Part shown: piece after piece, positions 1 through 64,000 of the stretch
Position numbering within the stretch: the first letter of the stretch is position 1
Layout of the letters: each line of letters starts with the position of its first letter
The notes under the pieces: model-generated
Databases searched by the model: none
Seen by the model: only the letters and a program-made list of their open reading frames with translations
Told to the model about the DNA's origin: nothing
From: Streptomyces sp. V2I9
GTDB taxonomy: Bacteria; Actinomycetota; Actinomycetes; Streptomycetales; Streptomycetaceae
DNA: 64,000 nt
Direction of reading: 5' to 3'
Assembly (NCBI RefSeq): GCF_030817475.1
Contig: NZ_JAUSZJ010000002.1
Span: 6,028,626-6,092,625 of the forward strand
Position numbers and translations under genes: made by a program

Positions 1-2289
1 GTTGGTCGTCGCTCTGTGCCTGCGAGGGGATCACCTCCCCGGCGTCCAGGCGGACGCTCGGCGCGTTCGCGGAGGACAGGACCAGTGCCTCGGGCCCGCG
101 GTGGCCGCGTTCCTCCAGCCGGGAGGCGACGTCGAAGGCGACCCAGCTGCCCATGCTGTGGCCGAACAGCACGTAGGGGAGGTCCGAGGCGGAGACGACC
201 GCCGTGATCACGTCCTCGACCAGCTCCTCCCAGCCCCTGGCGAAGTCCTCGACGAAGCGGCCCTCACGGCCGGGGTAGCAGACGGCGGCGAGCTCCACGC
301 CGGGAGGCAGGACGCCGGCCCACTTCATGTACGAGCTGACGCCTCCGCCGCAGTACCCGAGACAGATGAAGCGCTTGGCAGCCGTGAGGACCGTGCTGTG
401 GTACGGGTGCGCCACCGGGACGCGGACGGCGGCGAGCCTGTCGCCGCGCAGCCGGTCCATGAGCGCGTCGAGGGCGGTGGCCTCGCCGCTGAGCATGCAG
501 TCCCTGGCTCCGGGCACGATCGCCAGGGACACCGCCTCGCTCAGGTAGGGAGCAAGGGCCTCCTCCGTGAGGCGTACGCGGATCATCCCGCCCGGCGGTG
601 CGTCCCGCAGGATGCGGGCGCGTTCCGAGATCACCGTGGCGGCCTCGCCCAGGTCGAACACACCGGCGAGCACCCCGGCGGCGAGCTCGCCCAGGCTGAA
701 CCCGCACAGCGCCGAGGGCCGCAGGCCGTCCGCGAGCAGCGACCGGCCGATCACCACGGACTGCACCAGCAGGGCGAGTTCACCGAGGCGTGGCTCGGCC
801 TCGCCCGCGGGTGCGCCGGACAGCAGTTCTCCTACCGCGGTGCGGTCCTCGGCGGGCAGCGCTTGCAGGGCCTCGGCGAGCAGGTCCGCGAACCCGTCGA
901 TCCCGGCCGCGGCGCCGGTGAGATCGCCCGCCGGCTGTCCCTGGCCCGGCAGGACCAGCACATGGCCGAGCTTGCGCTTCGCGAGCCGGCTGCCCGTACG
1001 CCAGGTGGTGACCCCGCCGTCCCGCCGGACGGCCACGACGGCCTCCCGGTGGGGGAGCACTTGCCGCCCCGTGGCGAGGGTGTGGGCGAGGGCGCCGAGG
1101 CGCCCGGGATGCTCGGCGGCGAACCGCGCGACGCGCTCGGCGGTGTCCTGGGCGCTCCGCTCGGAGGCGGCGGACACCGGCAGTACGGCCACCAACTCGC
1201 CTGATTCCTCGACCGGTTCGGCGACGGGCGGCTCCTCCAGGACGACGTGCGCGTTGGTGCCGCCGACGCCCATCGAGCTCACCCCGGCCAGCCGCGGCTT
1301 CTCGCTCTCCCACGGGCCGCAGTCCTCGGGCACGAAGAGCCGGTCGCTCTTGGGCCTGATCTGCGGGTTGCGTTCCCTGAAATTCGCGACCGGCGGGATG
1401 CGGCCGTGCGCGAGGACGAGCGTCGCCTTGATGACGCCGAGGATGCCCGCGGCGGCGCCCAGGTGGCCGAGGTTGGCCTTGGTGGCGCCGAGTGCGCAGG
1501 GCACTCCGTCCGGCCCCAGCGCCTGTTCGATGGCCGCCCATTCGACGACGTCACCGATCGCGGTGGCGGTGCCGTGCGCTTCCAGGTAGCCGATCTCGCG
1601 CCTGTCGACGCCCGCGTTCGCCAGGGCCGCACGGATGACGCGGCTCTGCTGGGCCACGCTCGGCGCGGTGAAACCGACCTTCCGGTTTCCGTCGTTGTTG
1701 AGCGCGCTGCCGCGGATCACGGCGTGGACGGCGTCCCCGTCCGCGAGCGCCTGATCCAGACGCTTGATGACGACCGCGCCCGCGCCGCTGGCGGTGATGG
1801 TGCCGCCGGCGTCGGCGTCGAAGGGCCGGCAGGAGCCGTCGGCCGACCAGATGCTGCCGTCCTGGTGGTAGTAGCCCACCCGGTGCGGCAGTTCGATATT
1901 GACGCCCCCGGCCAGCGCCATGTCCGCGTCGCCATGCTGCCCGGGTACCGCAGTGGGTCGCAGCCCGCGTCCTCCAGGGCCGAGAGCGCGACCTCCATCA
2001 GGACGCGGCCGTTGAGGTTGAGTCCGTCGGCCTCCCCGGCGCTCATGCCGAAGGCGGCGTTGTCGAAGGCGTCGTACCCGTCCAGCGGCGCCGCGACCGG
2101 TACGTACCGGTTGCGCACCTCGGGGTCCAGGCTGATGTTCTCCCGCCGGCGGTCCTCCTCGCCGACTCGCACCATGCCCGTCGCCCCGGTCTCGATCCCG
2201 GTCCACAGGGAGCGGTAGTCGGCCGCCCCCGGAACCCTGCACGCCATGCCCACGATGGCCAGCGGCTCTTGCACCTGCTGCTCCCTCAC
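1..2289 (-). pseudogene. Type I PKS remnant: KS-AT fused to thioesterase, internally deleted
   Basis: The gene starts with a typical ketosynthase N-terminus (EPLAIVGMACRVPGA) and runs off the left window edge. A GTG start is possible at 2289; a second GTG at 2274 is better placed behind GAGGGAG. Near 1925-1935 the KS jumps from the RYPG region straight to DMALAGGVN in another frame. The segment that should carry the active-site cysteine (TACSTSL) is missing, while both KS histidine motifs (EAHGTATAIGD and NLGHLGAAAG) remain. An acyltransferase half follows (LPGQGQPAG; GFSLGE in place of the usual GHSxGE). It ends at VAHPYHS near 400 and passes without a stop into a type II thioesterase-like domain (ICLGYCGGG, GHSMG nucleophile). 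The lost KS cysteine and AT C-terminal half make it non-functional as read. It may be a decayed gene or an assembly collapse of a larger PKS locus. Confidence 0.8.
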
Positions 2290-2381
2290 GTAAAGCGGTC
2301 ACCGCGTCCGGGCCCACCGTGCCGCGAATTCCACGGCGCGGTGGTGGCCACTGCGGCGGCTTGAGAACCGGATCCTCAGCT

Positions 2382-4059
2382 TTACGCCGGCCGGCCGTCG
2401 ACTTCCAGCTGGGAGACGAACTCGCGCAACTGCGGGTAGTCGAAGAGCATGCGCAGGGTCGCGGACTGCGAGACCTGCTGGCGCACCTCCGCGATGGTGG
2501 CGCCCACCAGCAGCGAGTGCCCGCCCAGGTCGAAGAAGTCGTCGTGCGGGGATTCCACCGGCACGCCGAGCACCTCGGTCCAAATGGCGGCGACCGTCTC
2601 CTCGACGGGCGTGAACGCGGCGCCCTGTCCGCCCTCTTCAGAGGCCCGGTCCGCCGCCACGGCCGGGGTCGCGCCAGCGGCCTCGCCTCCCGCGAGGCCG
2701 GGCACGCGGGCCAGGACCTCGGCCAGGCCGAGGGAGTCCATCGGCGCGTCGGGCTCGTCCAGCAGCCTCGCGAGGATCTCCTGGTACGCGGCGGCGTACC
2801 CACGCGCGACCTCGTGGGGGTACGTACCGAGGGCGTACTCCCAGTCCAGCGCGATCCCCGTGTCGACGATGTCGCAGGCCACGTGCAGGTCGAACGGCCC
2901 CTGATCGGTCCGCGCGAAGACCTCGGACAGGTCGCCCTCGCCCAGTTTCAGGCTGCCGACGGCGCCCGCGGTGAACACCGTGCGCAGGATGTCCGAACCC
3001 AGCTGCTGCTCGGCGTCGAGGTCCGCGATCATCCTGCTGAACGGCAGGTCCTGGTGGTCGATGGCCTCCATGAGGTCCAGCGACACCTCGCCGAGCGTCT
3101 CGGCGAAGGACTGCGTCAGGTCGATCTCGGACCGGATGACGATGGTGTTGGCGAGCAAGCCGACCGTGCGCTCGAACTCGGGCGTCCGGCCGCTCGTGGC
3201 CATGCCCAGCACGGTGGTGCCCTCGCTCGTGGCGGCCGCGATCATCACCTTCATCACGGCCAGGAGGACGGAGAACTGCGTGGACCGGGTGCGGCGGGCA
3301 AAGGCCGTGAGGGATTCGGTCAGCGTGTCGTCGAGCGTGAGGGACATCAGGGCCGTGTCCCGCGCCACCGGCGTCCGCACGGAGCTGTGGACAGCGCCCG
3401 GGCAGGGCGCTGCCGGTGATTCCGGCGAGCCGCTCACGCCAGTACTTCCGCTCCTCTTCGTACGTGCCGTTCGCGAGCGTGGCGAGCTGCCTGTTGACGA
3501 AGGTGCTGTATCCGGGCGGTACGGGGCCGAGCTCGGCCGGGACGCCGCGGCGGGCCGAGCGGTACAGCTCGCCGAACTCGTCCAGGAGGACGGCCATCGA
3601 CAGGCCGTCACACACGAGGTGGTGGGCCACCAGCACCAGCGTGGTGCGGCTGTCCGAGACGCGGAGGGCGGTGAGCCTGATCCCCGCCTCGGCCTCCAGG
3701 TCGAACGGGCGGTTGGCCGCGGCGTTGATGGCCGACTGCAGCCGCTCGGACCGCTCGCCCTCCGGCAAGTGGCGCAGGTCCAGCACCTCAACAGGCCTCG
3801 GCTCCGGCTCGCGCGCGATGACCTGCACGGCACCGGCCTCGGTCTCACGGAAGGTCGTACGCAACGACTCGTGACGCCGGATCAGCTCGTTGAACGTGAA
3901 CTCCACTGCTTCGAGGACGAATTCACCCTCGAAGTGGAAAATCTCCGGCATGCAGTACGCGGGGCTCGCCGGATTCAGCCGCCAGAACAGCCACATGCCT
4001 TCCTGGAGCGGGCCGATCGGCAGCGTTTCCGTCATCGGCTCGGTGCTGTTAACGGTCAC
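2382..4059 (-). pseudogene. NRPS condensation domain plus C-terminal carrier domain, frameshifted
   Basis: The GTG start at 4059 overlaps the upstream carrier gene by four bases (GTGA). The first ~215 residues are the N-terminal half of a condensation domain with the HHxxxDG catalytic motif as AHHLVCDG. The frame then changes near 3397-3399, where a GGG run on the coding strand needs to be GG to stay open. The second half (SVRTPVARDT onward) completes the C domain and ends in a peptidyl carrier domain with the phosphopantetheine serine in FFDLGGHSLLV. There is no adenylation domain, so the substrate must be loaded in trans. With the single-base correction the product is about 558 residues. 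The gene lies between a free carrier protein and the PKS remnant on the same strand and is probably co-transcribed with them. Confidence 0.8.
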
Positions 4060-4319
4060 GCCGCGCTTCCCATCATGTCCCGGAGATCGCGGAGGGTTTC
4101 CGCCTTGAAGAATTCCCGCAGTCGAATACGGACCCCGAACTCCTCACGGATTCGCGCAAGGACTTCGAGTGCGTCGAGGGAACCGCCCCCGAGAGCGAAG
4201 AAGTTGTCATCGAGTGTGCAGGAGGTGTTCAACCGGGTGCACACGATCGACAGCAGGCGGTCCCCGACGTCGTCGAGAGCGGGATCATCCGCCTCAACTG
4301 CGACTTCATCGACGCCCAT
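4056..4319 (-). CDS. Free-standing acyl/peptidyl carrier protein
   Basis: A small carrier protein of about 87 residues. The phosphopantetheine-accepting serine lies in NFFALGGGSLDALEV, the pattern of PCP domains. It would carry the growing acyl or aminoacyl chain as a thioester for the adjacent condensation and ketosynthase enzymes. The ATG at 4319 is chosen because GAGGAG lies just upstream; an ATG eight codons earlier lacks a comparable site. The stop overlaps the start of the C-PCP gene by four bases, which indicates translational coupling. It is the first gene of the minus-strand biosynthetic remnant and appears intact. Confidence 0.8.
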   Translation of the reverse strand: MGVDEVAVEADDPALDDVGDRLLSIVCTRLNTSCTLDDNFFALGGGSLDALEVLARIREEFGVRIRLREFFKAETLRDLRDMMGSAA

Positions 4320-4729
4320 GTGTTCCTCCTCATGCCTCAACATCAGCCTTGCCGCTTTCAGTTACCGGGGGAGGGACGCCTCCGTGGCTCCGGGGGGAGA
4401 CCAGGCGTGAAGGCAGTTCCGTCACAAGGCGATTCCTGGCGTCCTTGCCGACGCGTACAACTCCGCCGCCGCACCCCCGAAGCGGGCGAGAGTTAGTCAT
4501 TCTTGGACGGATGCGCGGCATCGCCGGATGCTCCGCCAGTACGAGGAAGCCCGTTCAGCGCAGCACCCAGGGCAACTAGGAGACACCCGAATTCCGCGTG
4601 TGCGCAATTGCCAGTGCTGCCCAACCCCTCACGCTGATCGCCGAGTTCGCGTCATCGTATGCAAGCGTCTCTGTACGGCGCAAGACCTGTTTTTGCAGGA
4701 CAGTTGCACCCCGATCACGCCGGCGGTGA
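4320..4729. other. Gene-free stretch upstream of the NRPS/PKS remnant
   Basis: No convincing coding region or structured element is seen. It must contain the promoter for the minus-strand biosynthetic genes. The right part may also hold the broken N-terminus of the CoiA-like gene: possible zinc-finger-like cysteines are scattered over different frames. Confidence 0.4.
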
Positions 4730-5550
4730 GCCTCTGGTGCTACAGCCATCGCCCACAACCCCGGCAGACCGCCGGATTGCCAGCTGTCCAACGAGTCCGT
4801 CGAGCACCACCTACTGAAGCTGGAACTGGCTACTTCCATACGGGCCGCCGGGTGGCATGCGGAGATCGAAGTACGGGCCCCTGACGGCTCGTGGCGGGCA
4901 GACGTCATGGCCTCCTCGCCGGATGGAGACCGACGCACGGCCTGGGAGGCTCAGCTCTCCCCCATCAGCCATGACGACCTCCGTGAGCGGACGGGCCGGT
5001 ACATCGACGACGGGATCGGAGTGTGCTGGGTCTCGCCACGCGACGACGTGCCGTGGCTCGGCACCGCCCCAGCCGTGCGCGTCATTCCACCCCCGACCGG
5101 CACAGCGGCGTGGACCGTGGCCGACGGCATCGCCCAGTTCGACGAGGGCCAAGGAGCCTGGATCAGGGTCAAGAACACCGAGCTGGGCACCTTGGTCCGC
5201 TGGGCTGTGAACGAGCAGTTAGCCCCTCACCCCGTGCTTCCCCGGTATCGCCGGATCCATCTCACACAGGGGGGCCGTACATCCCGCCGCGCGATGATCT
5301 GGACGACTACACGATCCACCGCGGCCGAAGCCCGGCACGAGAAGAAGCGCCAGCGGCAAGAAGCGTGGAAACGAGATTAGCAGCAGCGCGAACAGGAAGC
5401 AGAGGAACGCAAACACCAGGAAGAAGAAGCCCGGAAGAAGGAAGAACAACACCTCCGCAAGATTGAGGCGGACGCCGCCGAGGCACGGGCCCGCGAGCGC
5501 CACCGCCTATTGATGATCAAGCTGGAGACTGAGCGCGTCCGCCGGGATGC
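4730..5550 (+). pseudogene. CoiA-like (competence/nuclease-like) protein remnant
   Basis: The open frame after a TGA at 4727 encodes HNPGRPPDCQLSNESVEHH, then GWHAEIEV, WRADVMAS, AWEAQLSPIS and RTGRYIDDGIGVCWVSP. This is the nuclease-like core of the CoiA-like family common in Streptomyces, with the E-x-Q style motif in WEAQLS. The N-terminal zinc-finger part is not readable in one frame. An in-frame TAG at 5378-5380 interrupts the charged coiled-coil tail, which continues in frame (QQREQEAEERKHQEEEARKK) to about 5550. There it runs without a gap into a different gene in another frame. At least one stop and a broken N-terminus make it a pseudogene. Its biological role in Streptomyces is not known. 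A rare TTA codon occurs at 5219. Confidence 0.7.
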
Positions 5551-6072
5551 GGAGCGGAGACGCACAGGACCAGCAATTCGGAGGAAACAGGCTCTGGCGG
5601 CCGACGCGCGCTCACCTGCTGTGGGTGCACCACATGATCGACCGCGGAATCTACGACGAGCAGCTCGGCCAGCAATTACATGCTCTGGCAGGCAAGTTCA
5701 CCACCAGTCTCGGCCGGTTCTCCTACGACGCCGGGCACCACGCCAAGGCTCGGCAGTACTTCTCCGAGACACTGAACGCTGCGATGCTGACCGGCGACGA
5801 TGTGCTCTCCAGTCGGACGCTGAGCAACATGGCCCGCCAGGCCGTGGACCTGAACAAGGGGCGTGAGGCCATCCGCTTTGCCCGGCTCGCGCAGACACAC
5901 GCGAGTATGTGGAGCGCGCCCACGCGTGTCACGGCACTCTTGGCGATCCGTGAGGCCCAAGGGCACGCCCGGGTCGGCGACGCTTTCAACTGCGAGTCCG
6001 CGATCAAGCGGGCCTGGAAGGAATGGGAACTCGGGACGGACGACCGCGACCCTGATTGGACGACGTTCCTTA

Positions 6073-6962
6073 TAGCGGCTAACACAATGAGCTGATCTGT
6101 CGGTGGGTGATGCAGCAGCAGGCGAGCTTGAGGAAGGCCTCGTGTATGTCTGCTCGTCGTTCCCAGCGGATGCGGAGGCGTTTGAAGCCGTGGAGCCAGG
6201 CGAAACTGCGCTCGACTACCCAGCGGTAGCTTCCCAGCCCGGTGCCGTGGAGGGTGCCGCGGCGGGCGATGGCCGGGACGATGCGGCGTTGGCGGACCTG
6301 TTCGCGGTAGATGTCGTGGTCGTATCCGCGGTCGGCGAAGAGTGAGTCCGGCTTGCGTCGCGGGTGTCCGATCCTGCCTCTGATGGGTGGGATGGCGTCG
6401 ATGAGGGGCATGAGCTGGGTGACGTCGTTGCGGTTGCCGCCCGTGAGGATTACGGCGGGCGGTGTGCCGTTTCCGTCGGTGATCAGGTGGTGTTTCGATC
6501 CGGTTCGGCCACGGTCGACCGGACTCGGTCCCGTCTGACTCCCCCTTTTATGGCGCGCACGTGGCTGGAGTCGACCACTGCACGCGACCAGTCGAGGCGG
6601 GCCGCCGCGTTGAGCTCGGCCAGCAGCACTTCGTGCAGCTGCTGCCAGACGCCGGCCTCGTTCCAGTCCCGTAGTCGCCGCCAGCAGGTCATGCCCGAGC
6701 CGAAGCCCAACTCCTGCGGCAGGAACTCCCATTGGATGCCGGTGTGCAGCACGAAGAGGATGCCGCACAACACCTGCCGATCCGGCAGCGGCCTCCGTCC
6801 CGGGTGCCGAAACCGGCGTTCCTTGCGCGGCAGCAGCGGCTCTATCCGCTCCCACAGGTCATCCGACACGATCCACGGCGAAGTCCCCATGCCCGAACAA
6901 CGCCCAACTCCTGACGCGGACACGGCCACCACGGCCTATGCACCTCATTGTGTTAGCCGTTG
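6073..6962 (-). mobile_element. IS5-family insertion sequence, 890 bp, with TTA target duplication
   Basis: Near-identical inverted ends face outward. The left end reads CGGCTAACACAATGAG at 6076-6091 and the right end is its exact complement at 6944-6959; both extend by a few mismatched bases to 6073 and 6962. Direct TTA copies flank the element at 6070-6072 and 6963-6965, in line with TNA-type targets of some IS5 groups. The element carries one transposase in two overlapping frames on the minus strand. Confidence 0.85.
6079..6932 (-). CDS. IS5-family DDE transposase in two frames (probable -1 frameshift)
   Basis: The first frame runs from about 6932 (or the ATG at 6890, MGTSPWIVSDDLWERI) to 6483. 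It contains the N-terminal domain and the first catalytic Asp region (VVDSSHVRA). The second frame continues as GPSPVDRGRTGSKHHLI, with the remaining DDE motifs in LFADRGYD and WVVERSFAWLHGFKRLRIRWERR, and stops inside the left inverted repeat. The frames meet at AAAAGGGGG near 6543-6551, where a -1 slip restores a family-like sequence. Two-frame expression by -1 frameshifting is known in parts of the IS5 family, so the element may be active. A plain sequence error is the alternative. Confidence 0.85.
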
Positions 6963-7334
6963 TTAACCAGGCCGAATTGGTGTGCCTGGAAGGGATGTGC
7001 CGGCTCGACCTCGGCCAGACCGCACGCGCTCAGAGGCTCCTGGCGCAATCGGAGAAGCTGCAGGACGTGGCGCACTCGCGGAACAGAGGCATGTGCTTGG
7101 GTCGGCTCGCGACTGCGGCCATCGGCGCAGGGGACATTGAGCACAGCGTCGATGCCGCGAGGAAGGCCATCGGTCTGATCCGGACGGCGGGTCTGTCTTC
7201 CGCTCGGGCAGTCCAGCAACTGAAGGTCGTCCACGATGGACTGGCTCCTCGATACCGTGCCCGTGGGGTAGGGGACCTGCTCGAAGAGATCCGCGCGGTT
7301 GTCGCATGATTCGGTAAAAGGAGAGATGTAGCCA

Positions 7335-7883
7335 GTGGATGTGGAGTACCAGCGATACGATTGGGCGTCAGTCAAGGTTGTCGCCGACGAGATGGTCGAG
7401 GTGTACGCAAGGGTGTACGACAAGCCCCCGTACACCGGCGATCCGTTCTTCTCCGTCGCCTCCTTCCGGGAACGACTAGAGACGGCTTTCGATAGCGATG
7501 GCTTCGAGACCGTGACCGCGTGCAGGGGCGGGCAGATCATCGGATACGTGCACGGCGCCACGCTGCCCGTCGACAAGCCGTGGTGGATCTCCCTCGGCAC
7601 CCGGAGGCCGATGCAGCTCCAGACCCTCGCGGACATCCGGCAGGTCTTCTGGCTCCGTGAGCTGATGGTCCTCCCCGAGCACCAGAACCAGGGCCTCGGC
7701 AGAAAGATCCATGACACCGTGATCTCGGGACGCGCGGAGAGCGCCACCACCCTGACCTGCATCATCGACAATCAGCCAGCGCATGACGCCTATCTGCGAT
7801 GGGGGTACACGGTGATGGGGGAGATCAGGCACGCCCCAGAGTCACCGATCTACAACGCCATGTACCTGCCTAGCTCACGATGA
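7335..7883 (+). CDS. GNAT-family N-acetyltransferase
   Basis: A 182-residue protein with the GNAT fold signature. The central ELMVLPEHQNQGLGRKIHD carries the acetyl-CoA pyrophosphate-binding Q/RxxGxG/A loop, followed by CIIDNQPAHDAYLRWGYTVMGE, the C-terminal beta-bulge region. It would move an acetyl group from acetyl-CoA to an amine; the acceptor cannot be told. The GTG start at 7335 follows GGAGAG. Its stop overlaps the next gene by ATGA, so the two are probably one transcript. It sits in the island between the broken regulator and the integrase. Confidence 0.85.
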   Translation: MDVEYQRYDWASVKVVADEMVEVYARVYDKPPYTGDPFFSVASFRERLETAFDSDGFETVTACRGGQIIGYVHGATLPVDKPWWISLGTRRPMQLQTLADIRQVFWLRELMVLPEHQNQGLGRKIHDTVISGRAESATTLTCIIDNQPAHDAYLRWGYTVMGEIRHAPESPIYNAMYLPSSR

Positions 7884-8422
7884 CCGGAATGGTCATGTAC
7901 CAGATACCCGCCCAGTCCTCCCCAATCGCGGCGGCTTCCGGTCGTGGTGACCGAATTGCGCCGGATGCTGCGATCTTGTTCGCGTACGGGACGCTCCAGT
8001 TCGATGCCGTCCTCGAAGCGCTGGTCGGCCGGGTGTCACAGAAGGTGTCGGCTAGCGCGCCCGGCTGGCGCGCGGCGTCCCTGGAGGGCCGGGTCTGCCC
8101 GGGGCTCGTAGCGGCGCACGGCTCCGCGGCGCCCGGCGTACTTTTCACCGACCTCAGCCGGAGGGAGTGGACGATTCTCGACGCCTTCGAGGACGACCGC
8201 TACGACCTGCGCGAGGTGACGCTGACCTCCGGCGAGCGAGGACTCGCCTATGTCTGGCCGGACGGCGAGGTACTGGAGGAGGACTGGGATGCTGAGCAGT
8301 TCCGTGCCCGTCATCTTGGCGAGTACGCCGCGCGGTGTGCGCGGATTGCCCCGGGGCTGATCGCCGGAGCCGGCCAACGAACCGGGCGGACTGCGCCCGA
8401 GCGCGACGAAAATGGAGCATGA
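7880..8422 (+). CDS. Gamma-glutamylcyclotransferase-like (AIG2/GGCT fold) protein
   Basis: A 180-residue protein with the hallmark ILFAYGTLQFDAVL near residues 33-46, the substrate-binding loop of the GGCT/AIG2 superfamily. ILDAFEDDRYDLREVTL supplies the region where the family keeps its acidic residue. Members convert gamma-glutamyl amino acids to 5-oxoproline or act on related gamma-glutamylamines; the substrate here is unknown. The ATG overlaps the stop of the acetyltransferase gene. A strong hairpin lies 54 bp after its stop, so the pair forms a closed two-gene unit. Confidence 0.8.
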   Translation: MTGMVMYQIPAQSSPIAAASGRGDRIAPDAAILFAYGTLQFDAVLEALVGRVSQKVSASAPGWRAASLEGRVCPGLVAAHGSAAPGVLFTDLSRREWTILDAFEDDRYDLREVTLTSGERGLAYVWPDGEVLEEDWDAEQFRARHLGEYAARCARIAPGLIAGAGQRTGRTAPERDENGA

Positions 8423-8475
8423 ATTAGACCAGCGGTAGCTGACAGCTGTCCGTGCGGCAGCGCGACGACTTGTCC

Positions 8476-8510
8476 GTAGGCGGCCCCCGGGTCACCCGGG
8501 GGCCGCCTAC
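8476..8510 (+). terminator. Strong intrinsic hairpin after the GNAT-GGCT unit
   Basis: A perfect 16-bp stem, GTAGGCGGCCCCCGGG, pairs with its complement across a 3-base TCA loop. No U-tract follows, as is usual for Streptomyces terminators. Confidence 0.85.
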
Positions 8511-9412
8511 GCTTTCGGTCGGCGAAGGCATGCGCCGGGTTCAAGGTGCCTGTGAACGGCTTTTCGCTTCACCAAGGTCGAGACGAACGATTACGCGGTG
8601 CCTAATCACGGGCATTCGCTCACGGCGGACAGGAAAGAATCCCCAAGGACTGGATACCTCTGCCGGGATCATGCCAACGTACAACGTCCCGGAAGATGCC
8701 AGCCTAGACACCTGGGTTAGGCGGCGAAGCGAAAGGCTCCACAGCCTGGCCGGGAGGGTCGCTGTGTTGCGATGGCCCGTACTTGGGAGGCATATCTGTC
8801 CGAACCTTCTATCCGATACGCCCGCTTCACTTCACCCGCGCTCTTTGCCCTCGGCGGATTGAACGCTTGGGTCGGCCGAGCGGCGGGTGATTACCTCGTC
8901 GTCTCCACCAGGCTCTGCGTCCGTGCCTGCGCGGCCGGCCTGTTCGGTGAGGACCTCCTGCAACGCGGACGCCGCGCTGATCGTGTTGTCCTCACGTTCG
9001 TTGCGACGCATCCCGAAGCCACAACACGGCAAGGCGCGGACCCTCAGGATTCCCCAACGCCGCGCTACGCGTCATCTCGACCGGCTCACGGAGACAGCCT
9101 GCTGGCGGTCGCCGCGGGAGGTGGACCGAGAGCCCTGCGCGGCCTCGAAATCGGCCAGCACAAGCAGACGTCGGATTCGTGATGCGGCGCGCAACATAGA
9201 CCATGTTCGCCGGTTAGCCAAACCGGCGATCGCGACCACCATTGGGGCAAGGGATGAGCCAACGCTTGGCGACGTAGCCTTTCGCGCGTCCATATAGGGC
9301 GAGCCGCCAATGCAGCGGGAGGATATTAGTTGGTGCTCGTTGTGGACGTATCGCAATGACGCCTCTGATCGTATTTCCATCCCTGCGGGGCTGACTAGGA
9401 GGACAAGGGAAA
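8511..9412. other. Gene-poor stretch of the island upstream of the integrase
   Basis: No clear gene is seen in 900 bp. A short minus-strand frame (about 8832-9008, starting MRRNEREDNTIS) has partly GC-rich third positions but no recognisable family. A hairpin (CGCCGGTT / AACCGGCG) lies at about 9208-9229. No excisionase-like ORF is evident directly before the integrase. Base composition is lower in GC than in the chromosome to the right. Confidence 0.5.
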
Positions 9413-10606
9413 ATGGCCGATATTAAGAAGATTACACTCGGTTCAGGGAAGGTGAGATACCGATTCGTTATCGATATCGGGCGAGGGGAGGGTGGTAAGC
9501 GTAAGCAGCTAACGGTTACGCGAAACACGCTTCGAGAGGCCAAAGCGGAGCTGCTTCGAATTGAAAGCGAACGAGGTTCGGGCACATTCGTTCAACCTAG
9601 TCGACTGACGGTCGGTGATTGGATTGACCAATGGTTGGAAAAGAAGGCGGAGGACCTCGAAGTGACCACGATCTACAACTATCGAATCACCCTGGATCGG
9701 GTTCGAGGAAAGCTTGAGGGGATCCTGCTTCAGGAGCTCACTGAAGAGGATGTGGAAAATTGGGTGAAATGGACCCTGAAGTATGGTCGTGTTCGCGGAA
9801 AGGGGGCAGGGGCGCCGCTTGCGGTGACGACAGTTGACATGAGTCTAGCGCGGCTTAAAGAGTGTTTGAATCGCGCAGTGACCAAGCGGCTGGTGTCCAT
9901 GAACGTGGCTCAAAATCTTTCAATTCCGCGTCGGGCGCGAAAAGAAGAGCGGAAGAATAAGGAGGAGCTGAAGCCTTGGGATGTTGCAGAGGTTCATGTA
10001 TTCGTGCGGGGAATTCAAGCGGATAGGTTTTACGCCCCGCTCTTGCTTTCTCTTATGGGGCTTCGCCCGGCGGAAGTCTGCGGACTTCGTTGGGAAGATG
10101 TCGACTTGGAGTCCGGCACTATTCGCATTGCTAATACGCGCACGATGATGGGCAACCGGACGGTGGTTGAGAAAGATACAAAGTCGATGGCTGGAGAGCG
10201 GGAGCTTCCCCTACCAGCTCCGGTTTGGGGTGCGCTCCGGTCGTTCAAGTCCCTCCAGGCCACGGAAGAGCTGGCCCTCGGGCCCGACTACCGTGACTCT
10301 GGCTACGTGCTGGTGGACGAGGTAGGGGAGGTTCGGAACATCAAGCAACTCCGTCGACGGGCGTACCGAATCATGGCCCTGCTGGGTCTGCGTCGGGTGC
10401 GCCTCTACGACGCGCGAGCGACCTGCTTCACATATCTCGCCAACATGGGGGTGCCCGACCATCTGCTGGCTAGGTGGGCGGGGCACACGAACGTCCGCAC
10501 CACCAAGAAATGGTACGTCAAGCCGGGTGTGGAGGATCTTCGCGGAGCCGCCACAGTGTGGGGAGGGCTGCACGGGTCTGGCGGAGGACATACCGCAGAG
10601 TCGTGA
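9413..10606 (+). CDS. int: Tyrosine recombinase / phage-type integrase
   Basis: A 397-residue site-specific recombinase. The N-terminal arm and SAM-like domain (about residues 60-160) precede the catalytic domain with LLSLMGLRPAEVCGLRWEDV (first catalytic Arg), YDARATCFTYLANMG, WAGHTNVRTTKKWY (His and nucleophile Tyr) and an AGERELPLP beta-hairpin region. The box II motif, normally HxxR, reads YDAR, so the first His is replaced by Tyr. The ATG follows AGGAGG. Codon use is clearly less GC-biased than in neighbouring chromosomal genes, which indicates transfer. It ends 30 bp before pcaL and would catalyse integration or excision of the island that ends there. Confidence 0.92.
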   Translation: MADIKKITLGSGKVRYRFVIDIGRGEGGKRKQLTVTRNTLREAKAELLRIESERGSGTFVQPSRLTVGDWIDQWLEKKAEDLEVTTIYNYRITLDRVRGKLEGILLQELTEEDVENWVKWTLKYGRVRGKGAGAPLAVTTVDMSLARLKECLNRAVTKRLVSMNVAQNLSIPRRARKEERKNKEELKPWDVAEVHVFVRGIQADRFYAPLLLSLMGLRPAEVCGLRWEDVDLESGTIRIANTRTMMGNRTVVEKDTKSMAGERELPLPAPVWGALRSFKSLQATEELALGPDYRDSGYVLVDEVGEVRNIKQLRRRAYRIMALLGLRRVRLYDARATCFTYLANMGVPDHLLARWAGHTNVRTTKKWYVKPGVEDLRGAATVWGGLHGSGGGHTAES

Positions 10607-10636
10607 GTGATTGTGAGAGATGAGAGGTTAAGACCT

Positions 10637-11920
10637 ATGAGTGAGACGCAGCCGCAAGCGATGAAGTACCAGGTAGATGGGCCAGAGGACGCACCTTGGT
10701 TGGTGCTCGGTCCTAGCCTCGGTACTACATGGCACATGTGGGACCGCCAGATTCCCGAGCTGTCGCAGCACTGGCGGGTCTTCCGCTACGACCTGCCCGG
10801 CCACGGCGGCGCGCCCGCCCACGCCGCCGCCTCCGTCGCCGACCTCGCGGACCGGCTGCTGGCGACGCTGGACGGGCTCGGCGTCCAGCGGTTCGGCTAC
10901 GCCGGCTGCTCGATCGGCGGGGCGGTCGGCGCGGACCTGGCGCTGCGCCACCCGCACCGGATCGCCTCGCTGGCGCTGGTCGCGTCCTCGCCCCGGTTCG
11001 GCACGGCCGACGAGTTCCGCCGGCGGGGCGTGATCGTCCGTACCAACGGCCTGGAGCCGATGGCCCGCACCGCCCCGGAGCACTGGTTCACCCCCGGCTT
11101 CGCCGCCGCCCAGCCCGCCATCGTCGAGTGGGCCGTACAGATGGTCCGGACCACCGATCCCGGCTGCTACATCGCCGCCTGCGAGGCGCTCGCCGCGTTC
11201 GACATCCGCGGTGCGCTGGGCCGGATCGGCGTCCCCACGCTGGTGCTGGTCGGAGCGGAGGACCAGGTCACCGGCCCCGCCGAGGCCCGCACGCTGGTCG
11301 CCGGGATACCGGACGCCCGCCTGGCGCTCGTCCCCGGCGCCTCCCACCTCGCCCCCGTCGAGCAGCCCGCCGCCGTCAGCGACCTGCTGCTGACGCACTT
11401 CTCCACCGGCTGGCAGCAGGACACCTCGGCCGCGATCCCGGTCCTGCCCCACGCCCCCGGCCCCGCCGTCCCGGCCACCCCGTTCGCCCCGGTGGCCGAG
11501 ATCGCGTCGGCCGCCGCGCCCGCCGCCGTACCGACGCCCGACGACCGGTACGAGCAGGGCACGCGGGTACGCCGGGAAGTGCTGGGGGACTCCCATGTGG
11601 ACGCGGTGAACGCCACGGCGGACGCCTTCACCGAGGACTTCCAGGAGCTGGTCACCCGGTACGCCTGGGGCGAGGTGTGGAGCCGGGACGGCCTCGACCG
11701 TCGCACCCGCAGCTGCATCACGCTCACCGCTCTGGTCGCCTCCGGCCACCTGGAGGGCCTGGCCGCGCACACCCGCGCCGCCCTGCGCAACGGACTGACG
11801 CCCGCCGAGATCAAGGAAGTCCTCCTCCAGACCGCCGTCTACTGCGGCCTCCCGGCCGCCGGGGCCGCGTTCGCCGTCGCGGGAAAGGTGATCCAGGAGG
11901 AAACCACACCCCCCGCGTAG
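10637..11920 (+). CDS. pcaL: Fused 3-oxoadipate enol-lactonase / 4-carboxymuconolactone decarboxylase
   Basis: Residues ~1-260 are an alpha/beta hydrolase with the nucleophile elbow GCSIGG and the late His in GASHLAPVEQP (PcaD part). After a proline/alanine linker, residues ~305-427 are a carboxymuconolactone decarboxylase domain (YEQGTRVRREVLGD; ITLTALVASGHLEGLAAHTRAAL; PcaC part). The enzyme performs two late steps of protocatechuate catabolism to 3-oxoadipate. In Streptomyces, pcaL is normally the last gene of pcaIJFHGBL; here its left neighbour is an integrase and no other pca gene is present. The first ~100 bp (10637 to about 10740) use AT-rich codons, then codon use turns sharply GC-rich. 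This suggests the 5' end was rebuilt by the integrated element. ATG at 10637 follows AGAGG. Confidence 0.9.
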   Translation: MSETQPQAMKYQVDGPEDAPWLVLGPSLGTTWHMWDRQIPELSQHWRVFRYDLPGHGGAPAHAAASVADLADRLLATLDGLGVQRFGYAGCSIGGAVGADLALRHPHRIASLALVASSPRFGTADEFRRRGVIVRTNGLEPMARTAPEHWFTPGFAAAQPAIVEWAVQMVRTTDPGCYIAACEALAAFDIRGALGRIGVPTLVLVGAEDQVTGPAEARTLVAGIPDARLALVPGASHLAPVEQPAAVSDLLLTHFSTGWQQDTSAAIPVLPHAPGPAVPATPFAPVAEIASAAAPAAVPTPDDRYEQGTRVRREVLGDSHVDAVNATADAFTEDFQELVTRYAWGEVWSRDGLDRRTRSCITLTALVASGHLEGLAAHTRAALRNGLTPAEIKEVLLQTAVYCGLPAAGAAFAVAGKVIQEETTPPA

Positions 11921-11932
11921 CAGGATGGAGCC

Positions 11933-12587
11933 ATGAACGCATCGTCCGGGGCACTCACCCTCACCAAGAAGACCCACTCCTGCGTCCGGATCGAGAAGGA
12001 GGGGCGGGTCCTGGTCATCGACCCGGGAGGCTTCTCCGAGGACGACGCGGCGCTCGGCGCGGACATCATGCTGGTCACGCACGAGCACCCGGACCACTTC
12101 GACGAGGCGCGGCTGCGGGCGGGCCTGGAGGCGAACCCGGCGGCCGAGATCTGGACGCTGCGCAGCGTGGCGGAGCAGCTCTCGGCCGCGTTTCCGGGGC
12201 GGGTGCACACCGTGGGCGACGGGGACGCGTTCTCCGCCGCAGGCTTCGACGTCACCGTGCACGGGGAGCTGCACGCGGTGATCCACCCGGACATCCCGAG
12301 GATCACCAACATCGGCTTCCTGGTGGACGGTTCGGTCTTCCACCCCGGCGACGCACTCACCGTTCCCGAGCGCCCCGTGGATACGCTCCTGCTGCCGGTT
12401 GATGGCCCCCTGGAGCAAGATCTCCGAGGTCATCGACTACGTACGCGAGGTGAAGCCGCGCCGCGCGATCGACGTCCACGATGCCTTGCTGACCGATCTG
12501 GCACGGCCGATCTACGACCATCAGATCGGGGCGCTGGGCGGCGCGGACCACGGCCGGCTGGCCCCGGGCGGCATCACCGAGCTGTGA
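11933..12587 (+). pseudogene. MBL-fold metal-dependent hydrolase, frameshifted
   Basis: The product begins LTLTKKTHSCVRIEKEGR and has the metallo-beta-lactamase metal motif THEHPDHFD (HxHxDH class). HGELHAVIH and FHPGDALTVP provide further metal ligands, as in UlaG-like cytosolic hydrolases. At 12399-12400 an apparent extra T in CCGGTTGATGG shifts the frame; without it the sequence reads LLLPVMAPWSKISEVIDYVREV and stays open to 12587 (about 217 residues). The gene starts 12 bp after pcaL behind GGATGGAG. The substrate is not known. The homopolymer position of the lesion makes a base-calling error as likely as a real mutation. Confidence 0.8.
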
Positions 12588-12699
12588 GGGCCGGGGCGTC
12601 CGCCCCGCCTTCGCCCCGCTCCCGGCACGGCCCGCCCCGGCCCGCCGTCCGTCACCGGGCTTTCGCCGCCTGTCAGTGCGAGCGGCTAGGTTGGTGGGC

Positions 12700-13479
12700 A
12701 TGCGCATCGCCACCTGGAACGTCAATTCGATCACCGCCCGGCTGCCGAGGCTGCTGGCCTGGCTGGAGAGCAGCGGCACCGATGTGCTGTGCATCCAGGA
12801 GACCAAGTGCACGGCCGAGCAGTTCCCCGCCGAAGCCCTGCGCGAGCTGGGGTACGAGTCCGCGGTCAACGCCACGGGCCGGTGGAACGGGGTCGCGCTG
12901 CTCTCGCGCGTCGGCCTCACCGATGTGGTCACCGGCCTGCCCGGCGGCCCGGACTACGACGGCGTCCAGGAGCCCCGCGCGATCTCGGCGACCTGCGGAC
13001 CGCTGCGCCTGTGGTCGGTGTACGTGCCCAACGGCCGCGAGGTCGAGCACGAGCATTACGCGTACAAGCTGCGCTGGCTGGAGGCACTGCGCAAGGCCGT
13101 CGCCGCCGACGCGGCGGGGAGCCTGCCGTTCGCGGTCCTGGGTGACTTCAATGTGGCCCCCACCGACGAGGACGTCTGGGACCCGGCCCTGTTCGAGGGC
13201 GCCACGCATGTGACGCCCGCCGAGCGGGCCGCCCTCGCCGCCCTGGAGGCGGAAGGGCTGGGCGAGGTGGTTCCGCGCCCCCTCAAGTACGACCGCGCCT
13301 ACACGTTCTGGGACTACCGCGAGCTGCGGTTCCCCAAGAACAAGGGCATGCGGATCGACCTGACGTACGGCAACCCGCTCTTCACGGCGGTCGTCAAGGA
13401 CAGCTACGTGGACCGTGAGGAGCGCAAGGGCAAGGGCGCGTCCGACCACGCTCCAGTGGTGGTCGACCTCGACCTCTGA
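12700..13479 (+). CDS. xth: Exodeoxyribonuclease III / AP endonuclease family protein
   Basis: A 259-residue protein of the exonuclease-endonuclease-phosphatase superfamily. It shows MRIATWNVNSI, the metal-binding Glu in CIQETKC, VLGDFNVAP (catalytic Asp/Asn) and GASDHAPVVVDL (Asp-His pair). It would degrade one strand of duplex DNA 3'-5' and cleave at abasic sites in base-excision repair. The start at 12700 is chosen because the conserved family N-terminus begins exactly there. It is transcribed away from the metallo-hydrolase with a ~110-bp gap and is intact. Confidence 0.93.
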   Translation: MRIATWNVNSITARLPRLLAWLESSGTDVLCIQETKCTAEQFPAEALRELGYESAVNATGRWNGVALLSRVGLTDVVTGLPGGPDYDGVQEPRAISATCGPLRLWSVYVPNGREVEHEHYAYKLRWLEALRKAVAADAAGSLPFAVLGDFNVAPTDEDVWDPALFEGATHVTPAERAALAALEAEGLGEVVPRPLKYDRAYTFWDYRELRFPKNKGMRIDLTYGNPLFTAVVKDSYVDREERKGKGASDHAPVVVDLDL

Positions 13480-13520
13480 GCCGGGCCGGGGGAGGCGGGC
13501 GAACGACTGGGCCCATGCGA

Positions 13521-13561
13521 CAACCCAAGGTTGACACTCCCTGGGTGTCAACCTACGGTTG
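13521..13561 (+). promoter_or_regulatory. Palindromic operator overlapping a consensus-like promoter; leaderless start
   Basis: TTGACA (13531-13536), a 17-base spacer and TACGGT (13554-13559) form a vegetative-type promoter. Transcription would begin about at the A of the ATG at 13566, so the mRNA is probably leaderless. The promoter lies inside a symmetric 41-bp element: inner arms GGTTGACAC / GTGTCAACC (13529-13537, 13545-13553) and outer arms CAACC / GGTTG. Confidence 0.65.
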
Positions 13562-13565
13562 TCAC

Positions 13566-14306
13566 ATGTCGCAGCCTCTTCCCGTCAGCCCTTCCGTACG
13601 CCTCGACGACTTGATCGAGGCCATCAAGAAGACCAACGACGACGCCCTGGAACAGCTCTCCGGCGCGGTGCTCGCCGCCGACCACCTCGGCGACGTGGCC
13701 GATCACCTGATCGGCCACTTCGTGGACCAGGCCCGCCGCTCCGGCGCCTCCTGGACGGACATCGGCCGCAGCATGGGGGTCACCCGCCAGGCGGCCCAGA
13801 AGCGCTTCGTGCCCAAGAAGGGCGAGGGCGCGTCGGACCTGGACCCCAACGAGGGCTTCAACCGTTTCACCCCGCGCGCCCGCAACGTGGTGGTCGCCTC
13901 CCACAACGAGGCCCGGGCGGCCCGGAACGCCGAGATCGTCCCCGCTCACCTGATCCTCGGCCTCCTCGCCGAGCCCGAGGCCGTCGCCGCGCGTGTGCTC
14001 ACCGGCCAGGGCGTGAGCGCGGACGCGCTGCGAACGGCCGCGACCGCCGTGCTGCCCGCCGCCATGGACGAGGCGCCCGAGCTCATCCCGTACGACGCGG
14101 ACTCCCGCAAGGCCCTGGAACTGACCTTCCGCGAGGCGCTCCGGCTCGGCCACAACTACATCGGCACCGAGCACATCCTGCTCGCCCTGCTGGAGTTCGA
14201 GGACGGCTCCGGCGTACTGACCGGCCTCGGCCTGGACAAGGAGGCCGTGTCCGCCGCGGTGGAGCGGGCCGTGAGCGAGGCGGCGGCCCGAACCCCGGGG
14301 CAGTAG
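13566..14306 (+). CDS. Clp N-terminal-domain protein with N-terminal helix-turn-helix
   Basis: A 246-residue protein. Residues ~55-80 (GASWTDIGRSMGVTRQAAQKRF) form a helix-turn-helix. Residues ~95-240 contain two Clp-N repeats (FTPRARNVVVASHNEARAAR, AHLILGLL, GHNYIGTEHILLALL) like the N-domain of ClpA/ClpC. There is no AAA+ ATPase domain, so it is not a ClpC unfoldase; it may be a DNA-binding protein that senses Clp substrates or partners. ATG follows a consensus promoter with no room for a ribosome-binding site. The palindrome over that promoter could be its own operator. This combination is widespread in Streptomyces, but its role is unproven. Confidence 0.85.
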   Translation: MSQPLPVSPSVRLDDLIEAIKKTNDDALEQLSGAVLAADHLGDVADHLIGHFVDQARRSGASWTDIGRSMGVTRQAAQKRFVPKKGEGASDLDPNEGFNRFTPRARNVVVASHNEARAARNAEIVPAHLILGLLAEPEAVAARVLTGQGVSADALRTAATAVLPAAMDEAPELIPYDADSRKALELTFREALRLGHNYIGTEHILLALLEFEDGSGVLTGLGLDKEAVSAAVERAVSEAAARTPGQ

Positions 14307-14352
14307 CGGCCCGGAGATCTCCCGCCCCGGACGGCGGGCTCGGCACCCCGCC

Positions 14353-14375
14353 GGCGGCGTGTCGAACCCGCCGCC
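14353..14375. terminator. Possible bidirectional terminator between convergent genes
   Basis: GGCGGCG (14353-14359) pairs with CGCCGCC (14369-14375) across a 9-base loop, between the convergent Clp-N and SDR genes. Confidence 0.4.
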
Positions 14376-14390
14376 CGTGAGCACCGGCCG

Positions 14391-15170
14391 TCAGTGCACC
14401 GAGAACCCGCCGTCCACGAAGACGGACTGGCCGGTGACGTACGCCGAGGAGCGGCCCGCCAGGAACACCGCGGCCCCCGCGAAGTCCTCGGCGAGGCCGT
14501 TGCGCCCGACGAGGGTCCGGGCGGCGAGCGACTCCACCTTCTCCGGGTCCGCCTGGAGACGCGCGTTCAGCGGCGTCAGCACGAACCCCGGCACGAGGGT
14601 GTTCACGGTGACACCGTGCGGCGACCACGCCTCCGCCTGCGACCGGGCCAGCGACTCCAGCCCGCCCTTGGACACCCCGTACGCCCCGCTGTTCACGAAG
14701 GCGCGGTGCGCCTGCTGCGAGCTGACGTGGATGATCCGCCCGTACCCGCGCTCGGCCATGCCGGGCCCGAACCGCTGACCCAGCAGGTACGGGGCCTTCA
14801 GGTTCACGGCCATGGTGGCGTCCCACACGTCCTCACCGAGATCGCCCATGGGCGGCCGCAGGTTGATGCCGGCGCAGTTGACGAGAATGTCCGGCTCCCC
14901 GAACGCGGCGACCGCGCCGTCGGCAGCGGCGCGCACTCCTTCACCCGTGCCCAGATCGGCGCTCACCCGGGCGGCCCGGCACCCATCGGCGGCCAACTCC
15001 TCGACGGTGGCCTTCAATTCGGCCTCTCGCCGAGCCACGACGACCACACTCGCCCCGGCCCGCGCAAGCGCCCCGGCAATGCCCCGTCCGATCCCGGAAC
15101 TCCCGCCCGTCACGACGGCAACCCGCCCGACCAGCGAGAACAGGCCCGACACATACGTCTGCGTACTCAT
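14391..15170 (-). CDS. SDR-family oxidoreductase
   Basis: A 259-residue classical short-chain dehydrogenase/reductase. It has the Rossmann glycine motif TGGSSGIGRG, NCAG in the adenine-binding region, the catalytic Ser in HVSSQQAH and YxxxK as YGVSK. The C-terminal DGGFSVH is typical of the gluconate 5-dehydrogenase/3-oxoacyl-ACP reductase branch. It uses NAD(P)H to interconvert a carbonyl and a hydroxyl group; the substrate cannot be read from sequence. It is monocistronic, convergent with the Clp-N gene. Confidence 0.88.
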   Translation of the reverse strand: MSTQTYVSGLFSLVGRVAVVTGGSSGIGRGIAGALARAGASVVVVARREAELKATVEELAADGCRAARVSADLGTGEGVRAAADGAVAAFGEPDILVNCAGINLRPPMGDLGEDVWDATMAVNLKAPYLLGQRFGPGMAERGYGRIIHVSSQQAHRAFVNSGAYGVSKGGLESLARSQAEAWSPHGVTVNTLVPGFVLTPLNARLQADPEKVESLAARTLVGRNGLAEDFAGAAVFLAGRSSAYVTGQSVFVDGGFSVH

Positions 15171-15495
15171 GTCCGAACCTTAGGACACCTGCGGTTTCGG
15201 GGCCGCCGGGGGAGGCCGATGCCACCGGTCCGCCGACAGGATCTCCAAAGGGCACAGGGAAGGACGAGGAGTGGGGGACGGCAGGGGGTGGGCCACGACG
15301 GATTCGGGCTCATCGGTTCTGTTCACCTGAGCCATCGCCGCGGGTGTCACCGGTTCACCAGGCGGGCCATCCCGTCGACGCCGAGGGCGGTGCCGAGCGG
15401 TACCTCCTGCCGGGGCGTCAGAGCGGCTGAGGGTACGCAGAGCGAATCGGGCGGTCGTACTATCTTGATCTACGACTGGGGGGTGCTGTTCGGCC
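15171..15495. other. Intergenic region between divergent SDR and kinase genes
   Basis: 325 bp without a supported ORF. It should hold promoters for both flanking genes; no clear operator is seen. Confidence 0.5.
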
Positions 15496-17145
15496 ATGGC
15501 TATGTCGGAACTGCTGGAACCGCAGGGGACCGGACCGTTCAGGACGGTCGCTGTGCTCGGCGAGGGCGGGATGGGCCGGGTCCTTCTCGGTGTCTCGCCG
15601 GACGGACGGCTGGTCGCCGTCAAGCAGGTGCACGCCGATCTGGCTGATGACGACGGGTTCCGCGCCCGGTTCCGGCGTGAGGTGGCCGCATCGCGCAGAG
15701 TGTCCGGTGCCTACACCGCGCCGGTCCTCGACGCCGATGCCGAGGCACCCGTCCCCTGGCTGGCCTCGGCCTTCGTGCCGGGCCCCTCGTTGAGCCAGGC
15801 GCTGGAGGCGGTACGGACGCTGCCCGCCCCGTCCGTACGGCAGCTGGCCGCGGGGCTGGCGCAGGCACTGGCCGACATCCACCGTGCCGGGCTGATCCAC
15901 CGCGACCTCAAGCCGTCGAACGTGCTGCTCGCCGAGGACGGCGTACGGGTCATCGACTTCGGTATCGCGCGGGCGGCCGAAGGTCAGACCGCGCTCACCC
16001 ACGCCGGTGCGGTGCTGGGGTCGCCGCCGTTCATGTCGCCGGAACAGGTGCACGGGCGCGCGCCGACACCGGCGAGTGACGTCTTCTCGCTCGGTGCCAC
16101 CCTGTTCACGGCCTGCACCGGACTGCCGCCGTTCCACGCCGACTCGGTGCCCGGGATCCTCTACAAGGTCGCGCACTCCGATCCCGACCTGAGCGCGCTC
16201 CCGCCGGAACTCCACGAGATCATCGCCCCGTGCCTGTCCAAGGAGGAGGGGGACCGCCCGAGCCCGGCAGAGCTGTTGGCGCTGATCGGTACCGTCGCTC
16301 CGACGGCCCGCCCCTGGCCCGCGGAGGTCCACCGGATCACCGCCGCGCAGCGGACCGAGATCGACAGGCTGGTCAGCCTGCCGGACCGTACCACCAGCAT
16401 CTCCCCGGCACCGCGCACCCAGCCGCCCCCGCCGGGCTTCGCCCCTCCCGCCGCCGTCGGGTCCGCCGCGGAGCACGGCTCGTCACGGCGTGGCCGAACC
16501 CTCGGGCTCGTCGTCGGCGGCGTTCTGGTGGCGGCCGCCGTGACGGCGGCGGCGTTGCTGTTGCCACAGGGTGAGGACCCGAAGGGGAAGCCCACGCGCG
16601 CGGCCGCGGAACGGACGCCGTCACCGGACACGACCTGGAATGTCCCGACCCCTGGGACCACGCCGCTGTCGAAGGTCCCGGACAAGCACCCGACCGACCT
16701 GCCGAACTGCGCGAAGCGCAGCAGCCCGGTACGGGTGCCTTCCCTGTTCGACGCTCCGACGGGGCCGACCAAGGAGCAGACCCATCACGACCCCGACGCG
16801 CACGAGTTGATGAGCTGGTGCACCTGGAATTCCCGGAGCGGCGACGAGATCAATGTGTCCTGGAAGCGCTACGGTTCCCACCCCGAGGAGGGCACCGGGG
16901 CTGAGCAGGCGAAGAAGTACTACGAGGGCTTCTTCTACCCGGGCCACGGCCGGCGTGAGGACATCGGACTCGGCGAGGAAGCGCTCTGGGTGACCGACGA
17001 CGACAGAAACAACTGTTTGCTGTACGTACGGGACGTCAACCTCGTCGTGATCACCAGCGTCTCGGGCCGCGCCCACCCGCCGGGCACGTGCGAGAAACTG
17101 ACCACCGACGTAACGGGAGACGCGTTGAGCGCGGTGACGTCCTGA
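15496..17145 (+). CDS. Receptor-like Ser/Thr protein kinase (first of tandem pair)
   Basis: A 549-residue Hanks-type kinase. Residues ~14-275 hold the kinase domain: LGEGGMGRVLLG (P-loop), VAVKQV (ATP-anchoring Lys), HRDLKPSN near 136 (catalytic loop), IDFGIA near 154 (metal-binding), then SPPFMSPEQ. A proline-rich juxtamembrane stretch is followed by one membrane segment (LGLVVGGVLVAAAVTAAALLL, ~333-355). An external C-terminal domain of ~190 residues contains three conserved-looking Cys positions (PNCAKR, MSWCTW, NNCLLY) and a fourth near the end. The outside domain probably senses an unknown signal. The start is the ATG at 15496 or 15502. Its stop overlaps the start of the second kinase by one base. 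Confidence 0.92.
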   Translation: MAMSELLEPQGTGPFRTVAVLGEGGMGRVLLGVSPDGRLVAVKQVHADLADDDGFRARFRREVAASRRVSGAYTAPVLDADAEAPVPWLASAFVPGPSLSQALEAVRTLPAPSVRQLAAGLAQALADIHRAGLIHRDLKPSNVLLAEDGVRVIDFGIARAAEGQTALTHAGAVLGSPPFMSPEQVHGRAPTPASDVFSLGATLFTACTGLPPFHADSVPGILYKVAHSDPDLSALPPELHEIIAPCLSKEEGDRPSPAELLALIGTVAPTARPWPAEVHRITAAQRTEIDRLVSLPDRTTSISPAPRTQPPPPGFAPPAAVGSAAEHGSSRRGRTLGLVVGGVLVAAAVTAAALLLPQGEDPKGKPTRAAAERTPSPDTTWNVPTPGTTPLSKVPDKHPTDLPNCAKRSSPVRVPSLFDAPTGPTKEQTHHDPDAHELMSWCTWNSRSGDEINVSWKRYGSHPEEGTGAEQAKKYYEGFFYPGHGRREDIGLGEEALWVTDDDRNNCLLYVRDVNLVVITSVSGRAHPPGTCEKLTTDVTGDALSAVTS

Positions 17146-18848
17146 TGAAGCCTCTGAGCCCCTCCACCCCCGCTTCGGCCGGCCCCTACCGCCTCCACGC
17201 CGAGCTCGGGCGCGGCGGCATGGGCAGGGTGCTGCTCGGTACCGGGACCGACGGCCGGATCGTCGCGGTCAAGCAGGTACATGCCCGGCTCGCGGCCGAC
17301 GACGGCTTCCGTACCCGGTTCCGGCGGGAGGTGGCCGCTTCCCGCAAGGTGTCCGGCGCCTTCACCGCGGCGGTCCTCGACGCCGACCCGGACGCGGCCA
17401 CCCCCTGGCTCGCCTCGGCCTTCGTCCCCGGTCCGTCGCTGGGCGCGGCGGTGTCGGCGGCCGGAGCACTTCCCCCACAGGACGTGCGAAGGCTCGCTGC
17501 CGGTCTCGCGGCGGCGCTGACGGCGATCCACCGGGCGGGTCTCGTCCACCGCGACCTCAAACCGGAGAACGTCCTGCTGGCCGAGGACGGTGCGCGGGTC
17601 ATCGACTTCGGGATCGCCCGCGTCGTCGACGGCGCCGGCGGTACGGCCCTGACGCAGACGGACCTCGTCATCGGTTCGCCGCCGTTCATGTCGCCCGAGC
17701 AGGCCGAAGGCCGCGAACCGACCGCGTCGAGCGACGTGTTCTCGCTCGGTTCCGTGCTGGTCTTCGCGGCCACGGGACTCAGCCCGTTCGCGGGCGCTTC
17801 GACGGCCCAGTCCTTGTACAACGTCGTCCACACGCAGCCCGACCTGATGTCCGTGCCGGCCGAGTTGCGGCGGATCATCGAGCCCTGCCTCGTCAAGGAC
17901 CCGGCGGCCCGCCCCAGCCCGGCACAACTCCAGGAGCTCATCGGGCCCGTCGCCCACTCCGTACGGCCGTGGCCCCCGGCCGTGCACCGCATGCTCGAAG
18001 AGCAGCGGGCGAGCATCGACCGGCTGCTGAACGGCCACGAGCGCACCGTGGTGTCCGCTCCCGCGTCCCCGAGCACCCTGGCTTCGGCGCCCACACAGAC
18101 CGCGGTACGGCCCGCCTCTGCCGCACCGCCACCGGGCCGGCCGCGCACCAAGGTCATCGCGGCGTCGGTGGCGGCCGGAGTGCTCGCCCTGGCCGGTGTG
18201 GGCGTCGGGGTGTACGCACTGACGTCCGGGGGCGGGGAGCCCTCCGACCGGCGGAACAGCTCATCGTCGGACGCCGCCGGGGACAAGAAGACCCCGGCCG
18301 CCGATCCGGGGGACGGTGGCGATCCGTCGACGGGAGCCGAGCAGCAGCCGGATACGTACACGAAGGTGCCGCTCTGCGCGGAGGCGGCGAAGAACCTTCC
18401 GCTGAAGGGATTGAGCAAGAACCCGGACAGCTACCAGGAATCCGGCGACCGAGCATCCAATACCTGCTCGTGGTACGGAAGTTACGAGGAGGGCGGCGTC
18501 AGCTACCGCGACGAATCGCCGCACGCCTTCGTCATATGGGACATCAAGAGGACCTCGAACAGCTCCTCCGGCCCCACGGACAACGGGACCTTCTTCCAGC
18601 GCCAGATCTTCGACACGAGGGCGAAGGAGGAGGGCAAGCGCGAACCGGCACTCGGCTTCGGCGACGCGGCCTACTGGCGCGACCTCACCAACCCTGCCGA
18701 AGACCCCGGAACCAACTGCTCACTGATGGTCCTGGACGGCAACCTCTCGGTGCGGGTGGACCTCGGCGGCGACGAACACCCTCCGGCACGCTGCCGGTCG
18801 GACGCCAAGAAGGTCGCCGCGGCGGCGATCGCCGCCATGCCCGGATGA
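17145..18848 (+). CDS. Receptor-like Ser/Thr protein kinase (second of tandem pair)
   Basis: A 567-residue paralogue of the preceding kinase with the same layout: LGRGGMGRVLLG, VAVKQV, HRDLKPEN, IDFGIARV, SPPFMSPEQ, a membrane segment near 334-356 (VIAASVAAGVLALAGVGVG) and a secreted C-terminal domain with Cys in PLCAEA, NTCSWYG, TNCSLMV and ARCRSD. The kinase domains are closely alike, while the outside domains differ. This fits duplication followed by divergence of the sensor. ATG at 17145 overlaps the previous stop (TGATG), so the two are translationally coupled and may phosphorylate shared targets or each other. The region after the stop is a mobile-element scrap. Confidence 0.92.
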   Translation: MKPLSPSTPASAGPYRLHAELGRGGMGRVLLGTGTDGRIVAVKQVHARLAADDGFRTRFRREVAASRKVSGAFTAAVLDADPDAATPWLASAFVPGPSLGAAVSAAGALPPQDVRRLAAGLAAALTAIHRAGLVHRDLKPENVLLAEDGARVIDFGIARVVDGAGGTALTQTDLVIGSPPFMSPEQAEGREPTASSDVFSLGSVLVFAATGLSPFAGASTAQSLYNVVHTQPDLMSVPAELRRIIEPCLVKDPAARPSPAQLQELIGPVAHSVRPWPPAVHRMLEEQRASIDRLLNGHERTVVSAPASPSTLASAPTQTAVRPASAAPPPGRPRTKVIAASVAAGVLALAGVGVGVYALTSGGGEPSDRRNSSSSDAAGDKKTPAADPGDGGDPSTGAEQQPDTYTKVPLCAEAAKNLPLKGLSKNPDSYQESGDRASNTCSWYGSYEEGGVSYRDESPHAFVIWDIKRTSNSSSGPTDNGTFFQRQIFDTRAKEEGKREPALGFGDAAYWRDLTNPAEDPGTNCSLMVLDGNLSVRVDLGGDEHPPARCRSDAKKVAAAAIAAMPG

Positions 18849-18954
18849 GGAGCTGCCGGGGGATCGCGGAGCAACCATGCGGGCCGAACGACGCGAAAGG
18901 AGATTCAGGCCGCGTACGTCTTCCCGGGACCAGGTCCGGGCCCCACGACAGGCA

Positions 18955-19057
18955 GGACGTGATCCCGCGCCGCTGGGTCGTCGAGCGGACGTTCGGCTGG
19001 CTCATGCACCGCCGCGGACTCACCCGCGAATCAACCCACAACTGGCGCGACAGCTGA
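18955..19057 (+). pseudogene. Transposase C-terminal scrap (IS5-like)
   Basis: The short frame DVIPRRWVVERTFGWLMHRR matches the third catalytic-acid region of IS5/IS402-type transposases (RRWVVERTFxWL). It stops soon after, with no upstream or downstream transposase sequence. It is a relic marking an old insertion or deletion end. Confidence 0.7.
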
Positions 19058-19083
19058 ACGGCCGCACAGCTGGCTCCCGCGAA

Positions 19084-19500
19084 TCACAGCAGGTAGGGCC
19101 ACAGGCTGACGCTGTTCCGCTCCACGCTGATCTCCACCCACATTCCATCGGCAGCAGTCGATGGCGGCGGGTCGGCGAGGTCGAAAAGGAGGTGAGTTCC
19201 GGCTACTTCCAACGTGGCTCCGCCATCTCCCGTCAGGCCCAGCCGCCCCCGAAAGACGATCCGGTCGCCTTCTTTCTCATCCACCCCGGGCGAGAAGGAC
19301 GTGGCCGGTCGGGTGTTGCCGCCCCAGGACATGTCCTCTTCAACAGCCCACTCCACATGATGTTCGCGGCCCACTCCCGTCGGACCGCCGCACCAGAAGG
19401 CCACGGCGGCACCCGCCTCCGAGCGCACCCGAACCGTCGCGCGCCCGTCGGCGACCTGCCCCACCGCTTCCACTTGGACCAACACCCCGCAATCATCCAC
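19084..19500 (-). CDS. Hypothetical protein
   Basis: About 138 residues from a GTG at 19500 (an alternative GTG lies at 19485). The product (VDDCGVLVQVEAVGQVADG ... HHVEWAVEEDMSWGGNTRP ... GTHLLFDLADPP ... SVSLWPYLL) has GC-rich third positions and a beta-strand-rich, acidic, cytosolic look with no signal peptide. No known domain is recognised. It lies alone among relics of mobile elements on both sides, so it may be cargo of a former integrated element. Confidence 0.5.
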   Translation of the reverse strand: MDDCGVLVQVEAVGQVADGRATVRVRSEAGAAVAFWCGGPTGVGREHHVEWAVEEDMSWGGNTRPATSFSPGVDEKEGDRIVFRGRLGLTGDGGATLEVAGTHLLFDLADPPPSTAADGMWVEISVERNSVSLWPYLL

Positions 19501-19529
19501 GGCAGCACTGCGTTGCCGAATACTCCTGC

Positions 19530-19674
19530 CAGGACAAGACGCTCTTTGAGCGCGGCCCGGCGCATCGCGGACAGCCACCACGCCGAGCGCGGAACACCGG
19601 CCACCGCCGCTCAGCTCGCCACCCGCATGGGCGTCGCCCTGCCGGTGGCCACCGCCGCCCTCGCTCAGCTCTGA
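19530..19674 (+). pseudogene. C-terminal scrap of a plasmid transfer/spread-type protein (tentative)
   Basis: An open frame ending at 19674 encodes AARRIADSHHAERGTPATAA then QLATRMGVALPVATAALAQL. It resembles the C-terminal helix-turn-helix tail of Spd/DUF2637-like proteins of actinobacterial conjugative elements. These lie just upstream of the replication initiator in pSAM2-type elements, as here. No N-terminal part is present. Assignment is by pattern and context only. Confidence 0.35.
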
Positions 19675-19805
19675 GCCACCCCGGCCACCGGCCGGAAGCA
19701 CCCCTCCCCGGGCCTGGTTCGTCCTGCCCCGAGCATCACCAACACGGCGACCGTCACGACCGGTTGCTGCTCGGGGACCCGCCCCGACAGCAGGGAACGC
19801 CCCGA

Positions 19806-20030
19806 ATGGTCACCCTGGACCTGCGCCACGTGGCGGGCCCCGCGGTGTGGGACCTGCTCCACCTGGACAACCAGCCTGACTTCGACCGTGCCCAGCAGCA
19901 GATCGAACACCTCGGCGGCTGCACCGCGAACCCGTTCGCCTGACCGGTCGCATCGCCGCAGTCGACACCACGACCGGTGAGGTGCTGCGCTGCTGCACCT
20001 CCTCCGACGAACGTCCGGCCGCCGAGGGGG
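19806..20030 (+). pseudogene. Replication initiator (RepSA-like) N-terminal scrap, frameshifted
   Basis: From the ATG at 19806 the frame reads TLDLRHVAGPAVWDLLHLDN and ends in HLGGCTANPFA with a stop. In the next frame the sequence continues LTGRIAAVDTTTGEVLRCCT. The order matches the N-terminus of pSAM2-like replication initiators (GGCxxPxxLxGRxxxxDxxTGE). The rest of the protein, including its NRRAxxCxxC region, is missing. Together with the preceding scrap it marks a deleted integrative conjugative element. Confidence 0.6.
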
Positions 20031-20176
20031 CCCTTGTCCTTGGCTGTCTCGGCGCCGCCGACGTCCTTCTCGGACGCGGACGGCACCCTCACCGGTTTCC
20101 GGCGCAAGGCCCCGGCTTCCGGCGGGGTCCGCGCGCCCTGTGGTGCGGAGCCGGGCCAGGATGCGACCCTAGTGGT

Positions 20177-20617
20177 ATGAACATCCCCTTCTTGGACAAC
20201 TGGCGTAAGCGTCAGGGTGGTACGCAGGGAGGCGCGCTCGTCGCCGCTGTCGAGACGGATCCCGACGGTGTGGCCGAGCTGCTCGCCGAGTGTGAACTGC
20301 TGCGCGTCCGGGCGGGGCAGCAAGGACTCGAACTCGACGACGCCCCGGCTTCGTTGGCCGCGCTCGACCAGTTGTCGCCCCGCTGGCGCGACGACCCCGA
20401 GGAGCTGCCCTGGCTCGGCAACGACGCCGGTCTCTACCTCGGCACGGTGATCGTGCGGACCGTCCCCGGCGCCGCGTGGGACGTCTGGCCGAGCGGGCAG
20501 CCCGTGGTGCGGCTGGAGTCCGGCCGGGAGATCGATGTCGTCGCCGCCGGGCTGGACTGGGCCATGTCCGGCAGTCCGGAGCTCTCGCAGATCTACGCGG
20601 AGTCGGCCGAGAACTGA
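20177..20617 (+). CDS. DUF6278-like conserved hypothetical protein
   Basis: A 146-residue protein beginning MNIPFLDNWRKRQGG, with WLGNDAGLYLGTVIVRTVPG, AAWDVWPSGQPVVRL and GLDWAMSGSPELSQIYAE. It resembles a Streptomyces family of unknown function. There is no signal peptide or membrane segment. The ATG at 20177 begins the conserved N-terminus; longer starts would run into the replication-initiator relic. It stands alone upstream of the glutamate transporter operon. Confidence 0.65.
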   Translation: MNIPFLDNWRKRQGGTQGGALVAAVETDPDGVAELLAECELLRVRAGQQGLELDDAPASLAALDQLSPRWRDDPEELPWLGNDAGLYLGTVIVRTVPGAAWDVWPSGQPVVRLESGREIDVVAAGLDWAMSGSPELSQIYAESAEN

Positions 20618-20766
20618 CCTTCCGGAGCGGGCACGGATCCCGGAGTTCATCATCAAGAGAGATAAACAGCCTTTTGCGCCATTTACGCGTGTCGGGTGCG
20701 AAGTCCCTTTTCGGGATGGATAGTTTGCGCTGACCTCGACACAGCGACAAGTGGGTAGGGCAGCGC

Positions 20767-21510
<744 letters not shown>

Positions 21511-21521
21511 GGGGGGTTTCC

Positions 21522-22451
21522 ATGCTGCGTACGAGGAACACGCGTACAAGGAGGGCCGCCGCCCTCGTGACCGGCCTCCTGCTCGCCGCGCTCGCCGCCG
21601 GCTGCGGCAAGGACGGCAGCCCGCCCGTCAAGGGGCCCAAGGCCGGGGCGCTGCCCGTCTACCGGGTCGACACCGGCTTCGACCTGCCCGACTCCCGCAC
21701 CTGGACCAGGGCGAAGAAGCGCGGCCACCTCACGGTCGGGGCCAAGGAGGACCAGCCGTACCTGGGGGAGAAGGACCCGGCGAGCGGGGCCTACACCGGG
21801 TTCGACATCGAGATCGCCCGGATGATGGCGGCCTCGCTCGGCTTCGAACCGAAGTCGATCCGCTTCCGCACGATCGCCTCCGCCAACCGCGAGACCGCCC
21901 TGCAGAACGGCCAGATCGACTACTACGTCGGCACCTACACCATCAACGACATGCGCAAGAAGCTCGTCGGCTTCGCCGGCCCCTACTACCTGGCGGGCCA
22001 GGGCCTGCTGGTGCGCACGGACGAGGACGACATCGACGGGCCCCGGGACCTGGCGGGCAGGACCGTCTGCTCGGCGGCCGGCTCCACGCCCTACCAGCGC
22101 ATCGCCGCCGACTACCCCAGGGCGACCCTCGTCGCCTACGACACGTACTCCATCTGCGTCGACAACCTCCTCACCTACCAGGTCGACGCCGTCACCACCG
22201 ACGACGCGATCCTGCTGGGCTTCGCGGCCAAGGCGCCCGACGAGATGAAGGTCGTCGGCAAGCCCTTCTCCGAGGAGCCGTACGGCATCGGCGTCCCGCG
22301 CGCCGACAACGCCCTGCGCGAGGCGCTCAACGACGCGCTGGAGGCCAACGAGAAGAACGGCAACTGGAAGAAGGCGTACGAAGCGACGCTGGGGCTCTCC
22401 GGAGCGCCCGCCCCGGCCCCGCCGCCCATCGACCGCTACCCGGCGACCTGA
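21522..22451 (+). CDS. gluB: Glutamate-binding lipoprotein
   Basis: A 309-residue extracellular solute-binding protein. A signal peptide with lipobox LAAGC (Cys near residue 28) anchors it to the membrane outer face. The mature part is a family 3 binding protein ([50 protein letters not shown]). It captures glutamate and hands it to GluCD. It starts 11 bp after gluA. Confidence 0.92.
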
Positions 22452-22465
22452 GGGGACGGCCACCC

Positions 22466-23110
22466 ATGGATGTACTGACAGACAACTTCTCCCTCTACGG
22501 CAAGGGCTTCCTCGGCACCGTCGAACTGACCGTGTACGCCTCGCTGCTGGCGCTCGTCCTCGGCTTCCTGATGGCGTCCTTCCGGGTCGCGCCCGTCGGC
22601 GCCCTCCGGGTGCTGGGCACGGTCTGGGTCACCGTGCTCCGCAACACCCCGCTGACCCTGCTGTTCTTCGCGGTCCTGCTCGGACTGCCCCGCTTCGGGC
22701 TCGTCCTGCCGTTCCAGCTCTTCGCCGTCATCGCGCTCGGCTGCTACACCTCGGCCTTCATCTGCGAGGTGCTGCGCTCCGGCATCAACACCGTGCCCAC
22801 CGGCCAGGGCGAGGCCGCCCGCAGCCTCGGGATGAACTTCGGCCAGACGCTGGCCACCGTGGTGCTGCCGCAGGCGTTCCGGTCGGTGATCCCGCCGGTC
22901 GGCTCCACCTTGATCGCGCTGGCGAAGAACTCCGCGATCGCCGGCGCGTTCAGCGTCACCGAACTCCTCGGCACCTACAAGACGCTCAACGAGCTGGGTT
23001 ACAGCGTCATCTGGTCCTTCGTCTGGATCGCCGTCGGCTACCTCATCATCACCCTGACCATCAGCGCGCTGTTCACCGTGATGGAGAAGCGCTGGGGAGT
23101 GGCACGATGA
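22466..23110 (+). CDS. gluC: Glutamate ABC transporter permease
   Basis: A 214-residue inner-membrane permease with about five hydrophobic segments. The HisM/GlnP-type EAA loop (GQGEAARSLGMNFGQTLATV) contacts the ATPase GluA. It lies 14 bp after gluB, and its stop overlaps the gluD start by ATGA. It forms the transport channel as a heterodimer with GluD. Confidence 0.93.
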   Translation: MDVLTDNFSLYGKGFLGTVELTVYASLLALVLGFLMASFRVAPVGALRVLGTVWVTVLRNTPLTLLFFAVLLGLPRFGLVLPFQLFAVIALGCYTSAFICEVLRSGINTVPTGQGEAARSLGMNFGQTLATVVLPQAFRSVIPPVGSTLIALAKNSAIAGAFSVTELLGTYKTLNELGYSVIWSFVWIAVGYLIITLTISALFTVMEKRWGVAR

Positions 23111-23994
23111 CCAAGACCCGCAACCGCAGGCCGGCCGCGCCCGAGGCGAGCGCGCTCTACGACATCCCCGGACCGGAGGCCCGCAGACGCCACCGGCTGT
23201 ACGGGATCGCCGCGACGGTCCTGATCGCCGCGCTCTTCGGCTGGATCGTCCACCTCCTCTTCGACACCGACCAGTTCACCGCGCAGAAGTGGACGCCCTT
23301 CGAGTACAAGGGCATTCAGGAACTGCTGCTGCGCGGACTCGGCAACACCCTCAAGGCGTTCGCGTACGCGGCGGTCCTCTCGCTCGCGCTCGGCGCGGTC
23401 CTCGCGGTCGGCCGGCTCTCCGAACACCGGGTGCTGCGGTGGATCTCCACGCTGCTGGTCGAGTTCTTCCGGGCCATGCCCGTGCTGGTGATGATCTTCT
23501 TCATCTTCGTGGCACTGAAGGTCCAGCCACTGCCCGCCCTGGTCGCCGGGCTCACGCTCTACAACGGATCCGTCCTCGCGGAGGTGTTCCGCACCGGGAT
23601 CAACTCCGTGGACCGCGGCCAGGGCGAGGCGGCGTACGCGCTCGGCATGCGCAAGACGCAGGTCACCACGTTCGTCCTGGCGCCCCAGGCGGTCCGCGCG
23701 ATGCTGCCGACCATCATCAGCCAGTTGGTGGTCGCGCTCAAGGACACCTCGCTCGGCTATCTGATCACCTATGAGGAATTTCTTCACGCGGGGAAGCTCA
23801 TCGCGTCCAATCTCGACTACGATCTTCCCTTCATCCCCGTCGTGATGGTGATCTCTCCGATCTACATCGGGTTGTGCATGCTGCTTTCCTGGTTCGCCAC
23901 CTGGGTGGCCAAGCGGGAGCGGCGCAACGTGAAGACCGGAGCGGCCGGGGTGGACCCGGCCGAACCAGGAACGCTGCTGCCGGGAGGGCAGTAG
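23107..23994 (+). CDS. gluD: Glutamate ABC transporter permease
   Basis: A 295-residue permease, the partner of GluC. It has a cytosolic N-terminal extension, a first membrane segment near residues 35-55, and the EAA loop GQGEAAYALGMRKTQVTTFV. The charged C-terminal tail ends after residue ~275. It closes the operon; the next gene is convergent, 33 bp away. Confidence 0.93.
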   Translation: MTKTRNRRPAAPEASALYDIPGPEARRRHRLYGIAATVLIAALFGWIVHLLFDTDQFTAQKWTPFEYKGIQELLLRGLGNTLKAFAYAAVLSLALGAVLAVGRLSEHRVLRWISTLLVEFFRAMPVLVMIFFIFVALKVQPLPALVAGLTLYNGSVLAEVFRTGINSVDRGQGEAAYALGMRKTQVTTFVLAPQAVRAMLPTIISQLVVALKDTSLGYLITYEEFLHAGKLIASNLDYDLPFIPVVMVISPIYIGLCMLLSWFATWVAKRERRNVKTGAAGVDPAEPGTLLPGGQ

Positions 23995-24026
23995 CCGGGC
24001 AGTGCCCGCCCGGCAGCAGTCGGTGA

Positions 24027-25622
24027 TCACTTCTCGCGCAGCGGGACCGAGAGATGACTCGGGTCCGTGCCGGGCGAGGAGAAGGTCAGCTGCGCGCCGG
24101 TCGGGTTGTGCTCGATGTACAGCGGATCGACGGTGTCGATCACCAGGGCGAGCCGGTGACCGGCCGGGACGTCGTAGGCCGTGGAGTACAGCTCCAGGTC
24201 GACGGGGAACGGCCGGCCCGGCGTCTGCCCGTGGAACGTGTACGGAGCGTTGCTCACCAGCTTGCCGACGCCGAGCGGCCCCACGTCGTAGAGGTACGCG
24301 ACGAAGGTGCCGCTCGGCTTCGTGCCGGTGACCGTGGTGTGCAGCCGGGACGTCCCCCGGACGCGCTGCTCGGTGGCGTACCGCTCCGACTGCCACACGC
24401 TTGCGAACGTACGCGGCAGCAGCGGCACGGAGACCGTCGGCGGGAGCTTGAGGAACTGGTCGAGGGCGTTGGACAGCAGCGTGATACCGCCGTTCGCGCC
24501 CGAATCGACGTTCGCCCACACCTTCTGGGAGCCGTCCAGCGGGATGCGGTTCTGCGCCGCGCCGACCGATTTCCAGTCCGGGTAGCCCTCGTAGCCCCGG
24601 CCCGTACGGGACATGAGCTGGACGGGCTGTTCGGTGTCGATGCCGTTGCGTTCGTCCTTGAGGTAGCGGTCGAACCAGCGGCGGGTGCTCGTCCAGGTGT
24701 CGTTGGGCAGCCCGAACAGGCCGGTCAGTTCGGCGGTGGCGTGGTCGCCGGGGCGGAACTCCAGCCGCTTGGGCCCGGTGAGCTTGTCGTAGAACGAGGC
24801 GTACTGGTTGGGCGGGAAGATCGTGTCGCCCCAGGCGTTCCCCATCATGACGGCCGCGCCGTTCGCGTTGATCGCGTCCAGATACGTCGCGGGGGAGCGC
24901 TTCTTCCCCCAGGCGATCATCTCCGGTTCCTTGTCCAGACGGGACCCGAGGAAGTCCTGGAGCGTCCGCGTGAGTTCGTCGCTCGGCCGGCCGGTGACCA
25001 GGCCCGCGCCGCCGAGCAGGGCGGCGGCCTGGAGGTGCTGGGTGCGACCGCTGTAGATCGAGTCGATCAGATCGGCCCAGCCGCTGAGGGCGGCGACCGC
25101 TTTGATGCGCGGGTCGTGCCCGGCGGCCAGCAGGCTGATGCCCGCGCCGTAGGAGACGCCGCCCATGCCGACGCGGTCGGGATCGGCGGAGGTGTGCTCC
25201 AGCGCCCAGTCGATGACGGCGGAGGCGTCCGCGACGTCGGGCGGTCCGGCGACCTCGATCTCCCCGCCGGAGAGCCAGAAGCCGCGTGAGGTGTAACTGA
25301 CCACGACGTAACCGGAGTCGGCGAGCTCCTGGGCCTGTGCCAGATACTCGACCTGCGGCATCGCCCAGCTCGTCGGGAAGACGATGAGGGGGTGCTTCGA
25401 CCCGGCGGCGGCTCCCGCGGGGGTGAAGACGTTGCCCTTGAGCGTGATGCCGCCCGATCCGGGGATGTCGTGGAAGGTCAGGCCGCCGGCCGCGGTGCTC
25501 GCGGGAGCGGCGGCAGGGGCGGCCGTCGCGGCCGGGGCGGCGCCGAGCGCGGCCCCGACGAGCAGGACGGCGGCGGTGGTGATCGAAGCGGTGGTGCGCA
25601 GTGCCGGTTTCGGACGTACCAC
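24027..25622 (-). CDS. Secreted CocE/NonD-type alpha/beta hydrolase (X-Pro dipeptidyl-peptidase-like)
   Basis: A 531-residue protein with a signal peptide (SITTAAVLLVGAALGAAPAATA). The alpha/beta hydrolase domain carries the nucleophile elbow GGVSYGAGIS near residue 155 and late acidic/His residues in FRPGDHATAEL. The C-terminal half is a jelly-roll like that of CocE/X-Pro peptidases (PSGTFVAYLYDVG; AGHRLALVIDTVDPLY). Family members hydrolyse esters or release X-Pro dipeptides; a tripeptidyl/dipeptidyl peptidase or esterase role outside the cell is likely. GTG at 25622 follows GAGGAG. It is monocistronic. Confidence 0.85.
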   Translation of the reverse strand: MVRPKPALRTTASITTAAVLLVGAALGAAPAATAAPAAAPASTAAGGLTFHDIPGSGGITLKGNVFTPAGAAAGSKHPLIVFPTSWAMPQVEYLAQAQELADSGYVVVSYTSRGFWLSGGEIEVAGPPDVADASAVIDWALEHTSADPDRVGMGGVSYGAGISLLAAGHDPRIKAVAALSGWADLIDSIYSGRTQHLQAAALLGGAGLVTGRPSDELTRTLQDFLGSRLDKEPEMIAWGKKRSPATYLDAINANGAAVMMGNAWGDTIFPPNQYASFYDKLTGPKRLEFRPGDHATAELTGLFGLPNDTWTSTRRWFDRYLKDERNGIDTEQPVQLMSRTGRGYEGYPDWKSVGAAQNRIPLDGSQKVWANVDSGANGGITLLSNALDQFLKLPPTVSVPLLPRTFASVWQSERYATEQRVRGTSRLHTTVTGTKPSGTFVAYLYDVGPLGVGKLVSNAPYTFHGQTPGRPFPVDLELYSTAYDVPAGHRLALVIDTVDPLYIEHNPTGAQLTFSSPGTDPSHLSVPLREK

Positions 25623-25679
25623 GGGTCACTCCTCATGCGTGTCAGTGCAAAGTGACCCGACGGTAACCTTGGTTGTTTA

Positions 25680-26687
<1,008 letters not shown>

Positions 26688-26793
26688 GGGCGCGCATGGT
26701 ATCGGTCATTCGGGTAACCGTTCGAGGCGGTCCTGACGATCCGTTCCCTCCGGGGCTACCCTGCGGCGGGAGATCCGTTGACTGGAGGTACGT

Positions 26794-28611
26794 ATGCGCC
26801 GTTCCGTCGGCCGGAACACGTCGCTGTTGGCCGTCCTCGCCGTGGTGGCCTCGGTGGGAGCCGCCGCCCCGGCGGCCCCGGAACCGCTCACCACCGCGCG
26901 GCCCGCGCCGCCCAAGTCCCCGGTGGCGGTGGGCCATGGGGGAGCGGTGGCGAGCGTCGACCCGGACGCGTCGGCCGCCGGGATCGAAGTGCTGCGCAAG
27001 GGCGGCAACGCGGTGGACGCCGCCGTGGCCACGGCGGCCGCGCTCGGGGTGACGGAGCCGTACTCGGCAGGGATCGGCGGCGGTGGCTACTTCGTCCACT
27101 ACGACGCGAAGACCCGTACCGTACGGACCATCGACGGCCGCGAGACCGCGCCGCGCAGCGCGGACGCCTCGCTGTTCCTGGAGAACGGCAAGCCGATCCC
27201 GTTCGCCGAGGGGATGACCAGCGGTCTCGGCGTCGGCACGCCCGGCACCCCGGCCACCTGGGAGCGCGCGCTGGACGCGTGGGGCACCAAGTCCCTGCGT
27301 ACGCTGCTGAAACCGGCCGAACGCCTCGCGCGGGACGGCTTCGTCGTGGACGACACCTTCCGCTCGCAGACGGCCGCCAACCAGGCCCGGTTCGCCGACT
27401 TCCCCGCATCCGCGGAACTGTTCCTTCCCGGTGGCCGACTCCCGGTGGTCGGCTCGGTGTTCAAGAACCCCGACCTGGCCCGTACGTACGGGGAGCTCGG
27501 CCGCGAGGGTGTCGGGGAGCTGTACCGGGGCGAGTTGGCCGACGACATCGTGCGCACCGTGCGCAAGCCCCCTGTCGATCCGGACGCCACCCGTGTCGTC
27601 CGCCCCGGAGACCTGACCCGCAAGGACCTGGCGTCCTACCGGACCCTGCGCAAGGACCCGACCAGGGTGACGTACCGGGGCCTGGACGTCTACGGCATGG
27701 CCCCCTCCTCCTCCGGCGGCACCGGTGTGGGCGAGGCCCTCAACATCCTGGAGTCCACCGACCTCTCCCGCGCCGACCGGGTCCAGTACCTGCACCGGCT
27801 CATCGAGGCGAGCCGCATCGCGTTCGCCGACCGGGGCCGCTGGGTCGGCGACCCGGCCTTCGAGGACGTCCCCGCCCGGGGACTGCTGAGCCAGCGGTTC
27901 GCGGACGCGCGGGAGTGCCTGATCCGCGACGACAAGGCGCTGACCAGTCCGCTCGCGCCGGGCGACCCACGCAACCCCGAACGGTGCGGCAGCGGCGGAA
28001 CAGCCGCGCCGACGACGTACGAGGGTGAGAACACCACGCACCTGACGGCGGCCGACAAGTGGGGCAACGTCGTCGCCTACACCCTGACGATCGAGTCCAC
28101 CGGCGGCAGCGGCATCACCGTGCCCGGCCGCGGCTTCCTGCTCAACAACGAGCTGACCGACTTCTCCTTCGCCCCCGCCCACCCGGCGGTCCACGACCCG
28201 AACCTGCCGGGGCCGGGCAAGCGCCCGCGCTCGTCGATGTCCCCGACCATCGTGCTCGACGAAGGCAAGCCGGTGCTGGCCCTCGGCTCGCCCGGCGGTG
28301 CCACGATCATCACGACGGTCCTCCAGTCCCTCACCGGGCACCTGGACCGGGGGCTGCCGCTGGTCGACGCGATCGCCGCGCCGCGCGCCAGCCAGCGCAA
28401 CGCCCCGACGACGGAGATCGAGCCGGACCTGTGGAACAGCCCGGTCCGAGCGGAACTGGAGAAGCTGGGCCACGCCTTCAAGCAGAACCCGGAGATCGGA
28501 GCCGCCACCGGAGTGCAGCGCCTGCCCGGCGGACGCTGGCTCGCGGCGGCGGAAAAGGTGCGCCGGGGCGGCGGCTCGGCCATGGTGGTGCGTCCGGGCG
28601 GCGGCCACTGA
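26794..28611 (+). CDS. ggt: Gamma-glutamyltransferase
   Basis: A 605-residue secreted enzyme with a signal peptide (NTSLLAVLAVVASVGAAAPA). The large-subunit start is HGGAVASVDPDASAAGIEVLRKGGNAVDAA. The autoprocessing and catalytic Thr lies in YEGENTTHLTAAD near residue 415, where the precursor is cut into two subunits. The gamma-glutamyl-binding loop is RPRSSMSPTIVL, with GSPGGATIITTVLQ following. It hydrolyses or transfers the gamma-glutamyl group of glutathione-like peptides outside the membrane. It stands alone, convergent with map across a hairpin. Confidence 0.94.
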   Translation: MRRSVGRNTSLLAVLAVVASVGAAAPAAPEPLTTARPAPPKSPVAVGHGGAVASVDPDASAAGIEVLRKGGNAVDAAVATAAALGVTEPYSAGIGGGGYFVHYDAKTRTVRTIDGRETAPRSADASLFLENGKPIPFAEGMTSGLGVGTPGTPATWERALDAWGTKSLRTLLKPAERLARDGFVVDDTFRSQTAANQARFADFPASAELFLPGGRLPVVGSVFKNPDLARTYGELGREGVGELYRGELADDIVRTVRKPPVDPDATRVVRPGDLTRKDLASYRTLRKDPTRVTYRGLDVYGMAPSSSGGTGVGEALNILESTDLSRADRVQYLHRLIEASRIAFADRGRWVGDPAFEDVPARGLLSQRFADARECLIRDDKALTSPLAPGDPRNPERCGSGGTAAPTTYEGENTTHLTAADKWGNVVAYTLTIESTGGSGITVPGRGFLLNNELTDFSFAPAHPAVHDPNLPGPGKRPRSSMSPTIVLDEGKPVLALGSPGGATIITTVLQSLTGHLDRGLPLVDAIAAPRASQRNAPTTEIEPDLWNSPVRAELEKLGHAFKQNPEIGAATGVQRLPGGRWLAAAEKVRRGGGSAMVVRPGGGH

Positions 28612-28632
28612 ACCGGCCGGACGCAGCAGGGG

Positions 28633-28680
28633 CGGCGGGGCCCGTACCACGCGACACAGCGCGTGGCACCGGCCCCGCCG
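28633..28680. terminator. Bidirectional terminator between ggt and map
   Basis: A long imperfect inverted repeat. CGGCGGGGCC plus CCACGCG on the left pairs with GCGTGG plus GGCCCCGCCG on the right around ACACAGC. It lies just after the ggt stop and between convergent genes. Confidence 0.75.
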
Positions 28681-28810
28681 TCTTGGGGAACGCGAGACGG
28701 GGTCGGTGCGGTCCCGCCGTCCGAGAGCATGCTCGGGCTCGTCCGTTGCTAACGAACCGCACGCCCCACGCGCCGGGATCGTGTCACGGGCGGCGTCGCG
28801 GGAGGGTCGC

Positions 28811-29584
28811 TCACAGCGCGGTGAGGATGCGGGGGCCGTCGTTCGTGATCGCCACCGTGTGCTCGGCGTGCGCGGCCCGGCTGCCGTCGGTCGTCCGCAG
28901 CGTCCAGCCGTCCTCGTCGTGGCGGAACTCGTCGAGGCCCCCGGCGAGCAGCATCGGCTCGATCGCCAGAACCATTCCGTGCCGCAGCGTCATGCCGCGT
29001 CCCGGCCGCCCCTCGTTCGGCACGGACGGGTCCTCGTGCATGGACCGGCCGATGCCGTGCCCGCCGTAGCCCTCCAGGATGCCGTAGCCCGCGTCGCGGC
29101 AGACCGTGCCGATCGCGTGGGCGATGTCGCCGATCCGGTTGCCCACCACGGCCGCGCCGATACCGGCCGCCAGGGCCTCGTCCGCGGTGGCGATGAGCCG
29201 GGTGTCCTCGGGGCGGGCCTCGCCCACGGTGAAGCTGATCGCCGAGTCGCCGGCCCAGCCGCCGAGGAGCGCACCCGCGTCCACGCTCACCAGGTCTCCG
29301 TCGCGCAGCGGCTCGGCGGAGGGGATGCCGTGCACGACCGCGTCGTTGACCGAGACGCAGATGACGGCCGGGAAGGGAGTGGGCGCGAAGTGCGGCTTGT
29401 AGTCCAGGAAGGGGGAGGAGGCCCCGGCGTCGCCCAGTACCTCGCGGGCGGCCTCGTCCAGCCGGCGCGGGGTCACGCCGACCGCCGCCACCTCCCGCGC
29501 GCGGTTCAGGATCCGCGCGACGACCCGTCCGGCCTCGCGCATCGCTTCGATCTGTGGGTCCGTCTTGATGTGCACCATGCCCAT
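28811..29584 (-). CDS. map: Methionine aminopeptidase, type I
   Basis: About 257 residues with the five metal ligands of the pita-bread fold: SVDAGALLGGWAGDSA (two Asp), GHGIGRSMHE (His), AIEPMLL (Glu) and AEHTVAIT (Glu). It removes the initiator Met from new proteins. ATG at 29584 or 29578. The -10-like TATAGT ends about 7 bases before the first ATG, so the leader is very short or absent. The promoter sits in a perfect palindrome shared with a divergent small regulator, which suggests this is a regulated accessory copy rather than the housekeeping map found near secY. Confidence 0.92.
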   Translation of the reverse strand: MGMVHIKTDPQIEAMREAGRVVARILNRAREVAAVGVTPRRLDEAAREVLGDAGASSPFLDYKPHFAPTPFPAVICVSVNDAVVHGIPSAEPLRDGDLVSVDAGALLGGWAGDSAISFTVGEARPEDTRLIATADEALAAGIGAAVVGNRIGDIAHAIGTVCRDAGYGILEGYGGHGIGRSMHEDPSVPNEGRPGRGMTLRHGMVLAIEPMLLAGGLDEFRHDEDGWTLRTTDGSRAAHAEHTVAITNDGPRILTAL

Positions 29585-29623
29585 TACTATACCGGTCGGA
29601 GCGGTATAGTAATGACGGTATAG
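29583..29623. promoter_or_regulatory. Palindromic operator between map and the XRE regulator
   Basis: ATTACTATACCG (29583-29594) and its exact complement CGGTATAGTAAT (29602-29613) flank a 7-base spacer. A further half-site, CGGTATAG, lies at 29616-29623. TATAGT or TATAGA sequences on each strand could serve as -10 boxes for both divergent genes, so repressor binding would cover both promoters. Confidence 0.75.
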
Positions 29624-29651
29624 AAATGGCATTCCGTAGTAGGATGGGCGT

Positions 29652-29921
29652 ATGGTCCGCACCCCTCTGACACCCGAAGAGCGTCTGCGCGGCGAACGGC
29701 TCGGCGCGCTGCTCCGCGCCGCGCGCGGGGAGCGCAGCATGTCCACCGTCGCCGCGAGCGCCGGCATCTCCGCGGAGACGCTCCGGAAGATCGAGACCGG
29801 CCGTGCCCCCACCCCGGCCTTCTTCACCGTGGCCGCCCTCGCCGGCGCGCTGGGCCTCTCCCTGGACGAGATTCTCGGCGGCTGCGCCTCCGTGCGGACC
29901 GCTGAGCCGCTGAGCGCTTGA
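29652..29921 (+). CDS. Small XRE-family regulator
   Basis: An 89-residue protein that is nearly all helix-turn-helix. LGALLRAARGERSMSTVAAS, then AGISAETLRKIETGRAPTP, then FFTVAALAGALGLSLDEIL, form the five-helix Cro/CI fold. No ligand or multimerisation domain is visible. It begins 28 bp after a palindrome that also covers the map promoter. The likely role, inferred from context, is repressor of itself and map. ATG at 29652. Confidence 0.85.
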   Translation: MVRTPLTPEERLRGERLGALLRAARGERSMSTVAASAGISAETLRKIETGRAPTPAFFTVAALAGALGLSLDEILGGCASVRTAEPLSA

Positions 29922-30909
29922 GTGGCGCCGTCATGTGACAGCCGCCGGTGGGCTGTGCCCGCGGCCCGGCGAAGCTCGTGACGGGAGCAACTGGACCCCG
30001 CCGCTCCCACCGGGCGCGTGATCTCCGGGTGGGGGTGTCCTCACGGGGAATCGTGACGCCGAAGGGGATGAATTCGCCGGTCGTCCATTCGCCGGTCGGA
30101 CTCGGCCGATAAAAAGACCGATAAGCAGCCCCAATGGCGATCATGTCTGGTTTCTTCGGTTTGCCAGGGGGAGTGGCGTGAATGCGGATCGGTAACTTCC
30201 TGGAGAGTTCTGGGCGTTCGTGCGGAGCGCAGGGGATGGCGTCGGCTCCGAATGGGACACGTTCGCGGAGAGCGCCCGTGTGACCCCTGGCTTCTGGCTT
30301 CCCGGTGAAGCTGTACGGAAATGGGCTCCTTCGGGCGGAGGGTCGTGTTTTGCGTGACGGCCGTCCGTGCCTTTCCGCGACACGCTTCGGACGTACGCGG
30401 GGGCCCGGGCGTCGGGAGCCGGGAGCTGTGGCCGGGAGATCCGCCCGCACAGCCGGTTCGGTCGGTCCGGTCGCGCGGAAGGGCTCGGCGTTCGGCCGGG
30501 GCGCGCGCTGTCCGATGCCGGCGGTCGCAGTCGGCTCGCGGGCGGCCCCCGGACGCTGTCTTCGCCGGTCGGTGACCCGGCCCCGGCAGTCGATCGAGCT
30601 GATCCTACGGGCGGCCGAACGGTTCCACGGCGCGCCCTCCCGGCGCCGGTCCGCCGGTCTCGGTCGCCTCCGCTTCGCGGGCTCCAGGCGCGCCGCCGGT
30701 GCCGGTTTCACGCCAAGCGCGCCACGGCGTGGCGAACTTGACAGAACGTCATGATCTTCCGGTGATACGATTCCGGCACATGCCGCGTGAGTTTTCTCCT
30801 CGGCATGACGACAGCCGGGGGGCTCTTCGGGTGGTGACGGCTGCCCGCGACAGAGGGCCCGCCCAGACCGATTCCGGGAGCTGGACTCCAGTCGCTCAAA
30901 GAGAGTTAC
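29922..30909. other. Long gene-free region upstream of the conservon
   Basis: Almost 1 kb lacks a convincing gene; short open frames have poor third-position GC bias. It includes somewhat less GC-rich segments (30050-30200, 30735-30780). A TTGACA at about 30738 has no well-spaced -10. The conservon promoter must lie here. Confidence 0.5.
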
Positions 30910-32130
30910 ATGACGAATTTTTGGCAGGATCCGACAGTATGGGCGCTAGCTGCCGGCGTCCCTGTCGCCACCAGCGTTGTCGTCCGCCAGAGAAAAACGA
31001 TTCGGACACTGCGCCGTCAGAAGCACGGTGTCGAAGAAGACTTGAGCGAACTCCAGGCCAGCCACACCCGTCTCGAATCCTCCATCGAGGAACTGCGGAA
31101 CGGCTACGCCGAGGTGGTTCGGCAGGCCAAGGAGGAGGCCGAAAGCGCCACCAACACCGTACTGAAATCCGCGATGCAGACGCTCCAGGGCCTCGCGGCG
31201 GAGCAGCAGCGGGCCATCTCCGGGCTGCAGAAGAAGTACGGCGACTCACCGGTGCTCCGGGACATGTTGGACGTCGACCACATGAACGCGCAGTTCAACC
31301 GGCGCGCGCAGTCGATCGCCGTGCTCTGCGGCGGGTGGCTCGGCCGCCAGCGGGAGGCGGCCTCCGTCTATGACGTGATCCGCGGAGCGCAGGGCCGTAT
31401 CCGGCACTACCAGCGCGTCGACGTCCTGTCGCAGGTGGACTTCGCGGTGACCAGCCGGGCCGTCGAGCCGGTCGCTCTGACCGTGGCCGAACTGCTCGAC
31501 AACGCCACCAGCTATTCGGCGCCCGCGTCCACGGTCGAGGTCAACGTGCGGACGGTGCCCAAGGGCATCTGCATCGTGATCGACGACGCGGGTGTCGGAA
31601 TGAGCGAGGAGGAGAAGACGAACGCCTCGGCCCTGTTGAGCAGCGAAGCCGCGGTGGGCGTCTCCGAACTCGGCAACCCTCCGGCGTTCGGTTTCGCGGT
31701 GATCGGCGCGCTGTGCGCGCGCTTCGGGTTCACGGTCAACATCGACAGCACCTCTCCGTACGGGGGCGTCCGCGCCGTGGTGATGGTGCCGAAGGACCTC
31801 CTGACCGACCTGCCGGAGCCGAAGCGGCCGGAGGCCACGGGAGAGGCCGCCGCACGGACGCCCGTGCGCGGTGCGGCTCCCACGACGACGACGGACGGGC
31901 TGCCCCGGCGACGGAACAAGCGCGGCATGGCGCTCGTGCCGGACAGCCAGACCGACGCGGCGTCCGACCCGTCCGCGCCGACTGTGCCGTCCGGCCGGTC
32001 GCCGGAGGCACGGGTCGCGGCGATGGGGGCCTTCCAGCGCGGCACAGTCAGCGGCCGGAGTGCGGGGGTGCCTGCCGCTGAACGCGCGTCCAGTCCAGCT
32101 GATTCACACAAAGGAACCGATGCCCCGTGA
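30910..32130 (+). CDS. cvnA: Conservon sensor protein CvnA (histidine-kinase-like ATPase)
   Basis: A 406-residue protein. A short N-terminal hydrophobic segment (VWALAAGVPVATSVVV) anchors it. Residues ~30-75 form a coiled coil (EEDLSELQASHTRLESSIEEL). The HATPase_c domain follows, with N-box VAELLDNATSYS and G1 box IDDAGVGMS near residues 195-225 and a G2-like GFAVIGALCARFG. A classical phosphorylatable H-box is not evident. The tail (~310-406) is disordered. In conservons CvnA works with CvnB-D as a membrane-linked complex likened to eukaryotic G-protein systems. First gene of a five-gene operon with overlapping stops. Confidence 0.93.
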   Translation: MTNFWQDPTVWALAAGVPVATSVVVRQRKTIRTLRRQKHGVEEDLSELQASHTRLESSIEELRNGYAEVVRQAKEEAESATNTVLKSAMQTLQGLAAEQQRAISGLQKKYGDSPVLRDMLDVDHMNAQFNRRAQSIAVLCGGWLGRQREAASVYDVIRGAQGRIRHYQRVDVLSQVDFAVTSRAVEPVALTVAELLDNATSYSAPASTVEVNVRTVPKGICIVIDDAGVGMSEEEKTNASALLSSEAAVGVSELGNPPAFGFAVIGALCARFGFTVNIDSTSPYGGVRAVVMVPKDLLTDLPEPKRPEATGEAAARTPVRGAAPTTTTDGLPRRRNKRGMALVPDSQTDAASDPSAPTVPSGRSPEARVAAMGAFQRGTVSGRSAGVPAAERASSPADSHKGTDAP

Positions 32131-32525
32131 GCGACGACCTGTCCTGGATGCTTGAGGACGCGCTGGCCATTCCCCATGCCCTCCACGCGGTCCTCATCTC
32201 CGCCGACGGCCTGCAGATGTCCCGCACGGCGGACATCGGCCGGGATGACGCCGACAAGGTGGCCGCCGCCGTGAGCGGTCTGCAGTCGCTCAGCCGGTCC
32301 GTCGGGTTCTTCTGCGGTGACGACCGCGCCTCCTGGCGCCAGACGCTCATCGAGTTCGACGGCGGCTGGGTCTTCCTCAACGCGGCGGGCGGCGGTTCCT
32401 ACCTCGCCGTCGCGGCGTCCGCCGAGGTCGACATGGGAGACATCACGTACCGCATGCAGCAGCTCGTCAGCCGGCTGGGCAAGGCGATGTCCTCCGGTCT
32501 CCGCACCGACCCGGTCAGCTCATGA
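32127..32525 (+). CDS. cvnB: Conservon roadblock/LC7 protein CvnB
   Basis: A 132-residue roadblock/LC7 domain protein (IPHALHAVLISADGLQMSRT; DDADKVAAAVSGLQSLSR; YLAVAASAEVDMGDITYRMQ). This fold acts as a regulator or scaffold for small GTPases, here probably CvnD. The GTG start overlaps the cvnA stop by GTGA, and its own stop overlaps the cvnC start by ATGA. Confidence 0.92.
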   Translation: MSDDLSWMLEDALAIPHALHAVLISADGLQMSRTADIGRDDADKVAAAVSGLQSLSRSVGFFCGDDRASWRQTLIEFDGGWVFLNAAGGGSYLAVAASAEVDMGDITYRMQQLVSRLGKAMSSGLRTDPVSS

Positions 32526-32911
32526 CGGATCCCGGACGTACCGAGCCCGAGATCGAGACCGAGGCCGCCGCCTTAGTCCGTCCCTACGTCATCACCCGTG
32601 GGCGCGACCTGCCCGACGAGGACAAGCTCTCCCTCATCACCCTCGTCACGACGGCCACGGATGAGCGGCAGCGCCCCCAGCGGCTCTCTCCCGAGGAGCG
32701 GCAGGTCCTGGAGATGTGCGCCAGCGGCTACCTGTCGGTCGCCGAGATCGCCGCGCACTCCCAGCTGCCCCTCGGCGTCGTCAAGGTCCTGCTCAGCTCT
32801 CTCACCGAGGGGGGCTATCTCCTCACCCGCGCGCCCGTGCCCGCGGCCCGTCTCGCCAACAGAACTCTTCTTCAGGAGGTGCTCGATGGTCTCAAGGCCC
32901 TCCCTGTCTGA
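32522..32911 (+). CDS. cvnC: Conservon DUF742 protein CvnC, with a TTA codon
   Basis: A 129-residue DUF742 protein: VRPYVITRGRDLPDEDKLSL, then a winged-helix-like LEMCASGYLSVAEIAAHSQL and PLGVVKVLLSSL. It is a standard component of conservons, probably a DNA-binding-like adaptor. Codon 18 is TTA (32573-32575), the rarest Streptomyces codon, read by the bldA tRNA. Full translation should therefore depend on bldA, linking the operon to development. It overlaps cvnD by 26 bases. Confidence 0.9.
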   Translation: MTDPGRTEPEIETEAAALVRPYVITRGRDLPDEDKLSLITLVTTATDERQRPQRLSPEERQVLEMCASGYLSVAEIAAHSQLPLGVVKVLLSSLTEGGYLLTRAPVPAARLANRTLLQEVLDGLKALPV

Positions 32912-33491
32912 GGACGCATACGTACGCAGCGGTGCACAGCAGACCGCGGTGAAGATCCTGGTCGTCGGTCACTTCGCCGTCGGCAAGACCACCCTGATCG
33001 GCTCGCTCTCCGAAATCGCGCCGCTGTCCACCGAGGAGCAGATGACGAGCCTCTCGGAGGACGTGGACGACCTCAAGGGGGTACAGGGGAAGACCACGAC
33101 CACCGTCGCCCTGGACTTCGGCCGCCTGACCCTCAGCGAACGCATCGTGCTGTACCTCTTCGGATCGCCCGGACAGCAGCGGTTCGTCGAACTGTGGGAC
33201 GACATGGCCCGCGGAGCGCTCGGAGCCCTGGTCCTGGTGGACCCCGAGCGACTGGCGGACAGCTTCGAGGTCATCGACCTGGTCGAGAGCTACGGACTCG
33301 ATTTCGCCGTGGCCATCAACAGGTTCGACGGAGGCGTGGAGCACACCCCCGCGGCGGTCAGGGAGGCGCTCGACCTGCTGCCCGACACCCCGGTCGTCAC
33401 CATCGACGCGCGCGACAAGAAGTCGTCCGTCAACGCATTGATCACCATGGTCCGCTACCTGCAAGAGCGCGCCGCTCTGGAGCACGCATGA
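32886..33491 (+). CDS. cvnD: Conservon GTPase CvnD
   Basis: A 201-residue small GTPase: P-loop VVGHFAVGKTTLIG, switch region GKTTTTVALDFGRL, G3-like LFGSPGQQRF, and base-recognition region AVAINRFDGG in place of NKxD. It cycles between GTP- and GDP-bound states and is thought to relay the CvnA signal. The ATG at 32886 lies inside the cvnC 3' end. Its stop overlaps the P450 start by ATGA. Confidence 0.92.
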   Translation: MVSRPSLSEDAYVRSGAQQTAVKILVVGHFAVGKTTLIGSLSEIAPLSTEEQMTSLSEDVDDLKGVQGKTTTTVALDFGRLTLSERIVLYLFGSPGQQRFVELWDDMARGALGALVLVDPERLADSFEVIDLVESYGLDFAVAINRFDGGVEHTPAAVREALDLLPDTPVVTIDARDKKSSVNALITMVRYLQERAALEHA

Positions 33492-34837
33492 CAACGCCCC
33501 CCACCCCACCGCCCGGCTGCCCCGCACACGGCAGCGGTCGGCGCATACCCCTGGACACCCCGGAGTTCGCCGCCGACCCGCACGCGTACTACCGCTACAT
33601 GCGCCAGTTCGGCCCGACGACGCCCGTCACCATCGCGCCCGGAGTGGACGCGACCCTGGTGACGGACTACAGCGCCGCTCTCGACCTGCTGCAGAACCCG
33701 TCGGTCTTCCGCAAGGACTCCCGCCGGTGGCGTGCGTTGAGCGAAGGAATGATCAGCCCGGACAGTCCGGTCCTGCCGTTGCTGGCCTACCGGCCCAATT
33801 GCATGTTCACCGACGGTGCCGAGCATCTGCGGCTGCGTCAGGCGATCACCGAGTCCTTCGCCCGCGTCAGCAACAGCCGCCTGAGCCGGATCGTCAACCA
33901 AGCCGCCCGGTTCCTCATCAACCAGTTCAGCGCCCGCGGCTCGGCCGACCTGCTCAGGGACTACTCCCAGCAGCTCCCCCTGTACGTCTTCAACGAGCTC
34001 TTCGGCTGTCCGGCGGAGATCGGTGACCGGGTGCTCTTCGGCATCGCCGGCATGTTCGACGGGATCAACGCCGAACAGGCGAGCCAGGTCCTGCTCCAGG
34101 CGGTCGGCGAACTGGTGGCGTTGAAGCGGGCCCGGCCGGGCGAGGACATCACGTCCTATCTGATGCAGCATCCGGCGCAGCTGACCGACGAGGAGCTGGC
34201 GCACACCCTGGTGCTGCTGCTCGGCGCGGGCGGCGAGCCGGAGGGCAACCTGATCTGCAACGGCTTCTACACGATGCTGACCAATGAGGAGTACGCGCGC
34301 AACGGGCAGTTCGACAAGGCCCTCGACGACACCCTGTGGCGCAACGCGCCGATGTTCAACTACGCGCCGCACTACCCGGTCGTGGACGCGGACGTGGCCG
34401 GCGACCCGGTGCGCGCCGGTGACCTGGTCCTGGTTTCCTTCGGCGCCGCCAACGCGGCACTGGCCGACCAGGGGGCGGACACCCGCGGGCACCTCGCCTG
34501 GAGCGCCGGACCGCACGCCTGCCCGTCGAAGGAGCCGGCCCGGCTCATCGCCCTGACCGGTATGGAGGCTCTGTTCAACGCGCTGCCCGATGTCGAACTC
34601 GCGGTCCCCGCGGACAGCCTCGTCTGGCGGCCCGGCCCGTTCAACCGGGCCCTGGCCTCCCTGCCCGTCCGCTTCGCGGCGGTCACCCCGCGTCCAGCGG
34701 CCCAGCCGCAGCCGACGCCCGCCGCACGGAACGACCAGGCGCACCTGCCCGGCGCGCCCCGGCCCGCCGCCTCGCCGTCCACCGACGGCAAGCCGGGGCG
34801 CTGGAGCGGCTTCATGCGGTGGCTGACGGGCCAGTAG
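33488..34837 (+). CDS. cvnE: Conservon-linked cytochrome P450 (CvnE type)
   Basis: A 449-residue P450-like protein. The heme-ligand loop is WSAGPHACPSKEPARLIA, keeping GxHxC but lacking the usual FGxG start and the Gly after Cys+1. The I-helix motif reads LLGAGGEPEGN in place of AGxxT, so oxygen activation may be altered. A proline-rich tail of ~60 residues follows the catalytic core. Some Streptomyces conservons (the rar/cvn9 type) end with such a P450. Its ATG overlaps cvnD. A prenyltransferase and tryptophanase follow after a small ORF with no visible terminator, so a role in indole chemistry is possible as well as signalling. Confidence 0.9.
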   Translation: MTTPPTPPPGCPAHGSGRRIPLDTPEFAADPHAYYRYMRQFGPTTPVTIAPGVDATLVTDYSAALDLLQNPSVFRKDSRRWRALSEGMISPDSPVLPLLAYRPNCMFTDGAEHLRLRQAITESFARVSNSRLSRIVNQAARFLINQFSARGSADLLRDYSQQLPLYVFNELFGCPAEIGDRVLFGIAGMFDGINAEQASQVLLQAVGELVALKRARPGEDITSYLMQHPAQLTDEELAHTLVLLLGAGGEPEGNLICNGFYTMLTNEEYARNGQFDKALDDTLWRNAPMFNYAPHYPVVDADVAGDPVRAGDLVLVSFGAANAALADQGADTRGHLAWSAGPHACPSKEPARLIALTGMEALFNALPDVELAVPADSLVWRPGPFNRALASLPVRFAAVTPRPAAQPQPTPAARNDQAHLPGAPRPAASPSTDGKPGRWSGFMRWLTGQ

Positions 34838-34944
34838 CAGCCGGACGCGGGTGATGCGGACAGGGGGCGTGGCCGCATGAAAGATCAACAGCTCGGGTAG
34901 GACAGCGCGGAGTTGCTGGAGTTGCACGAGATGAAGGAGAGGCA

Positions 34945-35181
34945 GTGGACCTCGGAACCTCCGCGTTCTGTTCCGCAGACGGACGCCCGGCCCCACGGCG
35001 CACCACACGCGGGCGAAGAGGGCCGGGCGGGGGCGGCGGCGACCCCGGCAACCCCCAGGGCCGGATACCCGCTTCCCCCGGCGGGCCGGTCCTGGTCATC
35101 TCTCGCGCCGAGGGGTCCGGGCCCCGTACCGCCGCGCCCCGCGAACGCTCTCGGCGCCGCGAACCGCGAGGGACGCGATGA
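34945..35181 (+). CDS. Possible small ORF coupled to the prenyltransferase
   Basis: A 78-residue frame from GTG at 34945, five bases after AAGGAGAG, begins MDLGTSAFCSADGRPAPRRT. It is rich in Gly, Pro and Arg. Its TGA overlaps the ATG of the prenyltransferase gene (ATGA). The well-spaced ribosome-binding site and overlap support translation. The composition does not resemble a known family and third-position GC is only moderate. It could be a leader that couples translation. Low certainty. Confidence 0.35.
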   Translation: MDLGTSAFCSADGRPAPRRTTRGRRGPGGGGGDPGNPQGRIPASPGGPVLVISRAEGSGPRTAAPRERSRRREPRGTR

Positions 35182-36437
35182 CCACCTTGCAGGAACCCGG
35201 CATATCGAGCGTCGAACACGCTGGAGCGACGCTCGGCGACCACGTGCGGGGCCAACTGCTGCGGCTCGGAGCCACGGTGGGGCTGAGCGAGACGGACACC
35301 GCGCTGTACGGACAGGTCCTGCTCGACTCGCTCGCGGGCGTCGCCCGACGGCCCCTGTCCCTGCCTCCGGCGTCGCCCAGCTTCCTGTCGGACGACCACA
35401 CCCCCGTCGAGTTCTCCCTCGCCTGCACGTCGGACGGGGCTCCGGGGCTGCGTGTGCTCGTGGAGCCCGGTTGGGCCCACGGCGCCATGGACGACAGTGC
35501 TCGCGCCGGACTCACGGCGCTCCGCGCGATGGCCGCGCGGTGGAATTTCCCGACCGACCCGCTCGACGCCCTTCAGGACCTGTTCTTCCCTGCCGCGGCC
35601 GAGGGACCGCTGGCCCTGTGGTACGCGCTCGATCTCCGGGCGGGGAGGGCTCCCGGCGTCAAGGTCTATGTGAACCCCTCCGCCGCCGGACCCGAGCACG
35701 CCGCACGCACCGTCGAAGAGGCACTGCGCCGGCTCGGCTACGGCAACGCCTTCGCCGAGCTTCCCTCAGGGGCGGGGTACCCGTTCCTCGCGCTGGACCT
35801 GGGCGCCTGGAAGTCGCCCCGTACCAAGGTGTACGTGAGGCACCCCCGCATGTCGGCCCACGAGGCCGCCGCGCTGAGCCGTCCCTCCGGAGCCTCGGCC
35901 GCCGACATCCGGTACTTCTTCCAGGTGGCCGGGGGCGCCCCCCTGCCGACCGCGCAGGGTGCGGACGGCACGCCGAGGCTGCTGCGGCGGCCCGCGCTCA
36001 CCTGCCACTCCTTCACCGAAGGAGCGAGCGAACCGAGCGGCTTCACGCTCCACATCCCGGTACGCGACTACGTCCGCGACGACGGGGAGGCGCTCGCACG
36101 GGCCACCGCCCTGATGAATCGTTTCGGCATGGACCCGGCGGTCCTGAGGCGGAGCCTGCACGCCCTCACGCGGCGACAGCTCGCCGACGGCGTGGGACTG
36201 ATCGCCTATCTCGCGCTCGTGTACGAGCGCGGCCGACAGCCCCGGATCACCGCCTACCTGTCCTCCGAGGCCTACGCCGTCCGGCCCCCGCAGGAGCAGT
36301 TCGCCCGGCCCGGCCCGGTACCCGCACCCGCATCACCGTACGACGCATGGAACGCCGGGTACCGGGCCGCAGGCCAGGTCAGCCCGTACACCGCACAGAA
36401 GGAAGACACGTGGAGCCGTACCGCATCAAAGTCGTAG
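35178..36437 (+). CDS. DMATS-type aromatic (indole) prenyltransferase
   Basis: A 419-residue protein of the ABBA/DMATS fold: DHTPVEFSLACTSDGAPGLR, ALWYALDLRAGRAPGVKVYV, PFLALDLGAWKSPRTKVYVR, TLHIPVRDYVRDDGEA and PRITAYLSSEAYAV. Alternating basic and Tyr residues in the beta strands (VKVYV, TKVYV, RITAYL) bind the prenyl diphosphate. Bacterial members prenylate tryptophan or indole, often at C-6 of tryptophan. The tryptophanase gene overlaps its 3' end by 28 bases, the same pairing known for 6-dimethylallyltryptophan-derived indole carbaldehyde formation in Streptomyces. The prenylated position here cannot be read from sequence. Confidence 0.87.
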   Translation: MTTLQEPGISSVEHAGATLGDHVRGQLLRLGATVGLSETDTALYGQVLLDSLAGVARRPLSLPPASPSFLSDDHTPVEFSLACTSDGAPGLRVLVEPGWAHGAMDDSARAGLTALRAMAARWNFPTDPLDALQDLFFPAAAEGPLALWYALDLRAGRAPGVKVYVNPSAAGPEHAARTVEEALRRLGYGNAFAELPSGAGYPFLALDLGAWKSPRTKVYVRHPRMSAHEAAALSRPSGASAADIRYFFQVAGGAPLPTAQGADGTPRLLRRPALTCHSFTEGASEPSGFTLHIPVRDYVRDDGEALARATALMNRFGMDPAVLRRSLHALTRRQLADGVGLIAYLALVYERGRQPRITAYLSSEAYAVRPPQEQFARPGPVPAPASPYDAWNAGYRAAGQVSPYTAQKEDTWSRTASKS

Positions 36438-37783
36438 AACCGATCGCCTTCACCACGCGGGCGGAACGCGAGGCCGCGCTGGAGCGGGTCGCCTACAACC
36501 CCTTCGACCTGCGCGCCGACGAAGTCACCATCGACCTGCTGAGCGACTCCGGGACCGGCGCCATCTCCGCCGACCAGCTCGCCGCGGGGATGCGGGGCGA
36601 CGAGTCCTACGCCGGCAGCCGCAGCTACTACCGCTGGCACGAGGTCGTCTCCGCGCTCACCGGCTACCCCCACATCCTGCCCGCACACCAGGGCCGCGCC
36701 GCCGAGCGCATCCTGTTCTCCGCGCTTCTCAGGCCGGGCACGAGCGTGCTGTCCAACACGCACTTCGACACCACTCGCGCCAACGTCGAACTGACCGGCT
36801 GCCACGCCTACGACCTGCCCTGCGCCGAGGCGAAGGACCTCGACAGCGACTATCCGTTCAAGGGCAACATCGACCTGGTCGCCCTCGAACACGCGCTGGA
36901 GAACGCGGACCGCACGCCGGTGGCGGCCGTCGTGATGACCATCACCAACAACGGTGGCGGCGGCCAGCCGGTCTCGATGGAGAACCTGCGCCGGACCGCC
37001 GAACTGTGCCGCCGTCACGGCGTCCCCATGATCCTGGACGCGGCCCGGTTCGCGGAGAACGCCTGGCTGGTGACCCAGCGGGAACCCGGCTACGCCGACC
37101 ACACCCCGCGCCAGGTCGCCGAGGAGGCGTTCCGGCTCGCGGACGGCTGCGTCGTGAGCGCGAAGAAGGACGGCATCGTCCACATCGGCGGCTTCATCGG
37201 CCTGAAGGACCCGGAGCTCGCCGAGCGGTGCGGCGGCCTCCTCATCGCCACCGAGGGGTTCACCACCTACGGCGGCCTGGCGGGCCGCGACCTCGAGATG
37301 ATGGCCCGCGGGCTCCTGGAGGTCACCGAACCGTCCTACCTCGCCGAGCGCGCCGACATCGCCGCCTACCTCGCCGCACGCATCCGCGAGGCCGGGGTCG
37401 ACATCGTGGAGCCCTCGGGCCTGCACGCCCTCTACGTCAACGCGGGGCGTCTGCTGCCCCACATCCCTCCGCACCAGTACCCCGGCACCGCGCTGGTCTG
37501 CGAACTCTATCTCCGCGGAGGCATCCGCTCGGCGGAGCTGGGCTCGCTGTACCTCGGCGAGGAGGACGAGCAGGGCAACCCCGTCAGGACGGCGCCGTAC
37601 GAACTCGTGCGGCTGGCGCTGCCCCGGCGGGTCTACACCCGGAGCCACTACGACCACGTCGCCGCCACCCTGGCGGACATAGCCAAGGACCCCGGGTCGG
37701 TGAGCGGCTACCGCGTCACCGGCCAGTCGCCGATCCTCCGTCACTTCAGCATCAAGCTGGAGCCGGTGCGGTCCGGCGGCTGA
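36410..37783 (+). CDS. tnaA: Tryptophanase (tryptophan indole-lyase)
   Basis: A 457-residue PLP enzyme of the tryptophanase/tyrosine phenol-lyase family. It shows IDLLSDSGTGAISADQLAA, RAAERILFS, ITNNGGGGQPVS, ILDAARFAENAW and the PLP Lys in VSAKKDGIVHIGGF near residue 252, then GFTTYGGLAGRDLE. It splits (prenyl-)tryptophan to (prenyl-)indole, pyruvate and ammonia. The GTG at 36410 follows AAGGAAG inside the prenyltransferase 3' end, so expression is coupled. A tyrosine phenol-lyase activity is the main alternative, but the pairing with a DMATS enzyme favours an indole substrate. Confidence 0.9.
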   Translation: MEPYRIKVVEPIAFTTRAEREAALERVAYNPFDLRADEVTIDLLSDSGTGAISADQLAAGMRGDESYAGSRSYYRWHEVVSALTGYPHILPAHQGRAAERILFSALLRPGTSVLSNTHFDTTRANVELTGCHAYDLPCAEAKDLDSDYPFKGNIDLVALEHALENADRTPVAAVVMTITNNGGGGQPVSMENLRRTAELCRRHGVPMILDAARFAENAWLVTQREPGYADHTPRQVAEEAFRLADGCVVSAKKDGIVHIGGFIGLKDPELAERCGGLLIATEGFTTYGGLAGRDLEMMARGLLEVTEPSYLAERADIAAYLAARIREAGVDIVEPSGLHALYVNAGRLLPHIPPHQYPGTALVCELYLRGGIRSAELGSLYLGEEDEQGNPVRTAPYELVRLALPRRVYTRSHYDHVAATLADIAKDPGSVSGYRVTGQSPILRHFSIKLEPVRSGG

Positions 37784-37792
37784 TCCGCCCGC

Positions 37793-37819
37793 GGCCCCGG
37801 ACCACGCCGGTACGGGGCC
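37793..37819 (+). terminator. Candidate terminator after tnaA
   Basis: GGCCCCG (37793-37799) pairs with CGGGGCC (37813-37819) over a 13-base loop, just after the tnaA stop. The rest of 37784-38085 shows no supported gene. Confidence 0.45.
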
Positions 37820-38085
37820 CGGCGGCGTCATCGCCACCGGCCCGGCGGCAGGGGGCCGGGGCGGGCCGGTTCGTACGGCGAAGGCGCAGTCCCCCGCGGA
37901 GGCGTGTGCGGCCAGGCCGGCTGCTGCCCCGCCGCGCGGCAGCTCCACGGCCTCCCGGACCGGGACGCCGCGGAGGCGCGCCCGCAGGGGGGCATCCTCA
38001 CGCCACCGTCCTTGTCCCACCGCTCCTGCGGCCCGCCCGCGCCCCCGCCGCTCCCGACCGTGCCGGGGGCGCGTAGGGTCGCGCC

Positions 38086-38466
38086 GTGACCCTCCAGGAC
38101 TTCGCGCGCAGCGAATACGTCAGCCTCACCACGTACCGGAAGAACGGCACCCCGGTCGCCACTCCCGTCTGGGCCGCTGCCGACGACGGCGTGCTGTACG
38201 TCTGGACCCGCTCCGACTCGTGGAAGGTCAAGCGGCTGCGCCGCAACGGCAAGGTCACCGTCACCGTCTGCGACGTACGCGGCAGGATCGCCGAAGGGGC
38301 TCCCAGCGCGGAGGGCACGGCGAAACTCCTCGACGCGGACGGCACCCGCGCGGTGCGCAAGCTGCTGGCCCGCAAGTACACCTGGAAGTTCTGGCTCGTC
38401 GACCTGCCCGCCACGATCGTCCGGCTCGGCAAGCGCCCGCACACCGGGATCGCCATCACCTTCTGA
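38086..38466 (+). CDS. PPOX-class F420-type oxidoreductase
   Basis: A 126-residue split-barrel flavin/F420-binding protein: SEYVSLTTYRKNGTPVATPV, WAAADDGVLYVWTRSDSWKV and KRLRRNGKVTVTVCDVRGR. It belongs to the pyridoxamine-5'-phosphate-oxidase-like superfamily, whose actinobacterial members mostly use F420. The substrate is unknown. GTG start at 38086. It stands alone 300 bp after tnaA, so it is probably not part of that operon. Confidence 0.85.
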   Translation: MTLQDFARSEYVSLTTYRKNGTPVATPVWAAADDGVLYVWTRSDSWKVKRLRRNGKVTVTVCDVRGRIAEGAPSAEGTAKLLDADGTRAVRKLLARKYTWKFWLVDLPATIVRLGKRPHTGIAITF

Positions 38467-38681
38467 GCCGGGCGCGGGACGCCGCCTCCGGACCGGACGA
38501 GCGGCGCCGGACAGAACGTGTCCGTTGTGGACCGGTCGGGTGCGAAACATGATCGACTCCGCTGGTTCACGGCGATGGTCTTGCCCCGCCGGACGGAGGG
38601 GCTTACGTTCTCCCTCCATGCACCGGTCTACGTGCGTAGAGACGCCGAGGGCTCTCTGACGCCGCGTCGAAGGAGCAGCCC

Positions 38682-39524
38682 ATGTCCCACGTCGTACGCG
38701 CCGCACTCGTCCAGGCCACCTGGACCGGCGACACCGAGTCGATGATCGCCAAGCACGAGGAGCACGCGCGCGAGGCCGCCCGGCAGGGCGCGAAGATCAT
38801 CGGCTTCCAGGAAGTGTTCAACGCCCCCTACTTCTGCCAGGTGCAGGAGCCGGAGCACTACCGCTGGGCCGAGCCGGTCCCCGACGGGCCGACCGTCCGG
38901 CGCATGCAGGACCTGGCCCGCGAGACCGGCATGGTGATCGTCGTCCCGGTCTTCGAGATCGAGCGGTCCGGCTTCTACTACAACACCGCCGCCGTGATCG
39001 ACGCCGACGGCTCCTACCTCGGCAAGTACCGCAAGCACCACATCCCGCAGGTCAAGGGGTTCTGGGAGAAGTACTACTTCAAGCCCGGCAACGCGGGCTG
39101 GCCGGTCTTCGACACGGCGGTCGGCAAGGTCGGCGTCTACATCTGCTACGACCGGCACTTCCCCGAAGGGTGGCGGCAACTCGGTCTCGGAGGGGCCCAG
39201 TTGGTCTACAACCCCTCGGCCACCTCGCGTGGACTCTCCAGCCACCTCTGGCAGTTGGAACAGCCGGCGTCCGCCGTGGCCAACGAGTACTTCGTCGCGG
39301 CGATCAACCGCGTCGGCCGGGAGGAGTACGGCGACAACGACTTCTACGGCACCAGCTACTTCGTCGACCCCCGCGGCCAGTTCGTCGGCGAGGTCGCCGG
39401 CGACAAGGAGGAGGAACTCCTCGTCCGGGACCTGGACTTCGACCTGATCGAGGAGGTCCGCACCCAGTGGGCCTTCTACCGGGACCGACGGCCCGACGCC
39501 TACGAGGGGCTGGTGGAGCCGTGA
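38682..39524 (+). CDS. Nitrilase-superfamily amidohydrolase, beta-ureidopropionase type
   Basis: A 280-residue carbon-nitrogen hydrolase with the catalytic triad visible: Glu in GFQEVFNAPYFC, Lys in GKYRKHHIP and Cys in YICYDRHFPEGWRQLG. It cleaves N-carbamoyl-beta-alanine to beta-alanine, CO2 and ammonia, the last step of reductive pyrimidine breakdown. ATG at 38682 follows GAAGGAG. The aminotransferase start overlaps its stop (GTGA), and dihydropyrimidinase follows, which supports the assignment. Confidence 0.9.
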   Translation: MSHVVRAALVQATWTGDTESMIAKHEEHAREAARQGAKIIGFQEVFNAPYFCQVQEPEHYRWAEPVPDGPTVRRMQDLARETGMVIVVPVFEIERSGFYYNTAAVIDADGSYLGKYRKHHIPQVKGFWEKYYFKPGNAGWPVFDTAVGKVGVYICYDRHFPEGWRQLGLGGAQLVYNPSATSRGLSSHLWQLEQPASAVANEYFVAAINRVGREEYGDNDFYGTSYFVDPRGQFVGEVAGDKEEELLVRDLDFDLIEEVRTQWAFYRDRRPDAYEGLVEP

Positions 39525-40804
39525 GCGGACTGCACGAGCGCCACCGCGCCGTCAGCCCCGAATGGCTGGCCCTCTACTACCGCCACCCCATCGAACTCAC
39601 CCACGGCGAGGGCAGGTACGTCTGGGACGCGGACGGCAACCGCTACCTCGACTTCTTCGGCGGCATCCTCACCACCATGACCGCCCACGCCCTGCCCGAG
39701 GTGACCAAGGCGGTCGCCGAGCAGGCCGGGCGCATCATCCACTCCTCGACGCTCTACCTCAACCGCCCCATGGTGGAGCTGGCCGAACGGATCGCCGTCC
39801 TCTCCGGCATCCCCGACGCGCGGGTGTTCTTCACCACCTCCGGCACCGAGGCCAACGACACCGCGCTGCTGCTCGCCACCGCCTACCGCGGGTCCAACCA
39901 GATCCTCGCGCTGCGCAACAGCTACCACGGCCGCTCGTTCTCCGCGGTCTCGATCACCGGCAACCATGCCTGGTCGCCCACGAGTCTGTCCCCGCTCCAG
40001 ACGCTGTACGTGCACGGCGGCGTCCGCACGCGGGGCCCGTACGCCGAACTGAGCGACGAGCGGTTCATCAAGGCGTGCGTCGCCGACCTGGAGGACCTGC
40101 TCGGACACACCCGCGCCCCCGCCGCCCTGATCGCCGAACCCGTCCAGGGCGTCGGCGGGTTCACCTCCCCGCCCGACGGACTGTTCGCCGCGTTCCGGCG
40201 GGTCCTGGACCGGCACGGAGTGCTGTGGATCTCGGACGAGGTGCAGACCGGCTGGGGCCGTACGGGCGACCACTTCTGGGGCTGGCAGGCCCACGCGGAG
40301 CACGGCCCGCCGGACATCCTCACCTTCGCCAAGGGCATCGGCAACGGCATGTCGGTCGGGGGAGTGGTGGCCCGCGCCGAGGTGATGAACTGTCTCGACG
40401 CCAACTCCATCTCCACCTTCGGCGGTTCGCCCGTCACCATGGCCGCGTCGCTCGCCAACCTCTCGTACCTCCTGGAACACGACCTCCAGGGCAACGCACG
40501 GCGCGTCGGCGGACTCCTCATCGAACGGCTGCGCTCCGTCGCCGCCGCGTCCCCCGCCGTCCGCGAAGTGCGCGGCCGGGGGCTGATGATCGGCATCGAA
40601 CTGGTGAAGCCCGGCACCGACGACGCCGACCCGGAGGCCGCGGCGGCCGTTCTCGAAGCGGCCCGCGCGGGCGGACTGCTCATCGGCAAGGGCGGCGGCC
40701 ACAACACGAGCGTCCTCAGGGTCGCCCCGCCCCTGACCCTGACCGTCGCCGAGGCGGAGGAGGGCGCGGCGATCCTCGCGGACGCCCTCCACGCGGCGGG
40801 CTGA
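39521..40804 (+). CDS. Class III PLP-dependent aminotransferase (beta-alanine/aspartate family)
   Basis: A 427-residue aminotransferase: GRYVWDADGNRYLDFFGGI, TSGTEANDTALLLA, the PLP Asp in ISDEVQTGWGRTG and the PLP Lys in TFAKGIGNGMSVGG. Class III enzymes use omega-amino donors. Between beta-ureidopropionase and dihydropyrimidinase the most likely job is conversion of beta-alanine to malonate semialdehyde. GTG start overlaps the upstream stop. Alanine-glyoxylate aminotransferase activity is an alternative. Confidence 0.9.
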   Translation: MSGLHERHRAVSPEWLALYYRHPIELTHGEGRYVWDADGNRYLDFFGGILTTMTAHALPEVTKAVAEQAGRIIHSSTLYLNRPMVELAERIAVLSGIPDARVFFTTSGTEANDTALLLATAYRGSNQILALRNSYHGRSFSAVSITGNHAWSPTSLSPLQTLYVHGGVRTRGPYAELSDERFIKACVADLEDLLGHTRAPAALIAEPVQGVGGFTSPPDGLFAAFRRVLDRHGVLWISDEVQTGWGRTGDHFWGWQAHAEHGPPDILTFAKGIGNGMSVGGVVARAEVMNCLDANSISTFGGSPVTMAASLANLSYLLEHDLQGNARRVGGLLIERLRSVAAASPAVREVRGRGLMIGIELVKPGTDDADPEAAAAVLEAARAGGLLIGKGGGHNTSVLRVAPPLTLTVAEAEEGAAILADALHAAG

Positions 40805-40904
40805 GACCCGCGTCCACCGGTCCGTACGCACACGAACCGCGCGGAGCCGCCCGCGTCGAGCCCACCGGGCCGGCGGGGGCGGTCCCGCAGTCGAGGAGAC
40901 CCCC

Positions 40905-42305
40905 ATGAGCCGCACCGTCATCCACGGTGGCCTGGTCATCACCGCGTCCGACGAGATCCACGCCGACGTGCTCGTCGAGGGCGGCCGGATCGCCGCTCTC
41001 GCCGCCCACGGATCCGACGCCGCCGAGAGCTGGAGCGCCGAGCGGCGGATCGACGCGACGGGCAAGTACGTCATTCCGGGCGGCGTCGACGCGCACACCC
41101 ACATGGAGATGCCGTTCGGCGGCACGTACGCCGCCGACACCTTCGAGACCGGCACCCGCGCCGCCGCCTGGGGCGGAACCACCACCATCGTCGACTTCGC
41201 CGTCCAGAGCGTGGGCCGTTCCCTGCGCGAAGGGCTCGACGCCTGGTACGCCAAGGCCGACGGCAACTGCGCCATCGACTACGCCTTCCACATGATCCTC
41301 GCGGACGTGACCCCCTCCTCGCTCAAGGAGATGGATCTCCTCGTCTCCGAGGGCGTCACCTCCTTCAAGCTGTTCATGGCCTACCCCGGCGTCTTCTACA
41401 GCGACGACGGCCAGATCCTGCGCGCCATGCAACGAGCCGCCGGCAACGGCGGGCTGATCATGATGCACGCCGAGAACGGCATCGCCATCGACGTCCTGGT
41501 CGAGCAGGCGCTCGCCGAGGGCCGCACCGACCCCCGCTACCACGGGGACGTCCGCAAGGTCGCCCTGGAGGCCGAGGCCACCCACCGCGCCGTCCAGCTC
41601 GCCCGCGTCGCCGGAGCCCCCCTCTACGTCGTCCACGTCTCCGCCGACGAGGCCGTCGAGGAGATCGCCGCCGCCCGTCACCGGGGCCTCCCCGTCTTCG
41701 GCGAGACCTGCCCGCAGTACCTGTTCCTGTCCACCGACAACCTCGCCGAGCCCGACTTCGAGGGCGCCAAGTACGTCTGCTCCACCCCGCTGCGCCCCAA
41801 GGAACACCAGGAGGCCCTGTGGCGGGGCCTGCGGAACAACGAACTCCAGGTCGTCTCCACCGACCACTGCCCGTTCTGCTTCTCGGGCCAGAAGGAGATG
41901 GGCCGCGGCGACTTCTCCAAGATCCCCAACGGCATGCCGGGCGTCGAGCACCGGATGGACCTGCTGCACCAGGCGGTGGTGGACGGCCACATCAGCCGCC
42001 GCCGCTGGATCGAGATCGCCTGTGCCTCGCCGGCCCGGATGTTCGGCCTCTACCCGAAGAAGGGCACCATCACGCCGGGCGCCGACGCCGACATCGTCGT
42101 CTACGACCCGGAGGCCATCCACGTCCTGTCGGCCGAGACCCACCACATGAACGTCGACTACTCGGCGTACGAGGGGAGGACGGTGCGGGGCCGGGTCGAG
42201 ACCGTCCTGTCGCGCGGGGAACCGGTGGTGGACCGGCAGCGGTACGTGGGCCGCGCGGGGCACGGGATGTTCCTGCCGCGTGGCCTCAGCCAGTACCCGG
42301 GCTGA
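40905..42305 (+). CDS. hydA: Dihydropyrimidinase (hydantoinase)
   Basis: A 466-residue amidohydrolase. VIPGGVDAHTHMEMPFGG has the first two metal His, SFKLFMAYPG has the Lys that becomes carbamylated, and later His lie in MMHAENG and VVHVSADE. The Asp is in VVSTDHCPF. It opens the ring of dihydrouracil/dihydrothymine to N-carbamoyl-beta-amino acids, the substrate of the hydrolase two genes upstream. ATG at 40905 follows GAGGAG. It is last in this strand's run; a 7-bp stem at 42306-42330 may end transcription. Confidence 0.92.
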   Translation: MSRTVIHGGLVITASDEIHADVLVEGGRIAALAAHGSDAAESWSAERRIDATGKYVIPGGVDAHTHMEMPFGGTYAADTFETGTRAAAWGGTTTIVDFAVQSVGRSLREGLDAWYAKADGNCAIDYAFHMILADVTPSSLKEMDLLVSEGVTSFKLFMAYPGVFYSDDGQILRAMQRAAGNGGLIMMHAENGIAIDVLVEQALAEGRTDPRYHGDVRKVALEAEATHRAVQLARVAGAPLYVVHVSADEAVEEIAAARHRGLPVFGETCPQYLFLSTDNLAEPDFEGAKYVCSTPLRPKEHQEALWRGLRNNELQVVSTDHCPFCFSGQKEMGRGDFSKIPNGMPGVEHRMDLLHQAVVDGHISRRRWIEIACASPARMFGLYPKKGTITPGADADIVVYDPEAIHVLSAETHHMNVDYSAYEGRTVRGRVETVLSRGEPVVDRQRYVGRAGHGMFLPRGLSQYPG

Positions 42306-42478
42306 GCGGGGCGAGGCCGGCCGGCCCCGCCGCGGCGTGCACGGCGAGGTGCCGGGGTGATCGAACCGGGTCGCCGTCAGGGCCTCGCGCGTCATGCGCG
42401 TCGTGCGCGGGAGAACCGGCTCCCGCCGCCGGGCGTCCGGGCCGGGAGGAATCAGGATCTTCCTCGACGGCGACCGCG

Positions 42479-45085
42479 TCAGGGACGGGTCAGACAGGGG
42501 GACAGGTGGCGGGCTGTGGGGGTACTGGTGCCGGCCACCTCCTCCGGGGTGCCCGTGGCGATGATGCGACCGCCCTCGTGGCCTGCTCCGGGGCCCAGGT
42601 CGATGAGGTGGTCGGCCGCGGCGATCGTGCGCAGGTCGTGCTCCACGACGACGACCGTGTTGCCCGCGTCCACCAGCCTCTGGAGTTGGGCGACCAGGCG
42701 GTCCACGTCCGCGGGATGCAGGCCCGAGGTGGGCTCGTCCAGGAGGTAGAGGGTGTGGCCCTTGGGGGCGCGGTGCAACTCGCTGACCAACTTGATGCGT
42801 TGGGCCTCACCGCCCGAGAGCGTCGTCGCGGACTGGCCCAGGGTCAGGTAGCCCAAGCCGATGTCCTTGAGGAGGGTGAGGATCCGGGCCGCGGGGGGCA
42901 GGTCGGCGAAGAACGCCTCCGCCTCCTCGACCGTCAGGGACAGGACGTCCGCGATCGTCCTGCCCTTCACCGTCACCGTGAGGGTGTCGGGGTTGTACCG
43001 GCCCCCTTCGCAGACGGGACAGGGTGCGGTCTCCGTGGGCAGGAACAGCATTTCGATGCTCACCACGCCGTCGCCCAGGCAGGCCGGGCAACGGCCCGCG
43101 GCCAGATTGAAGGAGAAGCGGCTCGCCGTGAAGCGGCGCTTCTTCGCTTCCGGCTGGGCGGCGTACAGCTTGCGGACGCTGTCGAAGAGGCCGGTGTAGG
43201 TCGCGAGATTCGAGCGGGGTGTGCGGCCGATCGGCTTCTGGTCGACGGAGACCAGGCGGTCGATCTGGTCCAGGCCGCTTGCCTCGGCCACCGTGACAAG
43301 GTCCTCGTCGGGTGCCCAGGCGCCGTCGTCGTCCGGTTCTGTCGGGCCCGCCGCCCCGCGGCCGAGGTCGCTGACGTCCCCCTCCTCGTCGGCCGCGGGG
43401 GCCACCCGCAGGTGGGTGCGCAAGGTGTCCGCCAGGGCCCGCTCCACCAGGGTCGATTTCCCCGAGCCCGACACCCCGGTCACCGCCGTCAGCACACCCG
43501 ACGGGAAGCGCGCGTCGACCCCCCGCAGGTTGTGGCCCGTCACCCCGCGCAGCTCCAGCCAACCCCGCGCGGTGCGGGTCACCGCAGGGCCGGGGGCCTT
43601 CGGGGCGTGGGCGACCAGATAGCGGGCCGTCACCGAGTCCTCGGCCGTGGTGATGTCCCGGGCGGGCCCGTTGTAGAGGACCTCGCCCCCGTAGCGGCCC
43701 GCTCCCGGCCCCAGGTCCACGATCCAGTCCGCCGCCTCGATCACCTGCGGATTGTGCTCGACCACGTACACGCTGTTGCCGGCCGCGCGCAGCCGCTCCA
43801 GCGCCGTCAGCAGCGTGACGGTGTCCGCCGGGTGCAGTCCCGCGGACGGCTCGTCCAGGACGTACAGGACGCCGAAGAGGCCGCTGCGCATCTGCGTCGC
43901 CAGGTGCAGGCGCTGCAGCTCACCGCCCGAGAGGGTGGCGGTGGTGCGGCCCACCGAGAGGTATCCCAGGCCCAGGTCGATCAGGTTGCCCAGGTGGGAG
44001 AGCAGGCCGCCGATCAGGGCTTCGGCGGCCTGGCGGCGGGCGGTGGGCAGGGCGTGGGTGCGGGGGTCGGTGCGGGCCGACTCCAGGAACTGCGCCAGGC
44101 GGGACAGGGGGAGCGCGTTGGCCTCCGCGATGTTCGCCCCCGCGATCGTCACGGCGAGGGCCTCGGGGTTGAGCCGGCGGCCCTGGCAGGTCGGGCAGAG
44201 CTCGTCGCTGAGGAACGCCGCCGCCTTCGCGCGCATCGCCGCCGACTTGGTGGTGCCGAACGCGTGGAGAACCCAGGCGCGAGGACTGGTGTACGTGCCC
44301 ATGTACGAGCCGTCGTAGCCCTCACCCCGGTCCGGGCGCACCTCCACCGTCGGGTGCTCGTCCGTCAGCAGCAGCCAGTCCCGTGTCGCCCGGGGGAGCT
44401 TGCGGAACGGCATGTCGACATCGATGCCGAGGGTGGCGAGGATGTCGCGGTAGTTGCCCCTGGCCCAGCCGTTCGGCCAGGCGGCGATGGCGCCGTCGCG
44501 GATGGACCGGTCCTCGTCGGCCACCAGCGTCGACTCGTCCACCACGTGCAGTCGGCCCAGGCCGTGGCAGGTCCGGCAGGCGCCGACGGCGGTGTTCGGG
44601 GAGAACGCGTCGGAGTCCAGCGGGGCGGCGTCGCGGGGGAAGGTGCCGGCCAGTTCCTCCGGGCCCCGGCCGGCGGGGTACGTACCGGCGCGGGAGTACA
44701 GCATCCGCAGCACGTTGGAGACGCGGGAGACCGTGCCGACGGTGGAGCGGGAGCTGGCGCCGCCGTACGTCTGGCGCAGCGCCACCGCCGGGGGCAGCCC
44801 GGAGATCTCCCCGACACGGGGTGCGGAGCCCTGGTCGATGAGGCGGCGGGCGTAGGGGGAGATCGACTCCAGATAGCGTTGCTGCGAGGCGGAGAAGATC
44901 GTCCCGAAGGCCAAGGAGGACTTCCCCGAACCGGAAACACCGGTGAAGGCGACGAGCCGGTCGCGGGGGATGTCGACGTCGACGCCGCGCAGATTGTGCT
45001 CGGCGGCGTCCCGGACGCACACCATCGCGTCATCTCGGGGCTGCGAGTCGCCGCGTGCGACGATCCTCACGTCAGTGGCACGCAT
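42479..45085 (-). CDS. UvrA-family ABC ATPase (UvrA paralogue, UvrA2-like)
   Basis: An 868-residue UvrA-like protein, shorter than housekeeping UvrA (~1000). It has two ATPase modules: Walker A TGVSGSGKSSLAF near residue 45 and TGVSGSGKSTLVE near 545, signatures LSGGELQRL and LSGGEAQRI, and Walker B VLYVLDEPSAGLHP and LYLLDEPTSGLHP. CxxC zinc motifs occur in CRTCHG, CPTCQG, CPACLG and CPVCEG. Short UvrA2 proteins lack the UvrB-binding insertion and are linked to DNA damage or DNA-binding drug tolerance. The start at 45085 is where conserved sequence begins. It lies in reverse orientation between pyrimidine-catabolism genes. Confidence 0.9.
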   Translation of the reverse strand: MRATDVRIVARGDSQPRDDAMVCVRDAAEHNLRGVDVDIPRDRLVAFTGVSGSGKSSLAFGTIFSASQQRYLESISPYARRLIDQGSAPRVGEISGLPPAVALRQTYGGASSRSTVGTVSRVSNVLRMLYSRAGTYPAGRGPEELAGTFPRDAAPLDSDAFSPNTAVGACRTCHGLGRLHVVDESTLVADEDRSIRDGAIAAWPNGWARGNYRDILATLGIDVDMPFRKLPRATRDWLLLTDEHPTVEVRPDRGEGYDGSYMGTYTSPRAWVLHAFGTTKSAAMRAKAAAFLSDELCPTCQGRRLNPEALAVTIAGANIAEANALPLSRLAQFLESARTDPRTHALPTARRQAAEALIGGLLSHLGNLIDLGLGYLSVGRTTATLSGGELQRLHLATQMRSGLFGVLYVLDEPSAGLHPADTVTLLTALERLRAAGNSVYVVEHNPQVIEAADWIVDLGPGAGRYGGEVLYNGPARDITTAEDSVTARYLVAHAPKAPGPAVTRTARGWLELRGVTGHNLRGVDARFPSGVLTAVTGVSGSGKSTLVERALADTLRTHLRVAPAADEEGDVSDLGRGAAGPTEPDDDGAWAPDEDLVTVAEASGLDQIDRLVSVDQKPIGRTPRSNLATYTGLFDSVRKLYAAQPEAKKRRFTASRFSFNLAAGRCPACLGDGVVSIEMLFLPTETAPCPVCEGGRYNPDTLTVTVKGRTIADVLSLTVEEAEAFFADLPPAARILTLLKDIGLGYLTLGQSATTLSGGEAQRIKLVSELHRAPKGHTLYLLDEPTSGLHPADVDRLVAQLQRLVDAGNTVVVVEHDLRTIAAADHLIDLGPGAGHEGGRIIATGTPEEVAGTSTPTARHLSPCLTRP

Positions 45086-45570
45086 GATCCGAGCGTAGGC
45101 GGCATCGGGGGATTCGGCCTTTCGGGCCCGTGGGCTCGCGCGGTCCGCCGGCCTCGGCCTGTACGGAGTGGGCACGGAGATACGGGGTGGAGTGCCCGCC
45201 GGGAGCGCGGCGGTACCCGGGCGCCGGGGCATCCCGGGAAGCCGCGCGGCCCGGTACCGCTGAGCGGGCGTCGCCGTAGCGCCTTCGACCGCCATACGTG
45301 CGCGCCCGGATCGACGTACTCCTGGCCGGTTCGGGTGGTGCGGGCACTCCGGGGGTGAGCCGGGGCGTGTCCGGGCCGCCCGGTGGTCTTCCCCCCGCCC
45401 GGGAAGTGCTCCAGGATGGTGCCCCCTCGCACGACGCGCGATCGGGGTGCGGCGGGACGCGGGCCGACGCGCCCCGCTGTGGAAGGATTTCCGGGAGCGC
45501 GCCACGCGGGGACCGGTGTCCGCGAGGCGGTGCCGACGCGCGTGAGCCCCAGGACAGAGGAGACCCCGTC
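45086..45570. other. Divergent intergenic region between uvrA2 and the LLM oxidoreductase
   Basis: 485 bp with no supported gene. It should carry both divergent promoters; no recognisable operator was found. Confidence 0.5.
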
Positions 45571-46572
45571 ATGGACTTCGGACTCGTCCTCCAGACCGAC
45601 CCGCCCGCCTCGGCCGTGGTCGGCCTGATGCGCCGTGCGGAACGCAACGGGTTCCGCTACGGCTGGACCTTCGACTCGGCGGTGCTCTGGCAGGAGCCGT
45701 TCGTCATCTACAGCCGCATCCTGGAACACACGGAGAAGATGACCGTGGGCCCGATGGTCACCAATCCGGGCACCCGCACCTGGGAGGTCACCGCCTCCAC
45801 CTTCGCCACCCTGAACGACATGTACGGCAACCGCACCGTCTGCGGCATCGGGCGCGGCGACTCCGCGATGCGCGTCGCGGGCCGCCCGCCCAACACGCTG
45901 GCCCGCCTCGGGGAGGCCATCGACGTCATCCGGGACCTCGCGGAGGGCCGGGAGGCCCTGGTCGGCGGGCAGCCGGTACGGATTCCCTGGGTGAAGGACG
46001 GGCGGCTGCCGGTGTGGATGGCGGCGTACGGCCCCAAAGCCCTGGCGCTGGCAGGGCAGAAGGCCGATGGCTTCATCCTCCAGCTCGCGGACCCGTTCCT
46101 GGCCGAGTGGATGATCAAGGCGGTACGGGACGCGGCGGCGGACGCCGGCCGGGACCCGGACTCCGTCACCATCTGCGTCGCCGCCCCCGCCTACGTCGGG
46201 GACGACCTCGACCACGCGCGGGAGCAGTGCCGCTGGTTCGGCGGGATGGTCGGCAACCACGTGGCCGACCTGGTCGCCCGCTACGGCGAGCACTCCGGCC
46301 TGGTGCCCGAGGCGCTGACGGCGTACATCGCCGGACGCTCCGGCTACGACTACAGCCACCACGGGCGCACCGGCAATCCGGACACGGCGTTCGTCCCGGA
46401 CGAGATCGTCGACCGGTTCTGCCTGCTCGGTCCCGTCGAGGCGCACATCGAGAAGCTACGGGCGCTGCGGGAGATGGGCGTCGACCAGTTCGCGCTGTAC
46501 AACATGCACGACGCGCGGGAGGCGACCATCGACGCCTACGGGGCCGGGGTCATCCCGGCCCTGAGCGACTGA
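45571..46572 (+). CDS. LLM-class F420-dependent oxidoreductase (TIGR03842 type)
   Basis: A 333-residue luciferase-like TIM-barrel protein: MDFGLVLQTDPPASAVVGLM, GWTFDSAVLWQEPFVIYSRI, VGPMVTNPGTRTWEVTAS and YGPKALALAGQKADGFILQL. Members of this subfamily sit beside dihydropyrimidinase genes in many actinobacteria, as here apart from the uvrA2 gene between. It probably oxidises or reduces a pyrimidine-related compound with F420 or FMN; the exact reaction is not established. ATG at 45571 follows AGAGGAG. Confidence 0.88.
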   Translation: MDFGLVLQTDPPASAVVGLMRRAERNGFRYGWTFDSAVLWQEPFVIYSRILEHTEKMTVGPMVTNPGTRTWEVTASTFATLNDMYGNRTVCGIGRGDSAMRVAGRPPNTLARLGEAIDVIRDLAEGREALVGGQPVRIPWVKDGRLPVWMAAYGPKALALAGQKADGFILQLADPFLAEWMIKAVRDAAADAGRDPDSVTICVAAPAYVGDDLDHAREQCRWFGGMVGNHVADLVARYGEHSGLVPEALTAYIAGRSGYDYSHHGRTGNPDTAFVPDEIVDRFCLLGPVEAHIEKLRALREMGVDQFALYNMHDAREATIDAYGAGVIPALSD

Positions 46573-46633
46573 TCCGTCCGGGGCCGCCTCGGTTCCCGCC
46601 GTCCGGGTCACCCCTTCACCCCGCGGCCGCCGA

Positions 46634-47395
46634 TCACACGGGCGGGCCGCCGCGCCCCAGCAGGGCGGTGACGTCCACCGTCTCGTCCGGAGACGGAGTG
46701 GCTGTCGGAACCGGCCGGTCGAAACCGGAGAGGGTCACCGTCCCGCGCTCGTCGGCGTTCCGCACGGTGATCCGCACCGGGTACGGCGTGCCCTCGGCGG
46801 CCACGTGGACGGTCACCCGCTCGCCGCCCTCCACCCGCGTGACAGGGACGGTGGGAACGCCGTTCACGTCGGTCTTCCTCCCCTTCGTCAGCGTGCCCCG
46901 CTCCGTGGCGCCGGCGTTGTCCGCGATCAGTCCGCGGAAGGTGTCGAGATCGCAGGCATCGGTGACTCCCATCAGCCGGGGGTCGTCGGCCGACGCCTTC
47001 ATGGAGCGGCCGTCGAGGATCGCGTGGAACGTGGACCCGCCGACCGGCACGTGTTCCTTCCAGAACGCGGCGTCCGGCTTCAGCCAGACGTCGTCACCGC
47101 GCTTCACGATCTCCACCGAGCCGTCGTCGCCCTGGTCGATTTCGCCCGCGCAGTTCCCCGCACGGTCCAGTGCCAGGTCCACGCTCATGGACCGGCCGCT
47201 CCCGTCGACACTGCCCCGCGCGCTCAACCGCAAGGACTTCACGTCGAGCAGGGCATCGCGTGAGCGTTCGACGATCTCCCGCGCGCTCAGCGCGTCGATG
47301 TCGTCGTCAGCCCGCGCGAGCGTGCCACTCGTCACGGTGAGAGTGACGGCCGCCACGCCCGCGGCCGCCCGCGTGGCCCACCGGTGTCCGCTCAC
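46634..47395 (-). CDS. Secreted LppX/LprAFG-like protein
   Basis: A 253-residue exported protein with a signal peptide (AAAGVAAVTLTVTSGTLARA) but no lipobox Cys. The mature part (LSAREIVERSRDALLDVKSL, LDRAGNCAGEI, DVWLKPDAAFWKEHV, DVNGVPTVPVTRVEGGERV) resembles the half-barrel fold of LppX/LprG-like proteins, which bind hydrophobic ligands. The GTG start follows GAGGAG. Function unknown; it may act in the cell envelope. Confidence 0.75.
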   Translation of the reverse strand: MSGHRWATRAAAGVAAVTLTVTSGTLARADDDIDALSAREIVERSRDALLDVKSLRLSARGSVDGSGRSMSVDLALDRAGNCAGEIDQGDDGSVEIVKRGDDVWLKPDAAFWKEHVPVGGSTFHAILDGRSMKASADDPRLMGVTDACDLDTFRGLIADNAGATERGTLTKGRKTDVNGVPTVPVTRVEGGERVTVHVAAEGTPYPVRITVRNADERGTVTLSGFDRPVPTATPSPDETVDVTALLGRGGPPV

Positions 47396-47594
47396 GTCGC
47401 CTCCTCGGAAAGGCCCCGGTCAGGGGCTCAGATTCCGTGACCGGCATGTTCGAGCGTACGCCGGGAGCGGGGACACCGCCCGGTGCGCGTACGGAGAGTG
47501 AAGCTCGGCGCTGATTTCGGCCACGCTGCGCGGGCAGAGCTGCCGTGGTCCCGCCCCGGGGCCACCGGCATACGCACCATGAGGGAGAACCGTC

Positions 47595-47981
47595 ATGAAC
47601 CTGTTCACGGGGACGAGGAGCGAGGGCCGCACGGCTGCGGGGGACCGCTCCCGGTCCGCCCTGCGGGCGCTCGCCGCCGCGGCGACGGCGGTCGCGCTGG
47701 CGGTCCCGGTCACCGCCGCGACCGCGACCGCCGCCCCGGCCGCGATTCCGCCCGGCCTCTCCTGCGAGACCGGCAAGCACGCCATCGACGACTACACGGG
47801 CTTCGCCCTCTGCCGCAACAACGGCAGCCGGACGCAGGTCTTCTGGGTCCATCTCGTCTGCGGTTGGTCGCCGGACGTCGACGGCGACCGCGTCACGCTC
47901 CGGCCCGGCGAGTCCGGCCAGTCCACCGCCCACTGCGGAAGCCTCGGCACCGGGATCGGCGAGATCCATGTCCGCCCGTGA
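47595..47981 (+). CDS. Small secreted protein, four cysteines
   Basis: A 128-residue protein with a long signal peptide (ALRALAAAATAVALAVPVTA ending at ATA-APA) and a mature part of ~80 residues. Cysteines in LSCETG, ALCRNN, LVCGWS and AHCGSL could form two disulfides. WVHLVCGW and VTLRPGESG are notable. No known family is recognised. ATG at 47595 follows GGGAG. It is monocistronic. Confidence 0.7.
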   Translation: MNLFTGTRSEGRTAAGDRSRSALRALAAAATAVALAVPVTAATATAAPAAIPPGLSCETGKHAIDDYTGFALCRNNGSRTQVFWVHLVCGWSPDVDGDRVTLRPGESGQSTAHCGSLGTGIGEIHVRP

Positions 47982-48157
47982 CGCCGGAGCCGTGAGTACC
48001 TCGTAGAGCCGTGCCGTACCCACCGGCCGTATGCGCAACGGCCGGTGGGTGCCCAGCGGTTGAGCGTGCCGCCTCCTCTCGTTACCCTCCAGTAAGTACG
48101 TGGGGGTGCAGCCGGGACGACCGGCCGGCCCCGCGACCCGAGGGAGGCGGCACGCCC

Positions 48158-49678
48158 ATGTCCTCAGCGGAGCCCACCGAAGCGGACCCCACCGCGACCG
48201 GGCCGGCCGGGAAGCCCGGTCCACCGGGCACGCCGGTACGGGACCCCGGCCGCGTTCCGTGCCGCGCCGCCCCCGTCCCGCCGCCGCTGCCCGGACTCGC
48301 GGAGAGCGCCCGCCGGCTCGCCGGGGGGTCCACCACCTCCACCGCCCTGGTGGCCGACGCCCTCGCCCGTATCGAGGCCACCCAGCCCACCCTCAACGCC
48401 TTCCGCCACCTGCGCGCCGAAGCCGCCCTGGCCGAGGCGGCCGAGGCCGATCGCAGGCTCGCGGCAGGGGAGCGGCTGCCGCTCCTCGGCGTACCGGTCG
48501 CCGTCAAGGACGACACCGATGTGGCGGGCCTGCCCACCCACTTCGGCTGCGACGGGGAACGGCCCCCGGTCACCGCCGACAGCGAGGCCGTCCGCCGGCT
48601 GCGCGCCGCCGGAGCCGTCGTCGTCGGCAAGACCAACTCCTGCGAACTCGGGCAGTGGCCCTTCACCGAAGGGCCCGGCTTCGGAGCCACCCGCAACCCG
48701 TGGAACACCGCGCACACACCGGGCGGCTCCTCGGGCGGATCGGCCGCAGCCGTCGCCGCCGGGCTCGTCCCCGCCGCCCTCGGCTCGGACGGCGCCGGTT
48801 CCGTCCGCATCCCCGCCGCCTGGACCCATCTCGTCGGCATCAAGCCGCAGCGCGGGCGGATCTCGGTCCACCCGCACAGCGACGCCTTCCAGGGCCTGAC
48901 GGTGAACGGGCCCCTCGCCCGTACGGTCGCGGACGCCGCGCTGCTGCTGGACGCCGCCGCCGGGGCGCACCCCGAGGACTTCCACCGGCCTCCCGCCGTC
49001 CGTGCCGCCGAGGCCGCCCGCCGCGAGCCCGGCCGGCTGCGCATCGCCCTCGCCTGGCGGCCCCCGCTCACCCTCACCGGCGCGGGCCCCGACCCCGAGG
49101 TGCGCCGGGCGGTCACCGCGCTCGCCGAGACCCTGGCCCGGCTCGGCCACCACGTCGAGGAGGCCCGCCCCCGATACGGGCTGATCGGTCTCTCCTTCGT
49201 GCCGCGCGCCACCGCGGGCATCGCCGAGTTCGCCGCACGCCACCCCGAACCGGCGCTGCTCGACCCGCGCACCCGCAGCGCCCTGCGGACCGGCACCCGG
49301 CTCGGTGGTCGGGCGGTGCGGGCCGCCCGCGCCCGCGAGGTGCGCCAGCACCGCCGGATCGGGGCCCTCTTCGACGCCTCCGGGTTCGACGTGCTCCTCA
49401 CCCCCACCACGGCGGCCCCACCGCCGCGGATCGGCAGGTTCGACGACCTCGGCGCCTGGCGCACCGACCTCGCGATGACCGCCGCCTGTCCGTACGCCTG
49501 GCCGTGGAACGTCCTCGGCTGGCCCGGCGTGAACGTCCCGGCCGGTTTCACCCGCTCCGGCCTCCCCGTCGGCGCCCAGCTGCTGGGGCCCTCCCGCGCC
49601 GAGGAACGCCTGATCGCGCTCGCCGCCCAGCTGGAGGACGACCTGCGCTGGTACGAGCACCGGCCGCCGATCACGTAA
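48158..49678 (+). CDS. Amidase-signature hydrolase
   Basis: A 506-residue amidase-signature enzyme with the Ser-cisSer-Lys triad visible: Lys in GVPVAVKDDTDVAG, the first Ser in TPGGSSGGSAAAVAAG and the nucleophile region GSDGAGSVRIPA. It hydrolyses amide bonds; the substrate is unknown. The N-terminal ~45 residues are proline/alanine-rich and atypical. ATG at 48158 follows GGGAGGCGG. No obvious operon partners. Confidence 0.88.
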   Translation: MSSAEPTEADPTATGPAGKPGPPGTPVRDPGRVPCRAAPVPPPLPGLAESARRLAGGSTTSTALVADALARIEATQPTLNAFRHLRAEAALAEAAEADRRLAAGERLPLLGVPVAVKDDTDVAGLPTHFGCDGERPPVTADSEAVRRLRAAGAVVVGKTNSCELGQWPFTEGPGFGATRNPWNTAHTPGGSSGGSAAAVAAGLVPAALGSDGAGSVRIPAAWTHLVGIKPQRGRISVHPHSDAFQGLTVNGPLARTVADAALLLDAAAGAHPEDFHRPPAVRAAEAARREPGRLRIALAWRPPLTLTGAGPDPEVRRAVTALAETLARLGHHVEEARPRYGLIGLSFVPRATAGIAEFAARHPEPALLDPRTRSALRTGTRLGGRAVRAARAREVRQHRRIGALFDASGFDVLLTPTTAAPPPRIGRFDDLGAWRTDLAMTAACPYAWPWNVLGWPGVNVPAGFTRSGLPVGAQLLGPSRAEERLIALAAQLEDDLRWYEHRPPIT

Positions 49679-52030
<2,352 letters not shown>

Positions 52031-52070
52031 CGTGAGGTGAGGCGGACACGTCCGCCTCTCGCCCCACCTG

Positions 52071-52107
52071 CCCCGCCCCGGCCGGCCCCGCGCCCGCCGG
52101 GGCGGGG
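52071..52107 (+). terminator. Terminator after icd
   Basis: CCCCGCCCCGGC (52071-52082) pairs with GCCGGGGCGGGG (52096-52107). A second small hairpin of 8 bp (AGGCGGAC / GTCCGCCT) lies at 52040-52057. Confidence 0.75.
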
Positions 52108-52162
52108 TGCGTCCGGGGCCCGTACGGGTGAGCAGGGCAATCCGCGGGCCCCACGGTTCCGA

Positions 52163-53753
52163 ATGAGGACCGTGAGGATCGAACGGACAGCCCTGACCCG
52201 CAACGCTCTCGCCGCCCTGAGCGGACTCCTCGCGGGGTTCGCCGCCCTGGCCGTCGCCGAACTCGTCTCGGCGGCCGTCAGGCCCGAGGCGGGCCCCCTG
52301 ACAGCGGTCGGCGGGGCGGCCATCGACCGGACGCCCGTCCAGGTGAAGGACTGGGCGATCCGCACCTTCGGAGAGAACGACAAGGCCGTCCTCCAACTCG
52401 GCATCGTCGCCACGCTCGCCCTCCTCGCCGTCGCCATCGGCCTGCTGGCCCTGCGCCACCGGCGCACCGGCTCCCTCGCCGTCCTGGTCTTCGGCGTGGT
52501 CGGCACGGCCGCCGCCGTCAGCCGCCCGGACTCCACGGGCCTCGTGGACGGGTTGCCGTCGCTGGTGGGCGCGGTCGCCGGGGCCGTCCTGCTGTACGTC
52601 CTCGCCGGCAGGCTCACGACCCCGCGCAGGGGCCCCACCGGGTCGCCGGACGAGGAGAGCGGCTGGGACCGGCGCGGGTTCCTGGTCGCCGCCACCGCCG
52701 CGGCCGCCGCCTCCACGGCGGCGGGGGCCGTCGGCCGGACGCTCAACGGGCGCAGCGCCCGGGACGCCGTCGCCTCCCGCGACGCCGTACGGCTGCCCGC
52801 CCCGGCCTCGCCCGCCGAGCCGATCCCGGCGGGCGCGCGGCCGAGGGTGCCAGGTCTCGCCCCGTTCACCACCCCCGGCAAGACGTTCTACCGGGTGGAC
52901 ACCGCGCTCGTGGTCCCCAAGGTCGACGCGACCACCTGGCGGCTGCGCATCCACGGCAAGGGCGTGCGCCGGGACCTGGAGTTCACCTACCAGGACCTGT
53001 TGTCCCGCCCTCTGATCGAACGCGAGATCACCCTGTGCTGCGTCTCCAACGAGGTCGGCGGCCCTTACATCGGCCACGCCCGGTGGATCGGCGTCCGCCT
53101 CGCGGGCCTCCTCAAGGAGGCAGGTGTGAAGCCGCCGTCCCGGGGCGGCCGGGCGGACCAGATCATCGCCCGCTCGGTGGACGGCATGACGCTCGGCACC
53201 CCTGTCGAGGACGTCATGGACGGGCGGGACGCGCTGCTGGCCCTCGGCATGAACGGCGAACCGCTGCCCTTCGTCCACGGGTTCCCCGTCCGCATGCTCG
53301 TGCCCGGTCTGTACGGGTACGTCTCGGCCTGCAAGTGGATCGAGGACATCGAGCTGACCACCTTCGCCGCCTACGACGCGTACTGGGTGAAGCGGTCGTG
53401 GGGCGCGGGAGGCCCCCGTCAAGACCCAGTCCCGCATCGACACCCCCAAGCCCTTCGCCCGCCCGGAGGCCGGTACGGTCATGGTCGCCGGAGTGGCCTG
53501 GGCCCAGTACCGGGGCATCGAGAAGGTCGAGATCCGGGTGGACGACGGCCCCTGGCGGCCGGCGCAACTGGCCGACCGGGCCACCGTCGACACCTGGCGT
53601 CAGTGGTCCTACCCGTGGAAGGCGGCCCCCGGCAGCCACACGCTCACCGTCCGCGCCACGGACGGGACGGGCGAGACACAGACCGAGAAGCGCACCGGGA
53701 CCGTCCCGGACGGGGCGAGCGGATGGCACTCCGTGGTCGTCACCGTCGACTGA
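52163..53753 (+). pseudogene. Membrane-anchored molybdopterin (sulfite-oxidase-like) oxidoreductase, frameshifted
   Basis: The N-terminal ~180 residues hold about four membrane segments (LAALSGLLAGFAALAVAELV, VLQLGIVATLALLAVAIGLL and two more). Then comes an RRGFLVAATAAAAA stretch like a twin-arginine anchor. The molybdopterin domain follows: ITLCCVSNEVGGPYIGHARW carries the Mo-ligand Cys. At 53400-53403 the run TGGGG carries one G too many. With TGGG the frame reads KRSWAREAPVKTQSRIDTPK and continues through the dimerisation domain (IEKVEIRVDDGPWRPAQLAD) to 53753, about 530 residues. It likely transfers electrons from an oxidised substrate outside the cell. The lesion could be a sequencing error. 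Confidence 0.83.
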
Positions 53754-53756
53754 TCC

Positions 53757-54060
53757 GGGACGCGCCGGACGCCGGGTACGCCCCGCACCGCACGCACAGT
53801 CCGGGCGGCACGCACGGTCGCCACCTGGTCCCGGCTCAACTCCCGTGCGGCGGAGGCGAGATCGGACGGCGTGCCGTCGGCCGGGCGGCGGCCCCGCCCG
53901 AGCGGTACCTGACCGCGCCCGCGCAGCAGGTCGAAGAGTCCCTCCGGGTACGCGGCGAGGTCCCCGGCGGGACCGCCGGAGTGCGGGGCCCGGTCGCCCG
54001 GCCGGGGCGCCACACCGTCGCCGCCCGACGCCCCGGCCGCCTCCGCCTGCCGCGCGGCGG
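53757..54060 (-). other. Possible coding fragment downstream of the MpaB-like gene
   Basis: The minus strand has a frame with very GC-rich third positions (for example LAAYPEGLFDLLRGRGQVPL and SDLASAARELSRDQVATVRA) between the MpaB stop and the oxidoreductase stop. It has no clear start and runs antisense into the neighbour. It could be a frameshifted extension of the MpaB-like gene or an unrecognised small gene. Confidence 0.35.
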
Positions 54061-54933
54061 TCAGCCCTCCGCGGGCGCCGGAGGCCGGGTCATCGCCCAC
54101 CGGATCGTTCCGGTCAGGGCCTTCCCGGCGGGCCGTACGCAGATCTCCTCGACCCCCGGAACCCGAGGCAGCCGCAGCTGCTTCCTGGCCCACGGCGGCA
54201 GTGTGGACACGGCGTTGGCGGCGAGCACCGCGTACGGGGGACGGGCCGGCCAGGGCAGCGGCGGGCGCGACAGGATGAAGCGGGCTGCGTCCAGCGCCTC
54301 ACGGGCCGCGCGCAGCTCCGGCCGGTAGGCGGCGATCCGGGCGGCCAGCTTCGCGCGATCGTGCGGCGGGTCGGGGACGCCGAGCGCGTGGGCGACCGTC
54401 GCCATGTCGTGGATGTAGCCGTCGCACCCCGCACCGTCCAACGGCCGTGCCCCGTACCGCTGATGGGCGCGCAGGAAACTGTCCACCTCCGCGACGTGCA
54501 CCCAGCACAGCAGGTGCGGGTCGGCCGCGTGGTACGGCTCACCGGAGGACGAGAACCCGCGGACCCCCTCGTGCACGGCCCGTACCCGGTCCACCGCCTC
54601 CCGCGCGTGGTCGGCCGTGCCGGAGGTGGTGACGGCCAGGAACGTGCTGGTCCGCTGGAGCCGCCCCCACGGATCGCTCCGGAACCCCGAGTGGCCCGCG
54701 ACGGCCGCCATGGCGAGGGGGTGCAGCGACTGGAGGAGCAGGGCCCGCAGCCCTCCGATGAACATGGACGCGTCCCCGTGGACCCGGCGCACCGGCCGGT
54801 CCGGGCCGAACCACCGGGGGCCGGGGGTGTCGTGGATACGGGCCCGGTTCTCCGGCCCGGAAGGCCCCGCCACCCGCGCGAACAGGATTCTCCCGAGCCG
54901 TTCCCGCAGTCCTGAGCCCGCCGCCTCGACCAT
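54061..54933 (-). CDS. MpaB-type oxygenase family protein (DUF2236)
   Basis: A 290-residue DUF2236 protein: GDASMFIGGLRALLLQSLHP with a conserved His, GRLQRTSTFLAVTTSGT, YHAADPHLLCWVHVAEVDSF with further His, and GYIHDMATVAHALGVP. The family binds heme b through a His; the latex-clearing protein and fungal MpaB oxygenase are related. The substrate is unknown. The start at 54933 (MVEAAGSGLRERLGRILF) matches the family N-terminus. Confidence 0.85.
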   Translation of the reverse strand: MVEAAGSGLRERLGRILFARVAGPSGPENRARIHDTPGPRWFGPDRPVRRVHGDASMFIGGLRALLLQSLHPLAMAAVAGHSGFRSDPWGRLQRTSTFLAVTTSGTADHAREAVDRVRAVHEGVRGFSSSGEPYHAADPHLLCWVHVAEVDSFLRAHQRYGARPLDGAGCDGYIHDMATVAHALGVPDPPHDRAKLAARIAAYRPELRAAREALDAARFILSRPPLPWPARPPYAVLAANAVSTLPPWARKQLRLPRVPGVEEICVRPAGKALTGTIRWAMTRPPAPAEG

Positions 54934-54984
54934 GTGTCCCAGTATGCTGGGGGGCCGCCGCACGGGCCCGGCCTCCGACAGCTC

Positions 54985-56051
54985 CTATGGCACCCGCGCC
55001 GTCCACTCCGGCGTCGTGAACTTCGTCCGTACCAGCTCCTCGGCGCGTGCCAGCTCCGCCGGCGTCACGCTGCCGGCCGTCAGCCCGTGCCGCCGACGGA
55101 ACGAGTCGATCATGCGCTCGATCACGGTCCGGCGGGGCAGTCCGGTCTGCCGCCGCAGCGGATCGACGCGCTTCTTCGCCGACGGGGTGCCCTTGTCCGA
55201 CATCTTCTCCTTGCCGATGCGGAGGACCTCCAGCATCTTGTCGGCGTCGATGTCGTACGCCATCGTCACGTGGTGCAGGACGGCCCCCGGCCCGCCGTCC
55301 GGCCCCACCACCCGCTTCTGGGCCGCCCCGGCGATCTTGCCGACCTCGGTGGCGATGTCGTTGAGCGGCTGGTACCACGCCTTGATGCCCATGTCAGCGA
55401 GGGCTTCCAGGACCCAGTCGTCCAGGTAGGCGTAACTGTCGGCGAACGACAGCCCGGAGACCAGGGACTGGGGGACGGCCAGCGAGTAGGTGATGGTGGA
55501 GCTGGGCTCCGCGAACATCGCGCCGCCGCCGGAGATACGGCGTACGACATCCACGCCGTGCCGCTCGACGCCCGCCGGGTCCACCTCGTTGCGCAGCGAC
55601 TGGAAGCTGCCGATGATCACGGCGGGGGAGTCCCACTCCCAGACCCGCAGCGTCGGCGGCCGCAGCCCCGCCGCGACCTCGGCGGTGATCACCTCGTCGA
55701 GCGCCATGTGCAGCGCGGGCGACTGCGGGGCGTCGTGGATCAGCTGCCAGTCGTGGTCGCTCCACTCCGTGGCCTGCGTGAGCGCCCGGCGTACGGCGAC
55801 GGCCACGCCCTCCGCGCTCAGCCCGAGCATCACCGTCGAGTCGGGCAGTGCCGCCTCGATCCGGGCCGCGAGCCCGGCCGTGTCGGTGGTGGCCGGTGCG
55901 CCCCCTCCAGCCCCGCGTCGATGGCGAGGATCGCCTCGTCGGGTTCGAGGAAGAAGTCCCCGGCGACGCGGACGTTCCGCAGCGCCCCGCCCTCCACGTC
56001 CAGGTCCACCACGACCAGCTTGCCGCCGGGAACCTTGTACTCACCGTGCAC
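54985..56051 (-). pseudogene. Lipoate/biotin protein ligase family protein, frameshifted
   Basis: From GTG at 56051 (behind GGAGG) the first ~50 residues read VHGEYKVPGGKLVVVDLDVE and DEAILAIDAGLEG, the accessory domain of LplA. The frame breaks at 55901-55905, where the coding strand has GGGGG; one more G gives EGGAPATTDTAGLAARIEAA and continues to 54985. The catalytic part has PTLRVWEWDSPAVIIGSFQS, RRISGGGAMFAEPSSTITYS (lipoate loop) and a GPDGGPGAVLHHVTMAYD region. The corrected protein is ~355 residues and would attach lipoate or octanoate to acceptor domains. A homopolymer error is a plausible cause of the break. Confidence 0.82.
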
Positions 56052-56133
56052 CGCGCCGCCTCCAGTTCCTGGGTCCGTTGCGAGGTCCCGGCTCTCCGGA
56101 CGAGCCGGACACCCACGGGTACAACGCCCATCA

Positions 56134-56496
56134 GTGTACGGATCATCCCCGGCCCGCCGTTTCCGGAAGGCCGCGGAGCGGCACCCCGCGTCGGCCGCCG
56201 ACGACACCGACGACGCCGAAACGTTCGCACGGGTCATCGCCCTGTACGGCCCCTCCCTGCTCCACCGCCGCTATCCGCAGCTCGCCCCGCCCTCGCCCCG
56301 CACGGCCCTCATGGAAGCACCCGCACGTCGGGGCCCGGCGGCGGTCCGTGGGCCGGCGACGACGGGGGGTGCGGGGCGAGCTGCGGCGACCGACCGGCGG
56401 ACGGCGGCACGTACCGTCCGCCCCGCCCCTCCGTCCCCGGACACCACGTGCGGCGTCGCTGCGGGCTGCCCGCCCTGGCATGATCGGCCGGCATGA
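56134..56496 (+). CDS. Possible small hypothetical protein coupled to cobF
   Basis: A 120-residue frame from GTG at 56134. The first half (DDTDDAETFARVIALYGPSL then LHRRYPQLAPP) has coding-like codon use; the second half is Pro/Arg-rich and doubtful. Its stop overlaps the cobF ATG (ATGA), which favours a real upstream gene. No family recognised. Confidence 0.3.
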   Translation: MYGSSPARRFRKAAERHPASAADDTDDAETFARVIALYGPSLLHRRYPQLAPPSPRTALMEAPARRGPAAVRGPATTGGAGRAAATDRRTAARTVRPAPPSPDTTCGVAAGCPPWHDRPA

Positions 56497-57332
56497 GCGA
56501 AGCGCCCCGCCACATCCTCGTCATCGGCATGGGGGCCGGCGACCCCGACCATCTGACCCTCGCCGCGGTGAAGGCCATCCGCCGGGCCGACGTCTTCTTC
56601 GTCCTGGGCAAAGGCGCGGAGAAGGACGCGCTGACCCGGCTGCGGCGGGACGTCCTCGACGAACACCTCCCCGGCCCCTACCGCGTCGTCGAGGCCGAGG
56701 ACCCGTGGCGGGACCGCACCCAGCGGGACGGCGGCCGTTACGCCTCGGCGGTGCAGGACTGGCGGCGCCGCCGGGCCGACATCTGCGAGGGCCTGATCGC
56801 CGACGAGCTGGCGCCGGGGCGGACCGGCGCCTTCCTGGTGTGGGGCGACCCGTCCCTGTACGACAGCACGCTCGCGATCCTGGACGACATCCGCGGGCGG
56901 GGAACGGTCGCCTTCGACCACGAGGTGATCCCCGGCGTCAGCAGCGTCTCGGCCCTCGCCGCCCGGCACCGCGTGACCCTGAACCGGGTCGGCCGCCCCC
57001 TCCACATCACCCCCGGCCGACGGCTCGCCCGGGGGTACCCCGACGACTGCGACCTCGTCGTGATGCTCGACGGCCACGAGACCTTCACCCACCTGGTGGG
57101 CGAGGGGTGGTGGATCCACTGGGGCGCCTACGTCGGGACCCCGGACGAGATCCTCGTCTCCGGGCCGCTCGACGAGGTGGCGGGCCGGATCAGCCGGCTG
57201 CGCGCGGAAGCCCGCGAACGGCACGGCTGGATCATGGACACCTATCTGCTGCGGCAGGGCCCCGCCGGAGCGGACGGGGAGGGCCGCCCGGCGGAAGGCG
57301 CGGACGGCCCGGCGGACGGTCCGCCCGGCTGA
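56493..57332 (+). CDS. cobF: Precorrin-6A synthase (deacetylating)
   Basis: A 279-residue SAM-dependent tetrapyrrole methyltransferase. ILVIGMGAGDPDHLTLAAVK is the family N-terminus, AFLVWGDPSLYDSTLAIL the GDP motif and FDHEVIPGVSSVSALAARH the SAM/substrate loop. CobF methylates precorrin-5 at C-1 with loss of acetate in aerobic cobalamin synthesis. It is isolated from other cob genes here, and no cobalamin riboswitch was found upstream. The last ~25 residues are low-complexity (Gly/Ala/Asp). Confidence 0.92.
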   Translation: MSEAPRHILVIGMGAGDPDHLTLAAVKAIRRADVFFVLGKGAEKDALTRLRRDVLDEHLPGPYRVVEAEDPWRDRTQRDGGRYASAVQDWRRRRADICEGLIADELAPGRTGAFLVWGDPSLYDSTLAILDDIRGRGTVAFDHEVIPGVSSVSALAARHRVTLNRVGRPLHITPGRRLARGYPDDCDLVVMLDGHETFTHLVGEGWWIHWGAYVGTPDEILVSGPLDEVAGRISRLRAEARERHGWIMDTYLLRQGPAGADGEGRPAEGADGPADGPPG

Positions 57333-57342
57333 CCGGACCCGG

Positions 57343-57540
57343 TCAGCGGCGGGACTCGTGCTCCCTGATGACGCCGAGACCGTGGCCGAGGCTCGGGCAC
57401 TCGGCCGTCAGGTCGTCGCCGCGCACCAGGTAGTCGTGGACTCTGCCGTCCGTCGGCCGCTCGACCGCTCGGTACTGCGTGCCGTTCACGGTGATCGTCC
57501 AGTCGTCGCCGTCCTGGGCCCACCCGACTGTCTTCTTCAT
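57343..57540 (-). CDS. Small conserved-looking hypothetical protein
   Basis: 65 residues, MKKTVGWAQDGDDWTITVNG then TQYRAVERPTDGRVHDYLVR and a short tail. The alternating pattern suggests a small beta-rich domain, and codon use is coding-like. Convergent with cobF, 10 bp apart. No family is recognised. Confidence 0.6.
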   Translation of the reverse strand: MKKTVGWAQDGDDWTITVNGTQYRAVERPTDGRVHDYLVRGDDLTAECPSLGHGLGVIREHESRR

Positions 57541-58020
57541 AGGGCGTTTTCCGTTTCTCGAATCGGCCTGCCGTGGGTCGGCGGCCGTGTAGTGGCAAGA
57601 AGAACGGCTTGTGACGCTCTGCGGTTCCGCAGTCCCTACGCCATTCGGTTACATCTGGGTCACTGTCATGTCCAGCCGATCGCGGCGAGTTGACCAGGGG
57701 TCAGCATCCGGCTGACGGACATCCGCCTGGACGGGGAACGCGGAGAATCCTTGTCCGTTCCCCACCGCCCGCGGGGTGGACACCTGAACAACGGCGAACG
57801 TCTCGGCGGGGCGGCCGGTGCGGCGGGTCCGTCCTGTCGCCCGGACCGGGCGTCGCCGGAGGGAACCCGGTGGGGACCTCGCCCGACCACGTCGTCACCG
57901 CACCGGGCGGGGCGCCGCGCCGTGCCGGGCGGCGGAGGCGGGACCCGCCAACTCGGCTGCCGGGTAAGCGAAGTAGCCTCCATGACTCGGCGGGTCGCTC
58001 GTCACCGACACCGCAATAGT
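57541..58020. other. Gene-free region between a small ORF and the iron-box operon
   Basis: 480 bp with no supported gene. It holds the promoter of the small minus-strand gene and sequence upstream of the iron box. No riboswitch is recognised. Confidence 0.5.
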
Positions 58021-58036
58021 TAGGTTAGCCTAACCA
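58021..58036 (+). promoter_or_regulatory. Iron box (DmdR/IdeR-type operator)
   Basis: TTAGGTTAGCCTAACC fits the TTAGGTTAGSCTAACCTAA iron box of actinobacteria, with arms GGTTAG/CTAACC. It lies ~95 bp before the first mini-ORF, so the operon should be shut off when iron is plentiful. Confidence 0.85.
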
Positions 58037-58130
58037 GCAAATCCCCGGCGGCGGATCGTTCCGCCTCCGGGGTCGCCCCGCGCGCCGAACCCGCATCCGT
58101 ACGCCCGCACGACGACCGAAGGTCTTCACC

Positions 58131-58187
58131 ATGCCGCCTGCTTCGCTCCCGCTCCCCGGTGCGCCCTCCGCGGAGCGTGGGGAGTGA
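58131..58187 (+). CDS. 18-residue leader mini-ORF
   Basis: ATG at 58131, seven bases after GAAGG, encodes MPPASLPLPGAPSAERGE. Its TGA overlaps the GTG start of the decarboxylase by GTGA. The overlap and ribosome-binding site suggest it is translated and couples to the gene behind. No homology is expected at this length. Confidence 0.45.
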   Translation: MPPASLPLPGAPSAERGE

Positions 58188-59707
58188 GCGCCGGTACGCC
58201 GTCGGTCCCCGGCGCGGAAAGCGTACGGGGACGTCTCGTCGCGGGCGGTGCGCACGGGCCGGAGAGCCTGCGGTCCCTCACCGCCATCGTCCTGGACGCG
58301 CTGGAGGGCGCCGCCTCGGCGCGGGGCGGGCCGCTGCCCTCCGGAGGGCCCGAGGCCGTGGCCCGGAGCACCCGCGCCCTCTGCGCCCCGGTCCTGCCCG
58401 AGGAGGGTGTCGGCCCCGAAGCCGCGCTCGCGGACGTGGTCCGCGCGGTCGCCGAGGGGGCCGCCGACCCGGCCGATCCCGCCTGCGTCGCCCACCTGCA
58501 CTGCCCGCCGCTCGCCGTGGCCGTCGCGGCGGACCTGGCCGGGGCGGCCCTCAACCCCTCCCTGGACTCCTGGGACCAGGCACCCGCCGCCGGGGTGATC
58601 GAGGAGCTGACCACGGCCGCACTGGCCCGGCTCGTCCACCCCGCCGCCCCCGCCCCGGACGCGCTCATCACCAGCGGCGGCACCGAGTCCAACCTGGTGG
58701 CCCTGCTCCTCGCCCGCGAACGTGCGGCCCCCGGCGCCCTCCGGGTGGTGACCGGCGCCAACGCCCACCACAGCGTCCACCGCGCCGCCTGGATGCTCGG
58801 CCTGCCCGCCCCGGCCATCGTCGCCTGCCGCGACGGCCGGATCGACCCGGCCGCCCTCGACCGCGCTCTGTCCGGCCTCGCCGGAGCACCGCTGCTGGTC
58901 GTCGCCACCGCCGGGACCACCGACGAGGGACGCATCGACCCGCTCCCGGAGATCGCCCGGATCGCCGGACAGCGCGGGGCCCGGCTCCACGTGGATGCCG
59001 CGTACGGCGGTCCGCTGCTGTTCAGCGATCGGCTGGCCCCGCAGCTGGCGGGACTGGAGCGCGCCGACTCCGTCACCTTCGACCTGCACAAACTCGGCTG
59101 GCAGCCGGTCGCCGCCGGGGTGCTGGCCGTCGCGGACGCCGCGACGCTCGCACCGCTGGCCCTGCGCGCCGACTACCTCAACGCCGACGACGACACCGAG
59201 GCCGGACTCCCGGACCTGCTGGGCCGCTCGATCCGCACCACCCGACGCCCCGACGCCCTGAAGATGGCCGTCACCTTCCGGGCGCTCGGACGCCGGGGAC
59301 TCGGCGCCCTGGTGGAGCACTGCGTACGTACGGCCCACGAATTCGGCCGGGCGATCGACGAACGCCCCGCGTTGCGCCGCCGCCCCGGCGACATCGGGAT
59401 CAGCACCGTCCTGTTCCGCCCCGCCGTGGCCGACGCACTGTCCGACGAGGCAGGAGACGCCGTGGTCGCCGCCGTCCGCCGCGCCCTCCTCACCGAGGGA
59501 CGCGCCGTCCTCGGCCGCGCCCGCGCGGAGGACGGGGACGGCCGTAGCCGACTGTGGCTGAAGGCCACCCTGCTGCACCCGACCGCCGCGACCGCCGACC
59601 TGCTGCCGCTCCTGGACCTCGTCACGGCGGTGGCGGACCGCGCCGTGGGCGACGCGGTGGCGGCCGAAGGTACCGACGTCCCCGCGGCGGAAAGGCTGTC
59701 GCCATGA
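58184..59707 (+). CDS. PLP-dependent group II decarboxylase (DesA/DDC-like)
   Basis: A 507-residue decarboxylase: VAHLHCPPLAVAVAADL, NPSLDSWDQAPAAGVIEELT, ITSGGTESNLVALLLA, ANAHHSVHRAAWMLG (PLP-stacking His), LHVDAAYGGPLLF and the PLP Lys in VTFDLHKLGWQPVAAG. DesA-type enzymes decarboxylate lysine to cadaverine; relatives act on ornithine or diaminobutyrate. It differs clearly from the desferrioxamine DesA, so the substrate is uncertain. It is controlled by an iron box and followed by an N-hydroxylase, which suggests production of an N-hydroxy-diamine. GTG at 58184 overlaps the leader mini-ORF; its stop overlaps the next mini-ORF. Confidence 0.87.
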   Translation: MSAGTPSVPGAESVRGRLVAGGAHGPESLRSLTAIVLDALEGAASARGGPLPSGGPEAVARSTRALCAPVLPEEGVGPEAALADVVRAVAEGAADPADPACVAHLHCPPLAVAVAADLAGAALNPSLDSWDQAPAAGVIEELTTAALARLVHPAAPAPDALITSGGTESNLVALLLARERAAPGALRVVTGANAHHSVHRAAWMLGLPAPAIVACRDGRIDPAALDRALSGLAGAPLLVVATAGTTDEGRIDPLPEIARIAGQRGARLHVDAAYGGPLLFSDRLAPQLAGLERADSVTFDLHKLGWQPVAAGVLAVADAATLAPLALRADYLNADDDTEAGLPDLLGRSIRTTRRPDALKMAVTFRALGRRGLGALVEHCVRTAHEFGRAIDERPALRRRPGDIGISTVLFRPAVADALSDEAGDAVVAAVRRALLTEGRAVLGRARAEDGDGRSRLWLKATLLHPTAATADLLPLLDLVTAVADRAVGDAVAAEGTDVPAAERLSP

Positions 59708-59781
59708 CGTCGACGACGCGTACGACCCACGCGGGACGAACTCGGTCCGTCCCGGCGCCCTTTGAGGGAGGAGCCCGATGA
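59704..59781 (+). CDS. 25-residue mini-ORF bridging decarboxylase and N-hydroxylase
   Basis: The ATG at 59704 overlaps the decarboxylase stop (ATGA). The frame MTSTTRTTHAGRTRSVPAPF then EGGAR ends in a TGA that overlaps the ATG of the monooxygenase (ATGA). The GGGAGGAG ribosome-binding site of the monooxygenase lies in its 3' end. It may exist to keep ribosomes on the message. Confidence 0.45.
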   Translation: MTSTTRTTHAGRTRSVPAPFEGGAR

Positions 59782-61169
59782 CACCCGGACCGCGTACGCC
59801 ACCCCTCGACCTGCTGGGGGTGGGGGTGGGACCCTTCAATCTCTCGCTCGCCGCGCTGGCCGACGGCGTACCGGGGCTGCGCACCGCCTTTCATGAACAG
59901 CGCCCCGCCTTCCGCTGGCATCCGGGGCTGCTCATCGAGGGCGCGACACTCCAAGTGCCGTTCCTGGCGGACCTGGTGAGCCTCGTCGAGCCCACCAGCC
60001 CCTGGTCCTACCTGAATTACGTCAAGATCCGCCGCAGGCTCTTCCCGTTCTACTTCGCCGAGCGCTTCCACATCCACCGCTCGGAGTTCGACGACTATCT
60101 GCGCTGGGCCAGCACCGAACTCCCCTCCACCCGCTTCGGCCACCGGGTCGACACCGTGGCCTGGGACGCGGAACAGGGTGTGTTCGCCGTGGAGTCCACC
60201 CGGCTGGGGCCCGAGGGTGAGACGCTGACGGCCGGGCTCACCCACACCCGCAACCTCGCGCTCGGCGTCGGGACGTCTCCCCATGTGCCCGAGGCCCTGC
60301 GGGAGTTGGTCGATGACCCGGCAGCCCTCGTGCTGCATTCCGCGGACTACCTCCCTCAGCGGGACCGGTTGCTGGCCGCCCGCCACATCACCGTGGTCGG
60401 CTCGGGACAGTCGGGCGCCGAAGTCCTGCTGGACCTGCTCCGGTCCCGGCCCGAGGGGGCGGAGGGGCTGACCTGGCTGGCCCGTACGCCGGCCTTCGCG
60501 CCCATGGAGTACAGCAAGATCGGCCTGGAACAGTTCACCCCCGACTACACCCGGTATTTCCACGGACTTCCGCAGGCCACGCGGGACCGGTTGCTGCCCC
60601 GGCAGTGGCAGCTGTACAAGGGCGTCAGCGGGGACACCCTCGGGGACATCCACGACGAGCTCTACCGGCGCAGTCTCGGCGGCGTCTGGCCCGACGTGAC
60701 GCTCACCCCCGGCATCGAGGTCACCGGCGCGGCCGGAACGGGGGAGGGGCGCGTGGAACTGAGCGTCGAGCACGGCGAGCAGGAGACGCGCGGCCGGCTC
60801 GTCACGGACGCGGTCGTCCTCGCCACCGGCTACCGGGAGCGCCCCGTCGACACGCTGCTCGCCGCGCTCGACCCGTACATCGTCCGTGACGGGGCCGGCC
60901 GGCCACAGGTCGACGCGGCCCAACGGCTCGTCCTCGCACCGGAGATCACCGGTTCCATCTTCGTGCAGAACGCCGAGCGGCACACCCACGGCGTCGGCGC
61001 ACCCGATCTGGGCCTGGCCGCCTGGCGGTCCGCCGTCATCGTCAACACGCTGACGGGCAAGGAGTTCTACCCGCTGCCCGAGCGTACGGCGTTCACCACG
61101 TTCGGCCTCGGTGCTCGGTACGGGGCGGAACGGGCCTCCGCGCGAGGTCCGGCCGAGGAGCGGCGGTAG
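59778..61169 (+). CDS. Siderophore-type amine N-hydroxylase (SidA/IucD/PvdA family)
   Basis: A 463-residue flavin monooxygenase: FAD motif LLGVGVGPFNLSLAALADG, RFHIHRSEFDDYLRWAS, NADPH motif ITVVGSGQSGAEVLLDLL, FAPMEYSKIGLEQFTPDYTR, and the ATGY motif VVLATGYRERPVD. It uses NADPH and O2 to hydroxylate the terminal amine of lysine, ornithine or a diamine. Its DesA-like partner suggests cadaverine or putrescine. No acyltransferase or NIS synthetase gene lies beside it, so the final product is open. ATG follows GGGAGGAG; a strong terminator follows. Confidence 0.9.
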   Translation: MTPGPRTPPLDLLGVGVGPFNLSLAALADGVPGLRTAFHEQRPAFRWHPGLLIEGATLQVPFLADLVSLVEPTSPWSYLNYVKIRRRLFPFYFAERFHIHRSEFDDYLRWASTELPSTRFGHRVDTVAWDAEQGVFAVESTRLGPEGETLTAGLTHTRNLALGVGTSPHVPEALRELVDDPAALVLHSADYLPQRDRLLAARHITVVGSGQSGAEVLLDLLRSRPEGAEGLTWLARTPAFAPMEYSKIGLEQFTPDYTRYFHGLPQATRDRLLPRQWQLYKGVSGDTLGDIHDELYRRSLGGVWPDVTLTPGIEVTGAAGTGEGRVELSVEHGEQETRGRLVTDAVVLATGYRERPVDTLLAALDPYIVRDGAGRPQVDAAQRLVLAPEITGSIFVQNAERHTHGVGAPDLGLAAWRSAVIVNTLTGKEFYPLPERTAFTTFGLGARYGAERASARGPAEERR

Positions 61170-61189
61170 CGCGGAGCGACGGGGACACG

Positions 61190-61230
61190 GCTCCGGGCCG
61201 CGCGGTGGGGTTCACCGTGCGGCCCGGAGC
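61190..61230. terminator. Bidirectional terminator between the hydroxylase gene and etfA
   Basis: A 17-bp stem (61190-61206 with 61214-61230, begins GCTCCGGGCCGC; one mismatch) with a 7-base loop lies between convergent stops. Confidence 0.85.
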
Positions 61231-61250
61231 GGGGTTCGTGCCGGGGTGGG

Positions 61251-62213
61251 TCAGCCCTTGCGGGCGGTGATCTCCTCGGTGAGCTGGGGGACGACGGTGA
61301 AGAGGTCACCGACGACGCCGTAGTCGACGAGCTCGAAGATCGGGGCCTCGGGGTCCTTGTTGATCGCGACGATCGTCTTCGAGGTCTGCATCCCCGCCCG
61401 GTGCTGGATCGCGCCGGAGATCCCCGAGGCGATGTACAGCTGCGGCGAGACGGACTTGCCGGTCTGCCCGACCTGCGAGGTGTGCGGGTACCAGCCCGCG
61501 TCCACCGCGGCACGCGAAGCGCCCACCGCCGCCCCCAGCGAGTCCGCGAGAGCCTCGATCAGCGGGAAGTTCTCCGCACCGTTGACCCCACGCCCACCCG
61601 AGACCACGATCGCCGCCTCCGTCAGCTCCGGACGCCCCGTCGACTCACGCGGCGTCCGCGAGGTCACCCTCGTCCCCGACGCCGCGTCACCGAACGACAC
61701 CGCCAGATCCTCCACCGCACCCGCCGCGGCGGACGGCTCGACCGCAGCCGAGTTCGGCTTCACCGTGATCACCGGAACACCCCGCGACACACGCGACCTC
61801 GTCGTGTACGACGCCGCGAACACCGCCTGCGTCGCCACCGGCCCCCCGTCCCCCGCCTCCACATCGGTGGCATCGGTGATGATCCCCGAACCGATCCGCA
61901 GCGCCACACGCGCCGCGACCTCCTTGCCCTCCGCCGAGGACACCACCAGCACCGCCACCGGCGACACCGCCCCGAACGCCGCCACCAGCGCGTCCACCTT
62001 CGGCACCACCAGATAATCACCGAACTCGGAAGCCTCCGAGACCAGCACCCTCACCGCACCGTGCTCACCCAGCACCCCCGCGGTCGCCCCCGCACCCGCA
62101 CCCAACGCCACCGCGACCGGATCACCCAGCCGCCGCGCCAGCGCCAGCAACTCCAGCGTCGGCTTGCGGACCGCACCATCCACATGATCGACCAGAACCA
62201 GAACATCAGCCAT
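61251..62213 (-). CDS. etfA: Electron transfer flavoprotein alpha subunit
   Basis: A 320-residue ETF alpha subunit: [20 protein letters not shown], then the C-terminal FAD domain [60 protein letters not shown] and GAIQHRAGM. With EtfB it takes electrons from acyl-CoA and other dehydrogenases to the quinone pool. It lies 85 bp after etfB on the same strand. Confidence 0.94.
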
Positions 62214-62298
62214 GACACGCACTCCAGACAGACGAGACAGACGAGACGGACAGAACAGGCAGAGACCCACACGCCCCCACCAGGAGAAAACCGGAGAG

Positions 62299-63084
62299 CT
62301 AGATGAACTTCCGGCCCGCGAGGAACCCGGCCAGCTCCCTGCCGCCCTCACCCTCGTCCTTCACGATCGTGCCCGCCGTCCGCGCCGGACGCTCGGTCGC
62401 CGACTCGACCGCCGTCCACGCACCCGCCAGACCCACCTCGTCCGCCTCCAGACCCAGATCATCCAGATCCAGCGACTCCACCGGCTTCTTCTTCGCCGCC
62501 ATGATCCCCTTGAACGACGGATACCTGGCCTCACCCGACTGGTCGGTCACCGACACCACCGCCGGCAGCGACGCCTCCAGCCGCTCGGACGCCGTGTCAC
62601 CGTCACGCCGCCCGACCACCACACCACCGTCCACCGACACCTCCGACAGCAGCGTCACCTGCGGCACCCCCAGCCGCTCCGCCAGCAGCGCCGGAAGCAC
62701 CCCCATCACCCCGTCCGTCGAGGCCATCCCGCAGATCACCAGGTCGTAACCGGTCCTCTCGACCGCCTTCGCCAGCACCAGCGACGTCCCCATCACGTCC
62801 GTACCGTGCAGACCGTCGTCCTCGACATGAACCGCCCTGTCCGCACCCATCGACAACGCCTTGCGCAACGCGTCCTTGGCATCCTCCGGACCCACCGTCA
62901 CCACGGTGATCTCCGCATCGTCCGCCCCGTCCGCGATCTGCAACGCCTGCTCGACCGCGTACTCGTCCAGCTCCGAGAGCAGACCGTCGACATCATCACG
63001 GTCCAGCGTCAGGTCATCGGCGAAACGCCGGTCACCGGTCGCGTCGGGCACGTACTTCACACAGACAACGATCCTCAAGCTCAC
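62299..63084 (-). CDS. etfB: Electron transfer flavoprotein beta subunit
   Basis: A 261-residue ETF beta subunit: IVVCVKYVPDATGDRRF, LSELDEYAVEQALQIADGAD, TVVTVGPEDAKDALRKALSM, GADRAVHV, LVICGMASTDGVMGVLPALL and YPSFKGIMAAKKKPVE. It binds AMP and pairs with EtfA. GTG at 63084 follows AGGAGAG. Its promoter region holds two palindromes shared with the divergent tetR gene, so fatty-acid or amino-acid oxidation signals may control it. Confidence 0.94.
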   Translation of the reverse strand: MSLRIVVCVKYVPDATGDRRFADDLTLDRDDVDGLLSELDEYAVEQALQIADGADDAEITVVTVGPEDAKDALRKALSMGADRAVHVEDDGLHGTDVMGTSLVLAKAVERTGYDLVICGMASTDGVMGVLPALLAERLGVPQVTLLSEVSVDGGVVVGRRDGDTASERLEASLPAVVSVTDQSGEARYPSFKGIMAAKKKPVESLDLDDLGLEADEVGLAGAWTAVESATERPARTAGTIVKDEGEGGRELAGFLAGRKFI

Positions 63085-63149
63085 GCCGGCTCTCCTGCCT
63101 ACCTGGGTGTGGTCCCACCTGGTGTCATTCGTACTGGTGGAGAGATTAT

Positions 63150-63184
63150 GGCACTCAGTACCCTCTGTAAAGGTACCCAGTGCC
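63150..63184. promoter_or_regulatory. Paired operator sites between etfB and tetR
   Basis: GGCACTCAGTACC (63150-63162) and GGTACCCAGTGCC (63172-63184) are near-palindromes of consensus GGCACTNNGTGCC, 22 bp apart (about two helix turns). They lie 66 bp from etfB and 33 bp from tetR. Confidence 0.75.
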
Positions 63185-63216
63185 AAATGGGGGCTTCCGG
63201 TGCTACGTTTCGCCGC

Positions 63217-63945
63217 ATGAGCGAGGCACGAGGACCCGAGAAGAAGACACCCATGCGGGAGGTGCTGGCGCAGGCGGCCTTCCAGCTCTTCCTGGAGCGG
63301 GGCTTCGAGCGGACGACCGTGGACGACATCGTGGCGCGGGCCGGGGTGGGCCGTCGTTCGTTCTTCCGGTACTTCCCGTCCAAGGAGGACGCGGTCTTCC
63401 CGGACCATGAGCGCTGCCTCGCCGAGATGACCGAGTTCCTGGCCGCCGTGGGGGACGACGACCCGGTCGGGGCGGTGTGCGACGCCGCCCGCATCGTGCT
63501 GCGGATGTACGCGGACAACCCCGAGTTCTCCGTGCAGCGCTACCGGCTCACCCGCGAGGTGCCGGGTCTGCGGACGTACGAACTGTCGGTGGTGCGCCGG
63601 TACGAGCAGACCCTCGCCGGGCATCTGCGAAGCCGGTTCGGCGAGGGCGGTGACGGGGCGCTGCGGGCCGAGGTGATCGCGGCGTCGGTGGTCGCCGCGC
63701 ACAACAACGGGTTGCGTCTGTGGCTGCGGTCGGGCGGGGAGGGTGACCCGGAGGCGGCGGTGGACCACGCGCTCTCGCTCGTGCGCGAGGTCTGGGGGAG
63801 CGCTGCGGCCCCCGCGTCGGCCACCCCCTTTCCCGTCTCCGGCGAAGGGGAGGGGGAGGGCGAGGTGATCGTGATGGTCGCGCGGAAGGGCGCCCCGATG
63901 TGGCGCGTCGTGCAGCAGATCGAGGCCGCCGTCGGCGAGGGCTGA
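63217..63945 (+). CDS. TetR-family regulator
   Basis: A 242-residue TetR protein. The helix-turn-helix is MREVLAQAAFQLFLERGFER then TTVDDIVARAGVGRRSFFRY FPSKEDAVF. The C-terminal ligand domain (~80-205) is followed by an acidic, Gly/Glu-rich tail (SGEGEGEGEVIVMV). Matching palindromes lie on both sides of the gene, so it probably represses itself, etfBA and a gene beyond the right edge. ATG at 63217. Confidence 0.92.
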   Translation: MSEARGPEKKTPMREVLAQAAFQLFLERGFERTTVDDIVARAGVGRRSFFRYFPSKEDAVFPDHERCLAEMTEFLAAVGDDDPVGAVCDAARIVLRMYADNPEFSVQRYRLTREVPGLRTYELSVVRRYEQTLAGHLRSRFGEGGDGALRAEVIAASVVAAHNNGLRLWLRSGGEGDPEAAVDHALSLVREVWGSAAAPASATPFPVSGEGEGEGEVIVMVARKGAPMWRVVQQIEAAVGEG

Positions 63946-63954
63946 GCATCAATA

Positions 63955-63990
63955 GGCACTCAGTGCCTTTACGGTGCGGCACTGGGTGCC
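63955..63990. promoter_or_regulatory. Paired operator sites after tetR
   Basis: GGCACTCAGTGCC (63955-63967, perfect around one base) and GGCACTGGGTGCC (63978-63990), 23 bp apart, repeat the motif found before tetR. They lie just after the tetR stop and presumably belong to the promoter of the next gene, outside the window. Confidence 0.75.
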
Positions 63991-64000
63991 ATATGGTGCG

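Follow-up and report, generated by a model that had tools for sequence, protein, structure and literature searches.

An integrative element inserted in the 5' part of pcaL in Streptomyces sp. V2I9

Organization of the int-pcaL locus

The window, which is the whole stretch of 64,000 nucleotides analysed here (C2:6028626-6092625 of a 7.16 Mb genome), contains pcaL close behind a tyrosine integrase gene. The following features were assigned in and around this locus, with positions counted in the window.

9413-10606, + strand: tyrosine integrase of 397 aa, open frame (Pfam PF00589, 1.2e-14; alignment with relatives)
10602-10628, + strand: P arm between the int end and the pcaL start, with GTGA-type repeats and GAGAGG (sequence, repeat counts)
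10637-11920, + strand: pcaL, bifunctional enol-lactonase/decarboxylase (NCBIfam NF051488)
10637-10735, + strand: element-borne head of pcaL, 33 codons including the ATG start, MSETQPQAMKYQVDGPEDAPWLVLGPSLGTTWH (identity profile, GC3, genus-wide boundary)
10736-11920, + strand: native body of pcaL, bifunctional enol-lactonase/decarboxylase (profile matches, attL/attR comparison)
10727-10736, + strand: attR core ACATGGCACA, common to attL (attL/attR comparison)
-21539 to -21530 (C2:6007086-6007095), about 21.5 kb left of the window: attL core, the same 10 bp
1-10726, no strand assigned: right third of the 32,266-bp element (attL and attR located, flanks joined)
264-4343, - strand: part of an NRPS/PKS-type cluster with ketosynthase, condensation and carrier domains (Pfam domain matches)
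5547-7309, + strand: two TPR-like gene pieces (weak Pfam matches) flanking a transposase gene
6483-6932, - strand: IS4/5-family transposase gene between the two TPR-like pieces

PcaL scored 554.3 bits against NF051488 (bifunctional PcaDC), for which the cut-off is 390. Thirty bases lie between int and pcaL, whose new head is read in frame with the body and is preceded by GAGAGG, the likely ribosome-binding site. No promoter was found by a simple sigma-70 scan. GC3 is 0.63 in codons 1-30 of pcaL and 0.63 in the integrase gene, versus 0.95 in the pcaL body, where none of the 364 windows of thirty codons was as low as the head. The initial annotation had noted AT-richer codons at the 5' end of pcaL and a tyrosine recombinase as its upstream neighbour, and both observations were confirmed.

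The catalytic motif of tyrosine recombinases is R...HxxR...H/W...Y. R218, R335, H358 and Y368 of the integrase are kept in 15 aligned relatives. In box II, Tyr332 occupies the position where HxxR normally starts with His, and Tyr is found there in all 15 rows. Despite Tyr for the first His, the protein belongs to the tyrosine recombinases/integrases by its Phage_integrase catalytic domain. The closest integrase in plasmid records has 53% identity. An integrase relative before pcaL was also seen outside the genus Streptomyces, in Actinacidiphila oryziradicis.

Both attachment sites and the restored empty site

In close element-free relatives, pcaL opens with VSEVSETTPQP, which is followed by a Pro/Gln-rich stretch of variable length and then by LQYRFDGPEDAPVLVIGPSLGTTWHMW. 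A short native start is seen in many of the remaining native-type genomes. In V2I9, the displaced native start stands at attL. It comprises about 205 codons, largely Pro/Gln-rich, reads to GTTWHRW and then a stop, and breaks at the shared 10 bp. The breakpoint sequence is GGGACGACATGGCACAGGTGG at attL and GGTACTACATGGCACATGTGG at attR, and the common part is the direct repeat ACATGGCACA, which a comparison with element-free strains had been expected to reveal. The integrated element, measured between the two shared cores, spans 32,266 bp.

When the flanks were joined in silico, the resulting pcaL start resembled that of element-free relatives. Within 60 bp on each side of the joint, the joined flanks showed an identity of 0.93-0.97 to genomes G126 and G127; farther left the variable linker lowers these values, and one 30-bp step reached 0.00 for G126. 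At attR, the identity to G126 and G127 rose from 0.67 over the last 30 bp before the joint to 0.93 over the first 30 bp after it, and the corresponding values were 0.63 and 0.90 for G019 and 0.53 and 0.93 for G052. At attL, the identity to G126 and G127 fell to 0.47-0.50 in the 30 bp right of the joint. The core at 10727-10736 overlaps the sharp change previously placed near 10730-10745, and the island that begins beyond the left edge of the window extends to about 10.73 kb, where 10.6 kb had been given. These results indicate that attR is a real junction with its partner 32,266 bp to the left. They bear out the supposition of the initial annotation that an element entered pcaL in its 5' part and gave it a rebuilt start.

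Two further left ends were found in other genomes. In G085 the native head likewise breaks off at these codons (TTWHRL, then a stop), giving a second attL beside the membrane-protein gene described below, and an intact integrase adjoins pcaL on a different contig of this genome. G055 has a decayed third attL beside the membrane-protein gene, with 62 bp that are 94% identical to the native head of G096 and end in CCTGGCA. Altogether, among 103 genomes with more than 2.5 kb between pcaL and the membrane-protein gene or with the two on separate contigs, only 3 had a native head cut at the core beside the membrane-protein gene (1.5 kb or more of flank was covered in 98 of the 103), so most left ends have been lost or exchanged. 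An 18-bp pattern across the core was also tried as an attL finder and was unproductive: 34 of 36 genomes gave one match only, two (G065 and G080) gave two matches each, the second with 2 mismatches, and the attL of V2I9 is too divergent to match.

Cargo and mobility of the element

Beyond the left edge of the window, the NRPS/PKS-type cluster goes on with genes for AMP-binding proteins, ABC transporters and a phosphopantetheinyl transferase. Besides condensation, carrier and ketosynthase domains, the selected island ORFs matched two AMP-binding proteins and a phosphopantetheinyl transferase. Two ABC transporters, a PLP-dependent decarboxylase and a helicase were also recognised, as were several transposases and a serine-recombinase fragment. 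The match to an Mrr-like nuclease near attL just reached the cut-off, and that to a Cys/Met PLP enzyme fell slightly short of it. Reading frames of the cluster are broken in places within the window. The condensation domain is split over two overlapping frames (2382-4059), which suggests a frameshift or a sequencing error, and the TPR-like pieces stand around the IS4/5 transposase gene as if one gene had been split.

TraB/FtsK (PF01580) gave 14 matches in the genome and none inside the element (C2:6007080-6039346). RepSA (PF20199), the one replication protein searched for, also gave none inside it, the sole match in the genome being at C2:542936-544237, and no excisionase was matched inside the element with HTH_17, the one excisionase-like domain family searched. 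No conjugation genes were recognised in the element. By the TraB/FtsK, RepSA and HTH_17 searches, the island does not pass as an AICE. Elsewhere in this genome (C2:541487-544237), an integrase match with one internal stop codon adjoins the HTH_17 and RepSA matches, and this region is likely a separate AICE.

The left neighbour of pcaL

A membrane-protein gene is the left neighbour of pcaL in element-free relatives. Its one homologue in V2I9 has its match end at C2:6006439, 22 kb left of the window, and the displaced native pcaL start stands directly after it. The initial annotation had placed the rest of a pcaIJFHGBL operon beyond the left edge and had advised looking there for pcaIJFHGB followed by the original 5' end of pcaL. 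The original 5' end was found as predicted, preceded by the membrane-protein gene and not by pcaIJFHGB. No match to PcaB or PcaH reached the family cut-off in this genome (these being the two pcaIJFHGB products searched for), and pcaB does not precede pcaL as it would in such an operon. On the left neighbour and the PcaB and PcaH searches, the idea that the island pushed pcaIJFHGB aside was rejected. PcaB exceeded the cut-off in 20 of 36 genomes searched, and in the three compared (G013, G110 and G118) it lies 250-400 kb away from pcaL.

The membrane-protein gene is present in 148 of 150 genomes and in all 129 kept pcaL genomes. It shares a contig with pcaL in 112 of the 129, always on the same strand (112/112), with a gap ranging from 44 bp to 499 kb: below 300 bp in 16 genomes, 300-1000 bp in 6, 1-2.5 kb in 4, 2.5-10 kb in 29, 10-50 kb in 31, 50-200 kb in 24 and above 200 kb in 2. 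Gaps also occur in native-type genomes (twelve at 2.4-7.2 kb, three at 78-99 kb), and in several of these other genes lie between the two, so the distance alone proves nothing. It was rejected as a gauge of this element alone.

Start types of pcaL across the genus

At a threshold of 1e-60, pcaL was matched in 131 of 150 genomes, and 129 were kept; G001 (6e-65) and G105 (3.5e-65) were excluded because their best matches were far weaker and look like a paralogue of about 50%. Three genomes without a readable anchor (G068, G143 and G082) were left untyped. The remaining 126 starts were typed by regular expression as 85 element-type and 41 native, and retyping of seven by eye (six to element-type, one to native) gave 90 and 36. 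An integrase of the family or its remnant was found upstream of 22 of the 90 element-type starts and of 1 of the 36 native ones, the latter being a 43% match. These integrases are intact in some genomes and decayed in others.

The mutual information between start type and base, taken in 12-column bins between -84 and -1, decreased from 0.147 to 0.024 bits per column; the typing stretch reaches into the first of these bins only, whereas the by-eye step covered the whole head. Of the 84 columns left of the core TGG, 35 exceeded the 95% level obtained with 200 label shuffles, against 5 of the 150 columns between the core TGG and +150, where the mutual information was 0.001-0.019. The shuffles take no account of kinship, and a better control is given by the columns on the right of the core. 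On a tree built from 50 pcaL bodies, 14 switches of start type were required, at least 9 of them forced by starred branches, versus a mean of 16.6 with shuffled labels (52-59 of 500 shuffles were as low); the rows of this tree are the 30 best pcaL matches plus 20 chosen genomes (19 native, 1 element-type) and are not a random sample. Taken together, the column test and the tree switches indicate that heads and bodies are nearly independent, with the boundary at the core. A start exchange of this kind appears to have taken place on many occasions within the genus.

Element-type starts without an integrase had been named in advance as evidence against an inserted element, and such starts with no integrase match do occur (68 of 90, with up to 2.5 kb upstream searched). 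Because the head/body boundary lies at the core in the pooled set, they are read as scars, and the conclusion that was to follow from them was not drawn.

At five loci (L057, L061, L068, L069 and L071), a different conserved remnant lies about 130 bp or less upstream of pcaL, before an element-type head. Judged by eye, it looks like the C-terminal end of an IS110-type transposase, and the spot before pcaL may thus be favoured by a second kind of element.

Integrase loci and elements in series

The sequence downstream of the integrase was compared at 82 loci, 80 from named genomes (some of these being the same genomes as in the integrase search of the genus) and 2 from viral contigs. A head followed by a pcaL body was found at 63 loci, a head without a detected body at 13, and neither at 6, as judged within the flank covered. 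The sequence ends there at two of the 13 body-less heads (L279 and L284). At the remaining 11 loci the head stops at the core (GTTWH) and other DNA follows. This DNA is alike in 8 of the 11 (GGTTGTAGAGACCGTC and similar, with matches of 25-340 bp). Over the 1.5 kb compared, the DNA of L334 matches that of L357, and both match none of the rest at E 1e-3; that of L341 matches none of the other ten. The left ends of the V2I9 island and of G085 are 76% identical over 121 bp, and the G085 left end matches two of the eight alike loci. From these sequences, we read the head-only junctions as probable left ends of further elements in a row, in which the head would travel with the element.

In two strains, a single contig bears an integrase relative before pcaL and another before a head-only junction: S. 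cellulosae NRRL B-2687 (L309/L334) and Streptomyces sp. DH41 (L336/L350). These pairs are as expected for islands in a row.

The GTGA-type repeats of the P arm are proposed as integrase arm sites. GTGA[CGT]A occurred 1.83 times per left end (12 junctions, L341 excluded; 0.11 when shuffled), frequently at around 95, 106 and 117 bp from the core. Around the start codon, it occurred 1.87 times in element-type heads (n = 90; shuffled 0.06) versus 0.39 times in native heads (n = 36; shuffled 0.04). At least two GTGA-type repeats upstream of the start codon were found in 48 of 90 element-type versus 0 of 36 native starts.

Discussion

The best explanation, to which we assign a probability of about 95%, is that a circular int-bearing element recombined into attB in pcaL and remade PcaL with a short N-terminus. 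The attP of the element would have recombined with attB at the codons for TT-W-H-M-W. At attR, the element supplies the proposed arm repeats, the likely ribosome-binding site, the start codon and 33 in-frame codons, so that PcaL would presumably be expressed in the shortened form. The native start, which carries the long Pro/Gln-rich extension, is stranded at attL and ends there at WHRW. The role of Int as catalyst, the function of the arm sites and a present-day ability to excise are steps that we infer. Several observations weigh against this explanation: the scarcity of native heads cut at the core (3 of 103 genomes), the other genes between pcaL and the membrane-protein gene in several native-type genomes, the Tyr in box II of the integrase, the six integrase loci with no head in the flank covered, and the absence of an excisionase match in the one domain family searched and of a promoter in the simple sigma-70 scan. 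The junction, the mechanism as judged by anatomy and the genus-wide recurrence are well supported.

Three other explanations were weighed. Element-type heads might have spread mostly by homologous recombination between species after few integrations, which would account for the 68 starts lacking an integrase match in the upstream sequence searched and for the rarity of attL among the genomes surveyed. However, homologous tracts could end anywhere, whereas the boundary in the pooled set is at the core; intact integrases adjoin many heads, and head-only junctions cut at the core occur. We consider this explanation unlikely. Somewhat less probable again is a decayed prophage or phage satellite in place of another kind of genomic island: the cargo of the element is a biosynthetic cluster with transposases, and Pfam scans of selected element ORFs gave no phage structural domain, although two IMG/VR contigs (30 and 34 kb) bear integrase relatives and the best 15 of 69 phage records are led by mycobacteriophages and Rhodococcus phage REQ2, with about 34% identity to the integrase. 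A chance rearrangement that joined an unrelated integrase gene to pcaL, for which the transposases in the island are the sole argument, is practically negligible, as the att cores match, the empty site is restored and the integrase-pcaL arrangement recurs in many genomes.

Integration of an int-bearing element into pcaL agrees with known elements that enter the 5' end of a gene. The original paper on SXT in prfC is reportedly that of Hochhut and Waldor (1999). The pcaL element shows a direct repeat, a displaced start and an in-frame replacement head, as do elements of the SXT/prfC and dusA type. For SXT in prfC and for dusA islands, PMC8409611 describes entry at the 5' end, a new promoter and a new N-terminus. 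The mechanism proposed for pcaL matches these islands. SXT/R391 differs in target and host, and in the pcaL case the protein loses about 170 residues of native N-terminal extension. The dusA elements such as IMEVchUSA3 use a different gene and host, are described as mobilised by IncC plasmids and had their expression measured. AICEs of the pSAM2 type share with the pcaL element Streptomyces hosts and mostly tyrosine integrases, and in one case several elements at one site (PMC9513070 and PMC3218068). They reside mostly in tRNA genes, whereas the pcaL element resides in a protein gene and lacks TraB/FtsK and RepSA matches. In 11 Streptomyces strains, integrative elements were counted in tRNA genes 36 times and in protein genes 14 times (PMC9513070). 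The literature searches, which covered open-access papers, brought up none among the entries listed that names pcaL of Streptomyces as an attachment site.

These results identify pcaL as an integration hot spot in a Streptomyces protein-coding gene, for which both att sites, the left-end sequence and many natural integrases are now available, and the integrase/att pair is a possible integration vector. Because a biosynthetic gene cluster occupies the site in this genome, island-borne pathways may be sought there. We tentatively propose, at slightly under even odds, that the first 33 or so codons of Streptomyces pcaL are a replaceable, element-borne part which a family of integrative elements has swapped repeatedly. 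The element-made starts would outlast the decayed elements in most strains, and rows of islands would have been built at this site. By removing the native start and bringing new signals, the elements may have rewired a step of aromatic-acid catabolism more than once. It is suggested that the N-terminus of a gene can be turned over repeatedly by mobile elements and still be element-made after their loss.
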